Below are positions 1 through 64,000 of a stretch of 64,000 nt of DNA, piece after piece. Under the pieces are notes generated by a model, which saw nothing but the letters and a program-made list of their open reading frames with translations, made no database searches and was not told the origin of the DNA. Position 1 is the stretch's first letter. Each line of letters begins with the position of its first letter. Source of the stretch: Spirochaetota bacterium (lineage in GTDB: Bacteria; Spirochaetota; Brachyspiria; Brachyspirales; JACRPF01); contig JACRPF010000008.1 in the NCBI GenBank assembly GCA_016214035.1, positions 1 through 64,000 on the forward strand, in the 5' to 3' direction. Position numbers and translations under genes: made by a program.

Positions 1-277
1 GGATGCGTAACTGCGCATACGGGCTTGCGGGGGTATTTTCTTCACGCGTCAGCGTAACTCGCATGCATATGTTGCCACGTTATTGTTTTATCGGCATAAT
101 ACGTTCATTGCACGTTATCGCGTAGGCTATGCTCGCACAACGCAGACGCGTTCTGAAAACACCCCCGCTGCGCCCGGCGCACGATACGCGTTGGCTCGTT
201 CGCTCCGCTATACCCACCCCTAAAGAAAAGAGCCCCCTTATTGTGCTTGCCCGTGATACGTTGCAAGACCCGCTGCC
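1..277. other. Left-edge stretch without a supported gene
   Basis: Overlapping open frames exist on both strands here, but none has a ribosome binding site, a recognisable domain or normal amino-acid composition (they are rich in Arg, Cys and Ser, as is usual for shadow frames in GC-rich DNA). I see no RNA gene or promoter that I would defend. The dispersed palindrome described next begins at 278. Confidence 0.5.
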
Positions 278-327
278 GGTCACTGAGCGACTCGCGCTGA
301 GCGTAGTCGAAGCGAGTCGAAGTGACC
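278..327. repeat. REP-like palindromic repeat, full copy
   Basis: A compound palindrome: outer arms GGTCACT and AGTGACC, with an inner pair of CTCGC and GCGAG arms. It contains two copies of a GAGCG-N-AGTCGAAG-type motif. A shorter relative lies at 573–595. Elements of this kind (CACTTCGACTGCGCTCAGTGAC-like) are scattered through many environmental bacterial genomes and are usually intergenic. Here it lies just beyond the 3' end of the sigma factor gene. Confidence 0.6.
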
Positions 328-336
328 GTATATCTT

Positions 337-1230
337 TCAAGCTGCCGCCGTGCGCTTATATACCGCCCCGAAGCATGACAGCAGTTTGCGCATGTGTTTG
401 ATTGTCGAGTACACCCGAGACCGGTAGAGCAAGGGTCCATGGTTCGACAGGTCCACTGAAGTACATGCTCTCCGCGATGCAGAGGTCACATCAACTTCAT
501 CCGCCGGTCCGGTATTCGTGGTGATCGCGGCCTCTTCAGCGGCCGGAGCATCGTTACATATACACGGGGCCGCACTTCGACTGCGCTCAGTGACCAAAGT
601 CCCGTGCTCACCGAGATTCATGACCTTATCATACGTCGCGCGGATGGCTTTTTTGATGCGCGAGCAGATGCTCCGGATAGTCCCTTCCGGTTTGTGTACC
701 GTTTCCGCGATTTCAGACGATGTATATCCATCCTCATGCATCTGAAGTATATAGCGGGTGTCGGCGGAAAGACCGTTGATGACTTTCTGCGCAGCCGCGA
801 GTGCCGGATTGGTTGTATAGGCAGAAGATGATGACGATTCGGAACTGTCCATACTCGTGTCCACAAGAAAATCGATGCGGAACATATCACTGCCGGTGGC
901 GACAGGTTCATTGAGCGATTCTACTTTCGCCTCCTTTTCACGTAAGGCGAGTTTGCGAAGGTAGTCGTTCCTGGTATTAATGGCGATGACATAAATCCAT
1001 AGGCGCATATTACCCTTAGCGGCATCAAAACGGTCGATGGTATTGATGATTTTAATCATAACGTCGCAGGAAAGCTCTTCGGCGTCGGACGTGTCGTTTA
1101 TCCAGCGGGCGAAAAGATGTTTGATGTAGGTGAAATAGCGGCTCTGGAAGAGGCGATAGCATTTCATGTTGTTCTGGCGGATACCGTTGATGAGTGTAGT
1201 GTCATCAAGTTGTGAATGTATAGTATTCAT
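337..1230 (-). CDS. Sigma-70-family (ECF-like) RNA polymerase sigma factor
   Basis: Encodes about 297 residues. Region 2 (about residues 15–100) has the pattern of a sigma-70 region 2, including an 'SDAEELSCDV' stretch and the 'DRFDAAKGNMRLWIYVIA' helix. A Ser-rich linker follows, then a region 4 helix-turn-helix (about 155–205, 'YTSSEIAETVHKPEGTIRS'). I start at ATG 1230 because GGGG lies 6 nt upstream; an in-frame ATG at 1242 is the alternative. The open frame runs much further upstream but would then overlap the divergent gene at 1345. The last ~85 residues look unlike protein and contain a dispersed palindrome (573–595), so the native C-terminus was probably replaced by repeat-derived sequence. 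It could still act as an alternative sigma factor, since regions 2 and 4 are intact. Target promoters are unknown. Confidence 0.75.
   Translation of the reverse strand: MNTIHSQLDDTTLINGIRQNNMKCYRLFQSRYFTYIKHLFARWINDTSDAEELSCDVMIKIINTIDRFDAAKGNMRLWIYVIAINTRNDYLRKLALREKEAKVESLNEPVATGSDMFRIDFLVDTSMDSSESSSSSAYTTNPALAAAQKVINGLSADTRYILQMHEDGYTSSEIAETVHKPEGTIRSICSRIKKAIRATYDKVMNLGEHGTLVTERSRSAAPCICNDAPAAEEAAITTNTGPADEVDVTSASRRACTSVDLSNHGPLLYRSRVYSTIKHMRKLLSCFGAVYKRTAAA
573..595. repeat. REP-like palindromic repeat, short copy inside the sigma gene 3' end
   Basis: CACT...AGTGACC element related to the copy at 278–327 but shorter. It sits in frame inside the 3' part of the sigma factor gene, directly after the region 4 segment. 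This suggests an insertion that was read through rather than a conserved protein domain. Confidence 0.6.
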
Positions 1231-1344
1231 ATCAAACCCCATTCTGTATATCGTATATATAATCGTAAGGACATGAAAAAAAGTCAAGCGCGCGTGATGA
1301 TTTTTTATGAAAAACTTACAAAATAAAAAAAATGGAGGTGACTT

Positions 1345-1713
1345 ATGGCACTCACAAAGACTCAGACGATCGGATTCTGCGAAGCGGTTATCGACTTCGT
1401 GGAGACGAACCGGGAAGCGCTTGCGAACCGCGGCGCGAACATCGACCAGCTTATCGCGGATCTCCGCGGGGAGACGGAAGCGGCGATGAACGCGAGCAGC
1501 GAGCATGAGACGCTCAAGGCGAAGATGCGGATAAGCACGGCAAAGACCGAAGCTCTGCTTAAGTCCGCGTACTACAACGCTTCGTCCAAGGTGGATACTA
1601 TCGCCGGCATGTACGGCAAGACCACCGAAATGGGCCGTCAAACTGCCCGCCTGCGGAGCACAATAGCCCGTGCGGCCCGGAAGACCGTCACAGCCGGTAA
1701 AGACGCCGCATGA
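1345..1713 (+). CDS. Small helical hypothetical protein
   Basis: 122 residues, not recognised. It is predicted largely alpha-helical and rich in Ala, Thr, Lys and Glu, with no signal peptide or membrane segment and a basic C-terminal tail (about residues 95–122). The start is well supported by GGAGGTG seven bases before ATG. It is transcribed divergently from the sigma factor, with ~115 bp between them, and is followed by a clear hairpin terminator at 1738. The divergent arrangement makes it a candidate target or partner of the sigma factor, but that is inference from position only. Confidence 0.75.
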   Translation: MALTKTQTIGFCEAVIDFVETNREALANRGANIDQLIADLRGETEAAMNASSEHETLKAKMRISTAKTEALLKSAYYNASSKVDTIAGMYGKTTEMGRQTARLRSTIARAARKTVTAGKDAA

Positions 1714-1737
1714 CGGACGCAACGGTTCACCCGTGAC

Positions 1738-1790
1738 GCCCCGTCATCCTGAATACTCCTGGTACCGGGAGTAGGAAAGGATGGCGGGGC
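1738..1790 (+). terminator. Compound hairpin terminator
   Basis: Outer arms GCCCCGTCATCCT and AGGATGGCGGGGC (one G·T pair) enclose an inner hairpin of ACTCCTGG/CCGGGAGT type around TACC. A short T-rich run (GTTGCTGTTT) follows. It lies 25 bases past the stop codon of the helical protein gene. Confidence 0.6.
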
Positions 1791-1830
1791 GTTGCTGTTT
1801 ATTGCAACAATACCCGCGAAGAACATTTTT

Positions 1831-1930
1831 CCGCACGACCTTGCGGAAAGTCCGCACGACCTTGCGGGAAGTCCGCACGACCTTGCGGGAAGTCCGCACG
1901 ACCTTGCGGAGAGTCCGCACGACCTTGCGG
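1831..1930. repeat. Tandem array of five 21-bp hairpin units
   Basis: Units begin at 1831, 1852, 1873, 1894 and 1915. Each holds the core CCGCACGACCTTGCGG, itself a palindrome (arms CCGCA and TGCGG, 6-base loop), joined by a 5-base linker (AAAGT, GAAGT, GAAGT, AGAGT); the last unit lacks its linker. The 21-bp period equals two helical turns and also seven codons, so all three minus-strand frames stay open across it as artefactual heptapeptide repeats. It sits between a terminator and the recombinase remnant. Its function is unknown; a multimerised protein-binding site or a hypervariable repeat are both possible. Confidence 0.85.
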
Positions 1931-1989
1931 CTGTTCTGAAATTGACAAAATGGTCGGGCACGGTATACTGATGCTATCATCATCAGGGG

Positions 1990-2463
1990 ATGTTTGATAA
2001 TAGTATGAACATCGCACAGCAGAACAGCCGGGGCGTATCCATAACACACGACAGCGAGACCATTGAAGTCCGGTTTCCGTACAACATCGATACCGTGGAA
2101 CGCATACGCACGCTGCCCGGATGGATATGGGCCGATGGTACAGCGCCCTCAGATGCCATACGCCGGGAAACGGAAATACGCGGCTACAGCCCCCGTACGC
2201 GCGAAACGTATATCGATGTAAATATCAACTTTCTCCAATTCTGCGGAAAAAAACCGCAGGATGTTGTAAACGAAGACGTTACGGTACATTCACTCAGACA
2301 TAGTTTTGCAGCACATATGCTTGAAAACGGCGTTGATCTGAGGTATATACAGGAGATACTCGGCCATGCATCCAGCAAGACCACGGAGATATATACTCAT
2401 GTGGCAAAGAAATCCATCAGTATGATAAAAAGCCCCCTTGAGAAAATGCAGGTGAACGTATGA
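1990..2463 (+). pseudogene. Tyrosine recombinase with large internal deletion
   Basis: 157 residues remain of a protein that is normally about 350–400. The N-terminal part (about 18–55, ending near 'LPGWIWADG') matches the small leading domain found on many XerC/D- or phage-type tyrosine recombinases. It is followed by the start of the SAM-like core-binding domain (about 60–95, '[19 protein letters not shown]'). The sequence then jumps in frame to the C-terminal catalytic end: HSLRHSF (second Arg box), LGHASSKTT (His box) and TEIYTHV (Tyr nucleophile). The rest of the core-binding domain, the first catalytic Arg and the catalytic Lys region are absent, so it should be inactive. A second in-frame ATG at 2005 is possible. 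It lies upstream of, and reads toward, the cassette array, as a degenerate array recombinase might. Confidence 0.8.
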
Positions 2464-2591
2464 GTTGTGATATTTCAGTTGGTATTGCCGGAATACCGGC
2501 CTGTCTTTCGTATATGACACCGGAAAACGAAATAGTGCGAATGTCGTCTATTTCGCCGATTAGACCTTTTTACGAATTTCGTCTATTTGTA

Positions 2592-2616
2592 GTTGTACGA
2601 AATTTTCCGGGCCGAA
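2592..2616 (+). repeat. Left terminal inverted repeat of the defence cassette
   Basis: 25 bases beginning GTTGTACGAA and ending GGGCCGAA. It is the reverse complement of 5702–5726 with a single mismatch. Inside both copies lies TGTATTAC (2623–2630 on the left; reverse complement 5694–5701 on the right), offset on the left by six extra bases, and then a stem-loop. The outermost 7 bases (GTTGTAC) match the complement of the GTACAAC core of the adjoining attC-like element. No flanking target-site duplication is seen. Confidence 0.8.
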
Positions 2617-2630
2617 GCTGGTTGTATTAC

Positions 2631-2654
2631 TTTTCCGGCATCCGTGCCGGAAAA
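2631..2654. terminator. Perfect stem-loop upstream of the defence genes
   Basis: TTTTCCGGCA, loop TCCG, TGCCGGAAAA: a 10-bp perfect stem whose ends are T and A runs, able to terminate in either direction. It lies 20 bases before the first defence gene and mirrors the stem-loop at 5661–5693 on the other side. The pair therefore looks insulated from outside transcription, which implies a promoter of its own or an alternative role for this stem. Confidence 0.6.
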
Positions 2655-2674
2655 AACTGAAATTGGAGAAATAA

Positions 2675-3874
2675 ATGCCGAATTCTGATGGCGGATATTA
2701 TGCAATTAAAGGCTTTGCTTTTCAATTTGATAAAACTATCTTAGAACTATTAAATTCATCTGATGAAAACAAAGATTTATATTTTGAAAAAATTCAAGAT
2801 ATAAGTGATGATGATTATGTTATACAAGTAAAATATAAAGAAACTCAAGACTACTCAGATAATAAAATAAAAGAACCTGTTATTCAACTTATAGAAGAGT
2901 TTAAGCAAGATCAATCTAAGATCTACAACCTTTACTGCCATTTTAATAATGAAAGTTCACGAATTGAAACTATTGATAATGCAAAATTGGATTCAATTTT
3001 ATCTTTATCAACAGGAAAATCAAAAGATGCACTTAAACTTAACAAAAGAATAAATGCAATTGATACTAATGTAAGAAGTAGTTTTATAGCTAAATTCAAA
3101 TTAATATTTGCAACCACATACGATAATCAATTTCAGCAAATATTAATAAAATTGAAAACTTATAGTTTTGTTGGAGAAGGCGATGATGTTGCAATATTTT
3201 ATTATTCAAATATGGTTGATTATTTAAAAAGAATCATAATAAATAATACCGATCCAAAGAAAAGAAAATGTACTAAAAAGCAATTACTTAATTTTATTAA
3301 AACGGGTAAAAAGCTTATTTTTAACACATCATTTAAAGAATATAAAGGGGAACAAGCATTTTTATCTTTTATTAAATCAAAGTTTGTTAAAGCAAGAAAG
3401 AATCAAAATAATTTAATCAACCTTGGTGATTTACAAATAGATAGCTCCATTTCTTTAACCAAACTTATTATTGACATCACTGAAAGATATTTCAAAAAAT
3501 CTACTTTTGATATTGAACCTTTAACATTTGTTATAACCGACAATGAAGTAAATAATATTAAGAAAGATTTGATCAATAATGAGATATTATTCAATGATGG
3601 TTATGAAACTATTCAATTTAGTGAGAAGTTATTTTTATCACCAGCCATTAAAACAAAAAAAATAATAGGCCAAAAAGCATCCGATAGTTTGAATGAAATA
3701 TCATATAAATTTAGAATCCTTTCTAAATCAAATTTTGATATAATTACAAATCATGTTCAGTATCAAATGGCTTATTATTTTGATTCAGAAATAATAGATA
3801 AAATTTGTCCTTGCTCCTTTCTAAAAATTGATAATTTAAATACAAAATATATACATGACATATTTACATTTTAA
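2675..3874 (+). CDS. Cap4/DUF4297-like nuclease of a HerA-linked defence pair
   Basis: 399 residues, strongly AT-rich gene. The N-terminal ~60 residues have the layout of the restriction-like nuclease domain known from Cap4 and DUF4297 proteins: an early 'GYYAIKGFAFQF' segment with Q17, then an acidic strand (E38...D42) and the Q51-V-K53 catalytic-type motif. The remaining ~330 residues are Lys/Asn/Ile-rich and mostly helical, without a domain I recognise. The next gene, a HerA-type ATPase, begins 12 bases downstream and must be co-transcribed. Pairs of such nucleases with HerA are known anti-phage modules in which the nuclease assembles with the hexameric ATPase. The role here is inferred from that pairing. 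The start has GGAG about 6 nt upstream. Confidence 0.7.
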   Translation: MPNSDGGYYAIKGFAFQFDKTILELLNSSDENKDLYFEKIQDISDDDYVIQVKYKETQDYSDNKIKEPVIQLIEEFKQDQSKIYNLYCHFNNESSRIETIDNAKLDSILSLSTGKSKDALKLNKRINAIDTNVRSSFIAKFKLIFATTYDNQFQQILIKLKTYSFVGEGDDVAIFYYSNMVDYLKRIIINNTDPKKRKCTKKQLLNFIKTGKKLIFNTSFKEYKGEQAFLSFIKSKFVKARKNQNNLINLGDLQIDSSISLTKLIIDITERYFKKSTFDIEPLTFVITDNEVNNIKKDLINNEILFNDGYETIQFSEKLFLSPAIKTKKIIGQKASDSLNEISYKFRILSKSNFDIITNHVQYQMAYYFDSEIIDKICPCSFLKIDNLNTKYIHDIFTF

Positions 3875-3885
3875 GGAGAATCTAT

Positions 3886-5637
3886 ATGAATTCAGAGAAT
3901 TTTAAAATAGTTGGTGTTACCAGAAATATTGTAACAATTGAAATCCTCGATTCTACTCAATTTACAGGTCAATTTAATATTGGTAGTTATATTAAAATAC
4001 CCTATCAATGTGACTCTGAAAATTATATAATTGGTATAATAAAAAACTATAGAATTAAAAATATTGATTCACCTATTCCTGAAAGTACAATTTCGCAACC
4101 GAATTTTGTTATTGAAGTAGAATTGATAGGTTCATACAAAAAATATGATAATAAATACCTCTTTGAAAGAGGTGCTCATGGTATTCCATTACCACCAAAT
4201 AATGGAATAGAAATATTAAATGATGATGATTACTGTAATATTTATTCATGCAAAATAGAAGATAAAGAAATGTTTACATTTTCTAATCTAATACAAGATG
4301 AGAATATCAGAGTTCCTGTTAATGGTAATAAATTCTTTAATAAACATTTTGCTATAGTTGGTTCAACAGGTTCTGGGAAATCACATACTGTAGCAACAGT
4401 ATTACAACAAGCCATTAAAGAAAAAAATGTTGGGTATGATGGATTAAACAATTCTCATATTGTAATTTTTGATATACATGGTGAATATGTCAAAGCTTTT
4501 CCTATTGCCAATCATATAAACTCTAATAACATTAAAATCCCATATTGGTTATTTGATAGCGATGAATTAAGTGATTTATTTATTGAAAGTAATGAACAAA
4601 ACTCTCATAATCAAGTTTCTCAATTCCGATATGCAGTAACAGAAAACAAAAAGAAAGAGGATTTACTTAATAAAGCAGAGAGTAAAACACCACAAGATAG
4701 AATATACTTTGACACGCCATTAAAATTTAATATTGACGAAATCATTAATTATATAAAAAATATGAACAATGAATTGATTAATAAAAAGAAGAATAGAATT
4801 CCAACATCTAAAACAGGGGAGGAAATACTAAATAGAATTCCTAAATATTTTGAACAAGTTATTGAATTTGATAAAATTAATTCTGATCTTGTTAATGGGC
4901 CATTTACGGGTGACTTTGAGAGATTTATTTTACGCCTGGAAACAATTCGAAATAATCCAAGGTTAAAATTCTTATTTGACGACGCTTATACTTTATCTTT
5001 AGAAGATATTTTAAAACAATTTTTAGGGTACAACTCGAATAATTCAAATGTGACAGTTATTGATCTGTCTGGCATCCCATTTGAAGTTCTGAGTATCACA
5101 GTTTCACTAATATCCAGAATATTATTCGAATTCGGTTATTATTATAAAAAAATATTAGCTGAAAATATTGATTGTGAAACTCCTTTATTACTAGTATATG
5201 AAGAAGCACATAAATATGTACCTAGAAGTGAGTTAGTAAAATATAGAGCATCAAAAAATGCAATTGAAAGGATAGCAAAGGAAGGCAGAAAATATGGCGT
5301 TACACTTGGAATTGTAAGTCAACGCCCATCAGAAATATCTGAAACGATATTTTCTCAATGTAATAATTTTATAGCGATGAGGTTGACAAATCCTGATGAT
5401 CAAAATTATGTAAAAAGACTTCTCCCTGATAGTTTGGGTGATTTAACCGACTATTTACCCACACTTCAAGCAGGTGAAGCCTTATTGATCGGAGAGTCAA
5501 TTATAATTCCATCATTAGTAAAAATAGACTTTCCTGTTAATGAACCAAAATCAACTGATATTAAATATTTAGATCTTTGGAAAGAACAATGGAAAAATGT
5601 TAATTTTGAAAATATTACAAAAGAGTGGAAGAAATAA
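3886..5637 (+). CDS. HerA-family (HAS-barrel/DUF87) hexameric ATPase, defence-associated
   Basis: 583 residues. It has an N-terminal beta-barrel (HAS-barrel type, about residues 5–85) and Walker A GSTGSGKS at 159–166. Walker B is 'LLLVYEEAH' near residues 435–443. A C-terminal segment contains 'GRKYGVTLGIVSQRPSEIS', with the polar and arginine-finger positions typical of HerA/FtsK-fold ATPases. The C-terminal 'LQAGEALLIGE' strand is also a HerA family trait. Classical HerA works with NurA in DNA end processing. Here the partner is the Cap4-like nuclease just upstream (12-nt gap, good AAGGAG site), so an anti-phage DNA-degrading complex is the likely role. AT-rich and acquired by transfer. A terminator-like hairpin follows at 5661. 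Confidence 0.88.
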   Translation: MNSENFKIVGVTRNIVTIEILDSTQFTGQFNIGSYIKIPYQCDSENYIIGIIKNYRIKNIDSPIPESTISQPNFVIEVELIGSYKKYDNKYLFERGAHGIPLPPNNGIEILNDDDYCNIYSCKIEDKEMFTFSNLIQDENIRVPVNGNKFFNKHFAIVGSTGSGKSHTVATVLQQAIKEKNVGYDGLNNSHIVIFDIHGEYVKAFPIANHINSNNIKIPYWLFDSDELSDLFIESNEQNSHNQVSQFRYAVTENKKKEDLLNKAESKTPQDRIYFDTPLKFNIDEIINYIKNMNNELINKKKNRIPTSKTGEEILNRIPKYFEQVIEFDKINSDLVNGPFTGDFERFILRLETIRNNPRLKFLFDDAYTLSLEDILKQFLGYNSNNSNVTVIDLSGIPFEVLSITVSLISRILFEFGYYYKKILAENIDCETPLLLVYEEAHKYVPRSELVKYRASKNAIERIAKEGRKYGVTLGIVSQRPSEISETIFSQCNNFIAMRLTNPDDQNYVKRLLPDSLGDLTDYLPTLQAGEALLIGESIIIPSLVKIDFPVNEPKSTDIKYLDLWKEQWKNVNFENITKEWKK

Positions 5638-5660
5638 TTAATGTTTATTCGTTAAAGACT

Positions 5661-5693
5661 AAAAGCCTCCGCCTTCCTGGCTACGGCTTTTTT
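5661..5693 (+). terminator. Terminator hairpin after the defence genes
   Basis: AAAAGCC and GGCTTTT arms (7 bp) with an 17-base loop, followed by further T residues. It lies 24 bases after the HerA stop codon and just inside the right terminal inverted repeat. Confidence 0.65.
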
Positions 5694-5701
5694 GTAATAC
5701 A

Positions 5702-5726
5702 TTCGGCCCGGAAAACTTCGTACAAC
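5702..5726 (+). repeat. Right terminal inverted repeat of the defence cassette
   Basis: Begins TTCGGCCCGG and ends TTCGTACAAC. It pairs with 2592–2616 with one mismatch. Its outer 7 bases (GTACAAC, 5720–5726) double as the R''-like core of the attC-like element that follows. Confidence 0.8.
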
Positions 5727-5812
5727 ACGGTGTTCACGACATGCCTACCGTTCGCGGCTGCTCGCCGATTCGCCGCTACCCGGCACGCCGCAAACACCGG
5801 GGACGTTGTGCG
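5719..5812 (+). other. attC-like recombination site 1 (most complete)
   Basis: R''-like GTACAAC (5720–5726), then CGGTGTTCACGACATGCC. After a ~40-base variable part come GGCACGCCGCAAACACCG, a GGGAC spacer and R'-like GTTGTGC (5805–5811). The inner arms pair along about 16 positions with four transition differences (possible G·T pairs on one strand). Spacers next to the 7-mers are unequal (A versus GGGAC), as in integron attC sites with an unpaired central spacer. Length of ~92 bases is in the normal attC range. Confidence 0.65.
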
Positions 5813-5827
5813 ACATCGGCATTTCAT
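5805..5827 (+). repeat. Left end repeat of cassette B
   Basis: GTTGTGCGACATCGGC followed by ATTTCAT. It pairs with the cassette's right end (6405–6428, ATGAAATGCCGACGAT then CGCACAAC) over about 22 positions with one small indel. The inner part of this repeat is not shared with the other cassettes. Confidence 0.7.
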
Positions 5828-5838
5828 AATATATAAAT

Positions 5839-6405
5839 ATGTTTAAATTATTAATTACAGTTATTACAATTTTAATTTCATTGAGTTGTTCAAATAGCAA
5901 GTATTATGAACAAATTGATGAGAAAATATCAAGTAATGCAGAAGTAAAAAGCATTTGTAAATTATACAATTACTTCCAAAGGAATAAAGATAAATATAAA
6001 CTGTTAATTCCTTCGGTTCAGTCAGAAGTTAATATTGGCGATATTGGTTTGCTTCAAAAACGTTCGGAAATAATTGAAACATACGGAAACCCATTATTTG
6101 AAACTAAAACTAATGAATTTAATTGTACTACAATGTTTTATAAAGAAATGATAATCATATTTGGTGAGCCTGGTTTAATTTATAGTTTTATTAGCAACCC
6201 AATTTATTCAATAAAAAGCGATATTAAAATTGGTATGAAAGTAGAAGATGTGTTTAAATATTTAAATAAACATGAAAACACTAGTATTACAAAAAAAGAA
6301 GGAATTATTATAATAACTTCAAAGAATAGAATATTTTCATATATGTTGTATTGTAAAGATGGAATCGTTAAATATATCACTATGTATTTGATAAATATAG
6401 GTTAA
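5839..6405 (+). CDS. Cassette-borne putative lipoprotein
   Basis: 188 residues, AT-rich, family not recognised. Residues 1–17 form a signal sequence ending 'LISLSC', a relaxed lipobox of the kind spirochaetes tolerate, so a lipid-anchored protein is likely. The mature part is Lys/Ile/Asn-rich and probably mixed alpha/beta. No clear ribosome binding site precedes ATG 5839, common for cassette genes. The stop codon abuts the right inverted repeat of its cassette (6405–6428), so gene and repeat fit together with no spare sequence. Function unknown. Confidence 0.7.
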   Translation: MFKLLITVITILISLSCSNSKYYEQIDEKISSNAEVKSICKLYNYFQRNKDKYKLLIPSVQSEVNIGDIGLLQKRSEIIETYGNPLFETKTNEFNCTTMFYKEMIIIFGEPGLIYSFISNPIYSIKSDIKIGMKVEDVFKYLNKHENTSITKKEGIIIITSKNRIFSYMLYCKDGIVKYITMYLINIG

Positions 6406-6428
6406 TGAAATGCCGACGATCGCACAAC
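6405..6428 (+). repeat. Right end repeat of cassette B
   Basis: Reverse-complement partner of 5805–5827. It starts in the TAA stop of the lipoprotein gene and ends in the GCACAAC core (6422–6428). Confidence 0.7.
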
Positions 6429-6440
6429 ACGGTGTTCGAA
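6420..6440 (+). other. attC-like site 2 (collapsed)
   Basis: GCACAACACGGTGTTCGAA: the R''-like half of site 1 is kept, but the variable region and the L'–R' half are missing, leaving only about 20 bases between adjoining cassettes. It looks like deletion of the hairpin arm, with the junction near the GTGTTC/GTTGTGC microhomology. Confidence 0.5.
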
Positions 6441-6460
6441 ATTGACCGCATTGAGGCAAC
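6434..6460 (+). repeat. Left end repeat of cassette C
   Basis: GTTCGAAATTGACCGCATTG then AGGCAAC. It pairs with 6872–6897 (GGCAACTGTGGTCAACTT then CGCACAAC), sharing CGAA, TTGACC and CA..TTG blocks. It also carries the TTGAGG ribosome-binding sequence for the gene at 6461. Confidence 0.6.
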
Positions 6461-6865
6461 ATGAAAGTCGATTTTATTAATAGGCCGATATGGATAAAAA
6501 TATTTGTAGTGTTGTTTTCCATTTGTTTGCTGGGCGCAACGTATAATCATATCAATGATTTAATTAAAGGCGGATTTTTACCTTATACTAAATGGATGGG
6601 TGCGCCCATAGGATTAAATATATACTGGACATCACTAACGTTTCTTAACCCACTAGCAGTTGTATTACTATTTTTATCCTTACGTGTGGGTATATATTTA
6701 CTAAATATCATCATAATATCAGATGTTATAATAAATATGTATTCCTGTTATCATTATTATCATATAACCTTCTTTGAGAATACTGGCTTACAGCAGCAAT
6801 TGGCTTTTATGATTGTTGTAGTAGTAATAAGTCCGTTCATTTATTTATACAGTAAGGCAAAATAA
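6461..6865 (+). CDS. Cassette-borne small membrane protein
   Basis: 134 residues, AT-rich. Four hydrophobic segments are visible (about residues 13–30, 58–75, 78–100 and 112–130), so an inner-membrane protein with little outside the membrane is likely. The segment between the first two ('GGFLPYTKWMGAP') is the only polar stretch. The start ATG 6461 is preceded by a GAGG within the cassette's left repeat. Family not recognised; cassette membrane proteins of this size are common and mostly uncharacterised. Confidence 0.7.
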   Translation: MKVDFINRPIWIKIFVVLFSICLLGATYNHINDLIKGGFLPYTKWMGAPIGLNIYWTSLTFLNPLAVVLLFLSLRVGIYLLNIIIISDVIINMYSCYHYYHITFFENTGLQQQLAFMIVVVVISPFIYLYSKAK

Positions 6866-6871
6866 AAGGAT

Positions 6872-6897
6872 GGCAACTGTGGTCAACTTCGCACAAC
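6872..6897 (+). repeat. Right end repeat of cassette C
   Basis: Imperfect reverse complement of 6434–6460, ending in the GCACAAC core (6891–6897). It begins seven bases after the membrane protein stop codon. Confidence 0.6.
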
Positions 6898-6910
6898 ACG
6901 GTGTACGAAA
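6889..6910 (+). other. attC-like site 3 (collapsed)
   Basis: TCGCACAACACGGTGTACGAA, itself nearly palindromic. As in site 2, only the R''-like half survives, fused to the start of the next cassette. Confidence 0.5.
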
Positions 6911-6924
6911 ACGGCGTTGAAAAA
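6901..6924 (+). repeat. Left end repeat of cassette D
   Basis: GTGTACGAAAACGGCGTTGA then AAAA. It pairs with 7364–7388 (TTTTTTAACGCCGTCAT then CGCACAAC) over about 20 positions with three or four differences. The ACGGCGTT block is unique to this cassette. Confidence 0.65.
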
Positions 6925-6934
6925 GGAATAATTA

Positions 6935-7357
6935 ATGAATGAGTTTAAAGAAATAGAAAAGCGAATCAGAAAAATGTTTGAAACAAATACAATTCCGGAA
7001 GTGAGTGATGAAAGTCTTCGCTTTTGCATCAAATATTTGAATGAAAATCTAGAATTCCCGTTTGAAATCACTGGCAGTGAGGATTTCCCATGGGAAGAGA
7101 AATACATATTTGGTTTTGGGAGCAAAGATGAGTGGGAAGAAGAAAAAATGAACAAACCTTCATATAAAGACACTTACATGGCGCTTGAAGTTATTCCATA
7201 TTATGACCGTTATGGCCTGTATATAAAAGCCAAAAGGACATCAAGAATGAAGCGTAAAAAGTTCGATTTAATTTTAGGATTTATTACGTGTACGGAGAAA
7301 GAAGGTAAAAATGGAAATATTATTGAAGCTTACAAAGTATGGAGAGCAAATTATTAG
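6935..7357 (+). CDS. Cassette-borne acidic protein, possibly CcbP-like
   Basis: 140 residues, AT-rich. The stretch 'CIKYLNENLEFPFEITG' followed by 'GSKDEWEEEKM' resembles the small calcium-binding protein family typified by cyanobacterial CcbP, whose members often have a 'Y..L...L.FPFEA' opening. That link is from memory of the motif and is tentative. No signal peptide or membrane segment, so cytoplasmic. The ATG is preceded by AAAGGA at good spacing. The downstream T-run (7361–7369) that forms the cassette's right repeat may also help terminate transcription. Confidence 0.7.
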   Translation: MNEFKEIEKRIRKMFETNTIPEVSDESLRFCIKYLNENLEFPFEITGSEDFPWEEKYIFGFGSKDEWEEEKMNKPSYKDTYMALEVIPYYDRYGLYIKAKRTSRMKRKKFDLILGFITCTEKEGKNGNIIEAYKVWRANY

Positions 7358-7363
7358 AGATTT

Positions 7364-7388
7364 TTTTTTAACGCCGTCATCGCACAAC
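7364..7388 (+). repeat. Right end repeat of cassette D
   Basis: Partner of 6901–6924, ending in GCACAAC (7382–7388). Confidence 0.65.
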
Positions 7389-7421
7389 AGCGGCACGTCG
7401 CAAACACCGGGGACGTTGTGC
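7381..7421 (+). other. attC-like site 4 (left half deleted)
   Basis: GCACAAC (7382–7388) is followed directly by the right half of the element: GGCACGTCGCAAACACCG, GGGAC, GTTGTGC (7415–7421). This right half is identical to site 1 (5783–5811) over about 30 bases apart from one change, while the CGGTGTTCACGAC arm is missing. Confidence 0.6.
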
Positions 7422-7486
7422 TCAATTGCGCTGAGGCATGCAGCTGAAATGGAGCTGGAATAAACCTGAGCGCAGCAACGCACAGC
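7415..7486 (+). other. Empty 72-bp mini-cassette
   Basis: It runs from GTTGTGC (7415) to a degenerate GCACAGC core (7480–7486). The ends hold TTGCGCTGAGG (7425–7435) and CCTGAGCGCAG (7465–7475), again an inverted repeat of the kind seen at the ends of the gene-bearing cassettes. No ORF fits inside. Confidence 0.45.
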
Positions 7487-7506
7487 GCGGTTTTCACGAC
7501 GTTCGG
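7478..7506 (+). other. attC-like site 5 (degenerate, last in array)
   Basis: CGCACAGCGCGGTTTTCACGAC resembles the R''–L'' half of site 1 with several changes. No GTTGTGC partner follows before 7690, so the array appears to end here. Confidence 0.4.
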
Positions 7507-7582
7507 CGCATTGCCATGGCAAATATATTTTGATATGGAGCGATAAATAATAATTTATCATTTTATTATAAAAGGTGAAGAA

Positions 7583-7648
7583 GTGTTTTTAGAGAAGAGG
7601 TTCGGGTTGACGGAGAATGAGATAACAGCGATGAAGTGGAAGGCGTGA
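7583..7648 (+). CDS. Possible 21-residue ORF or gene fragment
   Basis: GTG start with AAAGGTGAAGAA just upstream, encoding about 21 residues (begins FLEKRFGLTENE, ends TAMKWKA). It could be the leftover start of a longer gene, since the sequence reads like the N-terminus of a soluble helical protein, or a spurious frame. It lies between the cassette array and the convergent membrane protein gene. Nothing else is visible in 7507–7689. Confidence 0.25.
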   Translation: MFLEKRFGLTENEITAMKWKA

Positions 7649-7689
7649 AAACCGGAACCATGCCGTGCTTCCGCTCCGCAATCATCGCC

Positions 7690-8364
7690 CTATGCGCGTG
7701 CGGCCTTCATGCTTCCGAGGGAAAATACACCCATGGCTATTATTTCCGCATAGACGATGATCTTCTGCCCCGCGGCCTGAATGACAAGCCCCGACGGTGT
7801 GCGGTAGCTCGGACCGAAAAAGAGCAGATAGAGATACCCGAAAAGCATGAGCGTGAAAACGAGCATGAGCACGAAGTATCCGCGCGGATAATCGGTATTC
7901 AGGAATATCGCGGGCGTGTAGCAGCAGCCGACGATAACGAACGCGATGAACGCCGCATAGACGAATGCCTTATGCAGTGGCAGCATGAGATCCCACGGCG
8001 TGAGTGCGATGCCGATGTAGCTTATCGCCGAGACGATACCCGCGATGGTCCCGATGATACTGAGTACATATGCCGCACGACGTTTCGTGAACAGCGGCGG
8101 CAGTGCGATGAAATACGGAATGAATGCACAGCCTACGAGGATGAGCGCCCCGGTAAAAAGCGAACGCGGTATCGCCATTGATGCGCCCGAATACGACTGC
8201 GAACGTCCGAGATCGCTGAAGAAATTGTGCCAGAACGAATACGCGGTAAGACCAGGCTCGGCGAATGTACCGCCCGGGTAGAACCGCATCGCGATAACCG
8301 TCAATATGGCGAACAGCGCGCATACCGCTATCGCCGCCGGGAATACAAAGCGCATCCTGCCCAT
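7690..8364 (-). CDS. Polytopic membrane protein (DUF998-like)
   Basis: 224 residues with about six hydrophobic helices spread over the whole length. The first loop carries 'YSFWHNFFSDLGRS', close to the 'HNFxSDLG' signature of the DUF998-type membrane family of unknown function. The start ATG 8364 has AAGGA about nine bases upstream. It lies 23 bases downstream of the DUF6498-like membrane protein gene on the same strand, so the two probably form a short operon. No substrate can be inferred. Confidence 0.7.
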   Translation of the reverse strand: MGRMRFVFPAAIAVCALFAILTVIAMRFYPGGTFAEPGLTAYSFWHNFFSDLGRSQSYSGASMAIPRSLFTGALILVGCAFIPYFIALPPLFTKRRAAYVLSIIGTIAGIVSAISYIGIALTPWDLMLPLHKAFVYAAFIAFVIVGCCYTPAIFLNTDYPRGYFVLMLVFTLMLFGYLYLLFFGPSYRTPSGLVIQAAGQKIIVYAEIIAMGVFSLGSMKAARA

Positions 8365-8387
8365 TCAGATTCATCCTTACAGCAAAG

Positions 8388-9107
8388 TCACTGCGGCACC
8401 GTGCCGGACGCCGGTACAGCCTTTTTCTCACGAAGCGCATCGACAACCGCCTTGATGACAAGCTCGGCGGCTATCTTAAGCGTTGTGAAAAGCACAAGCA
8501 GAAGTATATCGGCAGCCGCCTTGGAGAAAAAACCGACGACCATGCCGATGAACGCGCCCAGGATTATCGTCAGGTGCACCGGGATGATGCGCGCATACGG
8601 CGCCATCATGAGATTACCGATATTCTCCGGCGGGGCATTATCCCGTTTGCGTCGTACACGTTCCCCGGCAAATGATATGAGATTGCTGATGAAAAGTACG
8701 CCCGCTCCGGCAGCGATGAACTGAATATTCACCGCTGCACCGCCGAACATCTCCGGCAGCGCAGCACCGAGGAACACCGCATAGGCGACGTGAAAAAAAC
8801 CGTAATGGATCATGAAAAATATCGACATGAATACCTTAAGCCCTTCCGTTGCGGGAGGTTTCTGTCCGGTACCGCCAACACCGCTCGTATCGAATTCTTT
8901 GAGCGAGAGCATGCGGATGACATTCAAAAGTCCTATGGCAACGCTCTCCGTCCAGAACGCCCAGATGACCGATAACGCTCCCATGTGAAATATCAATGCG
9001 ACAACGGCCACCGCGACGTTTGCGGCTATCATCGTCCATACACCCGACTGCCGCGAGAGCTTGCGCAGGTCGATACCGCGGAGCGCAGCTGAAATATCGT
9101 TAGCCAT
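8388..9107 (-). CDS. Polytopic membrane protein (DUF6498-like)
   Basis: About 239 residues. Start ATG 9107 is chosen because AAAGGAGG lies directly upstream; the open frame extends ~30 codons further but without a site. Hydrophobic helices lie near residues 25–60, 85–120, 130–155 and 175–215. The segment 'IWAFWTESVAIGLLNVIRM' and the 'FFMIHYGFFHVAYAVFL' helix recall the DUF6498 membrane family, whose function is unknown. First gene of a two-gene operon with the membrane protein at 7690. Confidence 0.7.
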   Translation of the reverse strand: MANDISAALRGIDLRKLSRQSGVWTMIAANVAVAVVALIFHMGALSVIWAFWTESVAIGLLNVIRMLSLKEFDTSGVGGTGQKPPATEGLKVFMSIFFMIHYGFFHVAYAVFLGAALPEMFGGAAVNIQFIAAGAGVLFISNLISFAGERVRRKRDNAPPENIGNLMMAPYARIIPVHLTIILGAFIGMVVGFFSKAAADILLLVLFTTLKIAAELVIKAVVDALREKKAVPASGTVPQ

Positions 9108-9316
9108 ACGGCCTCCTTTCACCCGGGAAAACAGATAGTGATGAACAACTGTCGTATTATCATATCCGGATGATATGTCGATGGTCATCAAAGTCAAGCC
9201 GCCGGAACTGTTTCCGGCAAAACCACAAATGCTCTTGGCAATTGCACATATGCCCGCCGGCGTGTTCCATGCGTATCTTCCCTATACAAGATCGAAACTC
9301 CTGTACGGAGCGATAT

Positions 9317-11869
9317 ATGACACATACCGGTACAAACAAACCCGTACGATGCCTCATCGGATTGGCGATTACACTCACGCTCTGCGGCATCTCTGCCCGC
9401 ATGGCATCAGCGGCACAGGGTTCGCAGGGGCGGATAACCTTCGTAACCAACGGCACGTTCAACCGCACCGCGGTACCGTACGGATATCTCGAATATCTGC
9501 CGACCAATTATGACAGCCTCCCCGCGGCCCGCTTCCGGCTCATGATATTCCTTCACGGCATCGGTGAACGCGGCAGCGGTTCGTCGAACGAGCTGATCTG
9601 GCTGCAGCGCATCGGCCTGCCGAAACTTTTACGCGACGGCAAGGACCTTCCCGCTATCGTGCTCATGCTGCAATGCCCCACGAATCAGCTCTGGTCGGCG
9701 GATTACATTTATAAGATGTTCATACATGCGACAAACGAATACCGTGTCGACTACGACCGCATCGTCCTCACGGGACTGAGCATGGGCGGTATGGGCAGCT
9801 GGGATTTCACGCAGCATTACCCGGGCATACTCGCCGCCTGCGTGCCCATCTGCGGACCGGCCGGCATGCAGCACACCAGCATCGCCATCAATCTCGCCGC
9901 AACGCCCATCTGGACATTCCACGCCACCAATGACACCGCCGCACCCGCCGCAGACACACCGCGCTGGATAGACGCGATGCGCAACATGCAGTATGAACCA
10001 AACCCGCCGGGATGTGTTACCGGATATCCCGCAGGCACCTGGGCGACCGGACATGACAACAACGGCAGCTGGACATGGCTTGCCGGCACCAATTATGTCA
10101 CCGATACCAAAATACTCTATACGCGTATACCGGTCAACTCCCACTACATCTGGGATTATGTGTACAATAATTCGTACGTATACGAGTGGATGTTCTCGCG
10201 TACAAATCCCGCACGGATAATGCTCACCAACGCGCATATGACACCGGATATCGGCACCAACGGGACAACGGTGACGTTCGGAGCATTTGCACACGGATTC
10301 GCGACAGCCGTAACCGGCATGACGATAGATCTTACATCGGTAGGAGGCGGCGTTCGAACGATGACTATCGGTTCCGGAGCCGAATATACAAACGCGTTCG
10401 CACTTCCCGCAGCAGTGACCTCCGGCATGAAAAAGATAAGCGTGATAGCCACCGAGGGCGCCGGCCGTAGCCGCACCAACACGCTCTGGGTGATGGTAAC
10501 AAATACCGGCATTCAGCCGCCGACTGTCAGCGGCGCGCCGTCGAGTCTCACCACGAACAAACCGTTCACCGTCACGCTCGATGTTGACAGAAATTTCGGC
10601 TACTGGTCGACGAACAGCGCAAGCGGCCCGTATCAGCAGTTCACGACAGCAGGCACAGCCATTTCGTTCAGCCGTACGGAAACGCTGTGGTATTTCGGGG
10701 CATCAAACGGGATATCGGGCATCACGAACAGCGTCACCTACACGTTCGACACCGCCGCCCCCGCGGTTACCGGAGCGCCGAACAGCTTCACAACAAACAG
10801 GTCATTTACGGTATCGCTTGATGTAAACGAAAATTACGGCTATTGGTCCACCAACGGAAGCGCATATATGTCTTTCACGACAACGGGAACGAATATCATC
10901 ATCGACCGCACTGCTGTGCTGTCGGTATATGGCCGCGATATGCTCGGCAACAGCAGCGCAACGAATACGTATACGTACACACTCGTTATCGCCCCGCCCG
11001 CGGCGCCGTCGGGGCTGGCGATACAGGACCTTGGAACAATGACACTCAAGCTTTCATGGACGGACAATGCCGCCAATGAGAGCGCTTTCAGGATATACCG
11101 CAGCACCAATGGAACGTCATTCGCGTATCTGATGAGCGCCGGCGCGAACAGCACCTCATTCACCGATTCGCCGCTGTCGGCGGGCGTGACATACTGGTAC
11201 AGAATATCGGCCACGAACAGCGGTGGAGAATCGGCGCTCACCGCGGCCGTATCACAACAGCCCATGGTGCACCTCAGTGTGAGTAATATCTCAGCCGAAC
11301 CGCGAACCGACACGCGCACGCTCAAGCTGTCATACATGATGATAAAAAACTGCACGAATGCCGCAACTATTTCACTTGAATACAGGACCGCGAATTCCGG
11401 CGTATGGGTCGCCATACCGGCAGCAGATATCATCGGAACGGGCACACTGAACACGAGCGGCAGTTTCACCAACGAATGGAATTATCCGTCATCGCTGAAT
11501 ATGTCAGAGCGGTATGACATCCGCGTTACCGCACGGGTGGGCGCATCTTCCGTAACGGATGTCCTTTCCGGCGTCAGCCTCTCAGCTCCCGCGAAAAACC
11601 TGGCAAACGCCGCCGTGCTCAACAATCCCTGCAGACCCGGCAGCGACGCAATCATCGTCCGTGTACCGGGCAATGTGACTGCGACGATATATTCGGTATC
11701 CGGCAGACGCATCACCATGCTCAACCCGACCGATGCTGATCGTTCGGCGGGAAGGGTATCCTGGAACCTTACGGGAACGAATGGAAAAAAAGTGTCTCCG
11801 GGAGTATACCTCTGTCATCTCGTCGCAAACGCTGAGACGACTGTCGTGAAAATCATGGTTCAGCCCTGA
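9317..11869 (+). CDS. Secreted multidomain esterase with Ig/Fn3 and FlgD-like tail
   Basis: 850 residues from ATG 9317 (GGAG upstream; a longer frame lacks a site). A signal peptide of about 33 residues ends near 'RMASAA'. The alpha/beta-hydrolase domain of the PHB-depolymerase/feruloyl-esterase type (about 40–330) shows the nucleophile elbow GLSMGG, an Asp in 'HATNDTAAPA' and a His in 'VNSHYIWDY'. Two near-identical Ig-like repeats follow ('FTVTLDVDRNFGYWSTN' and 'FTVSLDVNENYGYWSTN'), then a fibronectin type III domain (about 590–690). A C-terminal FlgD/sorting-like beta domain begins near 'NNPCRPG' and includes 'ATIYSVSGRRI' and 'SPGVYLCHLVA'. It is likely an exported polysaccharide-ester hydrolase. 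It overlaps the convergent hydrolase gene by 10 bases. Confidence 0.82.
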   Translation: MTHTGTNKPVRCLIGLAITLTLCGISARMASAAQGSQGRITFVTNGTFNRTAVPYGYLEYLPTNYDSLPAARFRLMIFLHGIGERGSGSSNELIWLQRIGLPKLLRDGKDLPAIVLMLQCPTNQLWSADYIYKMFIHATNEYRVDYDRIVLTGLSMGGMGSWDFTQHYPGILAACVPICGPAGMQHTSIAINLAATPIWTFHATNDTAAPAADTPRWIDAMRNMQYEPNPPGCVTGYPAGTWATGHDNNGSWTWLAGTNYVTDTKILYTRIPVNSHYIWDYVYNNSYVYEWMFSRTNPARIMLTNAHMTPDIGTNGTTVTFGAFAHGFATAVTGMTIDLTSVGGGVRTMTIGSGAEYTNAFALPAAVTSGMKKISVIATEGAGRSRTNTLWVMVTNTGIQPPTVSGAPSSLTTNKPFTVTLDVDRNFGYWSTNSASGPYQQFTTAGTAISFSRTETLWYFGASNGISGITNSVTYTFDTAAPAVTGAPNSFTTNRSFTVSLDVNENYGYWSTNGSAYMSFTTTGTNIIIDRTAVLSVYGRDMLGNSSATNTYTYTLVIAPPAAPSGLAIQDLGTMTLKLSWTDNAANESAFRIYRSTNGTSFAYLMSAGANSTSFTDSPLSAGVTYWYRISATNSGGESALTAAVSQQPMVHLSVSNISAEPRTDTRTLKLSYMMIKNCTNAATISLEYRTANSGVWVAIPAADIIGTGTLNTSGSFTNEWNYPSSLNMSERYDIRVTARVGASSVTDVLSGVSLSAPAKNLANAAVLNNPCRPGSDAIIVRVPGNVTATIYSVSGRRITMLNPTDADRSAGRVSWNLTGTNGKKVSPGVYLCHLVANAETTVVKIMVQP

Positions 11870-12984
11870 CGTAGTACCGCAGCATACGCCGCAGCCTGAA
11901 ATTCCTTTCTGAGGTCCGACGCATCGGCATTGGGAAAATTCGACCGCTGCACGAGAAGAATATACGCGATGCGCTTCACCGGATCTATCCACGCCTGCGT
12001 ACCATATGCACCGCCATGCCCGTATGACCCCGTCGAGAGCACCGCCGTTACACCCTGCGGTTTCCGTACAACACACACGCCGAGCCCCCAGGCATTTCCT
12101 TCGGTAAAACCGGTCTTAAGCCCGCCCGTCTGTACCGAGCTCATCTCTTCAATGGTCTTTTCATCGAGATAATGCTTTCCGTCAAGCGTACCGCGGTTGA
12201 TAAGCATTCTGCAGAACTGCGCATAATCCGCGGCGGTGGAATATAATCCGCCGTTCGCGGCGGGAAAGTGCGGCAACTTCGGGTGATAGATTCCGGCAAC
12301 TTCGGCGGGAACGAGTCTCCCCTGCACATTCGCGTACGGCTTTGCGATGCGCAGCTGCTGCCTTCCGTCAGGATAGAATCCCGTGTCGTTCATACCGAGC
12401 GGTTTAAATATGCGCTCGGCAATAAAATCAGGCAGCGGTTTCCCGGAGACAATTTCGACAATTCGGCCGAGCGTATTGATGCATGACTGACAGTACTGCC
12501 ATTTTGACCCCGGCTCGTACAGGAGCGCCTTTGACGTATAACGGGGTATGATATCAGCAAGCGTCATCGCTTTGCTATTCTCATCGGCGGTTGCTTCGGC
12601 GAGACCGGATGTATGCGTGAGCAATTGCCGTATCGTCAAACGACGATAGGTTCCGTCCACAGCTTTGATGTTCTTGAATTCCGGAATGTATCGCTCGACA
12701 GCGTCATCAAAGGCGATTTTGCCGTCATCTTTCACCATCATGACCGCGGCGGCGATTACAGGCTTCGTCATCGAGGCAATCCAGAACATCGTATCCGCTG
12801 CCATCGGCATGTTCCGCTCGATATCGGCATTACCGACTGCGCCCAGATGCGCTATCCTGTCCGGCAGGACCACGGCAGTAACGGCACCGCTCACTTCCTG
12901 CCGTTCGATATACACGCGTATGACATCATTGACCGCGTCAACCTCAGGGACAGCGCTTCTTTCCTTCGCAACTGACGAACGCAT
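11860..12984 (-). CDS. Beta-lactamase-fold serine hydrolase (class C/esterase family)
   Basis: 374 residues, no clear signal peptide, so probably cytoplasmic. The S-x-x-K motif is S71-M-T-K74 ('WIASMTKP'), followed by the typical 'LLTHTSGL' segment (121–128). The second motif is Y164-C-Q rather than Y-x-N, and the third is a GHGG near residue 330. These features fit the EstB/penicillin-binding-like hydrolases in PF00144, most of which are esterases or peptidases rather than antibiotic-resistance enzymes. Its 3' end overlaps the secreted esterase gene by 10 bases, tail to tail. The upstream region is shared with the divergent AraC gene. Confidence 0.85.
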   Translation of the reverse strand: MRSSVAKERSAVPEVDAVNDVIRVYIERQEVSGAVTAVVLPDRIAHLGAVGNADIERNMPMAADTMFWIASMTKPVIAAAVMMVKDDGKIAFDDAVERYIPEFKNIKAVDGTYRRLTIRQLLTHTSGLAEATADENSKAMTLADIIPRYTSKALLYEPGSKWQYCQSCINTLGRIVEIVSGKPLPDFIAERIFKPLGMNDTGFYPDGRQQLRIAKPYANVQGRLVPAEVAGIYHPKLPHFPAANGGLYSTAADYAQFCRMLINRGTLDGKHYLDEKTIEEMSSVQTGGLKTGFTEGNAWGLGVCVVRKPQGVTAVLSTGSYGHGGAYGTQAWIDPVKRIAYILLVQRSNFPNADASDLRKEFQAAAYAAVLRQG

Positions 12985-13091
12985 ATTATCATCCTCCTAT
13001 ATATTTCTGGCGATAGTAACACCATTTCCGCCGTGCGCACATGCAAAAAATCGGGATTTGTCATGGACTAAACGGAAAACACATTTTTTCC

Positions 13092-13120
13092 TTGCATTTC
13101 CCGCCGCAAGTGCGTATACT
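13092..13120 (+). promoter_or_regulatory. Sigma-70 promoter and palindrome before the AraC gene
   Basis: TTGCAT, 17 bases, TATACT. The -10 box overlaps an inverted repeat GCGTAT–N8–ATACGC (13113–13132), a plausible autoregulatory operator. The AraC start codon lies about 60 bases downstream. Confidence 0.6.
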
Positions 13121-13186
13121 TAATGATACGCAAATACAGCTTCTGCGAACATAATCGGGATTGCCATCAACCTTCGTGAAAATGCC

Positions 13187-14059
13187 ATGAAAAAAACAAC
13201 ATCGCCGCGCGACATTGTCTACCGCATGATAATCCCCCGCGGTTCACGAGAACGGTTTCTGCCGCGCCTGCATCCCAACTGCCGATCGCTTACCGAATTC
13301 GGTGTGACGATGGCCGGCACGAGCGAAGTGGTCCCGGGCTATACCATGGGGCGGCCCGAACCTCCATTCCATGTTTTTCTTTTCACCAGGAGCGGCAGGG
13401 CCGAGATACGGTTTGCGGATAAAAAGCTTGCCATACCATCCGGGTCATTTCTCATCGCGCCGACTAAAATTCCGTATGAATACACCATCGTCGGACGCCG
13501 ATGGGATTTTGTCTGGTTCCATCTCGCCGCGAATCGATACTGGTCATGGCTGGAAAAGAAGCCGATAATGCTCATGCGCTCGGATGCACACGAACTCATC
13601 GACACCCTCATGAAGACCATCATCACCGCAACACTTGCCGCCGACCCCGCATCAAATGTCGTCGCACAATCGGCAAGCACGCTCATGCGATCGGTACTTG
13701 AACGGGAGATACGTGACTTCCGTGAACCGCCGGATAAGCAGAAGCACGCCGTCATGCATACGCTCGCCGACGAGATGAGCTCCAAACTTGATCAGCAATG
13801 GACGCTCGAGCGTATGGCGGAGTTCTCCGGGGTGTCGAAACGCGAGCTCAACCGCATGGCGCTCGACACATTCGGGGCAAGTCCGCTCGCCTGCATCACA
13901 CGTTTCAGGATGGAACGGGCACGGGAACTCCTCAAAAACAGCGATTATCGTATTCTCGATATCGCCGGTATGGTCGGCTACACGGATGAATTCGCGTTCT
14001 CAGCAGCATTCAAACGCATCGTGGGGCTTTCGCCGAAAAAATTCCGCAGCGCAAAGTAA
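13187..14059 (+). CDS. AraC-family transcriptional regulator
   Basis: 290 residues. The N-terminal half is a cupin-like sensor domain (about 60–130, with 'HVFLFTRSGRAEIRF' and 'IPSGSFLIAPTKIPYEY'). The C-terminal ~100 residues are the double helix-turn-helix AraC domain, with 'WTLERMAEFSGVSKRELNRMA' as the first and 'RILDIAGMVGYTDEFAFSAAFKRIVGLSPKKFR' forming the second. Regulators with this layout usually sense sugars. It is the first gene of a rightward cluster with a glycoside hydrolase and an FAD oxidoreductase, which it most likely controls, and it has its own promoter with an overlapping palindrome. Confidence 0.9.
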   Translation: MKKTTSPRDIVYRMIIPRGSRERFLPRLHPNCRSLTEFGVTMAGTSEVVPGYTMGRPEPPFHVFLFTRSGRAEIRFADKKLAIPSGSFLIAPTKIPYEYTIVGRRWDFVWFHLAANRYWSWLEKKPIMLMRSDAHELIDTLMKTIITATLAADPASNVVAQSASTLMRSVLEREIRDFREPPDKQKHAVMHTLADEMSSKLDQQWTLERMAEFSGVSKRELNRMALDTFGASPLACITRFRMERARELLKNSDYRILDIAGMVGYTDEFAFSAAFKRIVGLSPKKFRSAK

Positions 14060-14097
14060 AATAGTATCTACATCACCATGAGAAAACCGAGGCATCT

Positions 14098-16299
14098 ATG
14101 AGTACACCATCATCGAACAGTGAACGACACCGTCCCATGCCGGATACAAACCAATGGCCTGCCTTCACCCTGCCGTGGAACGATACTGCGAGCGGACCTG
14201 CCGACGTATCCCATCTGCTCCACCGGCCTGCGGGAAAGTACGGTTTTGTGAAAGTCAATGACGGTCACCTCGCCTTTGCGGACGGAAAGCGCCTGCGCCT
14301 CTGGGGCACGCACTTCTGCCGCGCGCAGCCCTTCGCGCCGAAAGAGCTTGCGCCCGCAATCGCCCGGCGGCTCGCAAAGTTCGGCATCAACATCGTGCGC
14401 ATGCATGCCATCGATGAACACTGGCCGATGGGACTTTTTATACGCAACACTGCGAGCACCCGTGAATTTGATCCCGAGGCCATGGACAGGTTCGACTGTA
14501 TGGTCGCCTGCCTGAAAGACCAGGGCATCTACGTCGACCTTAACCTTCATGTGACGCGCCCGTTTTCCGCGGAGGACGGTATCGCACATGCCGAAACGGT
14601 TGGCTGGGGGAAACCGGAAAATTATTATGACCCGCGAATGATTGAGCTTCAGAAAGAGTATGCGCGGATGCTGCTGCATCATCACAATCCATATACCAAC
14701 GTGCGTTATGCCGATGAACCCGCGGTGGCACTTATTGAAATAACCAATGAGAACAGCCTCACCGAACGATGGCGTAACGGTGACCTTGACGGCGGCTTTG
14801 ACGGTAAAAAATCGAATTGGGGAAAGGTCAACATTGCCTACACCGACATGCTGACGCGGTTGTGGAATGAACATCTGATCAAGCGTTACACCGACAGAAC
14901 AGCCCTTCTGAATGCCTGGGAAGGCAGCCTTCATGCGGATGAAGACCCCGCACGCGGCACTGTTAGACGACTCACTGCCGATGAATTCGCCGCGGCACAC
15001 CGGCGGCGTTTTCACGACGAAGCTGCATTTTACGGCACCATCGAGCGCAATTTTTTCGGCGAAATGAAACGGTATATCCGGACCGAGCTCGGTTCACCGC
15101 ACCTTATCATCGGGAATTCCGATCACAGTTATGCGTGGAGTTCGCTCGCGGTGGTCGCCGCCAATGCGGAACTCGATATCACTGACAGCCATTTCTACTG
15201 GCAGCATCCCGATAATGGCGCGGTTAAAAACACACCGATGGTGGATGAACCCGACCGCTGCGCCATCGCCCACCTTTCCCGCGGTGCGATTGAAGGCTAT
15301 CCGCATTTCTGTTCCGAGGTCAACGAGCCGTGTCCGAACGACTTTGCCGCAGAGTACATTCCTCTCATTTCCGCATACGGCCGGCTTCAGGACTGGGACG
15401 CGATAATATTCTACGATTACCTGCCGTGGGGCCAGCCGTTCACCGGTGAAGACGCCTGGCGGAATCAGAAGCAATGGTACTGGTTCGACATCGCCAATAA
15501 TCCGGTCAAGATGGCGCAGATCGCATCCGGTGCGCTGATGTTCCTCCGTGGTGATGCCGCACCGGCTGTAAAGACCATAGCACGCACGATGACGCGGGAA
15601 TGGCTTTACGAAACCATCCGGACACCCGGCGACAGGGAACATCCCTACTGGCTCAAACACCTCGCAGGCCGTGCCGCACTGACGCATCGGATACGCATCG
15701 GCGATCTTGCGGGCGCCGCAAATGCACCTGCCGAAGGCGTCTACCCTTCACTCAGCATCCCGATGAGCGGAACCGATACACCGGCGGATCAGACTGTCGA
15801 TACAAAGATCGTCAGCGACACCGGCGAATTGACGTGGAGCATCGGACCATCCGGCGGACACGTAATCATCGATACGCCATTACATCAGAGCGTCATCGGC
15901 AGGGGGCGGGAATATCGCGCTACTCATTGCATTGTGAACCTTGCCGTTCCTTTTGCGGCAGTCGAGATGATTAGTCTCGATGGAAAGCCTATTGCCGACT
16001 CCGATACACTGCTCTTGGTCATCGGTACACGTACGGCAAACACCGGTCAGGTATGGGAAAACGACGCACGGCAGAAAATCACCGATTGGGGCACGGCACC
16101 GACGTGTATAGAACCGGTAACCGGCACCATTATATTCAAAGCGCTCAACGGCGCACACAGCGTAACGGCCGCACCGCTCGACGGATGCGGACAGCCGCTC
16201 ACCGCACACGCGCTCCCGGCATGCGATGAAGGTTTTCTGCTTGACATTGCCTTGCTGCCGGCAACAGTCTGGTATCTGATTGGGATTTCCCGGGCATGA
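14098..16299 (+). CDS. Clan GH-A glycoside hydrolase
   Basis: 733 residues, no signal peptide, so an intracellular enzyme. The first ~450 residues form a (beta/alpha)8 barrel of the GH5/GH42-like clan GH-A: 'FGINIVRMHAIDEHW' is a typical early strand, the acid/base is the second residue of the 'NEN' in 'IEITNENSL' (about E218), and the nucleophile is likely the Glu in 'FCSEVNEP' (about E407). The C-terminal ~250 residues are beta-rich accessory domains. The substrate cannot be named; beta-mannosidic or beta-galactosidic linkages are common for relatives. It starts 38 bases after the AraC gene (GAGG site) and is followed by the FAD oxidoreductase. Confidence 0.82.
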   Translation: MSTPSSNSERHRPMPDTNQWPAFTLPWNDTASGPADVSHLLHRPAGKYGFVKVNDGHLAFADGKRLRLWGTHFCRAQPFAPKELAPAIARRLAKFGINIVRMHAIDEHWPMGLFIRNTASTREFDPEAMDRFDCMVACLKDQGIYVDLNLHVTRPFSAEDGIAHAETVGWGKPENYYDPRMIELQKEYARMLLHHHNPYTNVRYADEPAVALIEITNENSLTERWRNGDLDGGFDGKKSNWGKVNIAYTDMLTRLWNEHLIKRYTDRTALLNAWEGSLHADEDPARGTVRRLTADEFAAAHRRRFHDEAAFYGTIERNFFGEMKRYIRTELGSPHLIIGNSDHSYAWSSLAVVAANAELDITDSHFYWQHPDNGAVKNTPMVDEPDRCAIAHLSRGAIEGYPHFCSEVNEPCPNDFAAEYIPLISAYGRLQDWDAIIFYDYLPWGQPFTGEDAWRNQKQWYWFDIANNPVKMAQIASGALMFLRGDAAPAVKTIARTMTREWLYETIRTPGDREHPYWLKHLAGRAALTHRIRIGDLAGAANAPAEGVYPSLSIPMSGTDTPADQTVDTKIVSDTGELTWSIGPSGGHVIIDTPLHQSVIGRGREYRATHCIVNLAVPFAAVEMISLDGKPIADSDTLLLVIGTRTANTGQVWENDARQKITDWGTAPTCIEPVTGTIIFKALNGAHSVTAAPLDGCGQPLTAHALPACDEGFLLDIALLPATVWYLIGISRA

Positions 16300-16394
16300 C
16301 CTCGGGTAAAAATAGTCCAAGTTCCATTAATACCGTCAAAGACAGATGACCGTTCACTCAGTATATTATGACATCTCATTTTACCGGAGTACGT

Positions 16395-18647
16395 ATGATC
16401 AATTCAGCGAATGACCGAACCGAACGCGTTTTCCCGCGCACGGTACTGCACAAGGATGTTGTCGTCGTTGGTGCCGGAACAGCCGGCATTTGCGCCGCAA
16501 TCGCCGCCGCACGTAACGGCGCTAAAACAGCGCTCGTTACCGACCGGCCCGTACTCGGCGGCAGCGCTTCCAGCGAAGTGCGGGTAACCCCGTCGGGTGC
16601 CGATTCGGCGCATTGGAACCGCTATGCACGCGAGACCGGTATAATGGAAGAACTCTCCATGCGCGTTATGGCCAAAGCTCATGAAAGCGGCAAATGGCGC
16701 TGGCTTCACTACGACGATGTGGCGTTCGATATGTGTTACGGCGAGCCGAATCTTGAAGTATTCCTCAACACCACCGTGTATAACGTTCATAAAAAAAACG
16801 ATGCATCGATACAGTCCGTAGAGGCGGTGCAGCTTCGCAGCGAAAAGGTGCTCATCATCGAAGGAAAGGTATTCATCGACTGCTCAGGCGACGGCGTGGT
16901 GGGTTTTTTAAGCGGCGCCGAATACCGCATCGGACGCGAGGCGAAAAGTGAATTCAATGAGATGTTCGCTCCGGAAGTCGCTGACCGCGGCACGATGGGG
17001 GCAACACTTCTCTTCTCAAGCATAGACCGCGGGCATCCGGTAAAGTACAAGGCACCCGCATGGGCACTCAACACGCGTGACCTGTCCACCATCGTCAATC
17101 TCGATCATGTTGCCGCACGCAGTTTATACCGCTTCCCCGACGGGACGTACTACGGATTCTGGTGGGCAGAGTACGGCGGCATCATCGATTCAATACACGA
17201 CGACGATAAGGTGATGCGTCATTGCCGCGAGATTGTCTACGGGCTCTGGGACTACATCAAGAACAGCGGCAGATTCAAGGATGTGGAAAACCAGGATATC
17301 GACTGGGTGGGATATCTGCCCGGCAAACGCGAATCGCGCAGACTCATGGGCGATTATATCTGCACATCGCACGACTTTCTCGCGCAGAAAAAGTTCGATG
17401 ATGCCATCGGATTCACCGGCTGGCCCATAGACATTCACCCGCCGAAAGGCTATCGTGACCCGCTGCCCGCCTGCACACATGAGCACACACCGGGTATCAC
17501 CGACATACCGTTCCGTTCCATTTACTCGCGCAACATCGACAACCTGCTCTTCGCCGGACGGAATGTGAGTGTTTCGCATGAAGGTCTCGGCACGCTCCGC
17601 GTGATCGCCACTACCGCCGTCATGGGAGAGGCGGCAGGCACCGCTGCGGCGCTCTGCTCGTCACGGGGCATAACACCGCGCGACATTTATAAGAACGAAA
17701 TGAAGGACTTCCAGCGTCTCCTCGTACGCAACGACCAGTCCATCGCCGGATACAGGCTTGTCGAGAAGAACGATATTTCACGGACGGCCACGGTGAGCGC
17801 ATCGAGCGAGCTTGCGCTTGAACGCGCCGAAGGCAATGAGTGGCATAACTGCAATGAGCCTATCGGCCTCATCGTACCGGTTGCCACGGAAATGCTCGAG
17901 ACAATATCGCTGTTTCTCAAGCCGCTCGATACGAAGGATGTCGAGATTGCCGTGTTCGGCGTAGACAAACCTGAAAATTACCGGCTGCAGAACCTCATCG
18001 TATCGCAGACAATGAAGTGCGACCATGAAGGCTGGTACGATATCGCCGTGAACAAGAACATCGGCACCGGAAAGAAAGTGATCGTGGTTGTAAAGCAGGC
18101 GCGAAACGTTCTTGTGAAATGCTGGTCCGGAAGGATGACCGGCGTACTCGGCATCACGTTCAAGCCTGAATCGAAATATCAGTTCGACTCGTGGTTCAAC
18201 CTCATCGATTATGCGCCGTGTTTCAGGCTTTCACCCGGGCAGCACGTCTACGCGGCGTCGAATATCAACAATGGATACATCCGCCATCACGGCACACCGA
18301 ACCTCTGGGCTTCAGCGCCGATGAAACGCGGCAGATCCGAATGGATTGAATACCGGTTCGCGAAGCCGGAGAAAATACTAAGTGTGGAGCTTGTATTCAA
18401 CACAAACATCAATATACGACGGGCATACTATCATCGTGTATTCGAAGAAACAATACGTGACTATGATATCGAAGTGCTTACGGACAATGGCTGGCAGAGC
18501 GTCCATGCCGAGGCGGACAATATATTCCGTTTCAGACGGCACGCGATAACGCCGGTAACCGCACAGGCGATACGGCTTTCGGTCCACGCCACCTGGGGTC
18601 ATCCGACGGCCGAGGTGTTCGATATGCGGGTATACGGCACAAAATGA
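16395..18647 (+). CDS. FAD-dependent oxidoreductase with discoidin-like C-terminal domain
   Basis: 750 residues from ATG 16395 (GGAG upstream). The dinucleotide fold GAGTAG at 26–31 follows four Val residues and is followed by a 'VLGGSASSEVRV' segment typical of the PF12831 FAD_oxidored family. A second FAD contact, 'NLLFAGRNVSVSHEGLGTLRV', lies near 390, with 'AAGTAAALC' after it. Beyond residue ~460 there is an extra ~290-residue beta-rich part whose end ('EWIEYRFAKPEKILSVELVF') resembles a discoidin/F5-8-type carbohydrate-binding fold. The reaction is unknown. Members are abundant in polysaccharide-degrading Lentisphaerae, Planctomycetes and spirochaetes. It is the last gene of the AraC–hydrolase cluster, and two paralogues lie at 45614 and 46815. 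Confidence 0.8.
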   Translation: MINSANDRTERVFPRTVLHKDVVVVGAGTAGICAAIAAARNGAKTALVTDRPVLGGSASSEVRVTPSGADSAHWNRYARETGIMEELSMRVMAKAHESGKWRWLHYDDVAFDMCYGEPNLEVFLNTTVYNVHKKNDASIQSVEAVQLRSEKVLIIEGKVFIDCSGDGVVGFLSGAEYRIGREAKSEFNEMFAPEVADRGTMGATLLFSSIDRGHPVKYKAPAWALNTRDLSTIVNLDHVAARSLYRFPDGTYYGFWWAEYGGIIDSIHDDDKVMRHCREIVYGLWDYIKNSGRFKDVENQDIDWVGYLPGKRESRRLMGDYICTSHDFLAQKKFDDAIGFTGWPIDIHPPKGYRDPLPACTHEHTPGITDIPFRSIYSRNIDNLLFAGRNVSVSHEGLGTLRVIATTAVMGEAAGTAAALCSSRGITPRDIYKNEMKDFQRLLVRNDQSIAGYRLVEKNDISRTATVSASSELALERAEGNEWHNCNEPIGLIVPVATEMLETISLFLKPLDTKDVEIAVFGVDKPENYRLQNLIVSQTMKCDHEGWYDIAVNKNIGTGKKVIVVVKQARNVLVKCWSGRMTGVLGITFKPESKYQFDSWFNLIDYAPCFRLSPGQHVYAASNINNGYIRHHGTPNLWASAPMKRGRSEWIEYRFAKPEKILSVELVFNTNINIRRAYYHRVFEETIRDYDIEVLTDNGWQSVHAEADNIFRFRRHAITPVTAQAIRLSVHATWGHPTAEVFDMRVYGTK

Positions 18648-18662
18648 TATGTCCCGCACTGT

Positions 18663-21600
18663 TTATCGTATGATAACTTTGTAGCGGATAATACCCGCGG
18701 AGGTCGCCGGCACCACGGTCTTATGCAGCCGCAGACTATTGACGAGCGGGTCGACTGGACTGACAGGCGTATAAACACCGAAGAATGAATTGGTAGCGTA
18801 CGTCACCGCATCGGCACCGGCAACCGAGCCGGTGATAAAATTGACGGTGTTCGTGTAGAGTAATTCCTCGAAGATGACATTCGTCGCCATCGAATATCCC
18901 GTGTTCGTATAGGTGAGGATGTACTCGATAATACTTCCCGGCACGACATCGTTGGCTCCGGATGCCGGATACCCCCCGGCTACCGGCGCGGAAACGCTGT
19001 ATGACTTATCAACAACGAGACAGGGCTCATTGTTGCCGATGGTGATGCGATCGCCCCACAGGGGAAAGGCTGCGGACGCGGCATAATTGGTGACGGCTGA
19101 CAGGAGTATCTTGTCGCGCGCCGTCACGTTCGACGCCGCCGTCATCCCCAGAAAAAAACCGCTCCCTTCCGCGGCACTCAGGGCGATGTTCACTTTGATG
19201 TCGAGTGAGAGACTGCCGCCCGGCGGTACGTACGCGTTCGCCGCGAAAAGGTCAAGATAGATGTTGCTGCCCGCAATTTCAATGCTCGTGTCCTGCAGAT
19301 AGACAGTACCCCCGCCCGTTCCCTGCACCGTCACACCGCGTATGAAATTCGACGGCACAACTCCGTTGCTGGCGGCATCGCGTACCGTCATCACAAGCGA
19401 TGTCAGCTGAACCTCGTTTGCAATAGCGTTCGTGTTTGAGAATACCATGCGGCAGGCGATGATATTCGACGCACCCGAGTTGGTCACCAGGCTGCCGAGG
19501 CCGGTCAAAGATGACACTACCGAATATACCTGCGGATTTGAGGTGACGGCGCAGTTCGTTGTCAGGAATGGGAAATTCGTACTGCCGTTCGTGACCACGT
19601 CGATGGCGGTGGCGCTCACATGGTCCTTCGCCGTTATCGCCGATGCATCGGGTATCTTCAGACGGATAACGGCGGCCGTCGCATTATTGCCGATGTCCGC
19701 GGCGACGGTGACATTCACCTTCTCCCCTGCCGCGATCACGAGCGGGAATGCCGCAAAATCTGCGGTAATCGTTGTGCCGCCGGCCTCGATGCCGGTATCG
19801 TCATAGAACGGTGCGCCGTTGGTGTATATCGTCATGCGCGACAGTGCCGACGAAGGGATGATGCCTGCACCCGAGCCGTCCTCGACGGTAAATACTATCT
19901 TCTCGATGCGGTCGACGGCAAACGCGTTTGCGTTGGAGAATGTCAGCAGCATAACAGGAACGGCGCTCTGTCCTTTATACGCATTCGTGGGAAGCATATT
20001 CGAAAAGCCGGTGTACACCGGCTCGCCGACGACAAGGATGCTCTGTGATTTTCCGGCGGGAGGGTACACAATGCGGTCCAGTGTCCATAAGTTCGTATAC
20101 GAAGGATCGTTCACGATGCCGGTGAAGACGAAATTATTGAGCCCGATGGCCGCATAATTTGACACCATTGTCTTAGTGTTCGTGCCGTAATGGAGTTCCA
20201 CACCGCCGCCCACGGTGGTGTTCGACATACATACCTTGATCTTTGAACCCTGTACTTGAAGCGCGTGCGGAGCGGCGCTGAGCATGACGGCATTCGTATC
20301 GACAATACGGACGAACCCCGCATCCGCGCTGCCGGTTGACGGTACCGACAAGCCGGGGGGGACCTCCACGATGAACGACGTATCGGGACTTGAGACGTCC
20401 GCGGTCCAGATGAAACTCAGATGCGGATCGCCGGGGTCACCGGGTTTTTTATTCGATGCGGGCGTCAGATATCCCGAGCCGCCTCCGGAATTGATGCAGC
20501 GCACTTCCTTTCGCGGCGTATACCACTCGCCGATATTGCCTGCCCTGTCCCGTGCACGCACTGTTATCCAGTTGGTGGATACCTTCGGCACCGTCAGCGC
20601 AATCCATTCGGCGAACGTACCGTCTACCGCGGACTGTATGCCGATATTGCTCGACCACACCGTACCGCCGCTGCTCGCCGTATAGTTATAGATATCTACG
20701 AGAATTTCTGATTCCGTGGAACCGGAGATGAGAATGTTCGTCGACGCGGTGATGGTAACCGGATCGTACAGTATGATGTCAGGCGGCGTCGTATCGATGA
20801 CGAACGTGCGCGCGGTGTCCGGATCGGGGATTAAATTTGAACCGGTAATCGCCTGTGCCCCTGAAATGCGGATGACCGCCGTGCCGTCATGTCCCGCGGG
20901 AATGTGTCCGTAGCCCTGCCACACATTGTTCGAATAGAATGTCTGCGTGAGCGGATACTCGAACGTATCCGCCGTGATGAACGTGACGTCCGGCGTAATG
21001 GTATTGCTCATGGCCTGCGAGAACGTCACACGGAACATGGTATTGCTCCCATCCCGCGCATAATACGTTGAACCGTTGAGCACTATATTGGTGTTCGTGA
21101 TCTCGGGAAACGCTGCGGAGACGAACGGTGAACCCGCGTTGGCGATGGTGACCGAAACCTCTTTTTCATCGGTCCAATTGATGATGAATTTCTGGATGCG
21201 GTTGTTCCCGGTGTCAACCACCCACAGATCGGCCCATTCTCCGGGCAGATTAAGCGTACGCACGGCGAGATACGACGGCATGTCGAGATTCCCCGGCGCC
21301 GTTCCGGTGGAACTGAACTGAAAGAGCGTGGGAGTCCAGTCATACTCCGTCGCGAGCACCTGGTCGTTATTATAGTACGCAAGCCATACGGTATCGAAAT
21401 CGTCAAGTACGGCACCACCCGCGCCGCCGAAATCCCGTGTTGGGAAGAAGTTTGCCGGGGTACCGGTCGCATACGGAGCGAATGTATCGGGACAGCAGTT
21501 CCCTATGGCTGTACAATAGACAACACCGCTGCTGTTCAGGGCTATCTCATCATTATTGTCGTCAGCGTATGCGCTATAAAAGAAACGCACCGTGGACAGA

Positions 21601-24053
21601 TCTGCAGGATTAAGCGTAATGACGCCGTCGTCCCAGCCATTGAAACCGTTATCGATAACAGCATAGACATTCGTGTTCCAGAATGTCATACCGAGCGGAT
21701 CGGTGACCGCACGTTCCATGACATACGCGCCGCTATTGTTGAATTTTTGTATCCTGTCAAGCCCACGATCGCCGACATAGATATATCCGCCATTATCGAC
21801 AGCAATTCCCCGCGGGTCGCTGAATGTACCCGACGCTCCGGTGCCGTTGCTGCCGAAGGTGCGCAAATAATTGCCGAATTTATCGAATATATGTACGTTC
21901 TTATCACCGTTGTTCACCACATACAGATTTCCCGCGGCATCGATATCCATGTCGAGCGGATTATTGATGCGGCGTACATCATAATTGATCTGACCTTCAT
22001 ACTGCGCGGTTGTCCACGCATTCGAGAAATACTGTATGCGGTCATTGTTCTGTTCGCCTACCCAGAGCCTGCCGGTCGTATTATCGAACGCCGCCCCGTA
22101 ACTCCCGCCGAACTGGCCGTTGCCGGTACCCGCTGCGCCGATAGTCGCTTCAAAGTATCCGAACTCATGTATCTCTCCGGCATATGCCGCCGCCGCTTCT
22201 GCATTCGTCAGGAACTGTATACGGTCGGTTCCCGAGTCGCCCGCATAGAGCCTTCCGGTAAGCGGGTCATAGATGATTCCCCCGATGGGATTGTACTGAT
22301 TATCCCCGGCACCCGTTGCGCCGGTGGACGCCTCGAACGCGCCGGTCCCGATAGTGAACCGGCGTATCGTATCAGCAACACCGGCGGTACAGGTGACGAA
22401 GTAGCAATCGTTTTCTTTCACTGCAACGCTTATCGGTGCATAATTACCGCCCACGGACCATGTATTTTCGGGATTGGCATTATTGGCAATAAATCTTGCC
22501 CACGTAAGTCTGCGGACATTATCCGGATTCTGTCCGCTGTTGACAATGTACAGTGAAGTGTTTGCCTGATTGTAATCCACATCTTCGGGATTTTGCAGGT
22601 TCTGAAATGTGTATGTGTCGACAAGCGCAAGATTGTTCGTTGCAATGGCATAACAATCGTCATTACCCTGTCCGACAAATACCACATAGCCGACACCGGC
22701 GCCCCCTGCGTTCGGGGCAAAACATGCACCTCGCGGTGTACTCTCTGCCACCGTTCCTGTGGCGAGCCATGTGCCGTTGCTGTTGAATTTCTGAATCTCA
22801 ACCGAAGCGCCTACATCGTCGATAACGTAGATATTCCCGTCCGTATCCACCGCAATACCGGTGGGTGCCGTAAACTGCCCGTCAGCCGTACCTGTTGAAC
22901 CGAAAGAAAATAGAAAATTACCGTTGGAATTGTAGACGACTACTTTGTCCAGAACGGTATCGATCACATGAATATTCCCGGCAGGTCCTACGGCCATATC
23001 TCCAAGCGTATCGAGAACCGCACCAGGAGTATAACGCCGTATAGTGTTCGCCGCACCGGCCTGCGGGGTTATGAAGAGACAGGTTCCATCCTTTATCGTA
23101 ATGCTCCCCGCATCGTACGCTGCTCCCTGTGCGGCAGTGTCGTTCACGGCAGCGTTATTCGTAAATGCCGTCCATGAAAGACGCCGGAAACTGTCGTCGC
23201 CTTCGCAGGTTACATACAGACTGTCGCTGAAATGGTCATAGACAACATCCACCGGATTGTTGAGGCTGGCCTGATCCCAAAAATCGTAGGTTGCAAGATC
23301 GTTCGTCTGCAGCGCAAAACAGTCGTCGGAATTCTGTTCAACCAGATACACATAACCAATCCCTGTCGGCGCCTCGCCGTAACACATACCGCGGGGCGTG
23401 GTGTGCGTAGCTGCCATCATATCACGATGCGATACGTAGGTGCCGGTACCGGTGAATTTTATGATTCGCGTATTGTTTCCGATATCGTCGGAGACATAGA
23501 TATTTCCCTGCGCATCAACGGCGACTCCCCACGGGTCGGTGAACTGGCCATTGCCGGTCCCGTATGAGCCGAAATGAACCAGTTCCAGACCGGCGGAATT
23601 GAAAACGCTTACACGATACAGTGTCGCATCCACCACAACCAGATTGCCATTATTATCCGACGCGGTATCGCGCGGCAGCCGGAAATCGATGAAATCCTGG
23701 TTAAACGGAACTTTGGTCGCATAGGCGGAAGTTCTGCTGACTTTGGCGCGAACCGTATATGTGCCGCCGGGCAAGGGCGCACCCGCGTCGCTGCGGCCGT
23801 CCCAGGGAATTGTTATCGCTGTTGCCGTTGCAAGCGTATTCGTCAGCCGCCGGACAATGCTGTTGTTCTGGTCATAGATCATCACCGCATAATCGGCGGT
23901 AGCCGAAAGATTGATATTAATATTTACGGACGCGGGCAGAGGGCCGAAGGGGTCGGTGGAAACACTCAGGCTTGATATGGTCGCCGCATATACGGAAGAA
24001 ACAGCAACAAGCAATTGCATTACCGATATCATCGCTTGATATACCGGATGCAT
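18663..24053 (-). CDS. Giant secreted NHL-propeller surface protein
   Basis: About 1,796 residues. I start at ATG 24053 because a strong promoter at 24085–24113 places the transcript start near 24078, leaving the upstream ATG 24077 essentially leaderless. Signal peptide: residues 1–23, ending 'VSSVYA'. Next is a FlgD-type Ig domain (about 25–100, 'LSATADYAVMIYDQNN', 'DGRSDAGAPLPGGTY'). A long beta-propeller region (about 110–980) contains repeated units of the form 'GTGNGQFTDPWGVAVDAQGNIYVSD'-like NHL blades. After it come bacterial Ig-like domains (about 1000–1220) and DUF11-type repeats at the C-terminus ('VVPGSIIEYILTYTNTGYS'). No C-terminal sorting motif or membrane anchor is seen. A binding or surface-layer role is likely. 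Confidence 0.85.
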   Translation of the reverse strand: MHPVYQAMISVMQLLVAVSSVYAATISSLSVSTDPFGPLPASVNININLSATADYAVMIYDQNNSIVRRLTNTLATATAITIPWDGRSDAGAPLPGGTYTVRAKVSRTSAYATKVPFNQDFIDFRLPRDTASDNNGNLVVVDATLYRVSVFNSAGLELVHFGSYGTGNGQFTDPWGVAVDAQGNIYVSDDIGNNTRIIKFTGTGTYVSHRDMMAATHTTPRGMCYGEAPTGIGYVYLVEQNSDDCFALQTNDLATYDFWDQASLNNPVDVVYDHFSDSLYVTCEGDDSFRRLSWTAFTNNAAVNDTAAQGAAYDAGSITIKDGTCLFITPQAGAANTIRRYTPGAVLDTLGDMAVGPAGNIHVIDTVLDKVVVYNSNGNFLFSFGSTGTADGQFTAPTGIAVDTDGNIYVIDDVGASVEIQKFNSNGTWLATGTVAESTPRGACFAPNAGGAGVGYVVFVGQGNDDCYAIATNNLALVDTYTFQNLQNPEDVDYNQANTSLYIVNSGQNPDNVRRLTWARFIANNANPENTWSVGGNYAPISVAVKENDCYFVTCTAGVADTIRRFTIGTGAFEASTGATGAGDNQYNPIGGIIYDPLTGRLYAGDSGTDRIQFLTNAEAAAAYAGEIHEFGYFEATIGAAGTGNGQFGGSYGAAFDNTTGRLWVGEQNNDRIQYFSNAWTTAQYEGQINYDVRRINNPLDMDIDAAGNLYVVNNGDKNVHIFDKFGNYLRTFGSNGTGASGTFSDPRGIAVDNGGYIYVGDRGLDRIQKFNNSGAYVMERAVTDPLGMTFWNTNVYAVIDNGFNGWDDGVITLNPADLSTVRFFYSAYADDNNDEIALNSSGVVYCTAIGNCCPDTFAPYATGTPANFFPTRDFGGAGGAVLDDFDTVWLAYYNNDQVLATEYDWTPTLFQFSSTGTAPGNLDMPSYLAVRTLNLPGEWADLWVVDTGNNRIQKFIINWTDEKEVSVTIANAGSPFVSAAFPEITNTNIVLNGSTYYARDGSNTMFRVTFSQAMSNTITPDVTFITADTFEYPLTQTFYSNNVWQGYGHIPAGHDGTAVIRISGAQAITGSNLIPDPDTARTFVIDTTPPDIILYDPVTITASTNILISGSTESEILVDIYNYTASSGGTVWSSNIGIQSAVDGTFAEWIALTVPKVSTNWITVRARDRAGNIGEWYTPRKEVRCINSGGGSGYLTPASNKKPGDPGDPHLSFIWTADVSSPDTSFIVEVPPGLSVPSTGSADAGFVRIVDTNAVMLSAAPHALQVQGSKIKVCMSNTTVGGGVELHYGTNTKTMVSNYAAIGLNNFVFTGIVNDPSYTNLWTLDRIVYPPAGKSQSILVVGEPVYTGFSNMLPTNAYKGQSAVPVMLLTFSNANAFAVDRIEKIVFTVEDGSGAGIIPSSALSRMTIYTNGAPFYDDTGIEAGGTTITADFAAFPLVIAAGEKVNVTVAADIGNNATAAVIRLKIPDASAITAKDHVSATAIDVVTNGSTNFPFLTTNCAVTSNPQVYSVVSSLTGLGSLVTNSGASNIIACRMVFSNTNAIANEVQLTSLVMTVRDAASNGVVPSNFIRGVTVQGTGGGTVYLQDTSIEIAGSNIYLDLFAANAYVPPGGSLSLDIKVNIALSAAEGSGFFLGMTAASNVTARDKILLSAVTNYAASAAFPLWGDRITIGNNEPCLVVDKSYSVSAPVAGGYPASGANDVVPGSIIEYILTYTNTGYSMATNVIFEELLYTNTVNFITGSVAGADAVTYATNSFFGVYTPVSPVDPLVNSLRLHKTVVPATSAGIIRYKVIIR

Positions 24054-24084
24054 TCTGACGCATTTTCCAGGCAACATGCGCTCT

Positions 24085-24113
24085 AGTATACTTCATCCGG
24101 CGGATATCGTCAA
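24085..24113 (-). promoter_or_regulatory. Sigma-70 promoter of the NHL protein gene
   Basis: Read on the minus strand: TTGACG, 17 bases, TATACT. The transcript should begin near 24078, which decides the choice of start codon for the gene below. Confidence 0.7.
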
Positions 24114-24187
24114 TATTTTTCGTGGTGCATCCGTATCAGTAACGCCATACATTTGACCGGCGGGCGATAGAGAACTATATTATATAA

Positions 24188-24967
24188 ATGGGAAAACACA
24201 CAATTATTTTCCTGAAAATGTATCGGACATATCGGCTTGTCTGCCGCAGACTTCTGAGCGGCATATTCTTTTTACTGCTGTTGTTCCCTATGTTCGCGGT
24301 AAAAAGCTGTTCAGCCGGCGCCGGCAGCGAAGCGGCACCTGCCGTCTACAGCTGGTTCGGGATGCTCTTCCGGAGCAGGGATATCGACTTGCTTGCATTA
24401 TGCCCGCCGATTGCGGCAATGCTTCTGTTCATCATATCGTTTGCAGTAATCAAAAAGATTTCATTGCTGCCGCTGTATCTCGAACTCGTATCGCTTCTGG
24501 CGGCGGCACTTGCCGGAGCGACGCTGCTCTTTTATCCGTCACTGAGCTTTTTATTCGACAGCGTCCAATACAAGCCGGCATATTTTGCGGCGGCTGTCAT
24601 CCCGCCGATATTCGTACTTGACAGCGTACACCGCATCATTGCGTCCCGGCAGAACATCCCCGCAGGAGCGCATCGTACCGGCTTCCCCGTCCACATACAG
24701 TGCATCCGTATTGTCAACATTGCAGCCGCAGTTGTTTGGCTGCTGCTGCCCTTTCTCGGCACGGCACAGGAAAAGATCAGCGGTAAAGACATTGCCGCAA
24801 TGGCCGCGTTTTTCATTTTTTTCTGGACCCCGTTCATGCTCATGCAGCTCACCGTAAACCGGGCGTTTGCTTACCGCGAAAAATGGGCGTTTATCGCATC
24901 AACGATCGTTGCCATAATCTCGTTGGCGGGTGCGGGTTTTCTTGCGGCGGGAATGCTTCGCCACTGA
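24188..24967 (+). CDS. Polytopic membrane protein, unknown function
   Basis: 259 residues with about six hydrophobic helices (near 24–40, 68–88, 92–115, 127–142, 172–190, 200–222 and 230–255). Nothing in the loops identifies a family. The ATG at 24188 lacks an obvious ribosome binding site; an in-frame ATG at 24221 (start MYRTYRLV) is an alternative. It is followed by maf, which has its own promoter. The first hydrophobic segment ends in 'AVKSCSAG', but a lipobox reading is weak because the segment is too far from the N-terminus. Confidence 0.6.
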   Translation: MGKHTIIFLKMYRTYRLVCRRLLSGIFFLLLLFPMFAVKSCSAGAGSEAAPAVYSWFGMLFRSRDIDLLALCPPIAAMLLFIISFAVIKKISLLPLYLELVSLLAAALAGATLLFYPSLSFLFDSVQYKPAYFAAAVIPPIFVLDSVHRIIASRQNIPAGAHRTGFPVHIQCIRIVNIAAAVVWLLLPFLGTAQEKISGKDIAAMAAFFIFFWTPFMLMQLTVNRAFAYREKWAFIASTIVAIISLAGAGFLAAGMLRH

Positions 24968-24997
24968 TACCCCGCATCGTACCGCACACGCACGCGC

Positions 24998-25025
24998 TTG
25001 CGGATGTGATTGTTTCTGATAGAAT
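24998..25025 (+). promoter_or_regulatory. Sigma-70 promoter of maf
   Basis: TTGCGG, 16 bases, TAGAAT, ending 15 bases before the maf start codon. The leader would be very short, in keeping with the weak ribosome binding site there. Confidence 0.45.
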
Positions 25026-25040
25026 ACGCATCACAGACTT

Positions 25041-25616
25041 ATGACAATCGTACTTGCATCGCAGTCAAAACAACGCGACGAGCTCCTTCGTCAGATCGGC
25101 ATTCACCCCGTCATCAATCCGGTCCATATCGATGAAGCGCCGTATTTTGTCGGCATGAAAAACTATCGCGCAACACTCAAAGAAATAGGTCTGGCAAAGG
25201 CGGCGGCGGCGAAACATAAATTCAGAAACAGCATTATCATCGGCGCCGATACGGTTATCATGCTGAACAACAGGGTCTATGGAAAACCGAAGACTGACGC
25301 CGGCATGCGAGACATGCTCCGTACCTTCTCAGGGAAAAAGCACACCGTTATAACCGGTGTGGGCGTCATCAATACCGGGACGGGGAAGACTTTATCGGCA
25401 TACGCCGAAAGCGAAGTATGGTTCAAGAAACTCACCGAACGCGATATCACGTGGTATATTCGTACCGGCGAACCTTCAGGCAGGGCCGGAAGTTATGCCA
25501 TTCAGGGAAAAGGCGCCGTCCTTATCAGGAAGATCACAGGATCCTATTCGAATATCGTCGGGCTTCCGCTTGAACTTGTCGCTACGATGCTTGTCTCTGC
25601 GGGCTACCGTTTCTGA
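25041..25616 (+). CDS. maf: Maf-family nucleoside triphosphate pyrophosphatase
   Basis: 191 residues, normal length. Maf proteins hydrolyse non-canonical or pyrimidine NTPs to NMPs and guard against misincorporation. Visible signatures: 'LASQSKQRDELLRQIG' at the N-terminus (usual SxSxxR pattern), the 'VHIDE' strand, 'GADTVI' with the metal-binding Asp near 70, 'YGKP' and 'GSYAIQGKGAVLI' near the C-terminus. The gene stands alone on the plus strand and converges on the ferritin gene with a 4-base gap. It falls in the general YhdE/Maf group. Confidence 0.9.
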   Translation: MTIVLASQSKQRDELLRQIGIHPVINPVHIDEAPYFVGMKNYRATLKEIGLAKAAAAKHKFRNSIIIGADTVIMLNNRVYGKPKTDAGMRDMLRTFSGKKHTVITGVGVINTGTGKTLSAYAESEVWFKKLTERDITWYIRTGEPSGRAGSYAIQGKGAVLIRKITGSYSNIVGLPLELVATMLVSAGYRF

Positions 25617-25620
25617 CCGG

Positions 25621-26112
25621 CTACTCGCGCCGGCCGAGTTCCGCATCGATCATAAAGAGCGCGCCGAGATTTTCCTTCGCGAGCGTAAGCTTATCGACGA
25701 TAGTCCGCGCATGATCCTCTTCCTCAACCTGCTCATTGACGAACCAGTCCAGAAACCGCTCGGTAGCGGTGTCCTTCTCCGCGCGGGCAAGTTCGACCAG
25801 CGAATGTATCATCCCGGTGACCTTCTGCTCGTGGTCATATGCCATTGAGAACGCATCAAGCGGCGATTTCCATTCTTTCTGCGGCGCGGCGATGGCATCC
25901 AGAGACACTCGTCCGCCCCGGTCAAAGATATATTTATATATCCTCATTGCATGCCCCTGCTCTTCGCCGAACTGCTTTGCGTTCCAGTGCGCAAAACCCT
26001 TGAACGTATGCGATTCAAAATACGACGCCATGGCGAGATACAGATACGCCGAATACAGTTCCGCGTTTATCTGCCTGTTCAACGCTTCTTCAATTTTTGT
26101 GCTGATTACCAT
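25621..26112 (-). CDS. ftn: Non-haem ferritin
   Basis: 163 residues, the usual length of bacterial FtnA. The four-helix-bundle ferroxidase ligands are in place: E in 'QINAELYSAYLYLAMASYFE', the 'EEQGHAMRIYKYIFDRGG' helix with E..H, and the C-terminal 'FLDWFVNEQVEEEDHARTIV' helix carrying E..E. It stores iron as a ferric core in a 24-mer in the cytoplasm. The start is well supported by GGAGGG before ATG 26112. It converges on maf with almost no gap, so transcripts from the two may interfere. Confidence 0.93.
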   Translation of the reverse strand: MVISTKIEEALNRQINAELYSAYLYLAMASYFESHTFKGFAHWNAKQFGEEQGHAMRIYKYIFDRGGRVSLDAIAAPQKEWKSPLDAFSMAYDHEQKVTGMIHSLVELARAEKDTATERFLDWFVNEQVEEEDHARTIVDKLTLAKENLGALFMIDAELGRRE

Positions 26113-26215
26113 TTGACCCTCCGTGCTGTGTTACCGCATATCTCTACAAGCGGTGTATGCATTAAATGTAATAATAATTGCGTTCAAGTCAACGGCATGG
26201 GAAATCGGGTGCAAC

Positions 26216-26244
26216 TTGATAATCTCATCGTACTCCTGTATAAT
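26216..26244 (+). promoter_or_regulatory. Near-consensus sigma-70 promoter
   Basis: TTGATA, 17 bases, TATAAT. The predicted transcript start near 26251 is 24 bases before the GTG at 26275, which rules out the more upstream in-frame ATGs for that gene. Confidence 0.75.
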
Positions 26245-26274
26245 CCGTCTATCTTTCCCGACGAAGGAGCTATT

Positions 26275-27210
26275 GTGCATTCGTTCATACGCGTAGCACT
26301 GTTCGTCATAGCAGCCGCAGCCGTTTTCGCGATTGAGCCTTCATATGAGGAATACATCTTTTTGTCATCCTCGGGGTATGGAGAGGTCCGCATACATGTC
26401 ACGACTACGAGCAATCTCGGCGTAAGCGGTGTTGAAGCGCTTTTTTCAGACCTGAAAAACAAGCGTCCCGCGCTGGCGCTTTCCTACTACGCAACATCAT
26501 TGCGCTATCCGCTGTATCACCATTATGCAACCATATCGTTCTCACGGCTTGAAGATATTTCCGCACTTCCAATCGACGCCCTGCCGTTTCTCGGCGCGCG
26601 GACTTTTTCGCTGACAAGCACGAATCTCACGAATATATTCTCTATTATACTCGCGCCGCTGAACCCAGAGATACCCTCTTCAGTAACCGCGCCTATCATC
26701 ACCAATCTTTCAGATGAACTTGCTGAACGTCTGGCCGCACGCCGCATGACAAATTACACGGTACAGCAAAGCATTGTCCCCCGGACGTATATGCTTGAAG
26801 TCATTCTCCCGTGGGTAGTGAATTCCAACAGCACCACCAACGGAACCGTGATTACGAACGGCATCCGGTGGGAACTTCCATATACGGCATCTGCAGGGGC
26901 TCTCTACAGTGTTATCCTCCCCAATGACATGGTATCAAAACGAAAATACCGCGTATTCCAGGGTGAAAGCAGTTTTCCGCTTACCAGTGTTTCAGTTCAT
27001 TTAACACCGGTTGATTTTGTAATCTTTGAGCATCTGAAAACAAAGAAAAACGATATTTTCAAATCACGTTATCATCATGCCGTTTCGTGCAATATCCGGA
27101 AAAAAGATATTGCCCGCGGATACTGCGAATATGAGGCTGAAATCGTTACCGCAGGAAATTCCGGCGGTTTTGAAAAATGGCATGTCAGCGACCGTTTTCG
27201 CCTGGAATAA
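26275..27210 (+). CDS. Exported protein of unknown family
   Basis: 311 residues from GTG 26275, chosen because GAAGGAG lies six bases upstream and the promoter at 26216–26244 excludes the longer frame. The N-terminus ('RVALFVIAAAAVFA') is a signal peptide of about 20 residues. The mature part is beta-rich with many Thr, Ser and Asn, and no domain I recognise; a repeated use of 'TSTNLTNIF'-like Thr/Asn runs is typical of secreted proteins in this genome. It is monocistronic by position. Function unknown. Confidence 0.7.
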   Translation: MHSFIRVALFVIAAAAVFAIEPSYEEYIFLSSSGYGEVRIHVTTTSNLGVSGVEALFSDLKNKRPALALSYYATSLRYPLYHHYATISFSRLEDISALPIDALPFLGARTFSLTSTNLTNIFSIILAPLNPEIPSSVTAPIITNLSDELAERLAARRMTNYTVQQSIVPRTYMLEVILPWVVNSNSTTNGTVITNGIRWELPYTASAGALYSVILPNDMVSKRKYRVFQGESSFPLTSVSVHLTPVDFVIFEHLKTKKNDIFKSRYHHAVSCNIRKKDIARGYCEYEAEIVTAGNSGGFEKWHVSDRFRLE

Positions 27211-27409
27211 TATATATTTCACTAGTATGATTGTATTGATTTTCATGACGACATCGCAGTCATACAATAAAATGTATTATTTATAGACATTCTTATATCG
27301 TCAATTTTTTTGGGACTGCATATGACAATTATAAATCCTTGTTTTTCCTTAAAAATCGATGATTTTATCGCTGGATTTCATGTTTCGCGGTGTTTATCGG
27401 CATCAAATC
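27211..27409. other. AT-rich intergenic stretch upstream of grpE
   Basis: About 200 bases without an ORF. I see no convincing sigma-70 boxes, and the CIRCE consensus (TTAGCACTC–N9–GAGTGCTAA) is absent. Two structured elements follow, at 27410 and 27439. Confidence 0.5.
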
Positions 27410-27431
27410 AGGCATGTTTGGCATGCCTTTT
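27410..27431 (+). terminator. Stem-loop with T-run before the grpE operon
   Basis: AGGCATG, loop TTTGG, CATGCCT, then TTTT. A terminator of the upstream transcript or a leader element of the chaperone operon; sequence alone does not decide. Confidence 0.45.
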
Positions 27432-27438
27432 GCTAAAT

Positions 27439-27463
27439 ATTAGTGAACGCTTTCGTTACTAAT
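27439..27463 (+). promoter_or_regulatory. Bulged palindrome in the chaperone operon leader
   Basis: ATTAGT-G-AACG, loop CTTT, CGTT-ACTAAT: ten paired bases with a single bulged G. It lies 47 bases before the grpE start codon and could be an operator or mRNA stem controlling heat-shock expression. It does not match CIRCE. Confidence 0.45.
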
Positions 27464-27509
27464 GTAAATATCAACGTATGCGTTCTTTGAAACTAAAAGA
27501 GTAAAAAAA

Positions 27510-28079
27510 ATGGAAGAAAAAGACCCCGCCAGCACTGACGCTGCTGAAGAAACCAAAGAGAGCGGCATTGTCGATCTCATGGTGGCCAAGCAGCAGATCG
27601 AGGAACTTGAAGCCAAGGTACGCGAGTATGAAGATATTGCCAAGCGTACACGTGCCGAATCTGAAAATATGCGTAAACGCATGGAAAAAGAAAAGGCTGA
27701 ATTCCTCAAGTTTTCAAATAAAAAGCTGATTGTAAGCTTTCTGGACTTTCTTGATGACTTCGATAGGGCACTCAAGACCGATATCAAGGATGCACGGGAT
27801 TTCTTTGACGGTATGACGCTTATTCACAAGCGTCTGATCAACATCCTCGATTCTTACGGGGTCAAAGAGATCGCGGCGCTGAACACTGAATTCGATCCGA
27901 ACATCCATGAAGCGATAAGTCTGGAAGAAAGCAGTGATTACGATCACGAAAAGGTCATCGAGGTGTACCAGAAAGGCTATAAGATGTACGATGACGTGAT
28001 ACGTACCGTTAAAGTGCGTGTCGGCCGCCCGAAACCGCAGGCAGCGGAACAGCCGGCCGAGATGAATAACAATAATTGA
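27510..28079 (+). CDS. grpE: GrpE nucleotide exchange factor
   Basis: 189 residues. GrpE releases ADP from DnaK and completes the Hsp70 cycle. The long N-terminal helix (about 25–75, 'QIEELEAKVREYEDIAKRTRAESENMRKRMEKEKAE') and the beta-wing region with 'GVKEIAALNTEFDPNIHEAI' (about 120–140) and 'YDDVIRTVKVRVGRPK' near the end are family hallmarks. The C-terminal Asn tail is short. First gene of grpE–dnaK–dnaJ, all rightward. There is no hrcA beside it and no CIRCE element upstream, so control is not of the common HrcA type or acts through the leader palindrome. Confidence 0.93.
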   Translation: MEEKDPASTDAAEETKESGIVDLMVAKQQIEELEAKVREYEDIAKRTRAESENMRKRMEKEKAEFLKFSNKKLIVSFLDFLDDFDRALKTDIKDARDFFDGMTLIHKRLINILDSYGVKEIAALNTEFDPNIHEAISLEESSDYDHEKVIEVYQKGYKMYDDVIRTVKVRVGRPKPQAAEQPAEMNNNN

Positions 28080-28116
28080 TCTATCAATAAAATGAGAACC
28101 AATAAGGAGTAACAGT

Positions 28117-30060
28117 ATGGGAAAAGTAATCGGAATCGACCTCGGCACGACGAATTCGTGTGTTGCCGTTATGGAGGCGGGCAAGCCCGTTGTGATAACC
28201 AATTCTGAGGGTGCGCGCACAACGCCGTCCATCGTGGGATTCACCAGCAAAGGCGAAAAGCTTGTCGGTCAGCCGGCAAAAAACCAGATGATCACCAACC
28301 CGGAGAACACCGTATATTCCATCAAGCGTTTCATGGGAAATAATTTCTCTGAAGTCTCGATGGAAATAGCCCGTGTCCCGTATAAGGTCGTCAATGACGG
28401 CGGCACACCGAAAGTCAAGACCACCGACGGAGACTACACGCCGCAGGAAATATCCGCACGCGTATTGCAGAAGATGAAAAAAACCGCCGAAGATTATCTC
28501 GGCGAAACGGTGACTGATGCTGTAGTAACCGTCCCCGCGTATTTCAACGACTCACAGCGTCAGGCTACCAAAGATGCGGGCCGCATTGCGGGTCTCAATG
28601 TGCTGCGCATCATCAACGAACCCACCGCGGCATCGCTGGCATACGGCCTTGACAAGAAAAAAGACGAGACCGTTGCGGTCTATGACCTCGGCGGCGGCAC
28701 GTTCGACATATCCATCCTCGAACTCGGCGACGGTGTATTCGAAGTAAAAAGCACCAACGGCGATACGCATCTGGGCGGTGATGATTTCGACCAGCGCATT
28801 ATCGAGTGGCTTGTCGACAGTTTCCGCCAGTCAAACGGTATCGATCTTTCCAAGGATAAAATGGCGCTGCAGCGGCTCAAGGAATCCGCAGAAAAAGCCA
28901 AGGTTGAGCTCTCAAGTTCACTGCAAACTGACCTCAATCTGCCGTTCATCACGGCCGATCAGAACGGTCCGAAACACCTTAATATTACACTTACCCGGGC
29001 CAAATTCGAGGAACTAACCGTTGATCTGGTCGAGAAAACACGTATTCCGTGCGAAAAAGCGATACAGGATGCCGGGGTATCACTCGACGACATCGATGAA
29101 GTAATTCTTGTCGGCGGATCGACACGCATTCCCGCCGTTCAGAAAATCGTTAAGGAACTGTTCAAAAAAGAACCCAATAAAAGCGTCAATCCGGACGAAG
29201 CGGTAGCCATCGGCGCCGCGGTGCAGGGCGGCATACTTGCCGGCGACGTCAAGGATGTGCTCCTGCTCGACGTGACCCCGCTCTCGCTCGGCATAGAGAC
29301 GCTCGGGAGCGTAATGACCGCGCTCATCGAACGCAACACCACCATACCGACACGCAAAAGCCAGGTATTCTCCACCGCAGCCGACAACCAGACGGCGGTA
29401 TCAATCCATGTGCTGCAGGGTGAACGGAAAATGGCGAGCGGCAACCGCACACTCGGCCGCTTTGAGCTTGTCGGCATACCGCCTGCTCCGCGCGGCATAC
29501 CGCAGATCGAAGTTACCTTCGATATCGATGCGAACGGCATCGTACACGTTTCCGCGAAAGACCTTGCCACACAGAAGGAACAGAAAATACGCATTGAAAG
29601 CTCGAGCGGACTCAATGAAGATGAGATCAAGAAGATGGTGCGCGAGGCCGAAGAACATTCGGAAGAAGACAAACAGCTCCGGGAAAAATCGGAAGCGCGC
29701 AACAATGCCGACCATTGGGTCTATCAGACCGAAAAATCGCTCAAAGAATACGGCGATAAAGTCCCCGAGACCGACAAGAAAGAGCTTGAAAAAAAGATCG
29801 GCGAGCTCAAGGCGATACTCGACTCAGGCAGCGCTGAGGACCTCAAGAAAAAGACCGATGAGCTTACCGCAGTCTGGAACAAGCTTGCGGAGATGATGTA
29901 CAAAGATGCCGCGGCGAAAGGACAGCAGCCGGGAGCTGAAAATGCGGGACCGCAGGCCGGGCCGGGACAGGAGAACGCAGGCTCCGGAAACGATAAGAAA
30001 AAAGACGATGTCGTCGATGCTGACTATGAAGTGGTTGATGACGACAAAAAGAAAAAGTAG
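28117..30060 (+). CDS. dnaK: Hsp70 chaperone DnaK
   Basis: 647 residues. ATP-driven folding chaperone of the cytoplasm. The nucleotide-binding domain opens with '[18 protein letters not shown]', followed by '[19 protein letters not shown]', '[18 protein letters not shown]' and '[14 protein letters not shown]', all textbook. The substrate-binding domain follows the '[16 protein letters not shown]' linker. The C-terminal tail is Gly/Gln/Asp/Lys rich and ends in a run of Lys rather than the E. coli EEV(D/K)-like ending. A strong AAGGAG site precedes the start, 38 bases after grpE. Confidence 0.98.
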
Positions 30061-30099
30061 ACGGATAACGGGATAACGAATGACTACGAACGGCTTCGG

Positions 30100-30116
30100 G
30101 CGGCGTGTATCGCCGC
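30100..30116. other. GC hairpin between dnaK and dnaJ
   Basis: GCGGCG, loop TGTAT, CGCCGC. No T-run follows, so it is more likely a processing or stability element than a terminator. Confidence 0.3.
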
Positions 30117-30170
30117 TCGTGCCGTTTATTGAACCGGTGCTTCATACAGGCTTCGTCAAAGGCGGCAGAT

Positions 30171-31325
30171 ATGGCTGAGAAAAAAGATTACTACGATGTC
30201 CTCGGGGTAGCGCGTGATGCCACCAAGGATGACATAAAAAAATCATACCGCAAGCTCGTGATGCAGTATCACCCCGACCGCAATAAAAACGACAAAGGGG
30301 CCGAAGACAAATTCAAAGAGGCTACCGAAGCCTACGAGATACTCTCGGACGAAAAGAAACGCGCGCAGTACGACCGTTTCGGCCACGCGGGTGTTCACAG
30401 CGATTTTTATGACGCATATTCACGCTCAGGCGGACAATGGCAGTCCGACGCCTTCTCGGATTTCTTCAAGAACCGTAATGATGCTTTCGACGACATCGGA
30501 GATATTTTCAGCTCGATATTCGGGTTTGACACCGGCGGCGGTGAGGGCCGCGGTTCCGGACGCAGACGCGGCAGCGACCTTCGCTATGACGTATCGCTCA
30601 CGCTTGAGGAGGTCGCTCTCGGCAAGAAGATGGAAATATCCATCAAGAAAAACGACACCTGCGACACCTGCGGCGGCAGCGGTGCGGAAAAAGGCAGCAA
30701 ACCGATTACCTGCGTGGAATGCGCGGGACGCGGCCAGGTACGCCGCGCGCAGGGATTCTTCAGCATATCAACCACCTGTCCGCGATGCCGGGGCACCGGA
30801 CAGATCATCAGTAATCCGTGTAAATCATGCCACGGCAGCGGATTGGCCAGCAAGACGAAAACGCTCTCGGTGAATATACCCGCCGGCGTGGATAATAATA
30901 CGCAGGTTCGTGTGCCCGGAGAAGGTGAAGCCGGAATGAACGGCGGGACGAACGGCGACCTGTATCTCTTCATCCATGTTAAAGAACACGATTTCTTTCT
31001 GCGCGACGGCCATGATCTGATTACCGAAGTCCCGATATCAATCGTTCAGGCATCGCTCGGATGCGAACTTCTTGTCGCTACCATCGACGGCAAAAAGGTT
31101 AAAATAAAAGTGCCCGAGGCGACCACCAGCGGCAAAGTATTCAGGATACGTCATCAGGGAATACCGCAGGTCAGTTATTCATCACGCGGCGACATGCTGG
31201 TGCGTGTCATCATCGAACCGCCGCGGGCGCTGACGGGACGTCAACGGCAGATGCTCGAGGATCTGCAGAAAACGCTCAACGAAAAAGACGAGCCGAAACC
31301 CCGGAAACCGTTCGCCGGCGAATAG
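30171..31325 (+). CDS. dnaJ: Hsp40 co-chaperone DnaJ
   Basis: 384 residues from ATG 30171 (AAAGGCGG upstream; the longer frame adds 22 residues without homology). It stimulates DnaK ATP hydrolysis and delivers clients. J domain at 5–70 with the invariant HPD in 'MQYHPDRNK'; a Gly/Phe-rich region around 115–140; four CxxCxGxG zinc-binding repeats (CDTCGGSG, CVECAGRG, CPRCRGTG, CKSCHGSG) around 155–230; then the two beta-barrel client-binding domains. Complete type I DnaJ. It closes the chaperone operon. Confidence 0.97.
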   Translation: MAEKKDYYDVLGVARDATKDDIKKSYRKLVMQYHPDRNKNDKGAEDKFKEATEAYEILSDEKKRAQYDRFGHAGVHSDFYDAYSRSGGQWQSDAFSDFFKNRNDAFDDIGDIFSSIFGFDTGGGEGRGSGRRRGSDLRYDVSLTLEEVALGKKMEISIKKNDTCDTCGGSGAEKGSKPITCVECAGRGQVRRAQGFFSISTTCPRCRGTGQIISNPCKSCHGSGLASKTKTLSVNIPAGVDNNTQVRVPGEGEAGMNGGTNGDLYLFIHVKEHDFFLRDGHDLITEVPISIVQASLGCELLVATIDGKKVKIKVPEATTSGKVFRIRHQGIPQVSYSSRGDMLVRVIIEPPRALTGRQRQMLEDLQKTLNEKDEPKPRKPFAGE

Positions 31326-31374
31326 TATATTCGCTGTTCAGCAGCCATGCCCGGCAGATAAAAATATTTATAAA

Positions 31375-31406
31375 AATAAAAAAAACAGCGCCGTGAATAG
31401 CGCTGT
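31375..31406 (-). terminator. Rho-independent terminator of the rplU–prp–rpmA operon
   Basis: On the minus strand: AACAGCGC, 8-base loop, GCGCTGTT, followed by a run of T residues (the A-run at 31375–31384). It lies 33 bases past the rpmA stop codon. Confidence 0.85.
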
Positions 31407-31438
31407 TGAATTCAAAACTTGACGGAATAGACGTAACG

Positions 31439-31684
31439 TTAAGCCGGAACGACGTCCACTTTCTTGCGGCCGAATTTATTCTTGCCGAATTTCAGTACGC
31501 CCGCCGCAGTTGCGAACAGCGTATGATCCTTGCCGATACCCACGTTCTTACCCGGGTGAATTGCACGTCCGCGCTGACGAATGATGATATTGCCGGACAC
31601 GACTTGCTGCCCCGCATACATCTTGACGCCAAGGCGCTGTGCGTTACTGTCACGTCCGTTTCTTGCTCCACTTGCTCCAGCCAT
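31439..31684 (-). CDS. rpmA: 50S ribosomal protein L27 (bL27)
   Basis: 81 residues. Large-subunit protein near the peptidyl transferase centre. The sequence opens '[20 protein letters not shown]' and continues with '[21 protein letters not shown]', as in other bL27. It lacks the cleavable N-terminal extension that Prp removes in Firmicutes and relatives, since residue 2 is already the mature Ala, so the adjacent prp homologue may act on something else or be vestigial. Third gene of rplU–prp–rpmA, followed by a clear terminator. Confidence 0.96.
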
Positions 31685-31686
31685 AT

Positions 31687-32007
31687 TCAGCTCCTTCGTT
31701 CATTAAAGTTCATATAGTCGGGCGACTCTGCGGCCAAGTCCTTCAGTGCCGCAAGGAAACCCGCTGTAATCACATCGTACTTCGTAACATCACGCACACC
31801 GGTAACGCGAAACACAAAATCGCCTTTCGCCTTGCCGAGCGTAAAATCTGCCGCTTTCAGCGCTTTCAGCGCTTTCACCATGCCCTGCGCAAGCACGGAT
31901 GCGGCCACACACACTTCATAACCGGCTGCACCTTTCGGCGCCGCGTGACCGCAAATGGTAAGCGATGCAAGTCTGCCGTCGCTTATCTGTGCGGCTACAT
32001 CGATCAT
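31687..32007 (-). CDS. prp: Prp/YsxB-like cysteine protease between rplU and rpmA
   Basis: 106 residues from ATG 32007, four bases after the rplU stop; the longer open frame runs through rplU. The catalytic His lies in '[20 protein letters not shown]' and the catalytic Cys follows ten residues later, matching the GHA...C arrangement of ribosomal-processing protease Prp. In Firmicutes, Prp cleaves the N-terminal extension of L27. The family and gene position are as expected, but the neighbouring L27 here has no extension to cleave. An alternative label is simply YsxB/DUF464 family protein. Confidence 0.75.
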
Positions 32008-32011
32008 AAGC

Positions 32012-32320
32012 TCAGACCGCGATATCCTCGATAAGCAGACGATGATACTTCTGCCGGTGTCCGCGCAGACGCCGGTAATCCTTGCGTTTCTTGTATTTAA
32101 AAACAAGAACCTTATCGCCTTTGCGCTCACCCACGACTTTCGCCGTGATGGTGACGCCCGACACATACGGGGCGCCTATCGAAACGCTTTCATCGTCTTT
32201 TTTCACGAGGAGCGCCTTGATCTCCGGTACTGCCGGATTTTCGCCGAGATAATCGATGAGGATCTTCGAACCCTTCTCGACTTTATACTGCTTACCTTTT
32301 ACTTCAACGATCGCATACAT
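32012..32320 (-). CDS. rplU: 50S ribosomal protein L21 (bL21)
   Basis: 102 residues from ATG 32320 with GGAG about ten bases upstream; seven further in-frame residues lack a site. Large-subunit protein that binds 23S rRNA. The N-terminus 'YAIVEVKGKQYKVEKGS' and the C-terminal Lys/Arg/His-rich 'YKKRKDYRRLRGHRQKYH' segment are characteristic. First gene of the rplU–prp–rpmA operon, under the near-consensus promoter at 32361–32389. Its leader contains a GGCGCCGATAACGGCG stem, possibly an autoregulatory L21-type leader. Confidence 0.95.
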   Translation of the reverse strand: MYAIVEVKGKQYKVEKGSKILIDYLGENPAVPEIKALLVKKDDESVSIGAPYVSGVTITAKVVGERKGDKVLVFKYKKRKDYRRLRGHRQKYHRLLIEDIAV

Positions 32321-32360
32321 GAAAAACGCTCCTTGTTTCATTCGCCGTTATCGGCGCCGT

Positions 32361-32389
32361 ATTATACATGTCAAACGCCTCCGGGTCAA
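32361..32389 (-). promoter_or_regulatory. Sigma-70 promoter of the rplU operon
   Basis: Minus strand: TTGACC, 17 bases, TATAAT. It lies between the rpoC stop and the rplU start, so the ribosomal operon is transcribed separately from rpoC. Confidence 0.8.
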
Positions 32390-32416
32390 CACCGGATTGC
32401 ATTATCTACCCTCTTT

Positions 32417-35400
32417 TCAGACCGTTATCTCCTGGGTCTCAAGCTTGACCTCTTCCTTGACCGGCTCCTCGCTGTAGACGATATCGCCCATCTTTTTCCG
32501 GAACACCGAGATGCTTCCGTAGCTCCTGATACCCGTACCGGCCGGTATCATATGGCCGATGATCACATTCTCTTTCAGGCCGAGCAGATTGTCGGTCTTG
32601 CCCTTGATCGCCGCATTGGTGAGCACCTTCGTCGTTTCCTGGAAAGATGCCGCCGAGAAGAAGCTCTCCGTATGGAGCGCAGCCTTGGTAAGTCCGAGCA
32701 ATACCGGTTTCGCGCGCGCGGGTGCGCCGCCTTCCTTGATATTACGCTCGTTCTCTTTCATGAACTCATATTTATCGACGAATTCACCCACGATGTAGCG
32801 CGTATCACCCGGGTCGACAATCTCAACCCGTCTGAGCATCTGACGTATGATGACCGCAAGATGCTTGTCATTGATGTTAACGCCCTGCAGGTGATACACT
32901 TCCTGCACTTCGTCAAGCAGATACTGCTGCAGCGCAAGCTCGCCTTTGATGTCAAGGATATCATGCGGATCGAGCGTTCCGTCGCACAGCTGCGTACCGG
33001 CCTTCACCTTGTCGCCGTTACGGACGAGGAGGTATTTACCGATGGGTACCAGATGCTTTTCAACATCGCCGTATTCGTTCTTGATGAGCACGACTTTCTT
33101 GCCCTTGACCGTGCCTTCAAGCTCGACTTCCCCGTCGATGCGTGCCATAACGGCCGGATCTTTCGGGTGCTGCGCTTCGAAGAGTTCCTGAACGCGGGGC
33201 AAGCCCCCCGTGATGTCGCGGCTCTTCTGCACAACGCGCGTCGTCTTCGCGATGGTCTCGCCGGCTTTGACCTTCTGGCCGTCATCGACCGTAAGGTGTG
33301 CTCCGTTGGGCACGTCGCTCTCAAACGTCTCGCTGCCGTCATTGGGGATGATGAGGATCTTCGGCTGCAGGCGTTCATCCTTGAATTCCTGGATAAGTTT
33401 CGTCTTATTGCCGGTGATCTCGTCGATATCTTCTATCATCGTGCGTCCGAGAATAACGTCCTGGTAGCGGACCACGCCTGACTTTTCCGCGATGATCGGC
33501 TCGTTGTACGAATCGAATTCCGCGATGACCGCATTCGGCTCGACGTACATATCTTCATCGTAGCTGAACATGGTACCGACTTTAATCGGTATCGTGTGCA
33601 CGTTACCTACGAGGAGTAGCGCCTTGCCGTCGGGCGTGAACTTCGCCGTGGTCATATGCGACGCCTTGACCTCTTTACCGGCTTTGTCGGTACCGACGAC
33701 CTGTCCGATGAGCACGCGCGCATCTTTCTGGACCGCGATATCCTTCATCTGTGCTTTTTCATATCTGCCGTACACGCGCTGGATGAGCATTTCACCTTTA
33801 CGCGCGGTGATCTTCACATTGCTGCCCGGATCGATGACCGTATCGGGAAGTTTCTCGATATACACCGGATATCCGACACGCACTTCATTCTCTTCGACCT
33901 GTTTTGCCGCCGTACCGCCGATGTGGAACGTACGCATGGTGAGCTGCGTTCCCGGCTGACCGATGGACTGCGCCGCGATGACTCCCACTGCTTCGCCTAC
34001 CGGGACCAGCGTGCCGGTCGCAAGATTGCGTCCGTAGCACTTCTGGCAGACACCGAGCGGACTTTCGCAGGTGAGCGGATGGCGTATGCGTACCTCTTCA
34101 ATGCCCGCACCTTCGATAAGCTGCGCGACATCTTCGTTGATTTCCTGATTGACCTGCACCAGAACGGCTCCGGTGCGCGGGTCGGTGATTTTTTCCGTTG
34201 AGAAGAATCCCACAATGCGTTCACGCAGGGGCTCGATGATCTCGTCACCCTCTTTGATCGGGTGCATGACCACGCCTTTGATGGTACCGCAATCCGGATC
34301 GGATACGGTGATACCCTGCGCGATATCGACGAGGCGCCGGGTGAGATACCCGGCGTCGGCGGTCTTGAGCGCGGTGTCTGAAAGACCTTTGCGCGCTCCG
34401 TGTGTGGAGATGAAATACTCCTGCACGGTGAGACCTTCTTTGAAATTCGATATAATGGGAAGTTCGATAATCTCGCCTGACGGCGTGGCCATAAGACCGC
34501 GCATACCGGCAAGCTGACGGATCTGCTGTTTCGAACCGCGGGCGCCGGAGTCCGCCATGATGAAGATCGGGTTGAACCCGTCCTGGTCCTGGCGCAGATT
34601 GTTCATCATCGCCTCGGTAATGCGTTCGTTGACGCTCGTCCACAAGTCGATGACCTTCTGTGCGCGTTCTTCGTTGGTGATAAGCCCCTGCTGATACTGG
34701 TGCTGAATGACTTCAACTTCCTTCTTCGCGCGCTTGATCTCTTCTCCCTTCATGCTCGGGATGACGATGTCGTCGAGCGATATCGTCGCGCCGAAGAGCG
34801 TAGCGCTCTTGAAGCCCAGTTCCTTGATGCGGTCAATCATGCCGACCGTTGCCGACGGTCCGAACTTGAGGTACACCTTGTGGATGTAACGTGCAAGCGT
34901 CTTGCTGTCAAGCGGATTGTTCTGGTATTCCATGCCGGCGGGCGCTACTTCGTTAAAGAGTATGCGTCCGACAGTTGTTTCAAGCATATCGCCCCACGGC
35001 GCGAGCACCTTGATGCGGGCCTGATGGTCGATGACATTGTTGTCCACCGCAAGAATCGCTTCACGGAACGACGAGAATGATTTCCCCTCGCCCTTCGAGC
35101 CGTTGCGCATACGGGTGAGATAGTTGATGCCGAGCACGATGTCCTGCGTCGGGTTGACAATGGGCTCACCGCTTGCCGGGTTCAGCAGATTGTGCGGCGC
35201 GAGCATGAGTGTCCACGCCTCGATCTGAGCTTCAGCGGAAAGCGGAACGTGAACCGCCATCTGGTCTCCGTCGAAGTCCGCGTTGTATGCGTGACAGACG
35301 AGCGGATGCAGCTGTATGGCCTTGCCTTCCACCAGTATCGGTTCGAACGCCTGGATACCGAGACGGTGGAGCGTCGGTGCGCGGTTGAGCAGCACCGGAT

Positions 35401-36625
35401 GCTCGCGGACGATTTCCTCAAGCGCTCCCCATACTTCTTCGGCGCCTTCTTCGACGATCTTTTTGGCGCTTTTAATATTGTATGCCGAGTTTTTCTCGAC
35501 AAGTTTTTTCATGATGAACGGCTTGAACAGTTCAACCGCCATCTTTTTCGGCAACCCGCACTGATGGAGCTTGAGTGTCGGACCGACAACGATGACCGAG
35601 CGGCCTGAATAGTCGACACGCTTTCCGAGCAGGTTCTGTCTGAAACGTCCCTGTTTTCCCTTGAGCATGTCCGACAGCGATTTGAGCGGACGGTTACCCG
35701 GGCCCTTCACCACTTTCTTGCGGCGGCTGTTGTCGAACAGCGCGTCAACCGCTTCCTGGAGCATGCGCTTTTCATTGCGGATGATGATATCAGGCGCACG
35801 CAGGAGCAGCAGTCGGCGAAGCCGTATATTTCTGTTGATGACGCGGCGGTAGAGATCGTTCAGATCGCTCGTCGCGAAACGGCCTCCGTCCAGCTGCACC
35901 ATGGGGCGCAGTTCCGGCGGGATGACCGGTATGACGTCCATGACCATCCATTCGGGTTTATTGCCGCTGTACAGAAAGTCTTCGAATATCTCAAGGCGCT
36001 TGCGCAGACGGCGGTCGGCCTTGATGCCTTTCTTGTTCATTTCCTGGCGGAGTTTTTCTACTTCCTCTTCAAGTTTGAGATCCTTGAGCATATCGCGTAT
36101 GCCTTCGGCGCCGATTCCGATGCGTATCGCGTCGCCGTAGCGTTCGATGTTCTCAAGATATTCCTCTTCGGTGAGGAGGTCGCCGCGGTTAAGCTGCGTG
36201 TCGCCCGGATCGATGACGATATACCGTTCGAAATAGAGCACGCTGCGCACGCTCGCCATCGACGTATTGAGCAGAAGCCCGATGCGTGACGGGGAATTCC
36301 GGTAATACCATATATGCGCCACAGGTGAAGCGAGCTCGATGTGCCCCATGCGTTCGCGCCGCACTTTGAAATGCGTCACTTCTACGCCGCACTTGTCGCA
36401 CACGACGCCTTTGTAGCGGATGGATTTGAACTTGCCGCAGTAGCACTCATATTCCTTCGTGGTGCCGAAAATGCGCTCGCAGAAAAGACCGTCGCGCTCG
36501 GGACGAAGGGTGCGGTAATTGATGGTTTCAGGCTTCTTCACCTCGCCGTATGACCACTCGCGGATCACATTCGGTGATGCAATGCTGATTCGTATCTTAT
36601 CGAAACTTTTCAGTGTCGGAAGCAT
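32417..36625 (-). CDS. rpoC: DNA-directed RNA polymerase subunit beta'
   Basis: About 1,402 residues. Catalytic subunit that carries the active-site Mg. The invariant NADFDGD motif is present in '[15 protein letters not shown]'. The N-terminal zinc site has four Cys residues ('CYCGKF...CDKCGVE'). The C-terminal region includes '[15 protein letters not shown]', the second Cys cluster. The wording of the N-terminal 80 residues is typical of spirochaetes. I prefer ATG 36625 (GAGG six bases upstream); ATG 36640 is the alternative. It follows rpoB at 2–17 bases. No terminator is seen between rpoC and the rplU promoter. Confidence 0.97.
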
Positions 36626-36642
36626 TATTTCCCTCGGCATGA

Positions 36643-39600
36643 TTATTTGAAGATCTTCGTTACTTTTTTCGTTTTCTGACGGTTTTCTTTTTCCGTCGTC
36701 GCAATTTTCTGGCCCGTATCGTCAAAGATGCCGATATCGAGCCCGAGACCGCGCAGTTCCTGCACGAGCACGTTGAACGATTCCGGTATGCCCGGCGCCG
36801 AAACGATGTCGCCTTTGACGATCGCTTCGTAGATGCGCGCGCGGCCCGCCATGTCGTCCGATTTCACCGTCAGGAATTCCTGAAGCATGTTCGCAGCACC
36901 ATATGCCTCAAGCGCCCACACTTCCATTTCTCCGAGACGCTGACCGCCGAACTGTGCTTTGCCGCCGAGCGGCTGCTGTGTGACCAGCGAGTACGGTCCT
37001 GTCGACCGGGCATGTACCTTATCCTCGACCAGGTGGTTGAGTTTTATCATATACATATACCCGACGGTGACCTTGTTCTTGAACGGTTCGCCCGTGCGCC
37101 CGTCAAAGAGTTCCACCCTGCCCGACGGCGGGAGTCCGGCCTCTTTCACGGCTTTGCGTATGTCCTCTTCTCTGGCGCCGTCGAATACCGGCGTTTCGAA
37201 TTTAATGCCCATCTTGTGACCGGCCCAGCCGAGCACGAGTTCAAGCATCTGCCCGATGTTCATGCGTGACGGAACCCCGAGCGGGTTGAGCACGATGTCC
37301 ACCGGCGTACCGTCAGCGAGATACGGCATATCGGCGATATCCATAACGCGTGCCACAACGCCTTTGTTGCCGTGGCGTCCGGCCATCTTGTCGCCTTCCT
37401 GAAGCTTGCGTTTCTTCGCGATGAAAACCTTCACCGCTTCTTCGACGCCGCTCTTCAGTTCGTCGCCGTTCTCACGGCTGTACATGCGTATATCGATGAC
37501 CGTGCCGCCCTTACCGTGCGGTACGCGCAGCGACGTATCTTTGACATCCCGCGCCTTTTCGCCGAATATCGAATGGAGGAGCCGGTATTCCGGTGTTATC
37601 TCGGTCTCGCCTTTCGGTGTGACCTTACCGACGAGTATGTCGCCCGGTTTAACCTGCGCGCCGATGCGCACGATTCCGCGCTCGTCAAGATTGCGGAACG
37701 CCTCTTCAGGAACATTCGGGATGTCGCGGGTGATGACCTCGCGATCGAGTTTCGTCTCGCGCGCTTCAATCTCGAACTCTTCTATATGGAGTGACGTGAA
37801 TGTGTCTTCCTGAATCAGACGCTTTGAAATGAGAATGGCGTCCTCGAAATTGTATCCGTCAAATATCATGAATGCGGCAAGAACGTTCCTGCCGAGCGCG
37901 AGTTCGCCTTTATCGGTTGCCGGACCGTCGGCAAGCACCTGGCCCGCTTTCACCGTATCGCCCTCGTCGACGCATGGGCGCTGATGGAAATTCGTGTCCT
38001 GGTTGGTACGCAGATACTTAATGAGCGTGTAGGTATCGACGTCTTTCGTCCCTTCCTGACGCTGCGGTTTTACCACGATTTCGTCATGCGTGACCTTTAT
38101 CACCTTTCCGGCGCGCTGCGCCTTGACGACAATACCGATACCGTGGCCGATCTTGTGTTCAAAGCCGGTTCCGACAATGGGGGCTTCCGGAACGACAAGC
38201 GGCACACCCTGGCGTTGCATGTTCGAACCCATGAGCGCGCGGTTGGCGTCGTCATGTTCGAGGAACGGGATGAGCGCCGTCGAGAGCGAGACGATCTGCT
38301 GGGGCGCTACGTCCATATACTGAATCTGCTCGGGCGATACGTACGGGAATGAATTCCGGTACCGTGTTGCGATGAATTTCTCGCTGAACGTATTGTCGGC
38401 CTTCAAGGGCACGTTCGCCTGTGCGATGTGATACCGCTCTTCATCGTGCGCGGTAAGATGTTCGATCTTGTCGGAAACCTTGCCGTTCACCACTTTGCGG
38501 TACGGTGTCTCAAGAAAACCGTGATGATTCACTTTCGCATAGGTGGCGAGTGAAACGATGAGTCCGATATTCGGACCTTCCGGCGTTTCAATGGGACAAA
38601 TCTTTCCGTAGTGCGTATGGTGCACGTCGCGGACTTCGAAACCGGCGCGGTCGCGTGAAAGACCGCCGGGTCCGAGTGCGTTGAGACGACGCTTGTGCGT
38701 AATCTCTGACAGCGGATTCGTCTGATCCATGAACTGCGACAGCTGCGATGTGCCGAAAAACTCTTTGATGACCGCCTGTACGGGCTTGACGCTCACGAGC
38801 GACTGCGGCGTTACGCTGTCCGCATCGAGCATCTGCATGCGTTCGCGCGCGATGCGCTCCATGCGTGCGAAGCCAACTTTCAGCTGGTTCGAAAGAAGCT
38901 CGCCCACCGAACGTATGCGGCGGTTGCCGAGGTGATCGATATCATCGATCGATTCTTCATTGATGAAAACTTTTATGATGAACTTGAGCGTCTCAACGAT
39001 GTCCACTTTGCGGAGCGCCCGTGACTGGGGGTCGTCCTCGAAGCGCAGACGCTTATTGATCTTGTAGCGTCCCACCTCACCGAGATCGTACATCTTCGGA
39101 TTGAAGAGCATATCGTTGAAATACTTTACCGCGTTCTCAACGAGCACCGGCTCACCCATGCGGATGACCGAGTGCACTTTCACGCAGGCTTCCTGCTGGT
39201 TCGCCGTCGTGTCCTTCTCAAGCGTATTGATGATCGTGATGTTGTTCTTGACATCGGAAAGGTTCAGCACATCGATGTTTTCAAGACCGAGCGGCAGAAT
39301 GCGCTCGACGATGGTGGTATTGATGGCGTCGCCCGGGCTGAGGATTACCTCTTCGGGATTCTGCGGATCGATGAGCTTTTTTGCGGCGCGGCGGCCGAAC
39401 AGAAGCTCTTTTTTCTCATCGTCGGAAAGCCCTTTCAGTGCAAGGGTTTCAACCGGATAGAACATCTTCAATATTTCTTCATTGCTCTCAAAACCGATGC
39501 CGCGAAGCACAACCGTCGCCGGTATTTTCTTCTTGCGGTCGATGCGGACGAAGAGCACGTCTTTTTTTGTATCTAATTCGAACTCAAGCCAGGTGCCGCG

Positions 39601-40164
39601 GTCGGGGATTATCTTCGCGACATACGCGGAATCTTTCGTTGAAAAATTGAACACAACGCCCGGTGATCGGTGTATCTGCGATACCACCACGCGTTCTGCG
39701 CCGTTGACGATGAACGTCCCGCGCGCCGTCATGGCGGGTATCTCGCCGACAAAGATGTCCTGCTCGACGATCTTCATCGTTTCTTTTACAATAAGGCGCA
39801 CCTTGATCTTCAGTGCATAGGCGAATGTCTTGTCGCGGACGATAGCTTCCTGTTCGGTGATCTTCGGATCGTCCACGGTGTAATTGATGAATTCAATGAG
39901 CATCTTCTCATTCTGGCTGGTGACCGGGAAGACGGAGTTGAGCACGAGCTGCAATCCCTGATCGGCGCGCTTTGCCGGGGGAACATCCTTCTGCAGAAAA
40001 TCATGATAAGAAATAGTCTGCATCTCAAGAAAATCCGGGGTATCAACAACGTCGCGAAGACGGGCAAAACTCACCCGCCCGTTGCTCATGGTATACGCTT
40101 TCGCGAACGCTTCACCGCGTTCCGGATATTGCTTATTATCGAACCCGCTATCGCCTGACATCAT
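36643..40164 (-). CDS. rpoB: DNA-directed RNA polymerase subunit beta
   Basis: 1,173 residues. It contains the rifampicin-binding region with '[68 protein letters not shown]' order of blocks, of which '[10 protein letters not shown]' and '[14 protein letters not shown]' are the key ones. Later blocks are '[12 protein letters not shown]' and '[20 protein letters not shown]' near the C-terminus. The rifampicin-pocket residues look normal for a sensitive enzyme. Start ATG 40164 has AGGAG at five bases; a second ATG follows at once. An attenuator-like hairpin lies between rplL and this gene. Confidence 0.98.
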
Positions 40165-40210
40165 GCACGCTCCTCGTCATACTTACACATTCATGCCCGT
40201 AAATGATTAC

Positions 40211-40242
40211 AAAAGGGAAGGCGCCGCAATGGACGCCCTCCC
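40211..40242 (-). terminator. Attenuator-like hairpin between rplL and rpoB
   Basis: Minus strand: GGGAGGGCG, 10-base loop, CGCCTTCCC (one G·U pair), followed by TTTTG. A partial terminator at this position is known from other bacteria, where it lowers polymerase subunit output relative to ribosomal proteins. Confidence 0.6.
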
Positions 40243-40324
40243 TGCAAATTCGTTTCCGTTGTCAATGGAGCAAACGGTTTGTATCGATCGTTCAATGCTC
40301 ATTCGCTGATGCAGAGAAACGGTC

Positions 40325-40705
40325 TTATTTAATCTCAACCTTACCGCCGGCAGCTTCGACCTTTTTCTTGATCTCTTCGGCTTCTTCTTTCTTAACGCCT
40401 TCCTTAATCTTCTCGCCGCCCTTCTCAACAGCTTCCTTCGCTTCTTTGAGACCGAGGCCGGTCACTTCGCGGACGATCTTGATAACGTTAATTTTCTGAG
40501 CCGCATCGTGTCCTGTGAGGAAAACGTCAAAAGCAGTTTTCTCTTCAGCAGGAGCAGCAGCCGGACCTGCAGCAGCAGCGGCCGCAACCGGAGCCGCAGC
40601 CGTAACATTGAATTCCTTCTGGAGCGCTTCAACGAGATCGTTCAGTTCCACAACAGTCATTTCTTTGACCGCTGCGATGAATTCTTCTTTTGTCAACTTA
40701 GCCAT
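40325..40705 (-). CDS. rplL: 50S ribosomal protein L7/L12 (bL12)
   Basis: 126 residues from ATG 40705 (AAGGAG eight bases upstream). Stalk protein that recruits translation factors, present as dimers on L10. The N-terminal dimerisation part contains '[20 protein letters not shown]', an Ala-rich hinge follows (about 38–52), and the C-terminal factor-binding domain has '[15 protein letters not shown]' with the conserved surface. Located 30 bases after rplJ. An attenuator separates it from rpoB. Confidence 0.97.
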
Positions 40706-40735
40706 TTTCAAATCTCCTTGTGTGATTCGGACGGA

Positions 40736-41260
40736 CTATGCCGCCTTTTCTTTTTTTTCTTTGACCGCGCTCAGCGTATATACGAGATTGCTCGTAATAC
40801 CCTTAAGCGTAAATACAGCATTCGAGATCGGACCTTGTACAGCGCCAACGAGCCGCGACAGCAGCACTTCGCGCGACGGCAGACTCGCAACCTTGAGCAC
40901 GTCCTGCGCCTGCAGCACCGCTCCGGCATAGATACCGCCTTTAATCTTGAATGTCGGATACTTCTTGCCCGCCGCGTTGATAACATCTGCAGCGATCGAA
41001 AGATCGTCGTTGCAGAAAATCACCGCTGTCGGCTCTTTGAGCACGGCAGTCATATCCGGCATGTTCGATTCTTTGAGGGCGATGTTAAAGAGACGGTTCT
41101 TAACCACGTGAAGACGTCCGCCCTTTTTGAGGAGGTCACGCTTCATTCCCTTTACCTGTTCCGCCGTCATTCCGCGATAATCGAAAAAGATGAGGGCGCT
41201 GTTTGACGAAAGCCGCGACTTGATACCGCTTACGGTATCGATGTTCGTTTTACTGGGCAT
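40736..41260 (-). CDS. rplJ: 50S ribosomal protein L10 (uL10)
   Basis: 174 residues. It anchors the L7/L12 stalk to 23S rRNA. The N-terminal part has the family pattern 'ALIFFDYRGMTAEQVKGMKRDLLKKGGRLHVVKN', and the mid-part 'PTAVIFCNDDLSIAADVI' is also typical. The last ~35 residues form the L12-binding helix, here ending in a Lys/Glu run. Preceded by GAGGGA at good distance and by a ~120-base leader with the features of an L10 autoregulatory leader. Confidence 0.95.
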   Translation of the reverse strand: MPSKTNIDTVSGIKSRLSSNSALIFFDYRGMTAEQVKGMKRDLLKKGGRLHVVKNRLFNIALKESNMPDMTAVLKEPTAVIFCNDDLSIAADVINAAGKKYPTFKIKGGIYAGAVLQAQDVLKVASLPSREVLLSRLVGAVQGPISNAVFTLKGITSNLVYTLSAVKEKKEKAA

Positions 41261-41384
41261 ATCGTTCCCTCGCTAACTATTTATTACAACCGCTATGGTT
41301 TTTCGAGCCCAGCACCCGGACCCGTTCACCTTCGGGAAATGGATCAATTTCCCTCCGGCGATGTACCAGAGCAGCTACAATTTC
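41261..41384 (-). promoter_or_regulatory. Probable L10 leader (autoregulatory mRNA structure)
   Basis: 124 bases between rplA stop and rplJ start. They hold several short GC stems (for example GGGAAAT/ATTTCCC around 41335–41355), plus an unpaired AGCTGCTCTGG-like region. In many bacteria L10(L12)4 binds such a leader to repress its own synthesis. The call rests on position and visible stems, not on a covariance model. Confidence 0.5.
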
Positions 41385-42080
41385 TTATTTGAGCTTCTTG
41401 AAATCTATCTTGAGCCCCGGTCCCATGGTGGACGTAAGGCACACTTTTCTGACATAATCACCCTTGATGTCGCTCGGGCGTTTTTTCATGACATCTTCAT
41501 AGAACATCAGGAAATTATCTTTCAGCGCATCGGCCGCCATCGAAGCCTTGCCTACCGCCATATGCACGATACCGGCTTTCTCCGCACGGTATTCCACGCG
41601 TCCTTTTTTGAACGCCTTCACGGTTGATTCAAGATTCATCGTCACCGTTCCCGTTTTCGGGTTCGGCATAAGTCCGCGTTTACCGAGAACCTGACCGAGT
41701 TTACCCACATCTTTCATGAGATCGGGCGTCGAAATGGCGACGTCGAAATCCACCCATCCGCCTTTGATCTTTTCCATGAGGTCTTCAGCGCCGACAAAGT
41801 CAGCGCCCGCTTTCGTGGCCTCATCGGCTTTGTCGCCTCTGGCGAACACGAGCACGCGCTTTTCCTTTCCGAAACCGTGTTTGAACGATATCGTGTCGCG
41901 TATCGAATGTTTCGACAGAAGGTTCAGATTCACCACCGCCTCTATCGTCTCGTCGAATTTCGCTCCCGCATTCTGTTTCACCAGGGCGATCGCCTCATCA
42001 ACTGAGTACGTCTTTTTCCGGTCGATAGTCGCATGTGCTTTGCTGTAGCGTTTGCTACCAATTTTCTTTACTTTCGGCAT
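41385..42080 (-). CDS. rplA: 50S ribosomal protein L1 (uL1)
   Basis: 231 residues from ATG 42080 (GAGGAG upstream); six more in-frame residues would overlap rplK. L1 forms the mobile stalk near the E site and, in some bacteria, represses the rplKA mRNA. Signature blocks are 'RVEYRAEKAGIVHMAVGKASM' and 'GPGLKIDFKKLK' at the end, plus 'KRGLMPNPKTGTVT'. It starts four bases after the rplK stop codon, so the two are translationally coupled. Confidence 0.96.
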   Translation of the reverse strand: MPKVKKIGSKRYSKAHATIDRKKTYSVDEAIALVKQNAGAKFDETIEAVVNLNLLSKHSIRDTISFKHGFGKEKRVLVFARGDKADEATKAGADFVGAEDLMEKIKGGWVDFDVAISTPDLMKDVGKLGQVLGKRGLMPNPKTGTVTMNLESTVKAFKKGRVEYRAEKAGIVHMAVGKASMAADALKDNFLMFYEDVMKKRPSDIKGDYVRKVCLTSTMGPGLKIDFKKLK

Positions 42081-42084
42081 TGGA

Positions 42085-42510
42085 TTACTCCTCGACATTC
42101 ACGCCCATTGAACGGGCGGTTCCGGCAACGATCTTCTTTGCGCCTTCGATATCGTTGGCGGAAAGATATTCCATCTTTTCTTTTGCGATCTCTTCGAGAT
42201 CCTTCTTCGCAAGTGTACCCACTTTGATCTTATTGGGCGTCGATGAACCTTTCTCGATCTTCATCCGCTTCAGGATGAGCATCGATGTGGGGCTTCCCTT
42301 CGTGATGAACGTATATGACTTGTCTTCATATACAGTGATGATGGTGGTAAGAACCTGACCTTTCATCTTCATGGTCTTTGCGTTGAAGTCCTTGCAGAAG
42401 AGCGCTATCGGGACCTGCTTCTGACCGAGCGCGGGTCCGAGCGGCGGAGCGGGTGTCGCCTCTCCTGCGGGTATTCTCACTTTGACCATACCAGTTACTT
42501 TTTTTGCCAT
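42085..42510 (-). CDS. rplK: 50S ribosomal protein L11 (uL11)
   Basis: 141 residues. Binds the GTPase-associated centre of 23S rRNA. N-terminal 'VKVRIPAGEATPAPPLGPALGQ' contains the flexible Pro-rich hinge, and the C-terminal RNA-binding domain ends with 'EGAKKIVAGTARSMGVNV'. It sits between nusG and rplA in the standard order. AAGGA precedes the start at a slightly long distance. Confidence 0.97.
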   Translation of the reverse strand: MAKKVTGMVKVRIPAGEATPAPPLGPALGQKQVPIALFCKDFNAKTMKMKGQVLTTIITVYEDKSYTFITKGSPTSMLILKRMKIEKGSSTPNKIKVGTLAKKDLEEIAKEKMEYLSANDIEGAKKIVAGTARSMGVNVEE

Positions 42511-42531
42511 TGCCGATTTCCTTGCCGTTGG

Positions 42532-43149
42532 TTATAGTTTCTTAACTTTCATAAAATCAATTTCGGTCGGTGTTGCGCGTCCGAAAATTTCTATGCGTAC
42601 CGTAATCTTGCCCTTGTCGGGATTGATGTGTTCGATGACACCGTTGAGTCCATTGAACGGACCGTCGATGACGCGAACCTTCTCGCCGACCTCGTATTCG
42701 ATCTTGATGGTGTCGGGCATTTCACCTTTTTTCTTTGCCGCCTGCTTGTCGTCAAACAGACGCTTGAGGTCTTCGTCTTTCAGCGGCTCGGGGATGATGC
42801 GCCCCTCTTCTTTCGTAGTCGCGTGACTTCCGATGAAGCCGGCGACGCCCGGGGTCCTGCGCACCAGTGTCCAGGTAACGTCGTTCATCACCATCTCAAC
42901 GAGTACATATCCCGGATAGAAGCGTTCTTCGCGACTCACTTTCTTGCCGTTGCGAAGCTCCGTGACTGTTTCCGAGGGGATGAACACATTACTGATAAGA
43001 TCCTGCATGCCCGCCTCACCGGCGCGCTTCAGGATCCGTTCTTTCACTTTTTTTTCATAGCCCGACTGGGTGTGGACGATGAACCATTTCTTTTCGCCCG
43101 CGCTGTCCGTCGGTGCGGGTATTGTATCGTGTGCGGTTTCTTCGCTCAT
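42532..43149 (-). CDS. nusG: Transcription termination/antitermination factor NusG
   Basis: 205 residues. NusG binds the RNA polymerase clamp and links it to Rho or to ribosomes. The NGN domain opens with 'WFIVHTQSGYEKKVKERI' and includes 'FYPGYVLVEMVMND' and 'VAGFIGS'. The C-terminal KOW domain has 'GEKVRVIDGPFNGLNGVIEHI'. An acidic N-terminal extension of about 20 residues precedes the NGN domain, as in several spirochaete and Thermotoga-like NusG, but with no inserted domain. Seven bases after secE. Confidence 0.97.
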   Translation of the reverse strand: MSEETAHDTIPAPTDSAGEKKWFIVHTQSGYEKKVKERILKRAGEAGMQDLISNVFIPSETVTELRNGKKVSREERFYPGYVLVEMVMNDVTWTLVRRTPGVAGFIGSHATTKEEGRIIPEPLKDEDLKRLFDDKQAAKKKGEMPDTIKIEYEVGEKVRVIDGPFNGLNGVIEHINPDKGKITVRIEIFGRATPTEIDFMKVKKL

Positions 43150-43155
43150 AGTTTC

Positions 43156-43470
43156 CTACCGGTTTTTCCTGAGTCGCCGAATACCGAAATACGCGACGAC
43201 GATTGCGCCCGCGACGAGGAGCAGGATTACTCCGAAACGCGAAAGCAGGAATGATGAAAACACGCTTCCCGTAAGCGCATTACGTACAAGGAATGAGATG
43301 ACATAATCGACCAGTGCAAGACCCGCAGATACGAGTACGAGCGAGACGATGACAACCACCGTCTGCGTCATCACTTCATCGCGTGAAGGCCACACACTCC
43401 GTTCAAGAAGTTCCTTGCGGGACTCCTTGATGAATTCTATAGCCTTGTTGCTCTTCTTTTCATCAGCCAT
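43156..43470 (-). CDS. secE: Preprotein translocase subunit SecE
   Basis: 104 residues. Essential small subunit of SecYEG. A cytoplasmic amphipathic helix ('FIKESRKELLERSVWPSRDEV', the typical E-x-x-K...WPS/T pattern) leads into a first hydrophobic helix (about 36–60). An extra C-terminal hydrophobic segment (about 75–97) follows, giving two membrane segments, intermediate between the one of most bacteria and the three of E. coli. It lies between tRNA-Trp and nusG in the order seen in many phyla. Confidence 0.9.
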   Translation of the reverse strand: MADEKKSNKAIEFIKESRKELLERSVWPSRDEVMTQTVVVIVSLVLVSAGLALVDYVISFLVRNALTGSVFSSFLLSRFGVILLLVAGAIVVAYFGIRRLRKNR

Positions 43471-43502
43471 ACGTTCACCTTCGTTTTTTACTCGTGCCGT
43501 AT

Positions 43503-43576
43503 CAGGTCAGACAGGACTCGAACCTGCAACATGCGGTTTTGGAGACCGCCGCTCTACCAATTGGAGCTACTGACCC
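43503..43576 (-). tRNA. trnW: tRNA-Trp (anticodon CCA)
   Basis: Reads on the minus strand with acceptor arm GGGTCAG/CTGACCT, discriminator G, D arm GCTC/GAGC, anticodon stem GCGGT/ACCGC with loop CTCCAAA (anticodon CCA), a 5-base variable loop and T arm GCAGG/CCTGT around TTCGAGT. CCA is not encoded. It is placed between rpmG and secE, a widespread bacterial arrangement. Confidence 0.96.
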
Positions 43577-43591
43577 ATCATCCTGCTTGCA

Positions 43592-43768
43592 CTACTTGGA
43601 GATCTTGATCTCGGTGTGCAGCGTATGTTTACGGTCAAAACGGCAGAACTTTTTCAGCTGGATCTTGTCCGGCGTGTTCTGCTTGTTCTTCACCGTGGTG
43701 TAATTCTTCCGCTTACATTCGGTGCATTGTAATTGCACTGTTTCACTTTTTTTCTTGCCTGCAGCCAT
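43592..43768 (-). CDS. rpmG: 50S ribosomal protein L33 (bL33)
   Basis: 58 residues, short and easily missed. It opens '[20 protein letters not shown]' and continues with '[20 protein letters not shown]' and '[14 protein letters not shown]', a normal bL33. The four Cys form at most a partial zinc ribbon: C-x-x-C near residue 15–18 is present but only one Cys follows ('[10 protein letters not shown]'), so it probably lacks the metal-binding pair of the C+ type. First gene of the leftward rpmG–trnW–secE–nusG block, behind the strong promoter at 43828. Confidence 0.93.
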
Positions 43769-43827
43769 GGTTCTACCTTATTATAGTCCGATGTCGTCCG
43801 GAGTCCTTATTAGAATTTGAGGTCAGT

Positions 43828-43856
43828 AGTTTACGTGAATTCGTTTTTTTTGTCAA
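43828..43856 (-). promoter_or_regulatory. Strong sigma-70 promoter of the rpmG–trnW–secE–nusG block
   Basis: Minus strand: TTGACA, 17 bases, TAAACT. An A-rich spacer follows the -35 box. Leader of about 55 bases before the rpmG start codon. Confidence 0.82.
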
Positions 43857-43875
43857 GCGCTGTTTTGATTTTTTT

Positions 43876-43911
43876 TCGAAAAATGATATCTCTCATTTTT
43901 ATCATTTTTCC
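43876..43911 (-). terminator. AT-rich hairpin, terminator of the gene at 44027
   Basis: GAAAAATGATA and TATCATTTTTC arms around a 13-base loop. It lies downstream of the leftward gene at 44027–44677 and upstream of the rpmG promoter, so it can separate the two transcripts. Confidence 0.5.
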
Positions 43912-44026
43912 GGACCTTTTTATACATTTTCTGCTTTTTTGGTGAAAAACGCATATTCATGACCGTGGACATGTGCATAATACATGCCAGATTTATCAAT
44001 GCAGGGAATTATCCGGCGGGATGAAT

Positions 44027-44677
44027 CTATTTTACTTTTGTTCTGAATTCCCTAAACTCGCTGTCAACATATGAACTGTCGACACCGGGCTTGCCGGACT
44101 TGACTGCATCGGCGGTAAACTGCAGCTGCTTTTCCCACACGAGCGAACCATCCATGGCCTTTACGGTCCCGGTGATGCCTGCGGTGTTCATAACCAGCCG
44201 CACGCGATATGGCGTGTTGAACTTCCATTCGCTTATACTTTTCTCGTCGATGGTATTTACATTCTTATTATAATTCCACTGGCCGTTGTAGTTCTGCGAC
44301 AGCTCTATGAAATGCGCTTCTTTGAACTGCTTCGGTCCTTCAACGAGAGCCACATGCCAGTAATTGCTCGGATTCTGAAAAATAATCACACCGGCGATCT
44401 TCCACTGGTCGGCCAATCCCTTTTTTATGGTGATCACCGCTTCAGCTTTTATGTCGGTACCCGCCGGCGCATTTTTCACCACAGTAAATTCTTTTCCTTC
44501 ACAGAGGCTGGTGAACGCCCCGTTAACCACCTTCCATTTGTCGGACGCCAGCATCCAGTTTGCCGTGACAGAACCCTCTGTCGTATATTTTGAAAAATCG
44601 TCCATGAACGAAAAATCCTCTGCACACAGAAGCGTAATCACGGTCAACATGAATAATGATACAGATAGTTTTTTCAT
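44027..44677 (-). CDS. Secreted LamG/DUF1080-like protein
   Basis: 216 residues from ATG 44677 (GAGGAG upstream; the longer frame adds 33 residues with no site). Signal peptide of about 18 residues ends 'LLCA'. The mature part is a single beta-sandwich with concanavalin-like pattern: 'FMDDFSKYTTEG', 'WKVVNGAFTSLCEGKEF', 'AGVIIFQNPSNYWHVALVEG', 'TPYRVRLVMNTAGITGTVKAMDG'. This is the layout of small DUF1080/laminin-G-like carbohydrate-binding or hydrolase domains. No catalytic residues can be named. Probably periplasmic or extracellular. Divergent from the iclR-like gene. Confidence 0.72.
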   Translation of the reverse strand: MKKLSVSLFMLTVITLLCAEDFSFMDDFSKYTTEGSVTANWMLASDKWKVVNGAFTSLCEGKEFTVVKNAPAGTDIKAEAVITIKKGLADQWKIAGVIIFQNPSNYWHVALVEGPKQFKEAHFIELSQNYNGQWNYNKNVNTIDEKSISEWKFNTPYRVRLVMNTAGITGTVKAMDGSLVWEKQLQFTADAVKSGKPGVDSSYVDSEFREFRTKVK

Positions 44678-44765
44678 ACGACACTCCTCAGCTACTCTTC
44701 CGGTATTATACTGTATTTTCATCGGTTTGCAAAGACATGGCACATGAAAACGCAATAATATGCGC

Positions 44766-44794
44766 TTGACTTTCACAACTCCGGGTATTATAGT
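44766..44794 (+). promoter_or_regulatory. Sigma-70 promoter of the IclR-type regulator
   Basis: TTGACT, 17 bases, TATAGT. The transcript start would fall near 44801, just before the palindrome at 44817. Confidence 0.7.
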
Positions 44795-44816
44795 ATATTC
44801 ACATTATTAAATATAT

Positions 44817-44833
44817 GTTCAATATTATTAAAC
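44817..44833 (+). promoter_or_regulatory. Candidate autoregulatory operator of the IclR-type regulator
   Basis: GTTCAATATTATTAAAC, a near-perfect 17-base palindrome (GTTYAATA/TATTRAAC around a central base). It is located between the predicted transcript start and the start codon, the usual place for an IclR-family self-repression site. Confidence 0.5.
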
Positions 44834-44841
44834 AATAATTT

Positions 44842-45603
44842 ATGAAGATTCAAGCACTGGAACGCGGACTCGCCATCGCACGGTATGCGGCAGAGTCGGC
44901 AAACGGGCTTACTCTCACCGAACTTGCCCATCTGACCGGACTCAACAAGACAACGGTGTACCATCTGGCTCAGACACTGGTCGCCGAAGGGCTTTTGGAT
45001 AAGGACGCGAGGGCGCTCTACCGTATCGGCCCGCTGCCAGCAGCGCTCATGAACGATGCACGGAGGAACAGCCGTGAATCGCTGGTACGCGAGACGCTGA
45101 TACCGGTCCATCGGTTGTATCCCGAAGCAAGCCTCATCGTTGCCGAGCTGGGTGACGCTGAACTGTTTTCCCGCTACATGCTGCAGGAGGGCAAACCGGG
45201 TTCATTCGTACGAAGCGATGACATGACGCTGAATCCGTATCTCACCGTAGCGGGAGTGTTGTTCTTTGCGTTTCTGCCCGAAGAGCGTCTGCGCGGACTC
45301 CGGCTGCACCATCCATTCGATTATAAAGGAAAAGAAACCTGGGGCAGTGAAGCGGCATTCAACGCGTGCGTCATGCGTGCCCGGGATCGCGGCTGGTCCG
45401 ATACCGCCGAGATCGTTCCGAAAGAACTGTTCAAGATCGGCATTCCTGTTTTCGACCCGCAGCAGAACCTCATCGCGACGATCACGTTTAATTGCCATAA
45501 AAGATATGCGTCATCACCGGCAAAGATCCGGCGCGACCTGATGGCGGCAGCCTCGATTATCGGCGGGACAGCCCCGCATGAGAATAAAAGCACAAAGATC
45601 TAA
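44842..45603 (+). CDS. IclR-family transcriptional regulator
   Basis: 253 residues. The N-terminal winged helix-turn-helix spans about 1–60 ('LTLTELAHLTGLNKTTVYHLAQTLVAEGLL'). The C-terminal effector domain covers about 75–240 with 'EASLIVAELGDAELFSRYM' and 'DRGWSDTAEIVPKELFKIGIPVFDPQQNLIATI', which are typical of the IclR ligand fold. Family members usually repress catabolic genes until a small aromatic or sugar-acid ligand binds. The two FAD oxidoreductase genes follow within 10 and 19 bases, so they are the obvious targets. Promoter and operator are visible upstream. Confidence 0.88.
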   Translation: MKIQALERGLAIARYAAESANGLTLTELAHLTGLNKTTVYHLAQTLVAEGLLDKDARALYRIGPLPAALMNDARRNSRESLVRETLIPVHRLYPEASLIVAELGDAELFSRYMLQEGKPGSFVRSDDMTLNPYLTVAGVLFFAFLPEERLRGLRLHHPFDYKGKETWGSEAAFNACVMRARDRGWSDTAEIVPKELFKIGIPVFDPQQNLIATITFNCHKRYASSPAKIRRDLMAAASIIGGTAPHENKSTKI

Positions 45604-45613
45604 GGAGAGCACC

Positions 45614-46795
45614 ATGTTTGAAAAATCGTATGATGTAGCCGTCTGCGGCGGCGGGATTGCAGGAGCGGCGGCGGCAATCGCTTCCGCGCGCCAGGGTAAA
45701 AAAACGGTATTCATCGAGAAGACCGTAATGAGCGGCGGACTTGCCACCACCGGTCTCATCTATATCTATCTGCCGCTGTGTGACGGATACGGTACCCAGG
45801 TGCTCTTCGGCATTGCGGAGGAACTGCTCCTTGCAAGTCTCAAATACGGTCCGGGCAATATCCCGAACTGGCGTATCGGCAAAAACGCGGAAGAAGCGAA
45901 ACGATACCGCATCATCTTTTCACCGGCATCATTCACGCTCGCCATCGATGAACTCCTCGTCAATGCCGGCGTTGACATCTGGTACGACACGCTCATCTGC
46001 GGCGCACAGGTAGAGAACGGACGCCTTACCGCCGTCGAAGTTGAAAATAAAAGCGGACGCGGACGCATCAATGCGAAATGCTTTGTCGATGCCACCGGCG
46101 ACGCCGATGTCGCGCATTTTGCGGGATTGGATTGTCCGACAGCCCAGAATGCCCTCGCCTTCTGGGTTCTTGAACATGCGAAAGGCGCGAAGTGGAGACT
46201 TGAGGGTTCCATCGAATCGGTATCGATGCACGCTGACGGAGGGTCCATCGATAAAAAACGCGGTATGAGCGGCATAGATGGAGCGGAGGTCACGAAGTTC
46301 ATCCTTGACGGCCGCGCAAAATATCTTGCACGGCTGAAAAAGGAATATGCATCCGGCAATCAGTCACGCACTACCCTGTTCCCGCTCACACTTCCATCTA
46401 TGGCGCAATTCCGCACCACGCGTCACATCCCCGCGCTGTATAAACTCCGCGACGGCGAAGACTGGAAGCACTTCGACGACTCCATCGGCATGACGGCAGA
46501 CTGGCGGAAATCCGGTTTTGTGTGGGAAATTCCCTACCGGAGCATGGTCCCCGTGGGACTGAAAAACCTCGTGGCAGCGGGACGCTGTACCGCCGCGGAA
46601 GAGGACGCATGGGAAGTAACCCGCGTCATCCCGACTGCGGCGCTCACCGGTGAAGCGGCAGGAACCGCAGCGGCACTCTGTGCCGATAAAGGTATATCCC
46701 CTGACGAATTGCCGGTAACCGTACTGCAGGATGCGCTTCGCAAAGCGGGCAATAAGATACACCTGGAAGACGTGGGCCTTGCACCGAAAAAGTAG
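45614..46795 (+). CDS. FAD-dependent oxidoreductase
   Basis: 393 residues from ATG 45614 (AAGGAG upstream). PF12831-type flavoprotein: dinucleotide fold GGGIAG at about 12–17, 'VMSGGLATTGLIYIYLPLCDG' after the first beta-alpha-beta, 'CFVDATGDADVAHFAG' for the second FAD contact, and 'LVAAGRCTAAEEDAWEVTRVIPTAALTGEAAGTAAALC' near the C-terminus. Relatives in polysaccharide-degrading bacteria often sit beside glycosidase genes. The reaction is unknown. It lacks the discoidin-like tail of the paralogue at 16395. Second gene of the IclR operon. Confidence 0.85.
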   Translation: MFEKSYDVAVCGGGIAGAAAAIASARQGKKTVFIEKTVMSGGLATTGLIYIYLPLCDGYGTQVLFGIAEELLLASLKYGPGNIPNWRIGKNAEEAKRYRIIFSPASFTLAIDELLVNAGVDIWYDTLICGAQVENGRLTAVEVENKSGRGRINAKCFVDATGDADVAHFAGLDCPTAQNALAFWVLEHAKGAKWRLEGSIESVSMHADGGSIDKKRGMSGIDGAEVTKFILDGRAKYLARLKKEYASGNQSRTTLFPLTLPSMAQFRTTRHIPALYKLRDGEDWKHFDDSIGMTADWRKSGFVWEIPYRSMVPVGLKNLVAAGRCTAAEEDAWEVTRVIPTAALTGEAAGTAAALCADKGISPDELPVTVLQDALRKAGNKIHLEDVGLAPKK

Positions 46796-46814
46796 CAGCA
46801 TTCAGGAAACAGTT

Positions 46815-48086
46815 ATGGAAGAAACCATGCAGGGGCGGTATGATGTCATTGTCGCTGGAGGCGGAAGCGCCGGGATCTGCGCGGCACTGCAGGCGGCACG
46901 CGCCGGGGCAAGAACAGCACTGATTGAAATGACGGGAGTACTCGGCGGAACTACGACAGCCGGCGGAGTGAATTTTCCCGGATTGTTCCACGCTTGGGGA
47001 AAACAGGTGATCAAAGGCATCGGATGGGAGCTGGTTGAAAAAACGGTTGCACTTGACCGCGGCATCATGCCTGATTTCTCCGGAACACCAAAACGGCACT
47101 GGGAACAGCAGGTACACATCAATCCTTATGTCTTCGCATGCGTTTCAGAGGAGGAATGCTTACGCGCAGGGGTATCGCTCAGGTATCACGAGATCATGGC
47201 GAATCTTTCGTATATCGCTGATGCATGGCACGTAGACACCATCGGTAAAAGCGGCGTGGCGGCGCATCTCACGGCGAAGGAGATCATCGACTGCACCGGT
47301 GACGCCGACATCATCCGTATGTCGGGATACGCTTGCGAAACAAGCGAGACCCGTCAGCCGGGCACGCTCATGATCAGCTTCGACGGTTATGATATCAACA
47401 CGCTGGACCGCGATAGAATAGATGAAGAATACCGCAAAGCGCTTTCCGATGGACGCCTGATCCCCGGCGACTTCGCACAGTCGAAAACCGCATTCATGCC
47501 GTTCCTTCGCGGACACGGAGGGAATCAGGTGCACATCTTCGGCGCGGACTCATCCACCGCCGCAAAGAAAACCGATGCGGACATCCGCGGACGCGCGGCG
47601 GCATTACGACTGCTTCGGTTCATGCGTACGCTCCCCGGCTGTGAAAAGACATTCATTAAATCGATGTCGCTTACCACCGGCATACGCGAGACATATCGTA
47701 TCGCGGGCGAATATACCATCACCCATGACGATTATATCTCTGGAAGGAAGTTCGATGATTCGGTGTGCTATTCGTTCTACCCAATCGATGTGCATGACGA
47801 GAATGGCGTTATACCGAAACCGCTCAACCCGGGGACGGTACCATCCGTACCGCTCAGGGCGCTCATCCCGGCGGGTAGCGGACATATCCTTGCCGCCGGA
47901 CGTATCATCTCAAGCGACCGGCTCGCGAACTCGGCACTCCGTATTCAGGCGACATGCATGGCAACGGGCCAGGCGGCTGGAGCGGCGGCGGCCCTGGCTT
48001 CACACGGCGGCATCACGCCCTCAGCGGTTGCACAATCGGAACTTCGCACAATTCTTGAAACACATGGCGCGATAATTCCGGTTTGA
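46815..48086 (+). CDS. FAD-dependent oxidoreductase
   Basis: 423 residues from ATG 46815 (CAGGAAACAG upstream). Same PF12831 family: GGGSAG at about 15–20, 'VLGGTTTAGGVNFPGLFHAWG', 'IIDCTGDADIIRMSG', and a closing 'ILAAGRIISSDRLANSALRIQATCMATGQAAGAAAAL'. Similar to but clearly distinct from its neighbour at 45614, so an old duplication rather than a recent one. Third gene of the IclR operon. The stop is followed by a stem-loop at 48100–48126 and the pheS promoter. Substrate unknown. Confidence 0.85.
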   Translation: MEETMQGRYDVIVAGGGSAGICAALQAARAGARTALIEMTGVLGGTTTAGGVNFPGLFHAWGKQVIKGIGWELVEKTVALDRGIMPDFSGTPKRHWEQQVHINPYVFACVSEEECLRAGVSLRYHEIMANLSYIADAWHVDTIGKSGVAAHLTAKEIIDCTGDADIIRMSGYACETSETRQPGTLMISFDGYDINTLDRDRIDEEYRKALSDGRLIPGDFAQSKTAFMPFLRGHGGNQVHIFGADSSTAAKKTDADIRGRAAALRLLRFMRTLPGCEKTFIKSMSLTTGIRETYRIAGEYTITHDDYISGRKFDDSVCYSFYPIDVHDENGVIPKPLNPGTVPSVPLRALIPAGSGHILAAGRIISSDRLANSALRIQATCMATGQAAGAAAALASHGGITPSAVAQSELRTILETHGAIIPV

Positions 48087-48099
48087 CGCCGACGTTGAC

Positions 48100-48126
48100 C
48101 GGACAGTAACGTGTTAATCCTGTCCG
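48100..48126 (+). terminator. Weak stem-loop after the FAD oxidoreductase operon
   Basis: CGGACAG and CTGTCCG arms around a 13-base loop, without a T-run. It could be a rho-dependent end or a spacer stem before the pheS promoter. Confidence 0.3.
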
Positions 48127-48139
48127 CGACGGCGCGAAT

Positions 48140-48168
48140 TTGCGCAAACAGCTTCTTTATAGTATACT
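48140..48168 (+). promoter_or_regulatory. Sigma-70 promoter of pheS
   Basis: TTGCGC, 17 bases, TATACT. The leader of about 25 bases is too short for a T-box or a phenylalanine attenuator, so pheS is probably not controlled that way. Confidence 0.6.
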
Positions 48169-48198
48169 ACCGCAACTTTCCTGAAGGACGAAGAGCTC

Positions 48199-49218
<1,020 letters not shown>

Positions 49219-49447
49219 ATACAGGCATAAACTGACCGTCGCAAGTCCGCGTAAATGTGTACGTATCACGATTGTGTTGTTCTTAAATGAGAATCCTACT
49301 ACAAGTGGTGTCGCTCTCGCAATCCATCCCGGATTGCTGGCGCTAGCGAACGCGGGCAAAGTACATTACCCGGTATTGTCGCACATCGTGTGCGGTCCAA
49401 GACGAGTGCTCAGACTAGCTGTTGCAAAATAAGCCCGCGTATTCCGC

Positions 49448-50224
49448 TTATGGCGTAGCAATTTTCTGTCTCTTATAATCCCGCGGCGACAGCAGCAGAT
49501 ATTTCTTGAATATTTTACTGAAAAATTTCTCGTCGCTGAACCCCACGTTCTTCGCAACCACGTTCACCGGAATATCCTGCGCGAGCATCTCCTTGGCGCA
49601 CTGGAGGCGGTACTTGAGCAGATACTGCATCGGCGTGAGTCCCATGATATCGCGAAACATCCGTATGAAGTAGAACTTGTTGATGCCGATGCCGTCGGCA
49701 AGTTTTTCGAGCGACAGATCCGCCGCATAGCTGTCATGGATGATGTTCAGCGCCTTGAGCACGCGCTCGTCGCTGACATATTCAAACTTCGCCTGTTTGC
49801 TCATTTCTATCAGAAGCGCTTTGATGAGCGCCGCAAAGGTATCGTACGGCCGTTCCTGCGACTGCGTCATCTGTTCGAGTATCTTGACAAAGTGAAACGC
49901 TATCGAATCCTTGACGACTTTATACGCTACGAGTTCATTGGTCACATCGGGATTCGCCACGATATGGAACCAGAGTATGCGGACAGGGTCGGCTTTATTA
50001 TGGAAAAGATGATACGGACGGTTTGACGGAAACAGATACAGATGTCCGTGTTTGAGCGGCACCGGCTTGGTTGTCTCGCTTTCGTAATACGCTTCGCCGC
50101 CGTAGATATATTTGAAACGGTGGAACAGACAGCTCTTTGACTCACGTACCTCCCACGTCTGCGGACAGGTCAGATATCCGAGCTGTTTCGGGAGAAGTGT
50201 TATCGCGCTTGCTGCTATGTTCAT
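49448..50224 (-). CDS. AraC-family transcriptional regulator
   Basis: 258 residues from ATG 50224; the 21-residue upstream extension lies in promoter sequence. N-terminal cupin-like domain (about 20–110: 'KYIYGGEAYYESETTKPVPLKHGHLYLFPSNRPYHLFH'), C-terminal AraC double helix-turn-helix ('LSLEKLADGIGINKFYFIRMFRDIMGLTPMQYLLKYRL' and 'NVVAKNVGFSDEKFFSKIFKKYLLLSPRDYKR'). It is divergent from the GH106-like hydrolase gene with ~155 bases between, so it most likely controls that gene and the esterase beyond. Confidence 0.88.
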   Translation of the reverse strand: MNIAASAITLLPKQLGYLTCPQTWEVRESKSCLFHRFKYIYGGEAYYESETTKPVPLKHGHLYLFPSNRPYHLFHNKADPVRILWFHIVANPDVTNELVAYKVVKDSIAFHFVKILEQMTQSQERPYDTFAALIKALLIEMSKQAKFEYVSDERVLKALNIIHDSYAADLSLEKLADGIGINKFYFIRMFRDIMGLTPMQYLLKYRLQCAKEMLAQDIPVNVVAKNVGFSDEKFFSKIFKKYLLLSPRDYKRQKIATP

Positions 50225-50254
50225 ATACCGGTCTTTATACCTTTTGGTTACTTT

Positions 50255-50282
50255 GTTATACCACAGGGGAGGAGAAATGCAA
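50255..50282 (-). promoter_or_regulatory. Sigma-70 promoter of the second AraC gene
   Basis: Minus strand: TTGCAT, 16 bases, TATAAC, placing the transcript start near 50247, upstream of ATG 50224. Confidence 0.55.
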
Positions 50283-50378
50283 TGCAAATAATCTCACAAT
50301 AGCGACAAAAAAGCGCACGTCAAATGGACAAAAAAGATATATACTATCAACATATTAAACCGTGATGGAAATGCTGCT

Positions 50379-53252
50379 ATGAAAACGAAGAAATCGCTCA
50401 TGTCTCCCGGGTTCTACCCCTTCTGGTTCTGGAACGACCGTCTAGAAGAAACCGAGATCCGCCGGCAGATCCGTGAAATGTCTTCGCAAGGCATCAAGGG
50501 ATTTTATGTCCATTCCCGGCAGGGCCTTGAACAGCCGTATCTTTCGGAAGCATTCTTTACCATGCTCGATGCCGCAATAGATGAAGCGGCAAAACATGAC
50601 ATGACGGTACATCTCTATGACGAATACCCCTACCCGAGCGGTATCGCCGGAGGCGAGGTGGTGGCCGGAGAACCGGGGCTCTATGCAACGCGGCTTCATC
50701 ATAAAAAATATACAATTGACGGCGGAAATGTACGGCTCGAATTACCGAACGGAAAACTGCTTGCCGCAACCCTTTATCCCCTCAATGACGGCAAAACGGA
50801 TTGGAAACACGGCGCGGATGTCCGCAATCACATCGGCATGGTGCTCACCGATGAGACTTATGAAGAGACCGGCCTCACGTCGTATAACCGGAAACGGTAT
50901 TTTACATCAGAGCCGAAGCCGGTACTTGAGATTACACTCCCGGAAAAGAAGTATATCCTTATCGTAAGCGTACAGCAGGTAATCGAGCGGTTCAAGTACT
51001 GGGGACAGCTCCCCGACGTACTTAATCCCGAAGTCGCGAAACGATTCATCGCCATGACACATGAACGGTATAAAAAACGATACGGAAAACTCTTCGACAA
51101 ACGTATGCCGTCAATTTTCATCGATGAAGTCGCACCCGAATGGTCGACGCTTGTACCGGCCGCATTCAAGAAACGTTACGGCTACGACCTTATCGGATCG
51201 ATGAGTGCTCTCGCCGATGAATCACATCCGCGTCATGCTGATGTCGCCAGCGACCTCAACCGGCTAACCTATGAGATGTTCTGCCGGTCGTTCGAAAAAC
51301 CGATAGCCCTCTGGTGCAGAAAGAACGGCATCGCATACACCGGAGAGAAACCGTCATATCGCCTGTCGCAGCTGAAACTCATGGATATACCCGGCTGCGA
51401 CCCCGGCCACACCAAGGCGGGCGCAAAACCCGACATCATGCAGCACACCATACGCGGCAACGCGAAAGCCGCCGCATCGGCTGCGTACTTCTACGGCAAA
51501 CGGGGCGCCATCTGCGAATGCTACCACAGCATGGGATGGAGTTCAACGCTCGAGGACGCCAAACTCATCGCCGATATGCTGCTCCTCGCCGGGATAACGT
51601 ATCTCACGCCGCATGCATTCTTCTATACAACACACGCGCTCAAGAAACACGACGCGCCGCCCACATTCTTTTTCCAGATGCCGTTCTGGCCGCTCTTCGG
51701 CAATCTCTCGCGTCACATCGATGAAATCGGACAGTTGCTTGCCGGGACATATATCGACGCCGAAGTGCTCGTAGTGGACCCGCACGCCGGAATGCCGACA
51801 CCTGAAGATGAAACTTTTTATTCGTCGATGCTCTGGGCGCTTGCCGGAGCGCATATCGATTTTCATATTGTCGATACCGACATTCTGGAAAGCGGCACCA
51901 TACGGGAGAAGAGAGTACATATCAAAGATATCAGCGCCCGCATCGTCATCGTACCGCCGCAGCGGGTTATAGAAAAGGAACTACGGATATGGCTTTCTCA
52001 ATTTAAGGCAAAAGGCGGTATCGTCATCGATGCGGAACGCGTAGATCATGACACAGCAGCATTCATTACGTCGGTAACAAAAAAGGCGTCTCCATCGCTC
52101 AGTATTCATGTTAACGGAAAAGAAATCACCGATGTGCTCACCGTAAAACGAAAGAAAAAAAGCGGCACACTGTGGTTTGTGGTCAATACCGGCGGCACGG
52201 CATATGATGCGGAGATATCAACAGAAACATCTCTCAGCGAACACATTCTGTCAGGAAATCAGCCTCCGTCATTGCAGAAGGCGGGAAAAAGCTATCGACG
52301 TGTCATCCATCCGTTTGAATCTTTCATGCTGAAAGCCGGAAGCGATGAGACCGCATCGCCCGCAGCTATAACCGTTCACGCTGAAACTATGATGAAGGTC
52401 AAACCGCAGCATAAAAACCTCCTGCGCATGTACGACTGGACGATGTCGCTTCTCGACGAACAGGGTATTGCACGTGAAAGCGCGGTGGTTCCGGCACTGC
52501 CGCTGTCGAATCAGCTTGAAAAGGGAAAGTTCACTTTTATGCCGAAAACATCGCGCGGTTTCGGCACCGTACCGCTCATCACATTCCCGCCGCTCTCGGT
52601 GCGGTATGAGTATCACTTCACCTGCGATTATTCCGGCGATGTGCTGCTCGTCATGGAACCGGGGTCGATAAAGGGCGCATGGACAATTACCGTGAATGAT
52701 GCGGTTATTACCGCCAAAGACTTCGCATCCTGCAACGCTCATGTACGCGGGAGCCTTGGTGCGGTAGTAACTCCTTTCCTGAAACAGGGCGACAATAGCA
52801 TACGCGTATCGGTTAACACCGCCCGTGCCGACGACGGCCTCATCAATGCGCTGTATCTCGCCGGTGATTTCGGTGTGCGTATCAGCCCGCCCGCTATCAC
52901 AAAGCCCGTGACCGACGGCGGGTTTGAATGTCATGAAAAAAACCTTCTGCCGTATTATGCGGGAGTCATCGAATATGATACTTCGTTCCAGATCGACAAA
53001 CTTCCCGCAGGTGATGACGTGCTTGTCAACATCGACTTCGGTATTCCGCTGCATGATGCCGCTGAACTATCGGTAAACGGCGGCGACTGGCGGCCCCTGC
53101 TCTGGGAACCGCGCCGGATTATGATGCCCGTCAGCGGACTACGGCACGGAAAGAACAGCCTTGCAATAAAAGTATACACAACGCTTATCCGGTCGTTCGA
53201 AGGGATGCGTTTCAATCATGCAACGCATCGCTACGAACCGGTCAGCGATTAG
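50379..53252 (+). CDS. GH106-like (alpha-L-rhamnosidase-type) glycoside hydrolase
   Basis: 957 residues, no clear signal peptide. The opening 'SPGFYPFWFWNDRLEETEIRRQI' and 'GIKGFYVHSRQGLEQPYLS' followed by 'HDMTVHLYDEYPYPSGIAGGEVV' are the hallmark start of GH106 and GH106-like proteins. The middle region includes 'DAKLIADMLLLAGITYLTPHAF', another family block, and the C-terminal ~250 residues are a beta-sandwich ('FGIPLHDAAELSVNGGDWRPLLW'). GH106 enzymes remove L-rhamnose from pectic RG-I side chains and related glycans. The exact substrate here is inferred from family only. Divergent AraC regulator upstream, LamG-esterase downstream. Confidence 0.78.
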   Translation: MKTKKSLMSPGFYPFWFWNDRLEETEIRRQIREMSSQGIKGFYVHSRQGLEQPYLSEAFFTMLDAAIDEAAKHDMTVHLYDEYPYPSGIAGGEVVAGEPGLYATRLHHKKYTIDGGNVRLELPNGKLLAATLYPLNDGKTDWKHGADVRNHIGMVLTDETYEETGLTSYNRKRYFTSEPKPVLEITLPEKKYILIVSVQQVIERFKYWGQLPDVLNPEVAKRFIAMTHERYKKRYGKLFDKRMPSIFIDEVAPEWSTLVPAAFKKRYGYDLIGSMSALADESHPRHADVASDLNRLTYEMFCRSFEKPIALWCRKNGIAYTGEKPSYRLSQLKLMDIPGCDPGHTKAGAKPDIMQHTIRGNAKAAASAAYFYGKRGAICECYHSMGWSSTLEDAKLIADMLLLAGITYLTPHAFFYTTHALKKHDAPPTFFFQMPFWPLFGNLSRHIDEIGQLLAGTYIDAEVLVVDPHAGMPTPEDETFYSSMLWALAGAHIDFHIVDTDILESGTIREKRVHIKDISARIVIVPPQRVIEKELRIWLSQFKAKGGIVIDAERVDHDTAAFITSVTKKASPSLSIHVNGKEITDVLTVKRKKKSGTLWFVVNTGGTAYDAEISTETSLSEHILSGNQPPSLQKAGKSYRRVIHPFESFMLKAGSDETASPAAITVHAETMMKVKPQHKNLLRMYDWTMSLLDEQGIARESAVVPALPLSNQLEKGKFTFMPKTSRGFGTVPLITFPPLSVRYEYHFTCDYSGDVLLVMEPGSIKGAWTITVNDAVITAKDFASCNAHVRGSLGAVVTPFLKQGDNSIRVSVNTARADDGLINALYLAGDFGVRISPPAITKPVTDGGFECHEKNLLPYYAGVIEYDTSFQIDKLPAGDDVLVNIDFGIPLHDAAELSVNGGDWRPLLWEPRRIMMPVSGLRHGKNSLAIKVYTTLIRSFEGMRFNHATHRYEPVSD

Positions 53253-53463
53253 TACTACAGACCATCACGGAGGATTATTGCGGCTTCATGAAAAAGGTCA
53301 TCACCGTCATGAACGCACCGGTACGCGGAGATGGATATTTCAATCCTCTGAAATAAACATCGGCACCCGCCTCTTGCCAAATACTGCAAATACCTGCCAA
53401 AATATGCATTGACGGTCCTCGACCGCTGACATATACTTCTACTAAGTACCTGAGGAGATGAAT

Positions 53464-56022
53464 ATGAAAGCGATCACTTTGACACTGGCACTATCAGCGG
53501 CATTTTTCATATATCCCGGTAACGACACCTACAGCTTTCTCCTCAACTATCCGTGCGATGAAGGAAGCGGAACCGCCGTGAAGGATGTCTCCGAGAACAC
53601 CATCAACGGCGTTTCATCCGCGCTCTGGGGTGAAGGAAAATCCGGCAAAGCGATACAGCTGAACGGAACTTCGGCGGCATTCGTCAGAGTGCAGCTTCCG
53701 AAGGATAAAGCATTCGGCACATCGGACTTCACCGTTGCGGCATGGATAAATCCACAGTCGCTCACCGTGGACGGTCCGGCAAAACAGCGCCGTCTCTTCA
53801 TGTTCATGGACAATTATCCGAACACATACGCCGGCGTGGATATACAAAGCGACGGCAGGGCGCAGTTCTTCATGGGATACACCGCAGACGGCAAACGCGT
53901 TCACGCCCCGCTCATCTCAAAAGGATCGATAGCGCTCAACGAATGGACGCATCTCGCTGTTGTCTGCAACAGGAACGGAAAGAAGCTCCGCATTTTCATC
54001 AACGGCAAGCCTGACAATGAAGCAGCGCTCCCGGAAACATTTGCGGCGGACTTCACCGCGGAAAAGCAGATGACCATCGGCAGCAGCTGGCAGAATTTCA
54101 ACGGGCGTATTGATGAAGTGAAGATGTACCGACGGGCACTTGCTGAAAGCGATATCGTCACCGCGATGAATACTTTATATTCCGGCCCATCGCTTGCCGT
54201 AACATCTGCCGCAACGGTCACCGCTCCGGATAAACCTGCACCCGCGGCACCCATCGCACCTGTCGATGTTCCCTGGGATAAAGAACTGCTCTATTCAACT
54301 CCGGCCGTTTACCCCGCCGAAGGTTTCTCCGCCGACGGCATGAAAGCGCTTTTCTTCGAAGGACTTCCCTACAAGGGAAAACCCACCCGCGTGTTTGCGT
54401 GGTACGGCGCACCGGAATACGGCACCGGAAAAAAGTTTCCGGCAATGGTAGTCATACACGGCGGCGGCGGAACAGCGTTCTCCGACTGGGTGAAGCTCTG
54501 GAACAAGCGCGGCTATGCGGCAATCGCCATGGACAATTGCGGTGCTGTGCCAACGGGTTCGTCCGAGGGTAAAGGCAGAAAACGTCATGAGTTCGCCGGT
54601 CCCGACGGCTGGGGCGGATTCACGCAGATAGACGACGATGTGAAGGACCAGTGGACATTCCACGCCGCCGGTGCGGTGATTCGCGCGCACAGCCTGCTCC
54701 GCTCGATGCCGGAAGTCGACACCGAACGTGTGGGCGTTACCGGCATATCATGGGGCGGTTATCTCACCTGCGTGGTCTCCGGACTTGACGACCGTTTCAA
54801 ATGCGCGATACCCGTCTACGGCTGCGGCTTCTACGGCGATGAAAGCGCATGGACATCAACGCTTAAAGGCATGGGCGAGAAAGGAAAACTGTGGCTTTCA
54901 ATGTGGGACGCGTCGGTATATCTGGCGAAAAGCCGCCTGCCGATGCTCTGGGTAAGCGGCACCATCGACCACTTCTTCCCGATGCCGTCACTGCAGAAAT
55001 CATATCGTCTTCCGAAAGGACCGCGGAATCTCGCGATACGCGTGAACATGAGCCACAGCCACGGTGCGGGCTGGGCTCCCGCCGAGATCGACGCGTTCAC
55101 GGGAAGCTTTTTCAACGGCACGCCTCCCCTCACCGCAGTCGTCTCACAGACAGCCGATGATACAACGCTTCGCGCGGCATATCGCTCACCGGTTGCGGTC
55201 ACCGAAGCGGAACTCTGCTACACCTCGGATGTAGGCAACAATGAACAGCGCTACTGGCTCTCCACCGGCGCCACGGTGGACGATGCTGCCAAAACCGTCA
55301 CCGCTTCGATACCGCCGGAAGCAACCGCGTTTTATATCAACATCATCGACAGCCGCGGACTCATCGCCAGCACCGAATATATCGAACGCACGCCGAAGGC
55401 TGCCGCGGGCAAACGCCGCATACTCATCGACGAGAATTTTGAGAACAACGCCGTGGGCCGCGTACCAAGCGGAGCCACAGGCGTCAACAAGGATAAAGGC
55501 GCCGTCATTCAGGTTACCGACGCGCAGGCGTATACCGGCAAAAAATCACTCGCTTTCATCGACGCACCTGATTTGAAAAACGCGTGGGAACCGTTCCGCG
55601 AGTTCACCTTCAAGGGCGCCAACGCGATAAAGAACAACAGCGTAACGCTCACCTTCGCGGCTATGAACAGCAAAGAGAAACCGTCTAAGCTCACCGTTGA
55701 ATTCCGCGACAACTCGGAAAAACAGTATAAATCCGGTCCGCTCATCACCTTTAACCCGGACGGAAGTATCACCGCAGGAGAATCACCGGTCACGACAGTC
55801 CCGCTTGGAACATGGATGAAAGTATCGATGACGTTCACTCCCGGCGGCGCCGAGAAACAGTATATCCTTGAGATAACGCCGAACAAGGGCGAACCGCAGC
55901 GCTTCACATTGCCGTACGTAAAAAAGGAATTCGCGACAGTCAACTGGCTCGGGTTCGTGACCTATAATGACGGAGCGGCTGAGATGTATGTGGATGATAT
56001 CAGGATGGCGGTGGAGAGATAA
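53464..56022 (+). CDS. Secreted LamG-domain acetylxylan-esterase-like hydrolase
   Basis: 852 residues. ATG 53464 is preferred over ATG 53458 since GGAG sits 6–7 bases upstream of it. Signal peptide of about 17–20 residues. A laminin-G-like jelly-roll (about 25–240, 'NGRIDEVKMYRRALAESDI') comes first. The alpha/beta-hydrolase follows (about 270–555) with oxyanion strand 'VVIHGGGGTAFSDW', nucleophile elbow GISWGG, Asp in 'SGTIDHFF' and His in 'NMSHSHGAG'. This matches the AXE1/prolyl-oligopeptidase-like esterases that deacetylate xylan or pectin. The last ~200 residues are another beta-sandwich. Likely a partner of the GH106-like enzyme in breaking decorated polysaccharide. Confidence 0.82.
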   Translation: MKAITLTLALSAAFFIYPGNDTYSFLLNYPCDEGSGTAVKDVSENTINGVSSALWGEGKSGKAIQLNGTSAAFVRVQLPKDKAFGTSDFTVAAWINPQSLTVDGPAKQRRLFMFMDNYPNTYAGVDIQSDGRAQFFMGYTADGKRVHAPLISKGSIALNEWTHLAVVCNRNGKKLRIFINGKPDNEAALPETFAADFTAEKQMTIGSSWQNFNGRIDEVKMYRRALAESDIVTAMNTLYSGPSLAVTSAATVTAPDKPAPAAPIAPVDVPWDKELLYSTPAVYPAEGFSADGMKALFFEGLPYKGKPTRVFAWYGAPEYGTGKKFPAMVVIHGGGGTAFSDWVKLWNKRGYAAIAMDNCGAVPTGSSEGKGRKRHEFAGPDGWGGFTQIDDDVKDQWTFHAAGAVIRAHSLLRSMPEVDTERVGVTGISWGGYLTCVVSGLDDRFKCAIPVYGCGFYGDESAWTSTLKGMGEKGKLWLSMWDASVYLAKSRLPMLWVSGTIDHFFPMPSLQKSYRLPKGPRNLAIRVNMSHSHGAGWAPAEIDAFTGSFFNGTPPLTAVVSQTADDTTLRAAYRSPVAVTEAELCYTSDVGNNEQRYWLSTGATVDDAAKTVTASIPPEATAFYINIIDSRGLIASTEYIERTPKAAAGKRRILIDENFENNAVGRVPSGATGVNKDKGAVIQVTDAQAYTGKKSLAFIDAPDLKNAWEPFREFTFKGANAIKNNSVTLTFAAMNSKEKPSKLTVEFRDNSEKQYKSGPLITFNPDGSITAGESPVTTVPLGTWMKVSMTFTPGGAEKQYILEITPNKGEPQRFTLPYVKKEFATVNWLGFVTYNDGAAEMYVDDIRMAVER

Positions 56023-56059
56023 TACTGTCCGGCTCGAATCAAAACAGATAGAGAATACG

Positions 56060-56105
56060 CCCCCATCCCCAACCCTTCCCCCGCGATGCAGGGGAAGGGA
56101 GCGCC
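56060..56105. repeat. Dispersed GC hairpin repeat, copy 1
   Basis: C-rich lead, then stem CCCTTCCCC (56073–56081) and GGGGAAGGG (56091–56099). Inverted relative of the element at 56782–56830, with which it shares its outer CCCCATCC-type block as well as the stem. Elements of this type (CCCCGACCCTCTCCC-like) recur in many genomes. Confidence 0.7.
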
Positions 56106-56140
56106 GGACTCTTCCATCCTGTTCATCCCGGCTATGACAT

Positions 56141-56677
56141 TCACCCTTGAGTATTCCACTGCCAGGCTTTCATTCGTACGATTTCATTTAAAGCTACAAA
56201 AAAGAAATATTGAAATGTCTCTATGCACAAATATCGTTGTGAATAATTGACAGCATTCTGCTGAATTGTGATATCGACACCACCATACGCTGAGCGCCAA
56301 AGGTCGACACTGACAATTTCTTTATACGGTATCGGCTTATCTCCTCTTCTAAATACTATTTCGTTTTCAGTCATAACCGCATGCTGTCTGAAAACAAGCA
56401 ATTCTGTCATATTTACATAACAGATAGGAGCACTAATTTTATCATGCACGCTATATTGCGTCCTTATTTTTTCTATGTTTATATTATGCCATTGACCAAT
56501 TCTAATTCTGCCAAGGAACTTTTTCAAATGTTTCTTATGCATATATGCAGAATAGACCACTTCAAATCTTTGCTTTATTTCGCATAAAAGCGATTGTATA
56601 TTCTGCTGTTTCTGAAATTGATACTCATTTTTCTCAAACATACTCATGAACAGTTCAAAATCATGATAATCATACAT
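56141..56677 (-). CDS. AT-rich hypothetical protein
   Basis: 178 residues, low GC, no signal peptide or recognised domain. The N-terminal 60 residues are probably helical, and the middle ('MTELLVFRQHAVMTENEIVFRRGDKPIPYKEIVSVDL') reads like a PH-like or GRAM-like beta fold, but this is a shape impression only. It lies between two inverted copies of a dispersed repeat (56060–56105 and 56782–56830), as a small acquired unit might. No good ribosome binding site is visible at ATG 56677. Confidence 0.55.
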   Translation of the reverse strand: MYDYHDFELFMSMFEKNEYQFQKQQNIQSLLCEIKQRFEVVYSAYMHKKHLKKFLGRIRIGQWHNINIEKIRTQYSVHDKISAPICYVNMTELLVFRQHAVMTENEIVFRRGDKPIPYKEIVSVDLWRSAYGGVDITIQQNAVNYSQRYLCIETFQYFFFVALNEIVRMKAWQWNTQG

Positions 56678-56781
56678 TTTCTATTTCCTTGGAATACTTT
56701 ATATATTGATCATCTATTAAATCTGGCGTCTACCATTATTCCAATATTATTAAATTATGATTCTATCGTAAACTAATAGTA

Positions 56782-56830
56782 GGCACTCCCCTTTCCCTGC
56801 ACAGCGCGGGGAAAGGGGCCGGGGGATAGG
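56782..56830. repeat. Dispersed GC hairpin repeat, copy 2 (inverted)
   Basis: Stem CCCCTTTCCC (56788–56797) and GGGAAAGGGG (56809–56818), then a GGGGGATAGG block. It is the inverted relative of 56060–56105. Nearby, the ten bases CATCCCGGCT occur at 56124–56133 and again at 56902–56911 in direct orientation. Confidence 0.7.
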
Positions 56831-56958
56831 AGCTCTTCCGTATCCGTTCAGCGCCCCACGAAAAACCTACCCCAATTTTATTTTCACCTGTCCACCCTGA
56901 CCATCCCGGCTCAGACTTCTTTTCCCTTGTTAAAAATTAAGCTTATAGCACGTAATAA

Positions 56959-57432
56959 TTATTTGTTGGTAGTAATATAATCAATTATCATTTTCATTTT
57001 CGCGATAATATCTTTTTCTGGATCTCGACTTTTATTAAACAAATAATTTGAATTATTTTCATCAACTTTTTCTTGTATTGAAGCATGAATTTGTATTGAT
57101 AAATTACTAGAAAATACCCTGGTATCAATGAATATTATATTCCCATAATAAGTCCTTAACCTATTTTGATAGATATTATAACCCAAATAATTATTAGTCG
57201 TCGTCCATTTATGAGCATTTGAGAGACAATAATTACATAAAAACAAATAATTCATATACGAGAATTCCATACTCCTTGTACCCTTATCGTCATAGTCATT
57301 TATTACTTTATGTTCAAAAATAATTTCAACATATTTTTTAAATTCATCCTTTTTATACGCATCATAATAATCTCTTGAATAGAGCATATTCCAAAAAATA
57401 CATCCTACGAGAAACACGAATAAATATTTCAT
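56959..57432 (-). CDS. AT-rich exported hypothetical protein
   Basis: 157 residues, low GC. An N-terminal signal sequence ('YLFVFLVGCIFWNMLYS') is followed by a Tyr/Asn-rich soluble part; the Cys in 'LVGCIF' is a possible but poor lipobox. No family is recognised. It resembles the cassette-borne lipoprotein at 5839 in style (short, exported, AT-rich) though not in sequence. The start ATG 57432 has AGGGAA upstream. Function unknown. Confidence 0.6.
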   Translation of the reverse strand: MKYLFVFLVGCIFWNMLYSRDYYDAYKKDEFKKYVEIIFEHKVINDYDDKGTRSMEFSYMNYLFLCNYCLSNAHKWTTTNNYLGYNIYQNRLRTYYGNIIFIDTRVFSSNLSIQIHASIQEKVDENNSNYLFNKSRDPEKDIIAKMKMIIDYITTNK

Positions 57433-57589
57433 TTATATTTCCCTTGAAAAGCTAAAAGATAACATGCTTTAAACAACTCTTTCCATTATCGCTCATAAAT
57501 ATGTTATGCAAAGCTGAATATTATTTTCCACCGACTTAGGCCCCACTCCACCCCAAAAACGGCAATATTTTTCAGACACTAACATCTTT

Positions 57590-58027
57590 CTACAGACTAT
57601 ACAGCTCACCGCTCGTCAGTATCCGTATCCCCTGTACCGACGAGAGCACCGTAAGCGCCTTCTGCGTATCGTCGAAGCGGAATATCATCACCGCGTCGGC
57701 ACCTTTGGAACCGGCGAACGCGTACATGTATTCGATGTCGATGCCGTTCTTCGAGAAAGCGCCGAGCACGTCGGCAAGACCGCCGGGGGCATCCTTCACG
57801 AGCAGCGCAAGCACTTCGGTCTCGGATACCGTGAATCCCGCCTTTTTCAGCGTATCCACCGCTACGTCCACCTTATCCACGATGAGGCGGATGACGCCGA
57901 AATCGAGCGTATCGGCAAGCGAGAGCGCGCGGATGTTGACGCCCGCTTTACCGAGTGCCATTGCCACGTCATACAGTCTGCCGGATTTGTTCTCAACGAA
58001 TACCGAGAGTTGTTTTACTTTCATCAT
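57590..58027 (-). CDS. Double-ACT-domain regulatory protein
   Basis: 145 residues: two ACT domains in tandem ('[31 protein letters not shown]' and '[30 protein letters not shown]'). Small ACT proteins bind amino acids and adjust enzyme activity. It overlaps the paaK stop by four bases (ATGA), so it is translated with the aryl-CoA ligase. Its usual linkage to phenylacetate-CoA ligase and indolepyruvate oxidoreductase suggests sensing of an aromatic amino acid or its 2-oxo acid. Confidence 0.88.
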
Positions 58028-59334
58028 TTTGCCCCCTGTTCTTTTCTCATATCGATGACGCGCTGCGCCTTGCCTTCAGAACGTTTGATGCCTTTCGGTT
58101 CGATGAGTTTCACGCGAACGGTTATCCCGAGCACACTTTCTATTTCAGTGACTATCTTCTTCTCGAGCGCCTCAAGCTTTCTGACCTCGTCGCTGAACAG
58201 TTTCTCGTTCACTTCCACCTGCACTTCAAGCTCGTCCAGCGCGCCTTCGCGCCGCACGATGATCTGATAATGCGGTTCGGCGCCCTCTATCTGCACGAGC
58301 ACGCTCTCTATCTGCGACGGGAACACGTTCACGCCGCGTATGATGAGCATATCGTCCGTGCGTCCGCTGATGCGCTGCATGCGCACATGTGTCCGGCCGC
58401 AGGCGCAGGGTGTCGGGTCGAGGCTCGTGATATCCTTGGTGCGGTAACGGAGCACCGGAAAACCCTCTTTGGTGAGCGTGGTGAACACAAGCTCGCCGTC
58501 CTTGCCGTAGGGGAGCGGCTTGAACGTGTTCGGGTCGATGATCTCCGGGAGGAAATGATCGTCGAATATATGGAGACCCTTCTGCACCTCGCATTCACTC
58601 GACACGCCGGGACCGATGACCTCGGAAAGCCCGAATATGTCGTTCGCGCGAACGTTGAGCCGCGCTTCTATCTCCTTACGCATCTCGTTGGACCAGGGCT
58701 CCGCGCCGAATGCGCCGAATTTGAGTGGAAGCTTTTTCAGGTCTATACCTTTTTCCTTGGCGACTTCCGCGATATGAAGTGCATATGACGGCGTACTGCA
58801 GAGAAGATCCGCCTTGAAGTCTTCCATGAGCATGAGCTGCCGCGGTGTGTTCCCCACGGAAACCGGTATGACCGTGGCGCCGAGACGTTCTGCGCCGTAA
58901 TGGACTCCTAGACCGCCGGTGAAAAGACCGTAACCGTAGGCGTTCTGTATCACGGTGTCCTGCGTGGCGCCGCAGCAGGCAAGCGTGCGCGCCATCACCT
59001 CGCTCCAGGTGACGATGTCGTGTTTCGTATAGCCCACCACCGTGGGTTTGCCCGTGGTACCGCTTGACGCGTGTATTCGGACGATATCCCTCATGGGGAC
59101 CGCGAACAGCCCGAACGGATAATTGTCGCGGAGATCGATCTTGGTAGTGAACGGAAGCTTTTCAATATCGGTGAGCTTTTTGATGTGCGAGGGTTTCACA
59201 CCCACCGCGTCCATCTTCTTGCGGTAAAAATCGACCTTGTCATAACAGTAGGAAACGATGTCCTTCAGCCGCGACAGCTGCAGCTTCTTCCTGGCGGAGT
59301 CCTTCATGGTCTCCGCTTTTTTGTCGTAAATCAT
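58024..59334 (-). CDS. paaK: Phenylacetate–CoA ligase family protein
   Basis: 436 residues, the usual length. AMP-forming aryl-acid CoA ligase: '[16 protein letters not shown]' is the P-loop-like ATP-binding motif, '[14 protein letters not shown]' and '[23 protein letters not shown]' are the later adenylation motifs, and '[20 protein letters not shown]' is the C-terminal motif with the catalytic hinge. In anaerobes with IorAB, such ligases run toward ATP synthesis from aryl-acetyl-CoA or activate the acid. It overlaps iorB upstream and the ACT gene downstream by four bases each. Confidence 0.93.
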
Positions 59335-59960
59335 AGCTCTCTCCCCCGTGCGAACGCCTTCAGATTATTTTCACGATGTTCCGGTTTCACATGCGCCTCG
59401 ATGGCTTTCATCCAGGCGTCTTCGCTGATCTTCAAACGCGCCGCAAGCACGCCGAGCAGGAGCACATTGAACACGCGCTGATTACCGATAGTCCTCGCCT
59501 CTTCAACGGCGTTCACGACAACCACGTCGGCCGCCGTTTTTCTGAGCGGCGTTTCAATATCCTCGGGATATACGCGACCGCCGAACTCAACGGTAGTGGG
59601 TATCATCTTTTCATTATTGACGATGACTGTCCCGCCGTTTCGCAGCAGCGGCAGTTCCCGGAGCGATTCCAGCCGCTCGAACGCGAGGATAAAATCCGCG
59701 GTGCCGTCGGGGATGATGGGCGAATATACTTTTTTCCCGAAACGTATATGGCTCGTAACACTGCCGCCGCGCTGACTCATGCCGTGTATCTCGTTCTTTT
59801 TCACGTCGAACCCGGCATGGAGGAGCGCATCAGATAATATCTCCGACGCGAGTATGATACCCTGACCGCCGACACCGGCGATGAGTATGCTTGTACAGCT
59901 TATAGCCGGTACTTTTTTCGATGTTGCTGCGCGTTTCGCAGTACGGGTGCTCTTTTTCAT
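59331..59960 (-). CDS. iorB: Indolepyruvate ferredoxin oxidoreductase beta subunit
   Basis: 209 residues. Gamma-type subunit of the 2-oxoacid:ferredoxin oxidoreductase family: '[18 protein letters not shown]', '[22 protein letters not shown]' and '[19 protein letters not shown]' are all characteristic. A basic extension of about 22 residues precedes the domain and may be an over-long start; no inner start with a better site was found. With IorA it oxidises indole- or phenylpyruvate to the acyl-CoA and reduces ferredoxin. Overlaps iorA and paaK by four bases each. Confidence 0.92.
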
Positions 59961-61534
59961 CGTACACCCTCCGGGAAACGCTTTTTATAGAAGATACACG
60001 GCGCCTCGGCAAGGATCACCGAGACCTCATTCGCGTCTATTTCCTGTTTGATGATAGCTTCCATGTTTTTTTCTTTATACGGATTGAACTTGACCACGCG
60101 CTTTACGCCGCAGCCGCGTACCAGCGCCTCGAGGTCAAGCCGTTCGGTAACCTCGCCTTTCGCGGTAAGCCCCGTAGCCGGATTGGGCTGATGTCCCGTC
60201 ATGGCGGTAACATAATTGTCGAGGATGACGACGGTAATGTTCGTCTTGTTATATACCGCGTCGATGAGGCCCGGTATGCCGGTATGGATGAACGTTGAAT
60301 CGCCGAGCACGGCAACCACCGGTTCGCCCGAGCCCGCAAGTTTCTTCACGCGATTAAAACCGCTTGCCATGGTGACGCTTGCTCCCATGCACAGGCACGT
60401 ATCCATGGTATTGAACGGCGGGAGCGCGCCGAGCGTATAGCAGCCGATGTCTCCGGTTACGAGCGCGCCGATATTCTTGATGGCGTCAAACACTTCACGG
60501 TGTGAACAGCCTTTGCAGAGCATGGGCGGACGTCCCGGGAGTGCCGGTGCCGCGGCTTTCTTTGTCGCGGCTTTTTTACCTTTATATACCGAAAGTATAT
60601 CAACATTCAGTTCACCGACAAGTGAATGCAGGCGCGGCTCGAGCTTGATTCCCATCGCCCGTACCTGCTCTTCGATGAACGGCTCAAGCGATTCCATGAC
60701 ATAGAGCTTCTTAACCGATGCTGCAAACTTCGTGATGAGCTTTTTCGGAAGCGGATTCACCATGGCGATCTTGAGTATGTTCGCTTCGGGGAACGCCTCG
60801 CGCACGTATTCGTAATCGACACCGGCGGTGATGATGCCCATCGTACTTTTTTTATTGCGCTCGATGCGGTTGAGTTTGAGCGCATCCGAATAAACACCGA
60901 GTTTTTCATTCGTCGCTTCAAGCTGATAATGACGATTGAGCGCATACGCGGGTATCATCACATACTTCTGCGGGTTCTTCTTGAACGTGAAACCGCCGGA
61001 AAACGGCACCGATGGATTCACGGTAACCGCTGTCTTCGTGTGCGCAACGCGCGTGGTCAGGCGGAGTATGACGGGAATATCGAAACGCTCCGAGAGTTCA
61101 AACGCGAGTTTAGTGAAATCAAGCGCTTCCTGGGAGTTCGACGGCTCGAGCATCGGCATCTTGGCGAAAAATGCGTAGCGCCGCGTATCCTGTTCGTTCT
61201 GGGATGAATACATGCCCGGGTCATCAGCGACAGCGATGACAAAACCGGCGTTGATACCCGTATAGGCACTTGTCATGAGCGGGTCGGCGGCGACATTGAG
61301 GCCCACATGCTTCATGGCGGTTATGGACCGCATGCCCGCGACGGCGGCACCGTACGCCACTTCAAAGGCATTCTTTTCGTTCACGCACCAGGTGGCGTCG
61401 GTCTTCGGCGCGCGAATGAGTATGTTCTCAAGCACTTCGGTGGACGGCGTGCCCGGATACGCGGTGGCAATACCGACGCCGGCCTCGGCAACGGCCTGGG
61501 CGACGGCTTCATCGCCGGATAGCAGAATGTTCAT
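59957..61534 (-). CDS. iorA: Indolepyruvate ferredoxin oxidoreductase alpha subunit, no ferredoxin tail
   Basis: 525 residues; IorA is usually about 580–640. The pyrimidine and pyrophosphate domains are intact: 'LLSGDEAVAQAVAEAGVGIATAYPGTPST' at the start and 'GDSTFIHTGIPGLIDAVYNKTN' with the ThDP-binding GDS...N pattern near 415–435, plus 'CKGCSHREVFDAIKN'. The C-terminal part that normally holds two CxxCxxC [4Fe-4S] motifs is missing; the protein ends '[15 protein letters not shown]'. Electron transfer must then go through IorB, a separate ferredoxin, or another partner. Start ATG 61534 has GGAG upstream. First gene of the operon. Confidence 0.9.
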   Translation of the reverse strand: MNILLSGDEAVAQAVAEAGVGIATAYPGTPSTEVLENILIRAPKTDATWCVNEKNAFEVAYGAAVAGMRSITAMKHVGLNVAADPLMTSAYTGINAGFVIAVADDPGMYSSQNEQDTRRYAFFAKMPMLEPSNSQEALDFTKLAFELSERFDIPVILRLTTRVAHTKTAVTVNPSVPFSGGFTFKKNPQKYVMIPAYALNRHYQLEATNEKLGVYSDALKLNRIERNKKSTMGIITAGVDYEYVREAFPEANILKIAMVNPLPKKLITKFAASVKKLYVMESLEPFIEEQVRAMGIKLEPRLHSLVGELNVDILSVYKGKKAATKKAAAPALPGRPPMLCKGCSHREVFDAIKNIGALVTGDIGCYTLGALPPFNTMDTCLCMGASVTMASGFNRVKKLAGSGEPVVAVLGDSTFIHTGIPGLIDAVYNKTNITVVILDNYVTAMTGHQPNPATGLTAKGEVTERLDLEALVRGCGVKRVVKFNPYKEKNMEAIIKQEIDANEVSVILAEAPCIFYKKRFPEGVR

Positions 61535-61566
61535 GTAAGCTCCACGGTTTTATGTAAGTCTCAGGG

Positions 61567-61595
61567 ATTATATAGTAGAGGACGAAAAATGTGAA
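61567..61595 (-). promoter_or_regulatory. Sigma-70 promoter of the iorA–iorB–paaK–ACT operon
   Basis: Minus strand: TTCACA, 17 bases, TATAAT. The transcript start near 61560 leaves a ~26-base leader before iorA. Confidence 0.65.
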
Positions 61596-61728
61596 TATCA
61601 CAATCCGGTCAGAATAATTCCCCGACGGACAAACAGAATTCTATTGCGGATAAATACAATTCCATGAATTCGATTATACTATACCCATCGATTCAGCGAT
61701 AGATTTGATCGCTTCCGATGGAGTCATT

Positions 61729-63513
61729 ATGAGCATGTATTTCGATCTTCTCAAAACATGGTGCGATGCACTCATACGCCTGCAGATAAAGGATATTACG
61801 GGCAGCGGTATTCACGGCGGTATCATGTGTCCGGTATGCTCGCGCATCCATGGACGCAGCGCCGACGCCGTCTACCCGCTCATGTACATGGCGAAGGCAA
61901 CCGGCGATGAACGCTATCTGAAAGCGGCGGTAGACCTTCAGGCGTGGAGCGATCATGTCACCGCGCGCGACGGCGCCTGGATGAACGACCCCACCGGCCA
62001 TGAGTGGAAAGGCATCACCGCGTTCGGAGCATTAGCGCTCGGCGAGGCGCTTCGCCATCATGGATCACTGCTCGACACATCGACCAAACAACGCTGGGAA
62101 ACACGCCTCCGCAGCGCATTCGACTTCATCGAGCGCACGTTCGACGCACATTACGGCAACGTGAACTACCCTATCACCGGCGCCGCCGCTCTCGCACTCG
62201 GATATGAAATTTTCGGTGATGAACGGTACGGCACAAAAGCGAAATCGCTCATGAAGGAATGTCTCGCGTATTTCACCCCGAACGACAGGCTGATATTCGG
62301 CGAAGGGAAGCCGTTTGAAAAGCTGAGCCCGAACGGACATCTCCCCGTGGACATCGGCTACAACGTTGAAGAATCACTCGGCGCATTCGCACTGTATGGG
62401 CTTATCATGAAGGACAAGAACATCCTTGACATCGCCGAAGCGTCGATGCGCTCACATCTGGAGTTCATGCTGCCCGACGGCGCCTGGGACAACAGTTTCG
62501 GCACGCGCAACTATAAATGGAGCTATTGGGGCAGCCGAACTTCCGACGGCTGTCAGATCGCCTACGGTCTTCTCGCCGACCGCAACGATACGTTCGCAAA
62601 AGCCGTAGAGATGAATACGCGTCTGCTAGCCGCATGCACGCATGAGGGACTTCTCCATGGCGGACCGCATTATCACCGTCACGGAACGCTTCCCTGTGTC
62701 CATCATACGTTCTGTCATGCGAAAGCACTCGCCACGGTGCTCGATAATGGATTCGACAAACACCGTACAACGACTGTCGCAAAGCTTCCGCGCGATGAGC
62801 GCTACGGCATCCGTTCGTTCAACGACCTGAACGTGCATCTCACCGCAGCCGGCCCCTGGCGCGCAACGGTCTCCGGCTACGACTGGATATATTTTCCCGA
62901 GGCGAACGCAAGCGGCGGCAGCCTCACGCTGCTCTGGCATGAAACGTTCGGCCCGGTGATAACCGCAAGCCTCACGAAATACAATCCCAACGCCGAGCCG
63001 TCGAACATGCAGCCGCATACCGACGCGGTCGACATGGCGCTCACGCCGATGATAGAATGTGAAATAAACGACATGTGGTATCGCAGCGTCAATGATGTGA
63101 ACGCGAAGATATCCGTCACAAAGAGCGGCACTGACATCGCCATCACCGCCGAAGGAACGCTTGTCGACAGGAATCTGGCCGCCCCGAAAAACGCTGAGAT
63201 ACGATATGGATTCGTCTATCGCTTTTCCGAACAGGGCGTCAGCATCAGCGCACATGCAGCACCGGGAAAGAACATCCATTTCGTACTGCCGATAATATCT
63301 CCGGCGAACGAAAACATCGATGCCGGCGCAGATAGAATTGTCATTGAAAAACCGGCAGGAAGCCTGATAGTAACGGCAGCCGGCGCACCGTTCGCTCCCG
63401 TCACCGGTAAACGCATATTCAATCTCGTGCCGGGGTTTGAGGCGTTACCGCTCACCGTCGCACTGCCGGAAAATGGCTCAGCCGTTACCGTGACAATAAC
63501 TGATAAGAAATAA
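61729..63513 (+). CDS. Alpha-alpha toroid polysaccharide lyase/hydrolase-like protein
   Basis: 594 residues from ATG 61729 (GGAG upstream). No signal peptide. The N-terminal ~390 residues show repeated helical pairs ('ADAVYPLMYMAKATGDERYLKAAVDLQAWSDHV', 'TAFGALALGEALRHHG', 'NVEESLGAFALYGLIMKDKNILDIAEASMRSHLEFMLPDGAWDNSFGTRNYKWSYWGSRTSDG', then 'HHTFCHAKALATVLDNG'), the layout of an (alpha/alpha)6 toroid as in heparinase II/III-like or alginate-lyase enzymes. The C-terminal ~200 residues are a beta-sandwich. Catalytic Tyr/His cannot be assigned with certainty. It may degrade an imported oligosaccharide. Confidence 0.68.
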   Translation: MSMYFDLLKTWCDALIRLQIKDITGSGIHGGIMCPVCSRIHGRSADAVYPLMYMAKATGDERYLKAAVDLQAWSDHVTARDGAWMNDPTGHEWKGITAFGALALGEALRHHGSLLDTSTKQRWETRLRSAFDFIERTFDAHYGNVNYPITGAAALALGYEIFGDERYGTKAKSLMKECLAYFTPNDRLIFGEGKPFEKLSPNGHLPVDIGYNVEESLGAFALYGLIMKDKNILDIAEASMRSHLEFMLPDGAWDNSFGTRNYKWSYWGSRTSDGCQIAYGLLADRNDTFAKAVEMNTRLLAACTHEGLLHGGPHYHRHGTLPCVHHTFCHAKALATVLDNGFDKHRTTTVAKLPRDERYGIRSFNDLNVHLTAAGPWRATVSGYDWIYFPEANASGGSLTLLWHETFGPVITASLTKYNPNAEPSNMQPHTDAVDMALTPMIECEINDMWYRSVNDVNAKISVTKSGTDIAITAEGTLVDRNLAAPKNAEIRYGFVYRFSEQGVSISAHAAPGKNIHFVLPIISPANENIDAGADRIVIEKPAGSLIVTAAGAPFAPVTGKRIFNLVPGFEALPLTVALPENGSAVTVTITDKK

Positions 63514-63548
63514 GAACGCAGACTGAATGCGCCGCGTATTGTCTTGTG

Positions 63549-64000
63549 CTACTGCGCGGGACCGAACCGCAGCGATGTCACCGTGATGACCGCATCGGCC
63601 TTTGCGGGAAGCGTGAAGTAAACACGAAGTTCCCTGATAGTGTCTAAATCGCTCCACGTCTCCCTGTTCTTTGCCGAAGGATGCGGCATCGGTTTTTCGG
63701 GTATCTCGAAACGCCCTGCAGCGGACTTAGTTTTGCCGTAATTCTTCAGCGGCAGGGTACTCATCTTTCCATCCGCCGAACAAATCTGCACACTGAAACC
63801 GGACGGATCGACGTCGCATTCCAGTTCAGCTTTCACCTCGATGACAAGCCCCGGTTTGAAGGCGATAGCCTGCGGCATGATAATGGCGGCGGTGATGTAG
63901 GTCGCGTTCTTCACACTCACCTGTACCGGTTTTTCCAGCGTGTAGGACGAAGCGAGAACCGGCGCCGGCGGTGCGGAGGGAGCGGTCCAGGGCCGCTTGA
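63549..64000 (-). CDS. C-terminal part of a larger exported protein, runs off the window
   Basis: The frame stays open to the window edge: about 150 residues, the N-terminal ones being Pro/Ala-rich ('WTAPSAPPAPVLASSYTLEKPVQVSVK'), so the true start lies beyond 64000. The rest is a beta-sandwich-like domain ('AAIIMPQAIAFKPGLVIEVKAELE', 'LRVYFTLPAKADAVITVTSLRFG'). It looks like the final domain of a secreted glycan-active or binding protein. It converges on the toroid protein gene with a 35-base gap. Family not assigned. Confidence 0.6.
   Translation of the reverse strand, partial: KRPWTAPSAPPAPVLASSYTLEKPVQVSVKNATYITAAIIMPQAIAFKPGLVIEVKAELECDVDPSGFSVQICSADGKMSTLPLKNYGKTKSAAGRFEIPEKPMPHPSAKNRETWSDLDTIRELRVYFTLPAKADAVITVTSLRFGPAQ

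Follow-up and report, generated by a model that had tools for sequence, protein, structure and literature searches.

The DNA analysed here (the window, 64,000 nucleotides, G000:C22:1-64000) belongs to a Spirochaetota genome of 5.2 Mb in 22 contigs. After a GC-rich stretch that contains a sigma-factor-like ORF and a small gene come the remnant of a tyrosine recombinase gene, the AT-rich cassettes A to D and cassette E, which has no ORF (Table 1). According to matches with PADLOC and Pfam models, cassette A is predicted to encode DUF4297 together with HerA, a combination that is an established kind of anti-phage module. The small ORFs in cassettes B, C and D had no family match in Pfam or PADLOC.

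Table 1. Positions of the recombinase remnant, the attI-like head and the cassettes in the window.
Feature	Position	Strand	Start arm / end arm	Remarks
Tyrosine recombinase remnant	1990..2463	+		Pfam PF00589 positions 124-171/172 only, plus PF13495
attI-like head	2537..2592	+		Two copies of CGAATnTCGTCTATTT (2537-2556, 2572-2592); putative crossover G2592^T2593
Cassette A	2592..5804	+	2592-2616 / 5702-5726
Cassette A, gene 1	2675..3874	+		DUF4297-like effector, HerA-type anti-phage system (predicted; PADLOC PDLC02187, E=1.9e-30)
Cassette A, gene 2	3886..5637	+		HerA-like ATPase (predicted; PADLOC PDLC02188, E=6.8e-208; Pfam DUF87)
Cassette A, full attC-like interior	5727-5804	+		18-bp bottom-strand hairpin
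Cassette B	5805..6430	+	5805-5827 / 6405-6428	Short lipoprotein-like ORF 5839-6405
Cassette C	6431..6899	+	6431-6447 / 6881-6897	Membrane-protein-like ORF 6461-6865
Cassette D	6900..7414	+	6900-6918 / 7370-7388	ORF 6935-7357
Cassette E	7415..7485	+	7415-7436 / 7464-7485	No ORF; arms weak

Private inverted repeats at the cassette ends

The start of each cassette was compared with the reverse complement of its end. The arms of cassette A form an inverted repeat of 25 nt with 24/25 identical positions (96%), those of cassette B match in 21 of 24 aligned columns with one 1-nt gap and run to ...CATTTCAT, and identity amounted to 14/17 in cassette C, 15/19 in cassette D and only 14/22 in cassette E. 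Pairing of A to E with their own ends surpassed the other arrangements among all 120 permutations, whether the first 7 nt were included or not, and shuffling gave P values of 0/5000 for each of A to D and approximately 0.03-0.04 for E. A first-pass annotation, made from sequence alone, had claimed cassette-specific inverted end repeats in A to E, and this claim held, albeit weakly for E. Its additional claim that all cassettes start with a GTTGTGC-type sequence failed for C (GGTGTTC) and D (GGTGTAC). The end repeats were not refuted by two further checks, since the complementarity was absent from randomised or mismatched ends and long arms were present in related arrays elsewhere. Chance complementarity or an origin of the arms as terminal inverted repeats of small transposons can be all but excluded. 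Transposons, too, are defined by inverted repeats that flank a gene, but the permutation and shuffle tests contradict both explanations, every cassette has repeats of its own, cassettes A to D encode no transposase, and attC-like interiors link the units in head-to-tail order. Intrinsic transcription terminators were also rejected as the purpose of the arms, which are approximately 70 to 4300 nt apart and cannot form a single RNA hairpin.

The only full attC-like site in the window array is site A (5718-5811), a palindromic site with AAC...GTT boxes, L boxes and an unpaired central spacer. Its fold contains no extrahelical base, and the value for its core was -25.0 on the bottom strand versus -15.7 on the top strand. 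The same architecture of boxes and spacer is present at full sites on contigs C11, C6, C2 and C19 and in relatives, but missing between B and C (6429-6430) and between C and D (6898-6899), where approximately 2 nt separate the R boxes and no attC hairpin of its own remains. In the interior of site D (7389-7414), the left hairpin arm is missing. Loss of the hairpin with retention of the private arms was observed at these three positions of the window and additionally at the third site of the C2 array (L189) and the second site of the C19 array (L190), and the break points recur in the left hairpin arm. Such sites could either have decayed by deletion of the hairpin or represent a reduced functional form.

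Folding of the bottom strand as a circle or as a segment of the linear array yielded -51.0 versus -27.6 kcal/mol for site A, -22.5 versus -5.9 for site B, -10.7 versus -6.0 for site C and -19.5 versus -12.5 for site D. These values support the earlier proposal that the arms lengthen the attC-like stem in an excised circle.

In the recombinase remnant, an N-terminal extension and the start of the SAM-like domain are fused to the C-terminal HxxR-H-Y part, and the alignment shows that the middle, including the catalytic Arg and Lys, is deleted. The C-terminal 63 amino acids are 70% identical to the recombinase of locus L283 and 54% identical to the best IntI, and the remnant differs from both XerC and XerD of this genome. 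It is nearest to the array-linked recombinases without an I2 domain that are described below. An intact recombinase of this type had no match at E<=1e-45 in the genome of the window, where the remnant as query retrieved only XerC/XerD-like, IntI and distant matches. In the attI-like head, 8/11 positions match the cassette-side arm in inverted orientation across a spacer of 6 nt. Because the middle of the recombinase is lost, no intact homologue was found in the genome and three sites are damaged, the window array is probably a decayed relic in which the arms are still legible. With the recombinase deleted and several sites decayed, activity of the window array is unsupported, and it is an inference that the array formerly relied on the recombinase that is now deleted.

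Tandem repeats in which the unit is exactly 21 bp long but differs in sequence from locus to locus were noticed in the window (1830-1930) and on contigs C11 (L026:5096-5146), C16 (L024:14238-14437) and C2 (L189, minus-strand positions 1141-1416). In the window and on C2, they lie after a small gene of one family (window 1345-1713; C2 copy 53% identical).

Long-arm arrays in the same genome and in other Spirochaetota

The head element, CGAATTTCGTCTATTTGTA followed by GTTG, was detected on four contigs, C22 (the window), C11, C2 and C19, in each case with window-type cassettes after it, and a further pair of sites flanks a glycosyltransferase-like gene on C6. The 13 cassettes at these five loci (the window and four others) have arms of approximately 15-33 nt. 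Beyond position 12, the score of a cassette's own arms was 8.8 compared to 1.15 for mismatched arms (0/10000 permutations). In gapped alignment, 12 of the 13 cassettes have an A at position 11 of the start and a G at this position of the reverse-complemented end, so that the bottom strand carries a G.T wobble there and the top strand an A.C mismatch. The hairpin itself has fixed bottom-strand G.T pairs at columns 23/132, 24/131 and 29/126. Among the other arm mismatches in the cassettes of this genome, a bias towards wobbles was not significant (15 versus 11). The long-arm arrays outside the window (C11:65572-66600, C2:32082 downwards, C19:258872 downwards and C6:64841-63826) are without an integrase, and their cargo comprises an Mrr-like type IV restriction gene, the glycosyltransferase-like gene and others.

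As a baseline, attC sites of conventional IntI arrays from Spirochaetota and other phyla were located by recurrent hairpins near intI genes without use of the cassette ends. Among 177 cassettes from 23 IntI array loci, the own match amounted to 0.76-0.89 at positions 4-8 and dropped almost to background at position 9 and beyond, and mismatched pairs dropped sooner. In the loci examined, a private match of 8 nt is thus ordinary in IntI arrays, but longer arms are not. The signature of long arms that carry the A/G mark at position 11 (score >=15) was found once in 1622 kb of IntI loci and not at all in reversed sequences. One possible long-arm pair with the position-11 mark, located within an IntI locus of an IntI-bearing genome (G349, L085:7959-8444), may be part of a mixed array or due to chance.

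Relatives of the window sites were selected with a covariance model of the hairpin alone on the bottom strand, from which the arms were excluded. This model identified sites in six other Spirochaetota genomes, and a partner arm (score >=13, within 5 kb) was found for 16 of 18 flanks but for 0 of 270 shuffled arms. At locus L215, a full tyrosine recombinase (5795-6934, minus strand) adjoins the array. A search of 393 genomes of the phylum with this protein produced matches in 67, and the genomes with the long-arm/recombinase system represent at least 14 Spirochaetota families. The finder for recurrent hairpins, which worked for IntI arrays, had a low recall for the long-arm class (8 cassettes), and therefore the arms themselves were used for detection, a selective procedure for which reversed sequence and IntI loci served as controls. 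The A/G mark was present in 29 of the 40 long-arm pairs with a score >=15 in 508 kb of recombinase loci and in 18 of 19 such pairs in 109 kb of loci found with the hairpin model. In a set of 60 class cassettes from 23 loci, the own match was high up to position 20-21 and the median arm length was 21 nt. This set was pre-selected for A/G at position 11, in contrast to unselected tallies such as the two given before. An ORF of >=50 amino acids was present in 49 of the 60 cassettes, in 39 of them in array direction. The cargo matched restriction/modification genes, a YoeB-type toxin, a PD-Lambda-3-type protein and transposases, and many cargo proteins had no family.

Long-arm A/G pairs were present in 19 of 42 inspected recombinase loci. 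Of the 19 loci with an array, 17 contain only pairs that point away from the recombinase; one pair is reversed at L273, and the array at L214 runs towards the recombinase. In 12 loci, the array begins 80-500 bp from the recombinase gene, either divergently or after its 3' end. Approximately 23 of the 42 recombinase loci had no array, among which many contigs end less than 1 kb from the gene and a handful have room for one. Contigs ending within approximately 700 bp of the recombinase gene were L250-L254, L268, L272, L277, L278, L281 and G001:C109. Most of the genomes are fragmentary MAGs; array repeats may break assemblies, and the number of platforms in MAGs is probably underestimated. Scanning with the recombinase revealed no relative in the viral contigs and only two distant XerA proteins (40% identity) in the plasmids.

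Array-linked recombinases without the IntI insertion and sites without extrahelical bases

The L215 protein had its best NCBIfam match to XerA (NF040815, 227 bits) and stayed below the cut-off for integron integrases (209.6 versus 265). The best structure matches of the array-linked recombinase were likewise to XerA (PDB 4a8e and 5hxy). The spacing between the GKGxKDR and HxxRH motifs was 58-64 residues in 27 array-type recombinases, 100-103 residues in 22 IntI proteins and 66 residues in the genome's own Xer. An integrase with the IntI-specific additional (I2) domain is a criterion for integrons (Messier and Roy 2001, PMC9668308). This insertion is absent from the array-type recombinases, where the block is visibly missing in the alignment, and the array-linked proteins possess an N-terminal extension of approximately 100 residues. 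In a maximum-likelihood tree, the 22 IntI proteins formed a single clade with a support of 100/100 and the 27 array-type recombinases were placed outside. This tree was rooted on two Xer rows only and leaves unresolved whether the 27 proteins have a sister or an ancestral position.

A single-base bulge of the extrahelical type in the L stem was found in 1 of 21 class sites compared to 198 of 216 sites in IntI arrays. IntI uses extrahelical bases together with the unpaired central spacer and the terminal structure for strand choice (PMC2727003). A recombinase without the I2 domain thus meets sites without extrahelical bases, which are the target of this domain. The mean difference between circle and linear form was -13.1 kcal/mol in the class and -2.5 kcal/mol in IntI arrays (P=2e-11), and in the circle form the bottom strand was more stable than the top strand in 21 of 21 class sites. 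The first-pass annotation had also raised the possibility of a different class of mobile cassette. This is supported by the restriction of IntI arrays to a match of 8 nt and by the long-arm cassettes being a coherent set that is tied to another recombinase.

It is unlikely that the window contains an ordinary integron remnant (CALIN), in which the cassettes were assembled and are still moved by the IntI encoded on contig C16, with the long arms merely reflecting a lineage-specific quirk of the R boxes. In favor of this explanation, the C16 IntI is intact (375 bits) and adjoins its own conventional array (G000:C16:286828-291413; L024:14808-19414), in which the private arms already measure 11-12 nt, intermediate and above the usual 8. 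This array is truncated by the contig end, and several of its cassettes resemble repeated AT-rich units without long ORFs. However, arrays adjacent to intI in Spirochaetota and other phyla do not show long arms or the A/G mark, the C16 sites have bulged hairpins of another type whereas window-type sites are free of bulges, and long-arm arrays elsewhere adjoin a recombinase without I2, the type to which the window remnant belongs. The reading of the window array as a conventional integron was ruled out, as I2 and extrahelical bases are missing.

The first approximately 12 nt of the arms (GTTrtgCGAAAT) are partly common to the cassettes, and positions 13 to approximately 21 are private. In paralogous cassettes (L274, L280), three arm positions were changed on both sides and none on one side only. 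Although few, these concerted changes point in the direction of selection or of copying that keeps the arms paired. Alternatively, the arms might be scars of cassette birth without any later role, left when a single strand with a folded 3' end used this end as primer for a short fold-back copy of the sequence before it, prior to circularisation. Every cassette has an inner part of its own, which repeats sequence adjacent to the gene end, and fold-back copying would be expected to yield exactly such a geometry. We nevertheless consider this explanation improbable: The arms vary rather little in length, almost every cassette shows the same directed difference at position 11, and scars should decay one side at a time, in contrast to the 3/3 joint changes in the paralogues.

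Little also favors the explanation that the arms serve exclusively as double-stranded binding sites for the recombinase and its N-terminal extension, with an Xer-type exchange between direct-repeat L'-R' cores. It agrees with the lack of the domain that IntI uses on folded single strands and with the attI of L289, which contains an 11-6-11 core site (AATTCGCATAA-AAGGAG-TTATGCGAAAT) with a right arm of the type seen in the first approximately 12 nt of cassettes. The inner 8-9 nt vary between cassettes and are therefore ill-suited to recognition of a fixed sequence, the two arms of a cassette match each other and not a shared motif, and the hairpins and bottom-strand wobbles are kept, all of which argues against purely double-stranded recognition.

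A putative integron-like platform and its relation to known systems

The reading that we prefer, with a probability of roughly 0.7, is that the window array is a decayed copy of a distinct, I2-less integron-like cassette platform of Spirochaetota. The arms, the wobble, the gain in stem, the adjacency and orientation of arrays relative to the recombinase and the absence of the I2 insertion and of extrahelical bases are shown by our analyses. In the proposed mechanism, an Xer-like tyrosine recombinase without the IntI insertion would join a double-stranded attI to the cassette site at G^TT. In the circle, the last approximately 21 nt of the cassette (the private part, then ACTTCGCACAAC) would flank one side of the attC-like hairpin and the first approximately 21 nt (GTTGTGCGAAAT, then the private part) the other side, so that both flanks could pair, with the first approximately 12 nt acting as R' arm. 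The bottom strand would thereby form a single long stem without bulges, in imitation of a double-stranded core site. Polarity may arise from G.T wobbles that exist only on the bottom strand, especially at position 11, in place of the extrahelical bases used by IntI. By analogy with XerCD acting on CTXphi, where the stem of the site imitates double-stranded DNA (PMC4792948), an enzyme without I2 may need a long stem of this kind. In the linear array, the arms cannot pair because each site faces the start of the neighboring cassette. Circles would be better substrates than arrayed sites, since the stem is complete only in the circle, and the system should consequently lean towards insertion over excision. 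Circle formation, strand choice, the insertion bias and every recombination step are inferred, as no recombination, circle or strand preference was observed. If the arms do favor circles over arrayed sites, they would constitute a simple device that drives insertion. Against the preferred reading, it is conceivable that the arrays in the genome of the window are relics or rely on the C16 IntI, because no intact I2-less recombinase was found in that genome. The handful of recombinase loci that have room for an array but none, the opposite direction of the L214 array and the finding that inverted attI arms are convincing at a few loci only, and thus not general, likewise speak against it.

A bolder and less probable interpretation regards the I2-less platforms as sisters of the integrons or as their surviving forerunners. 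Under this tentative hypothesis, an Xer-like enzyme might have captured cassettes first, with recognition through long, fully paired, cassette-specific arms, and the I2 domain and extrahelical bases of modern integrons might have been acquired later and made long arms dispensable. Integron integrases are thought to have gained the ability to recombine single-strand hairpins through the I2 helix, and intermediates are lacking according to the authors (PMC7790495). The combination of an I2-less recombinase, bulge-free sites and long arms would make this transition testable with natural proteins and DNA. Searches with IntegronFinder require the IntI-specific domain (PMC9668308), and a search with this requirement would miss these platforms as integrons, despite their presence in at least 14 families and their defence and other genes.

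We found no account of such a system in the open-access literature searched, which did not cover preprints and subscription papers. Integrons (IntI/attI/attC), including the sedentary chromosomal integrons of Treponema, resemble the new class in head-to-tail cassettes joined at G^TT with AAC...GTT boxes, in imperfectly palindromic sites that fold better on the bottom strand and in the position of the recombinase gene and a putative attI at the head of the array, in divergent as well as same-direction layouts. In contrast to integrons, the new class has a recombinase without the IntI insertion, sites without extrahelical bases and cassette-specific arms of approximately 21 nt with a fixed A/G at position 11, compared to a match of 8 nt in integrons. 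Like a CALIN, the window array lacks a functional integrase next to it, but it possesses an attI-like head and the remnant of a recombinase of another type, and its sites were unlike IntI-type attC in the comparisons made and lack extrahelical bases. IMEX and CTXphi exploit the host XerCD by folding a single strand into a mimic of dif (PMC4792948, PMC7790495). They share with the new class an Xer-type enzyme that has no I2 and, as inferred here, a long stem free of bulges that imitates a double-stranded core. However, the class has a dedicated recombinase gene beside arrays of multiple cassettes, private arms and no sign of dif, and does not meet the IMEX criterion of lacking an own recombinase and using the host XerC/XerD at dif, since its arrays adjoin their own recombinase. 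XerA (NF040815) is the best match of the array-linked recombinase in both family and structure, from which the latter is distinguished by its N-terminal extension and its association with cassette arrays.
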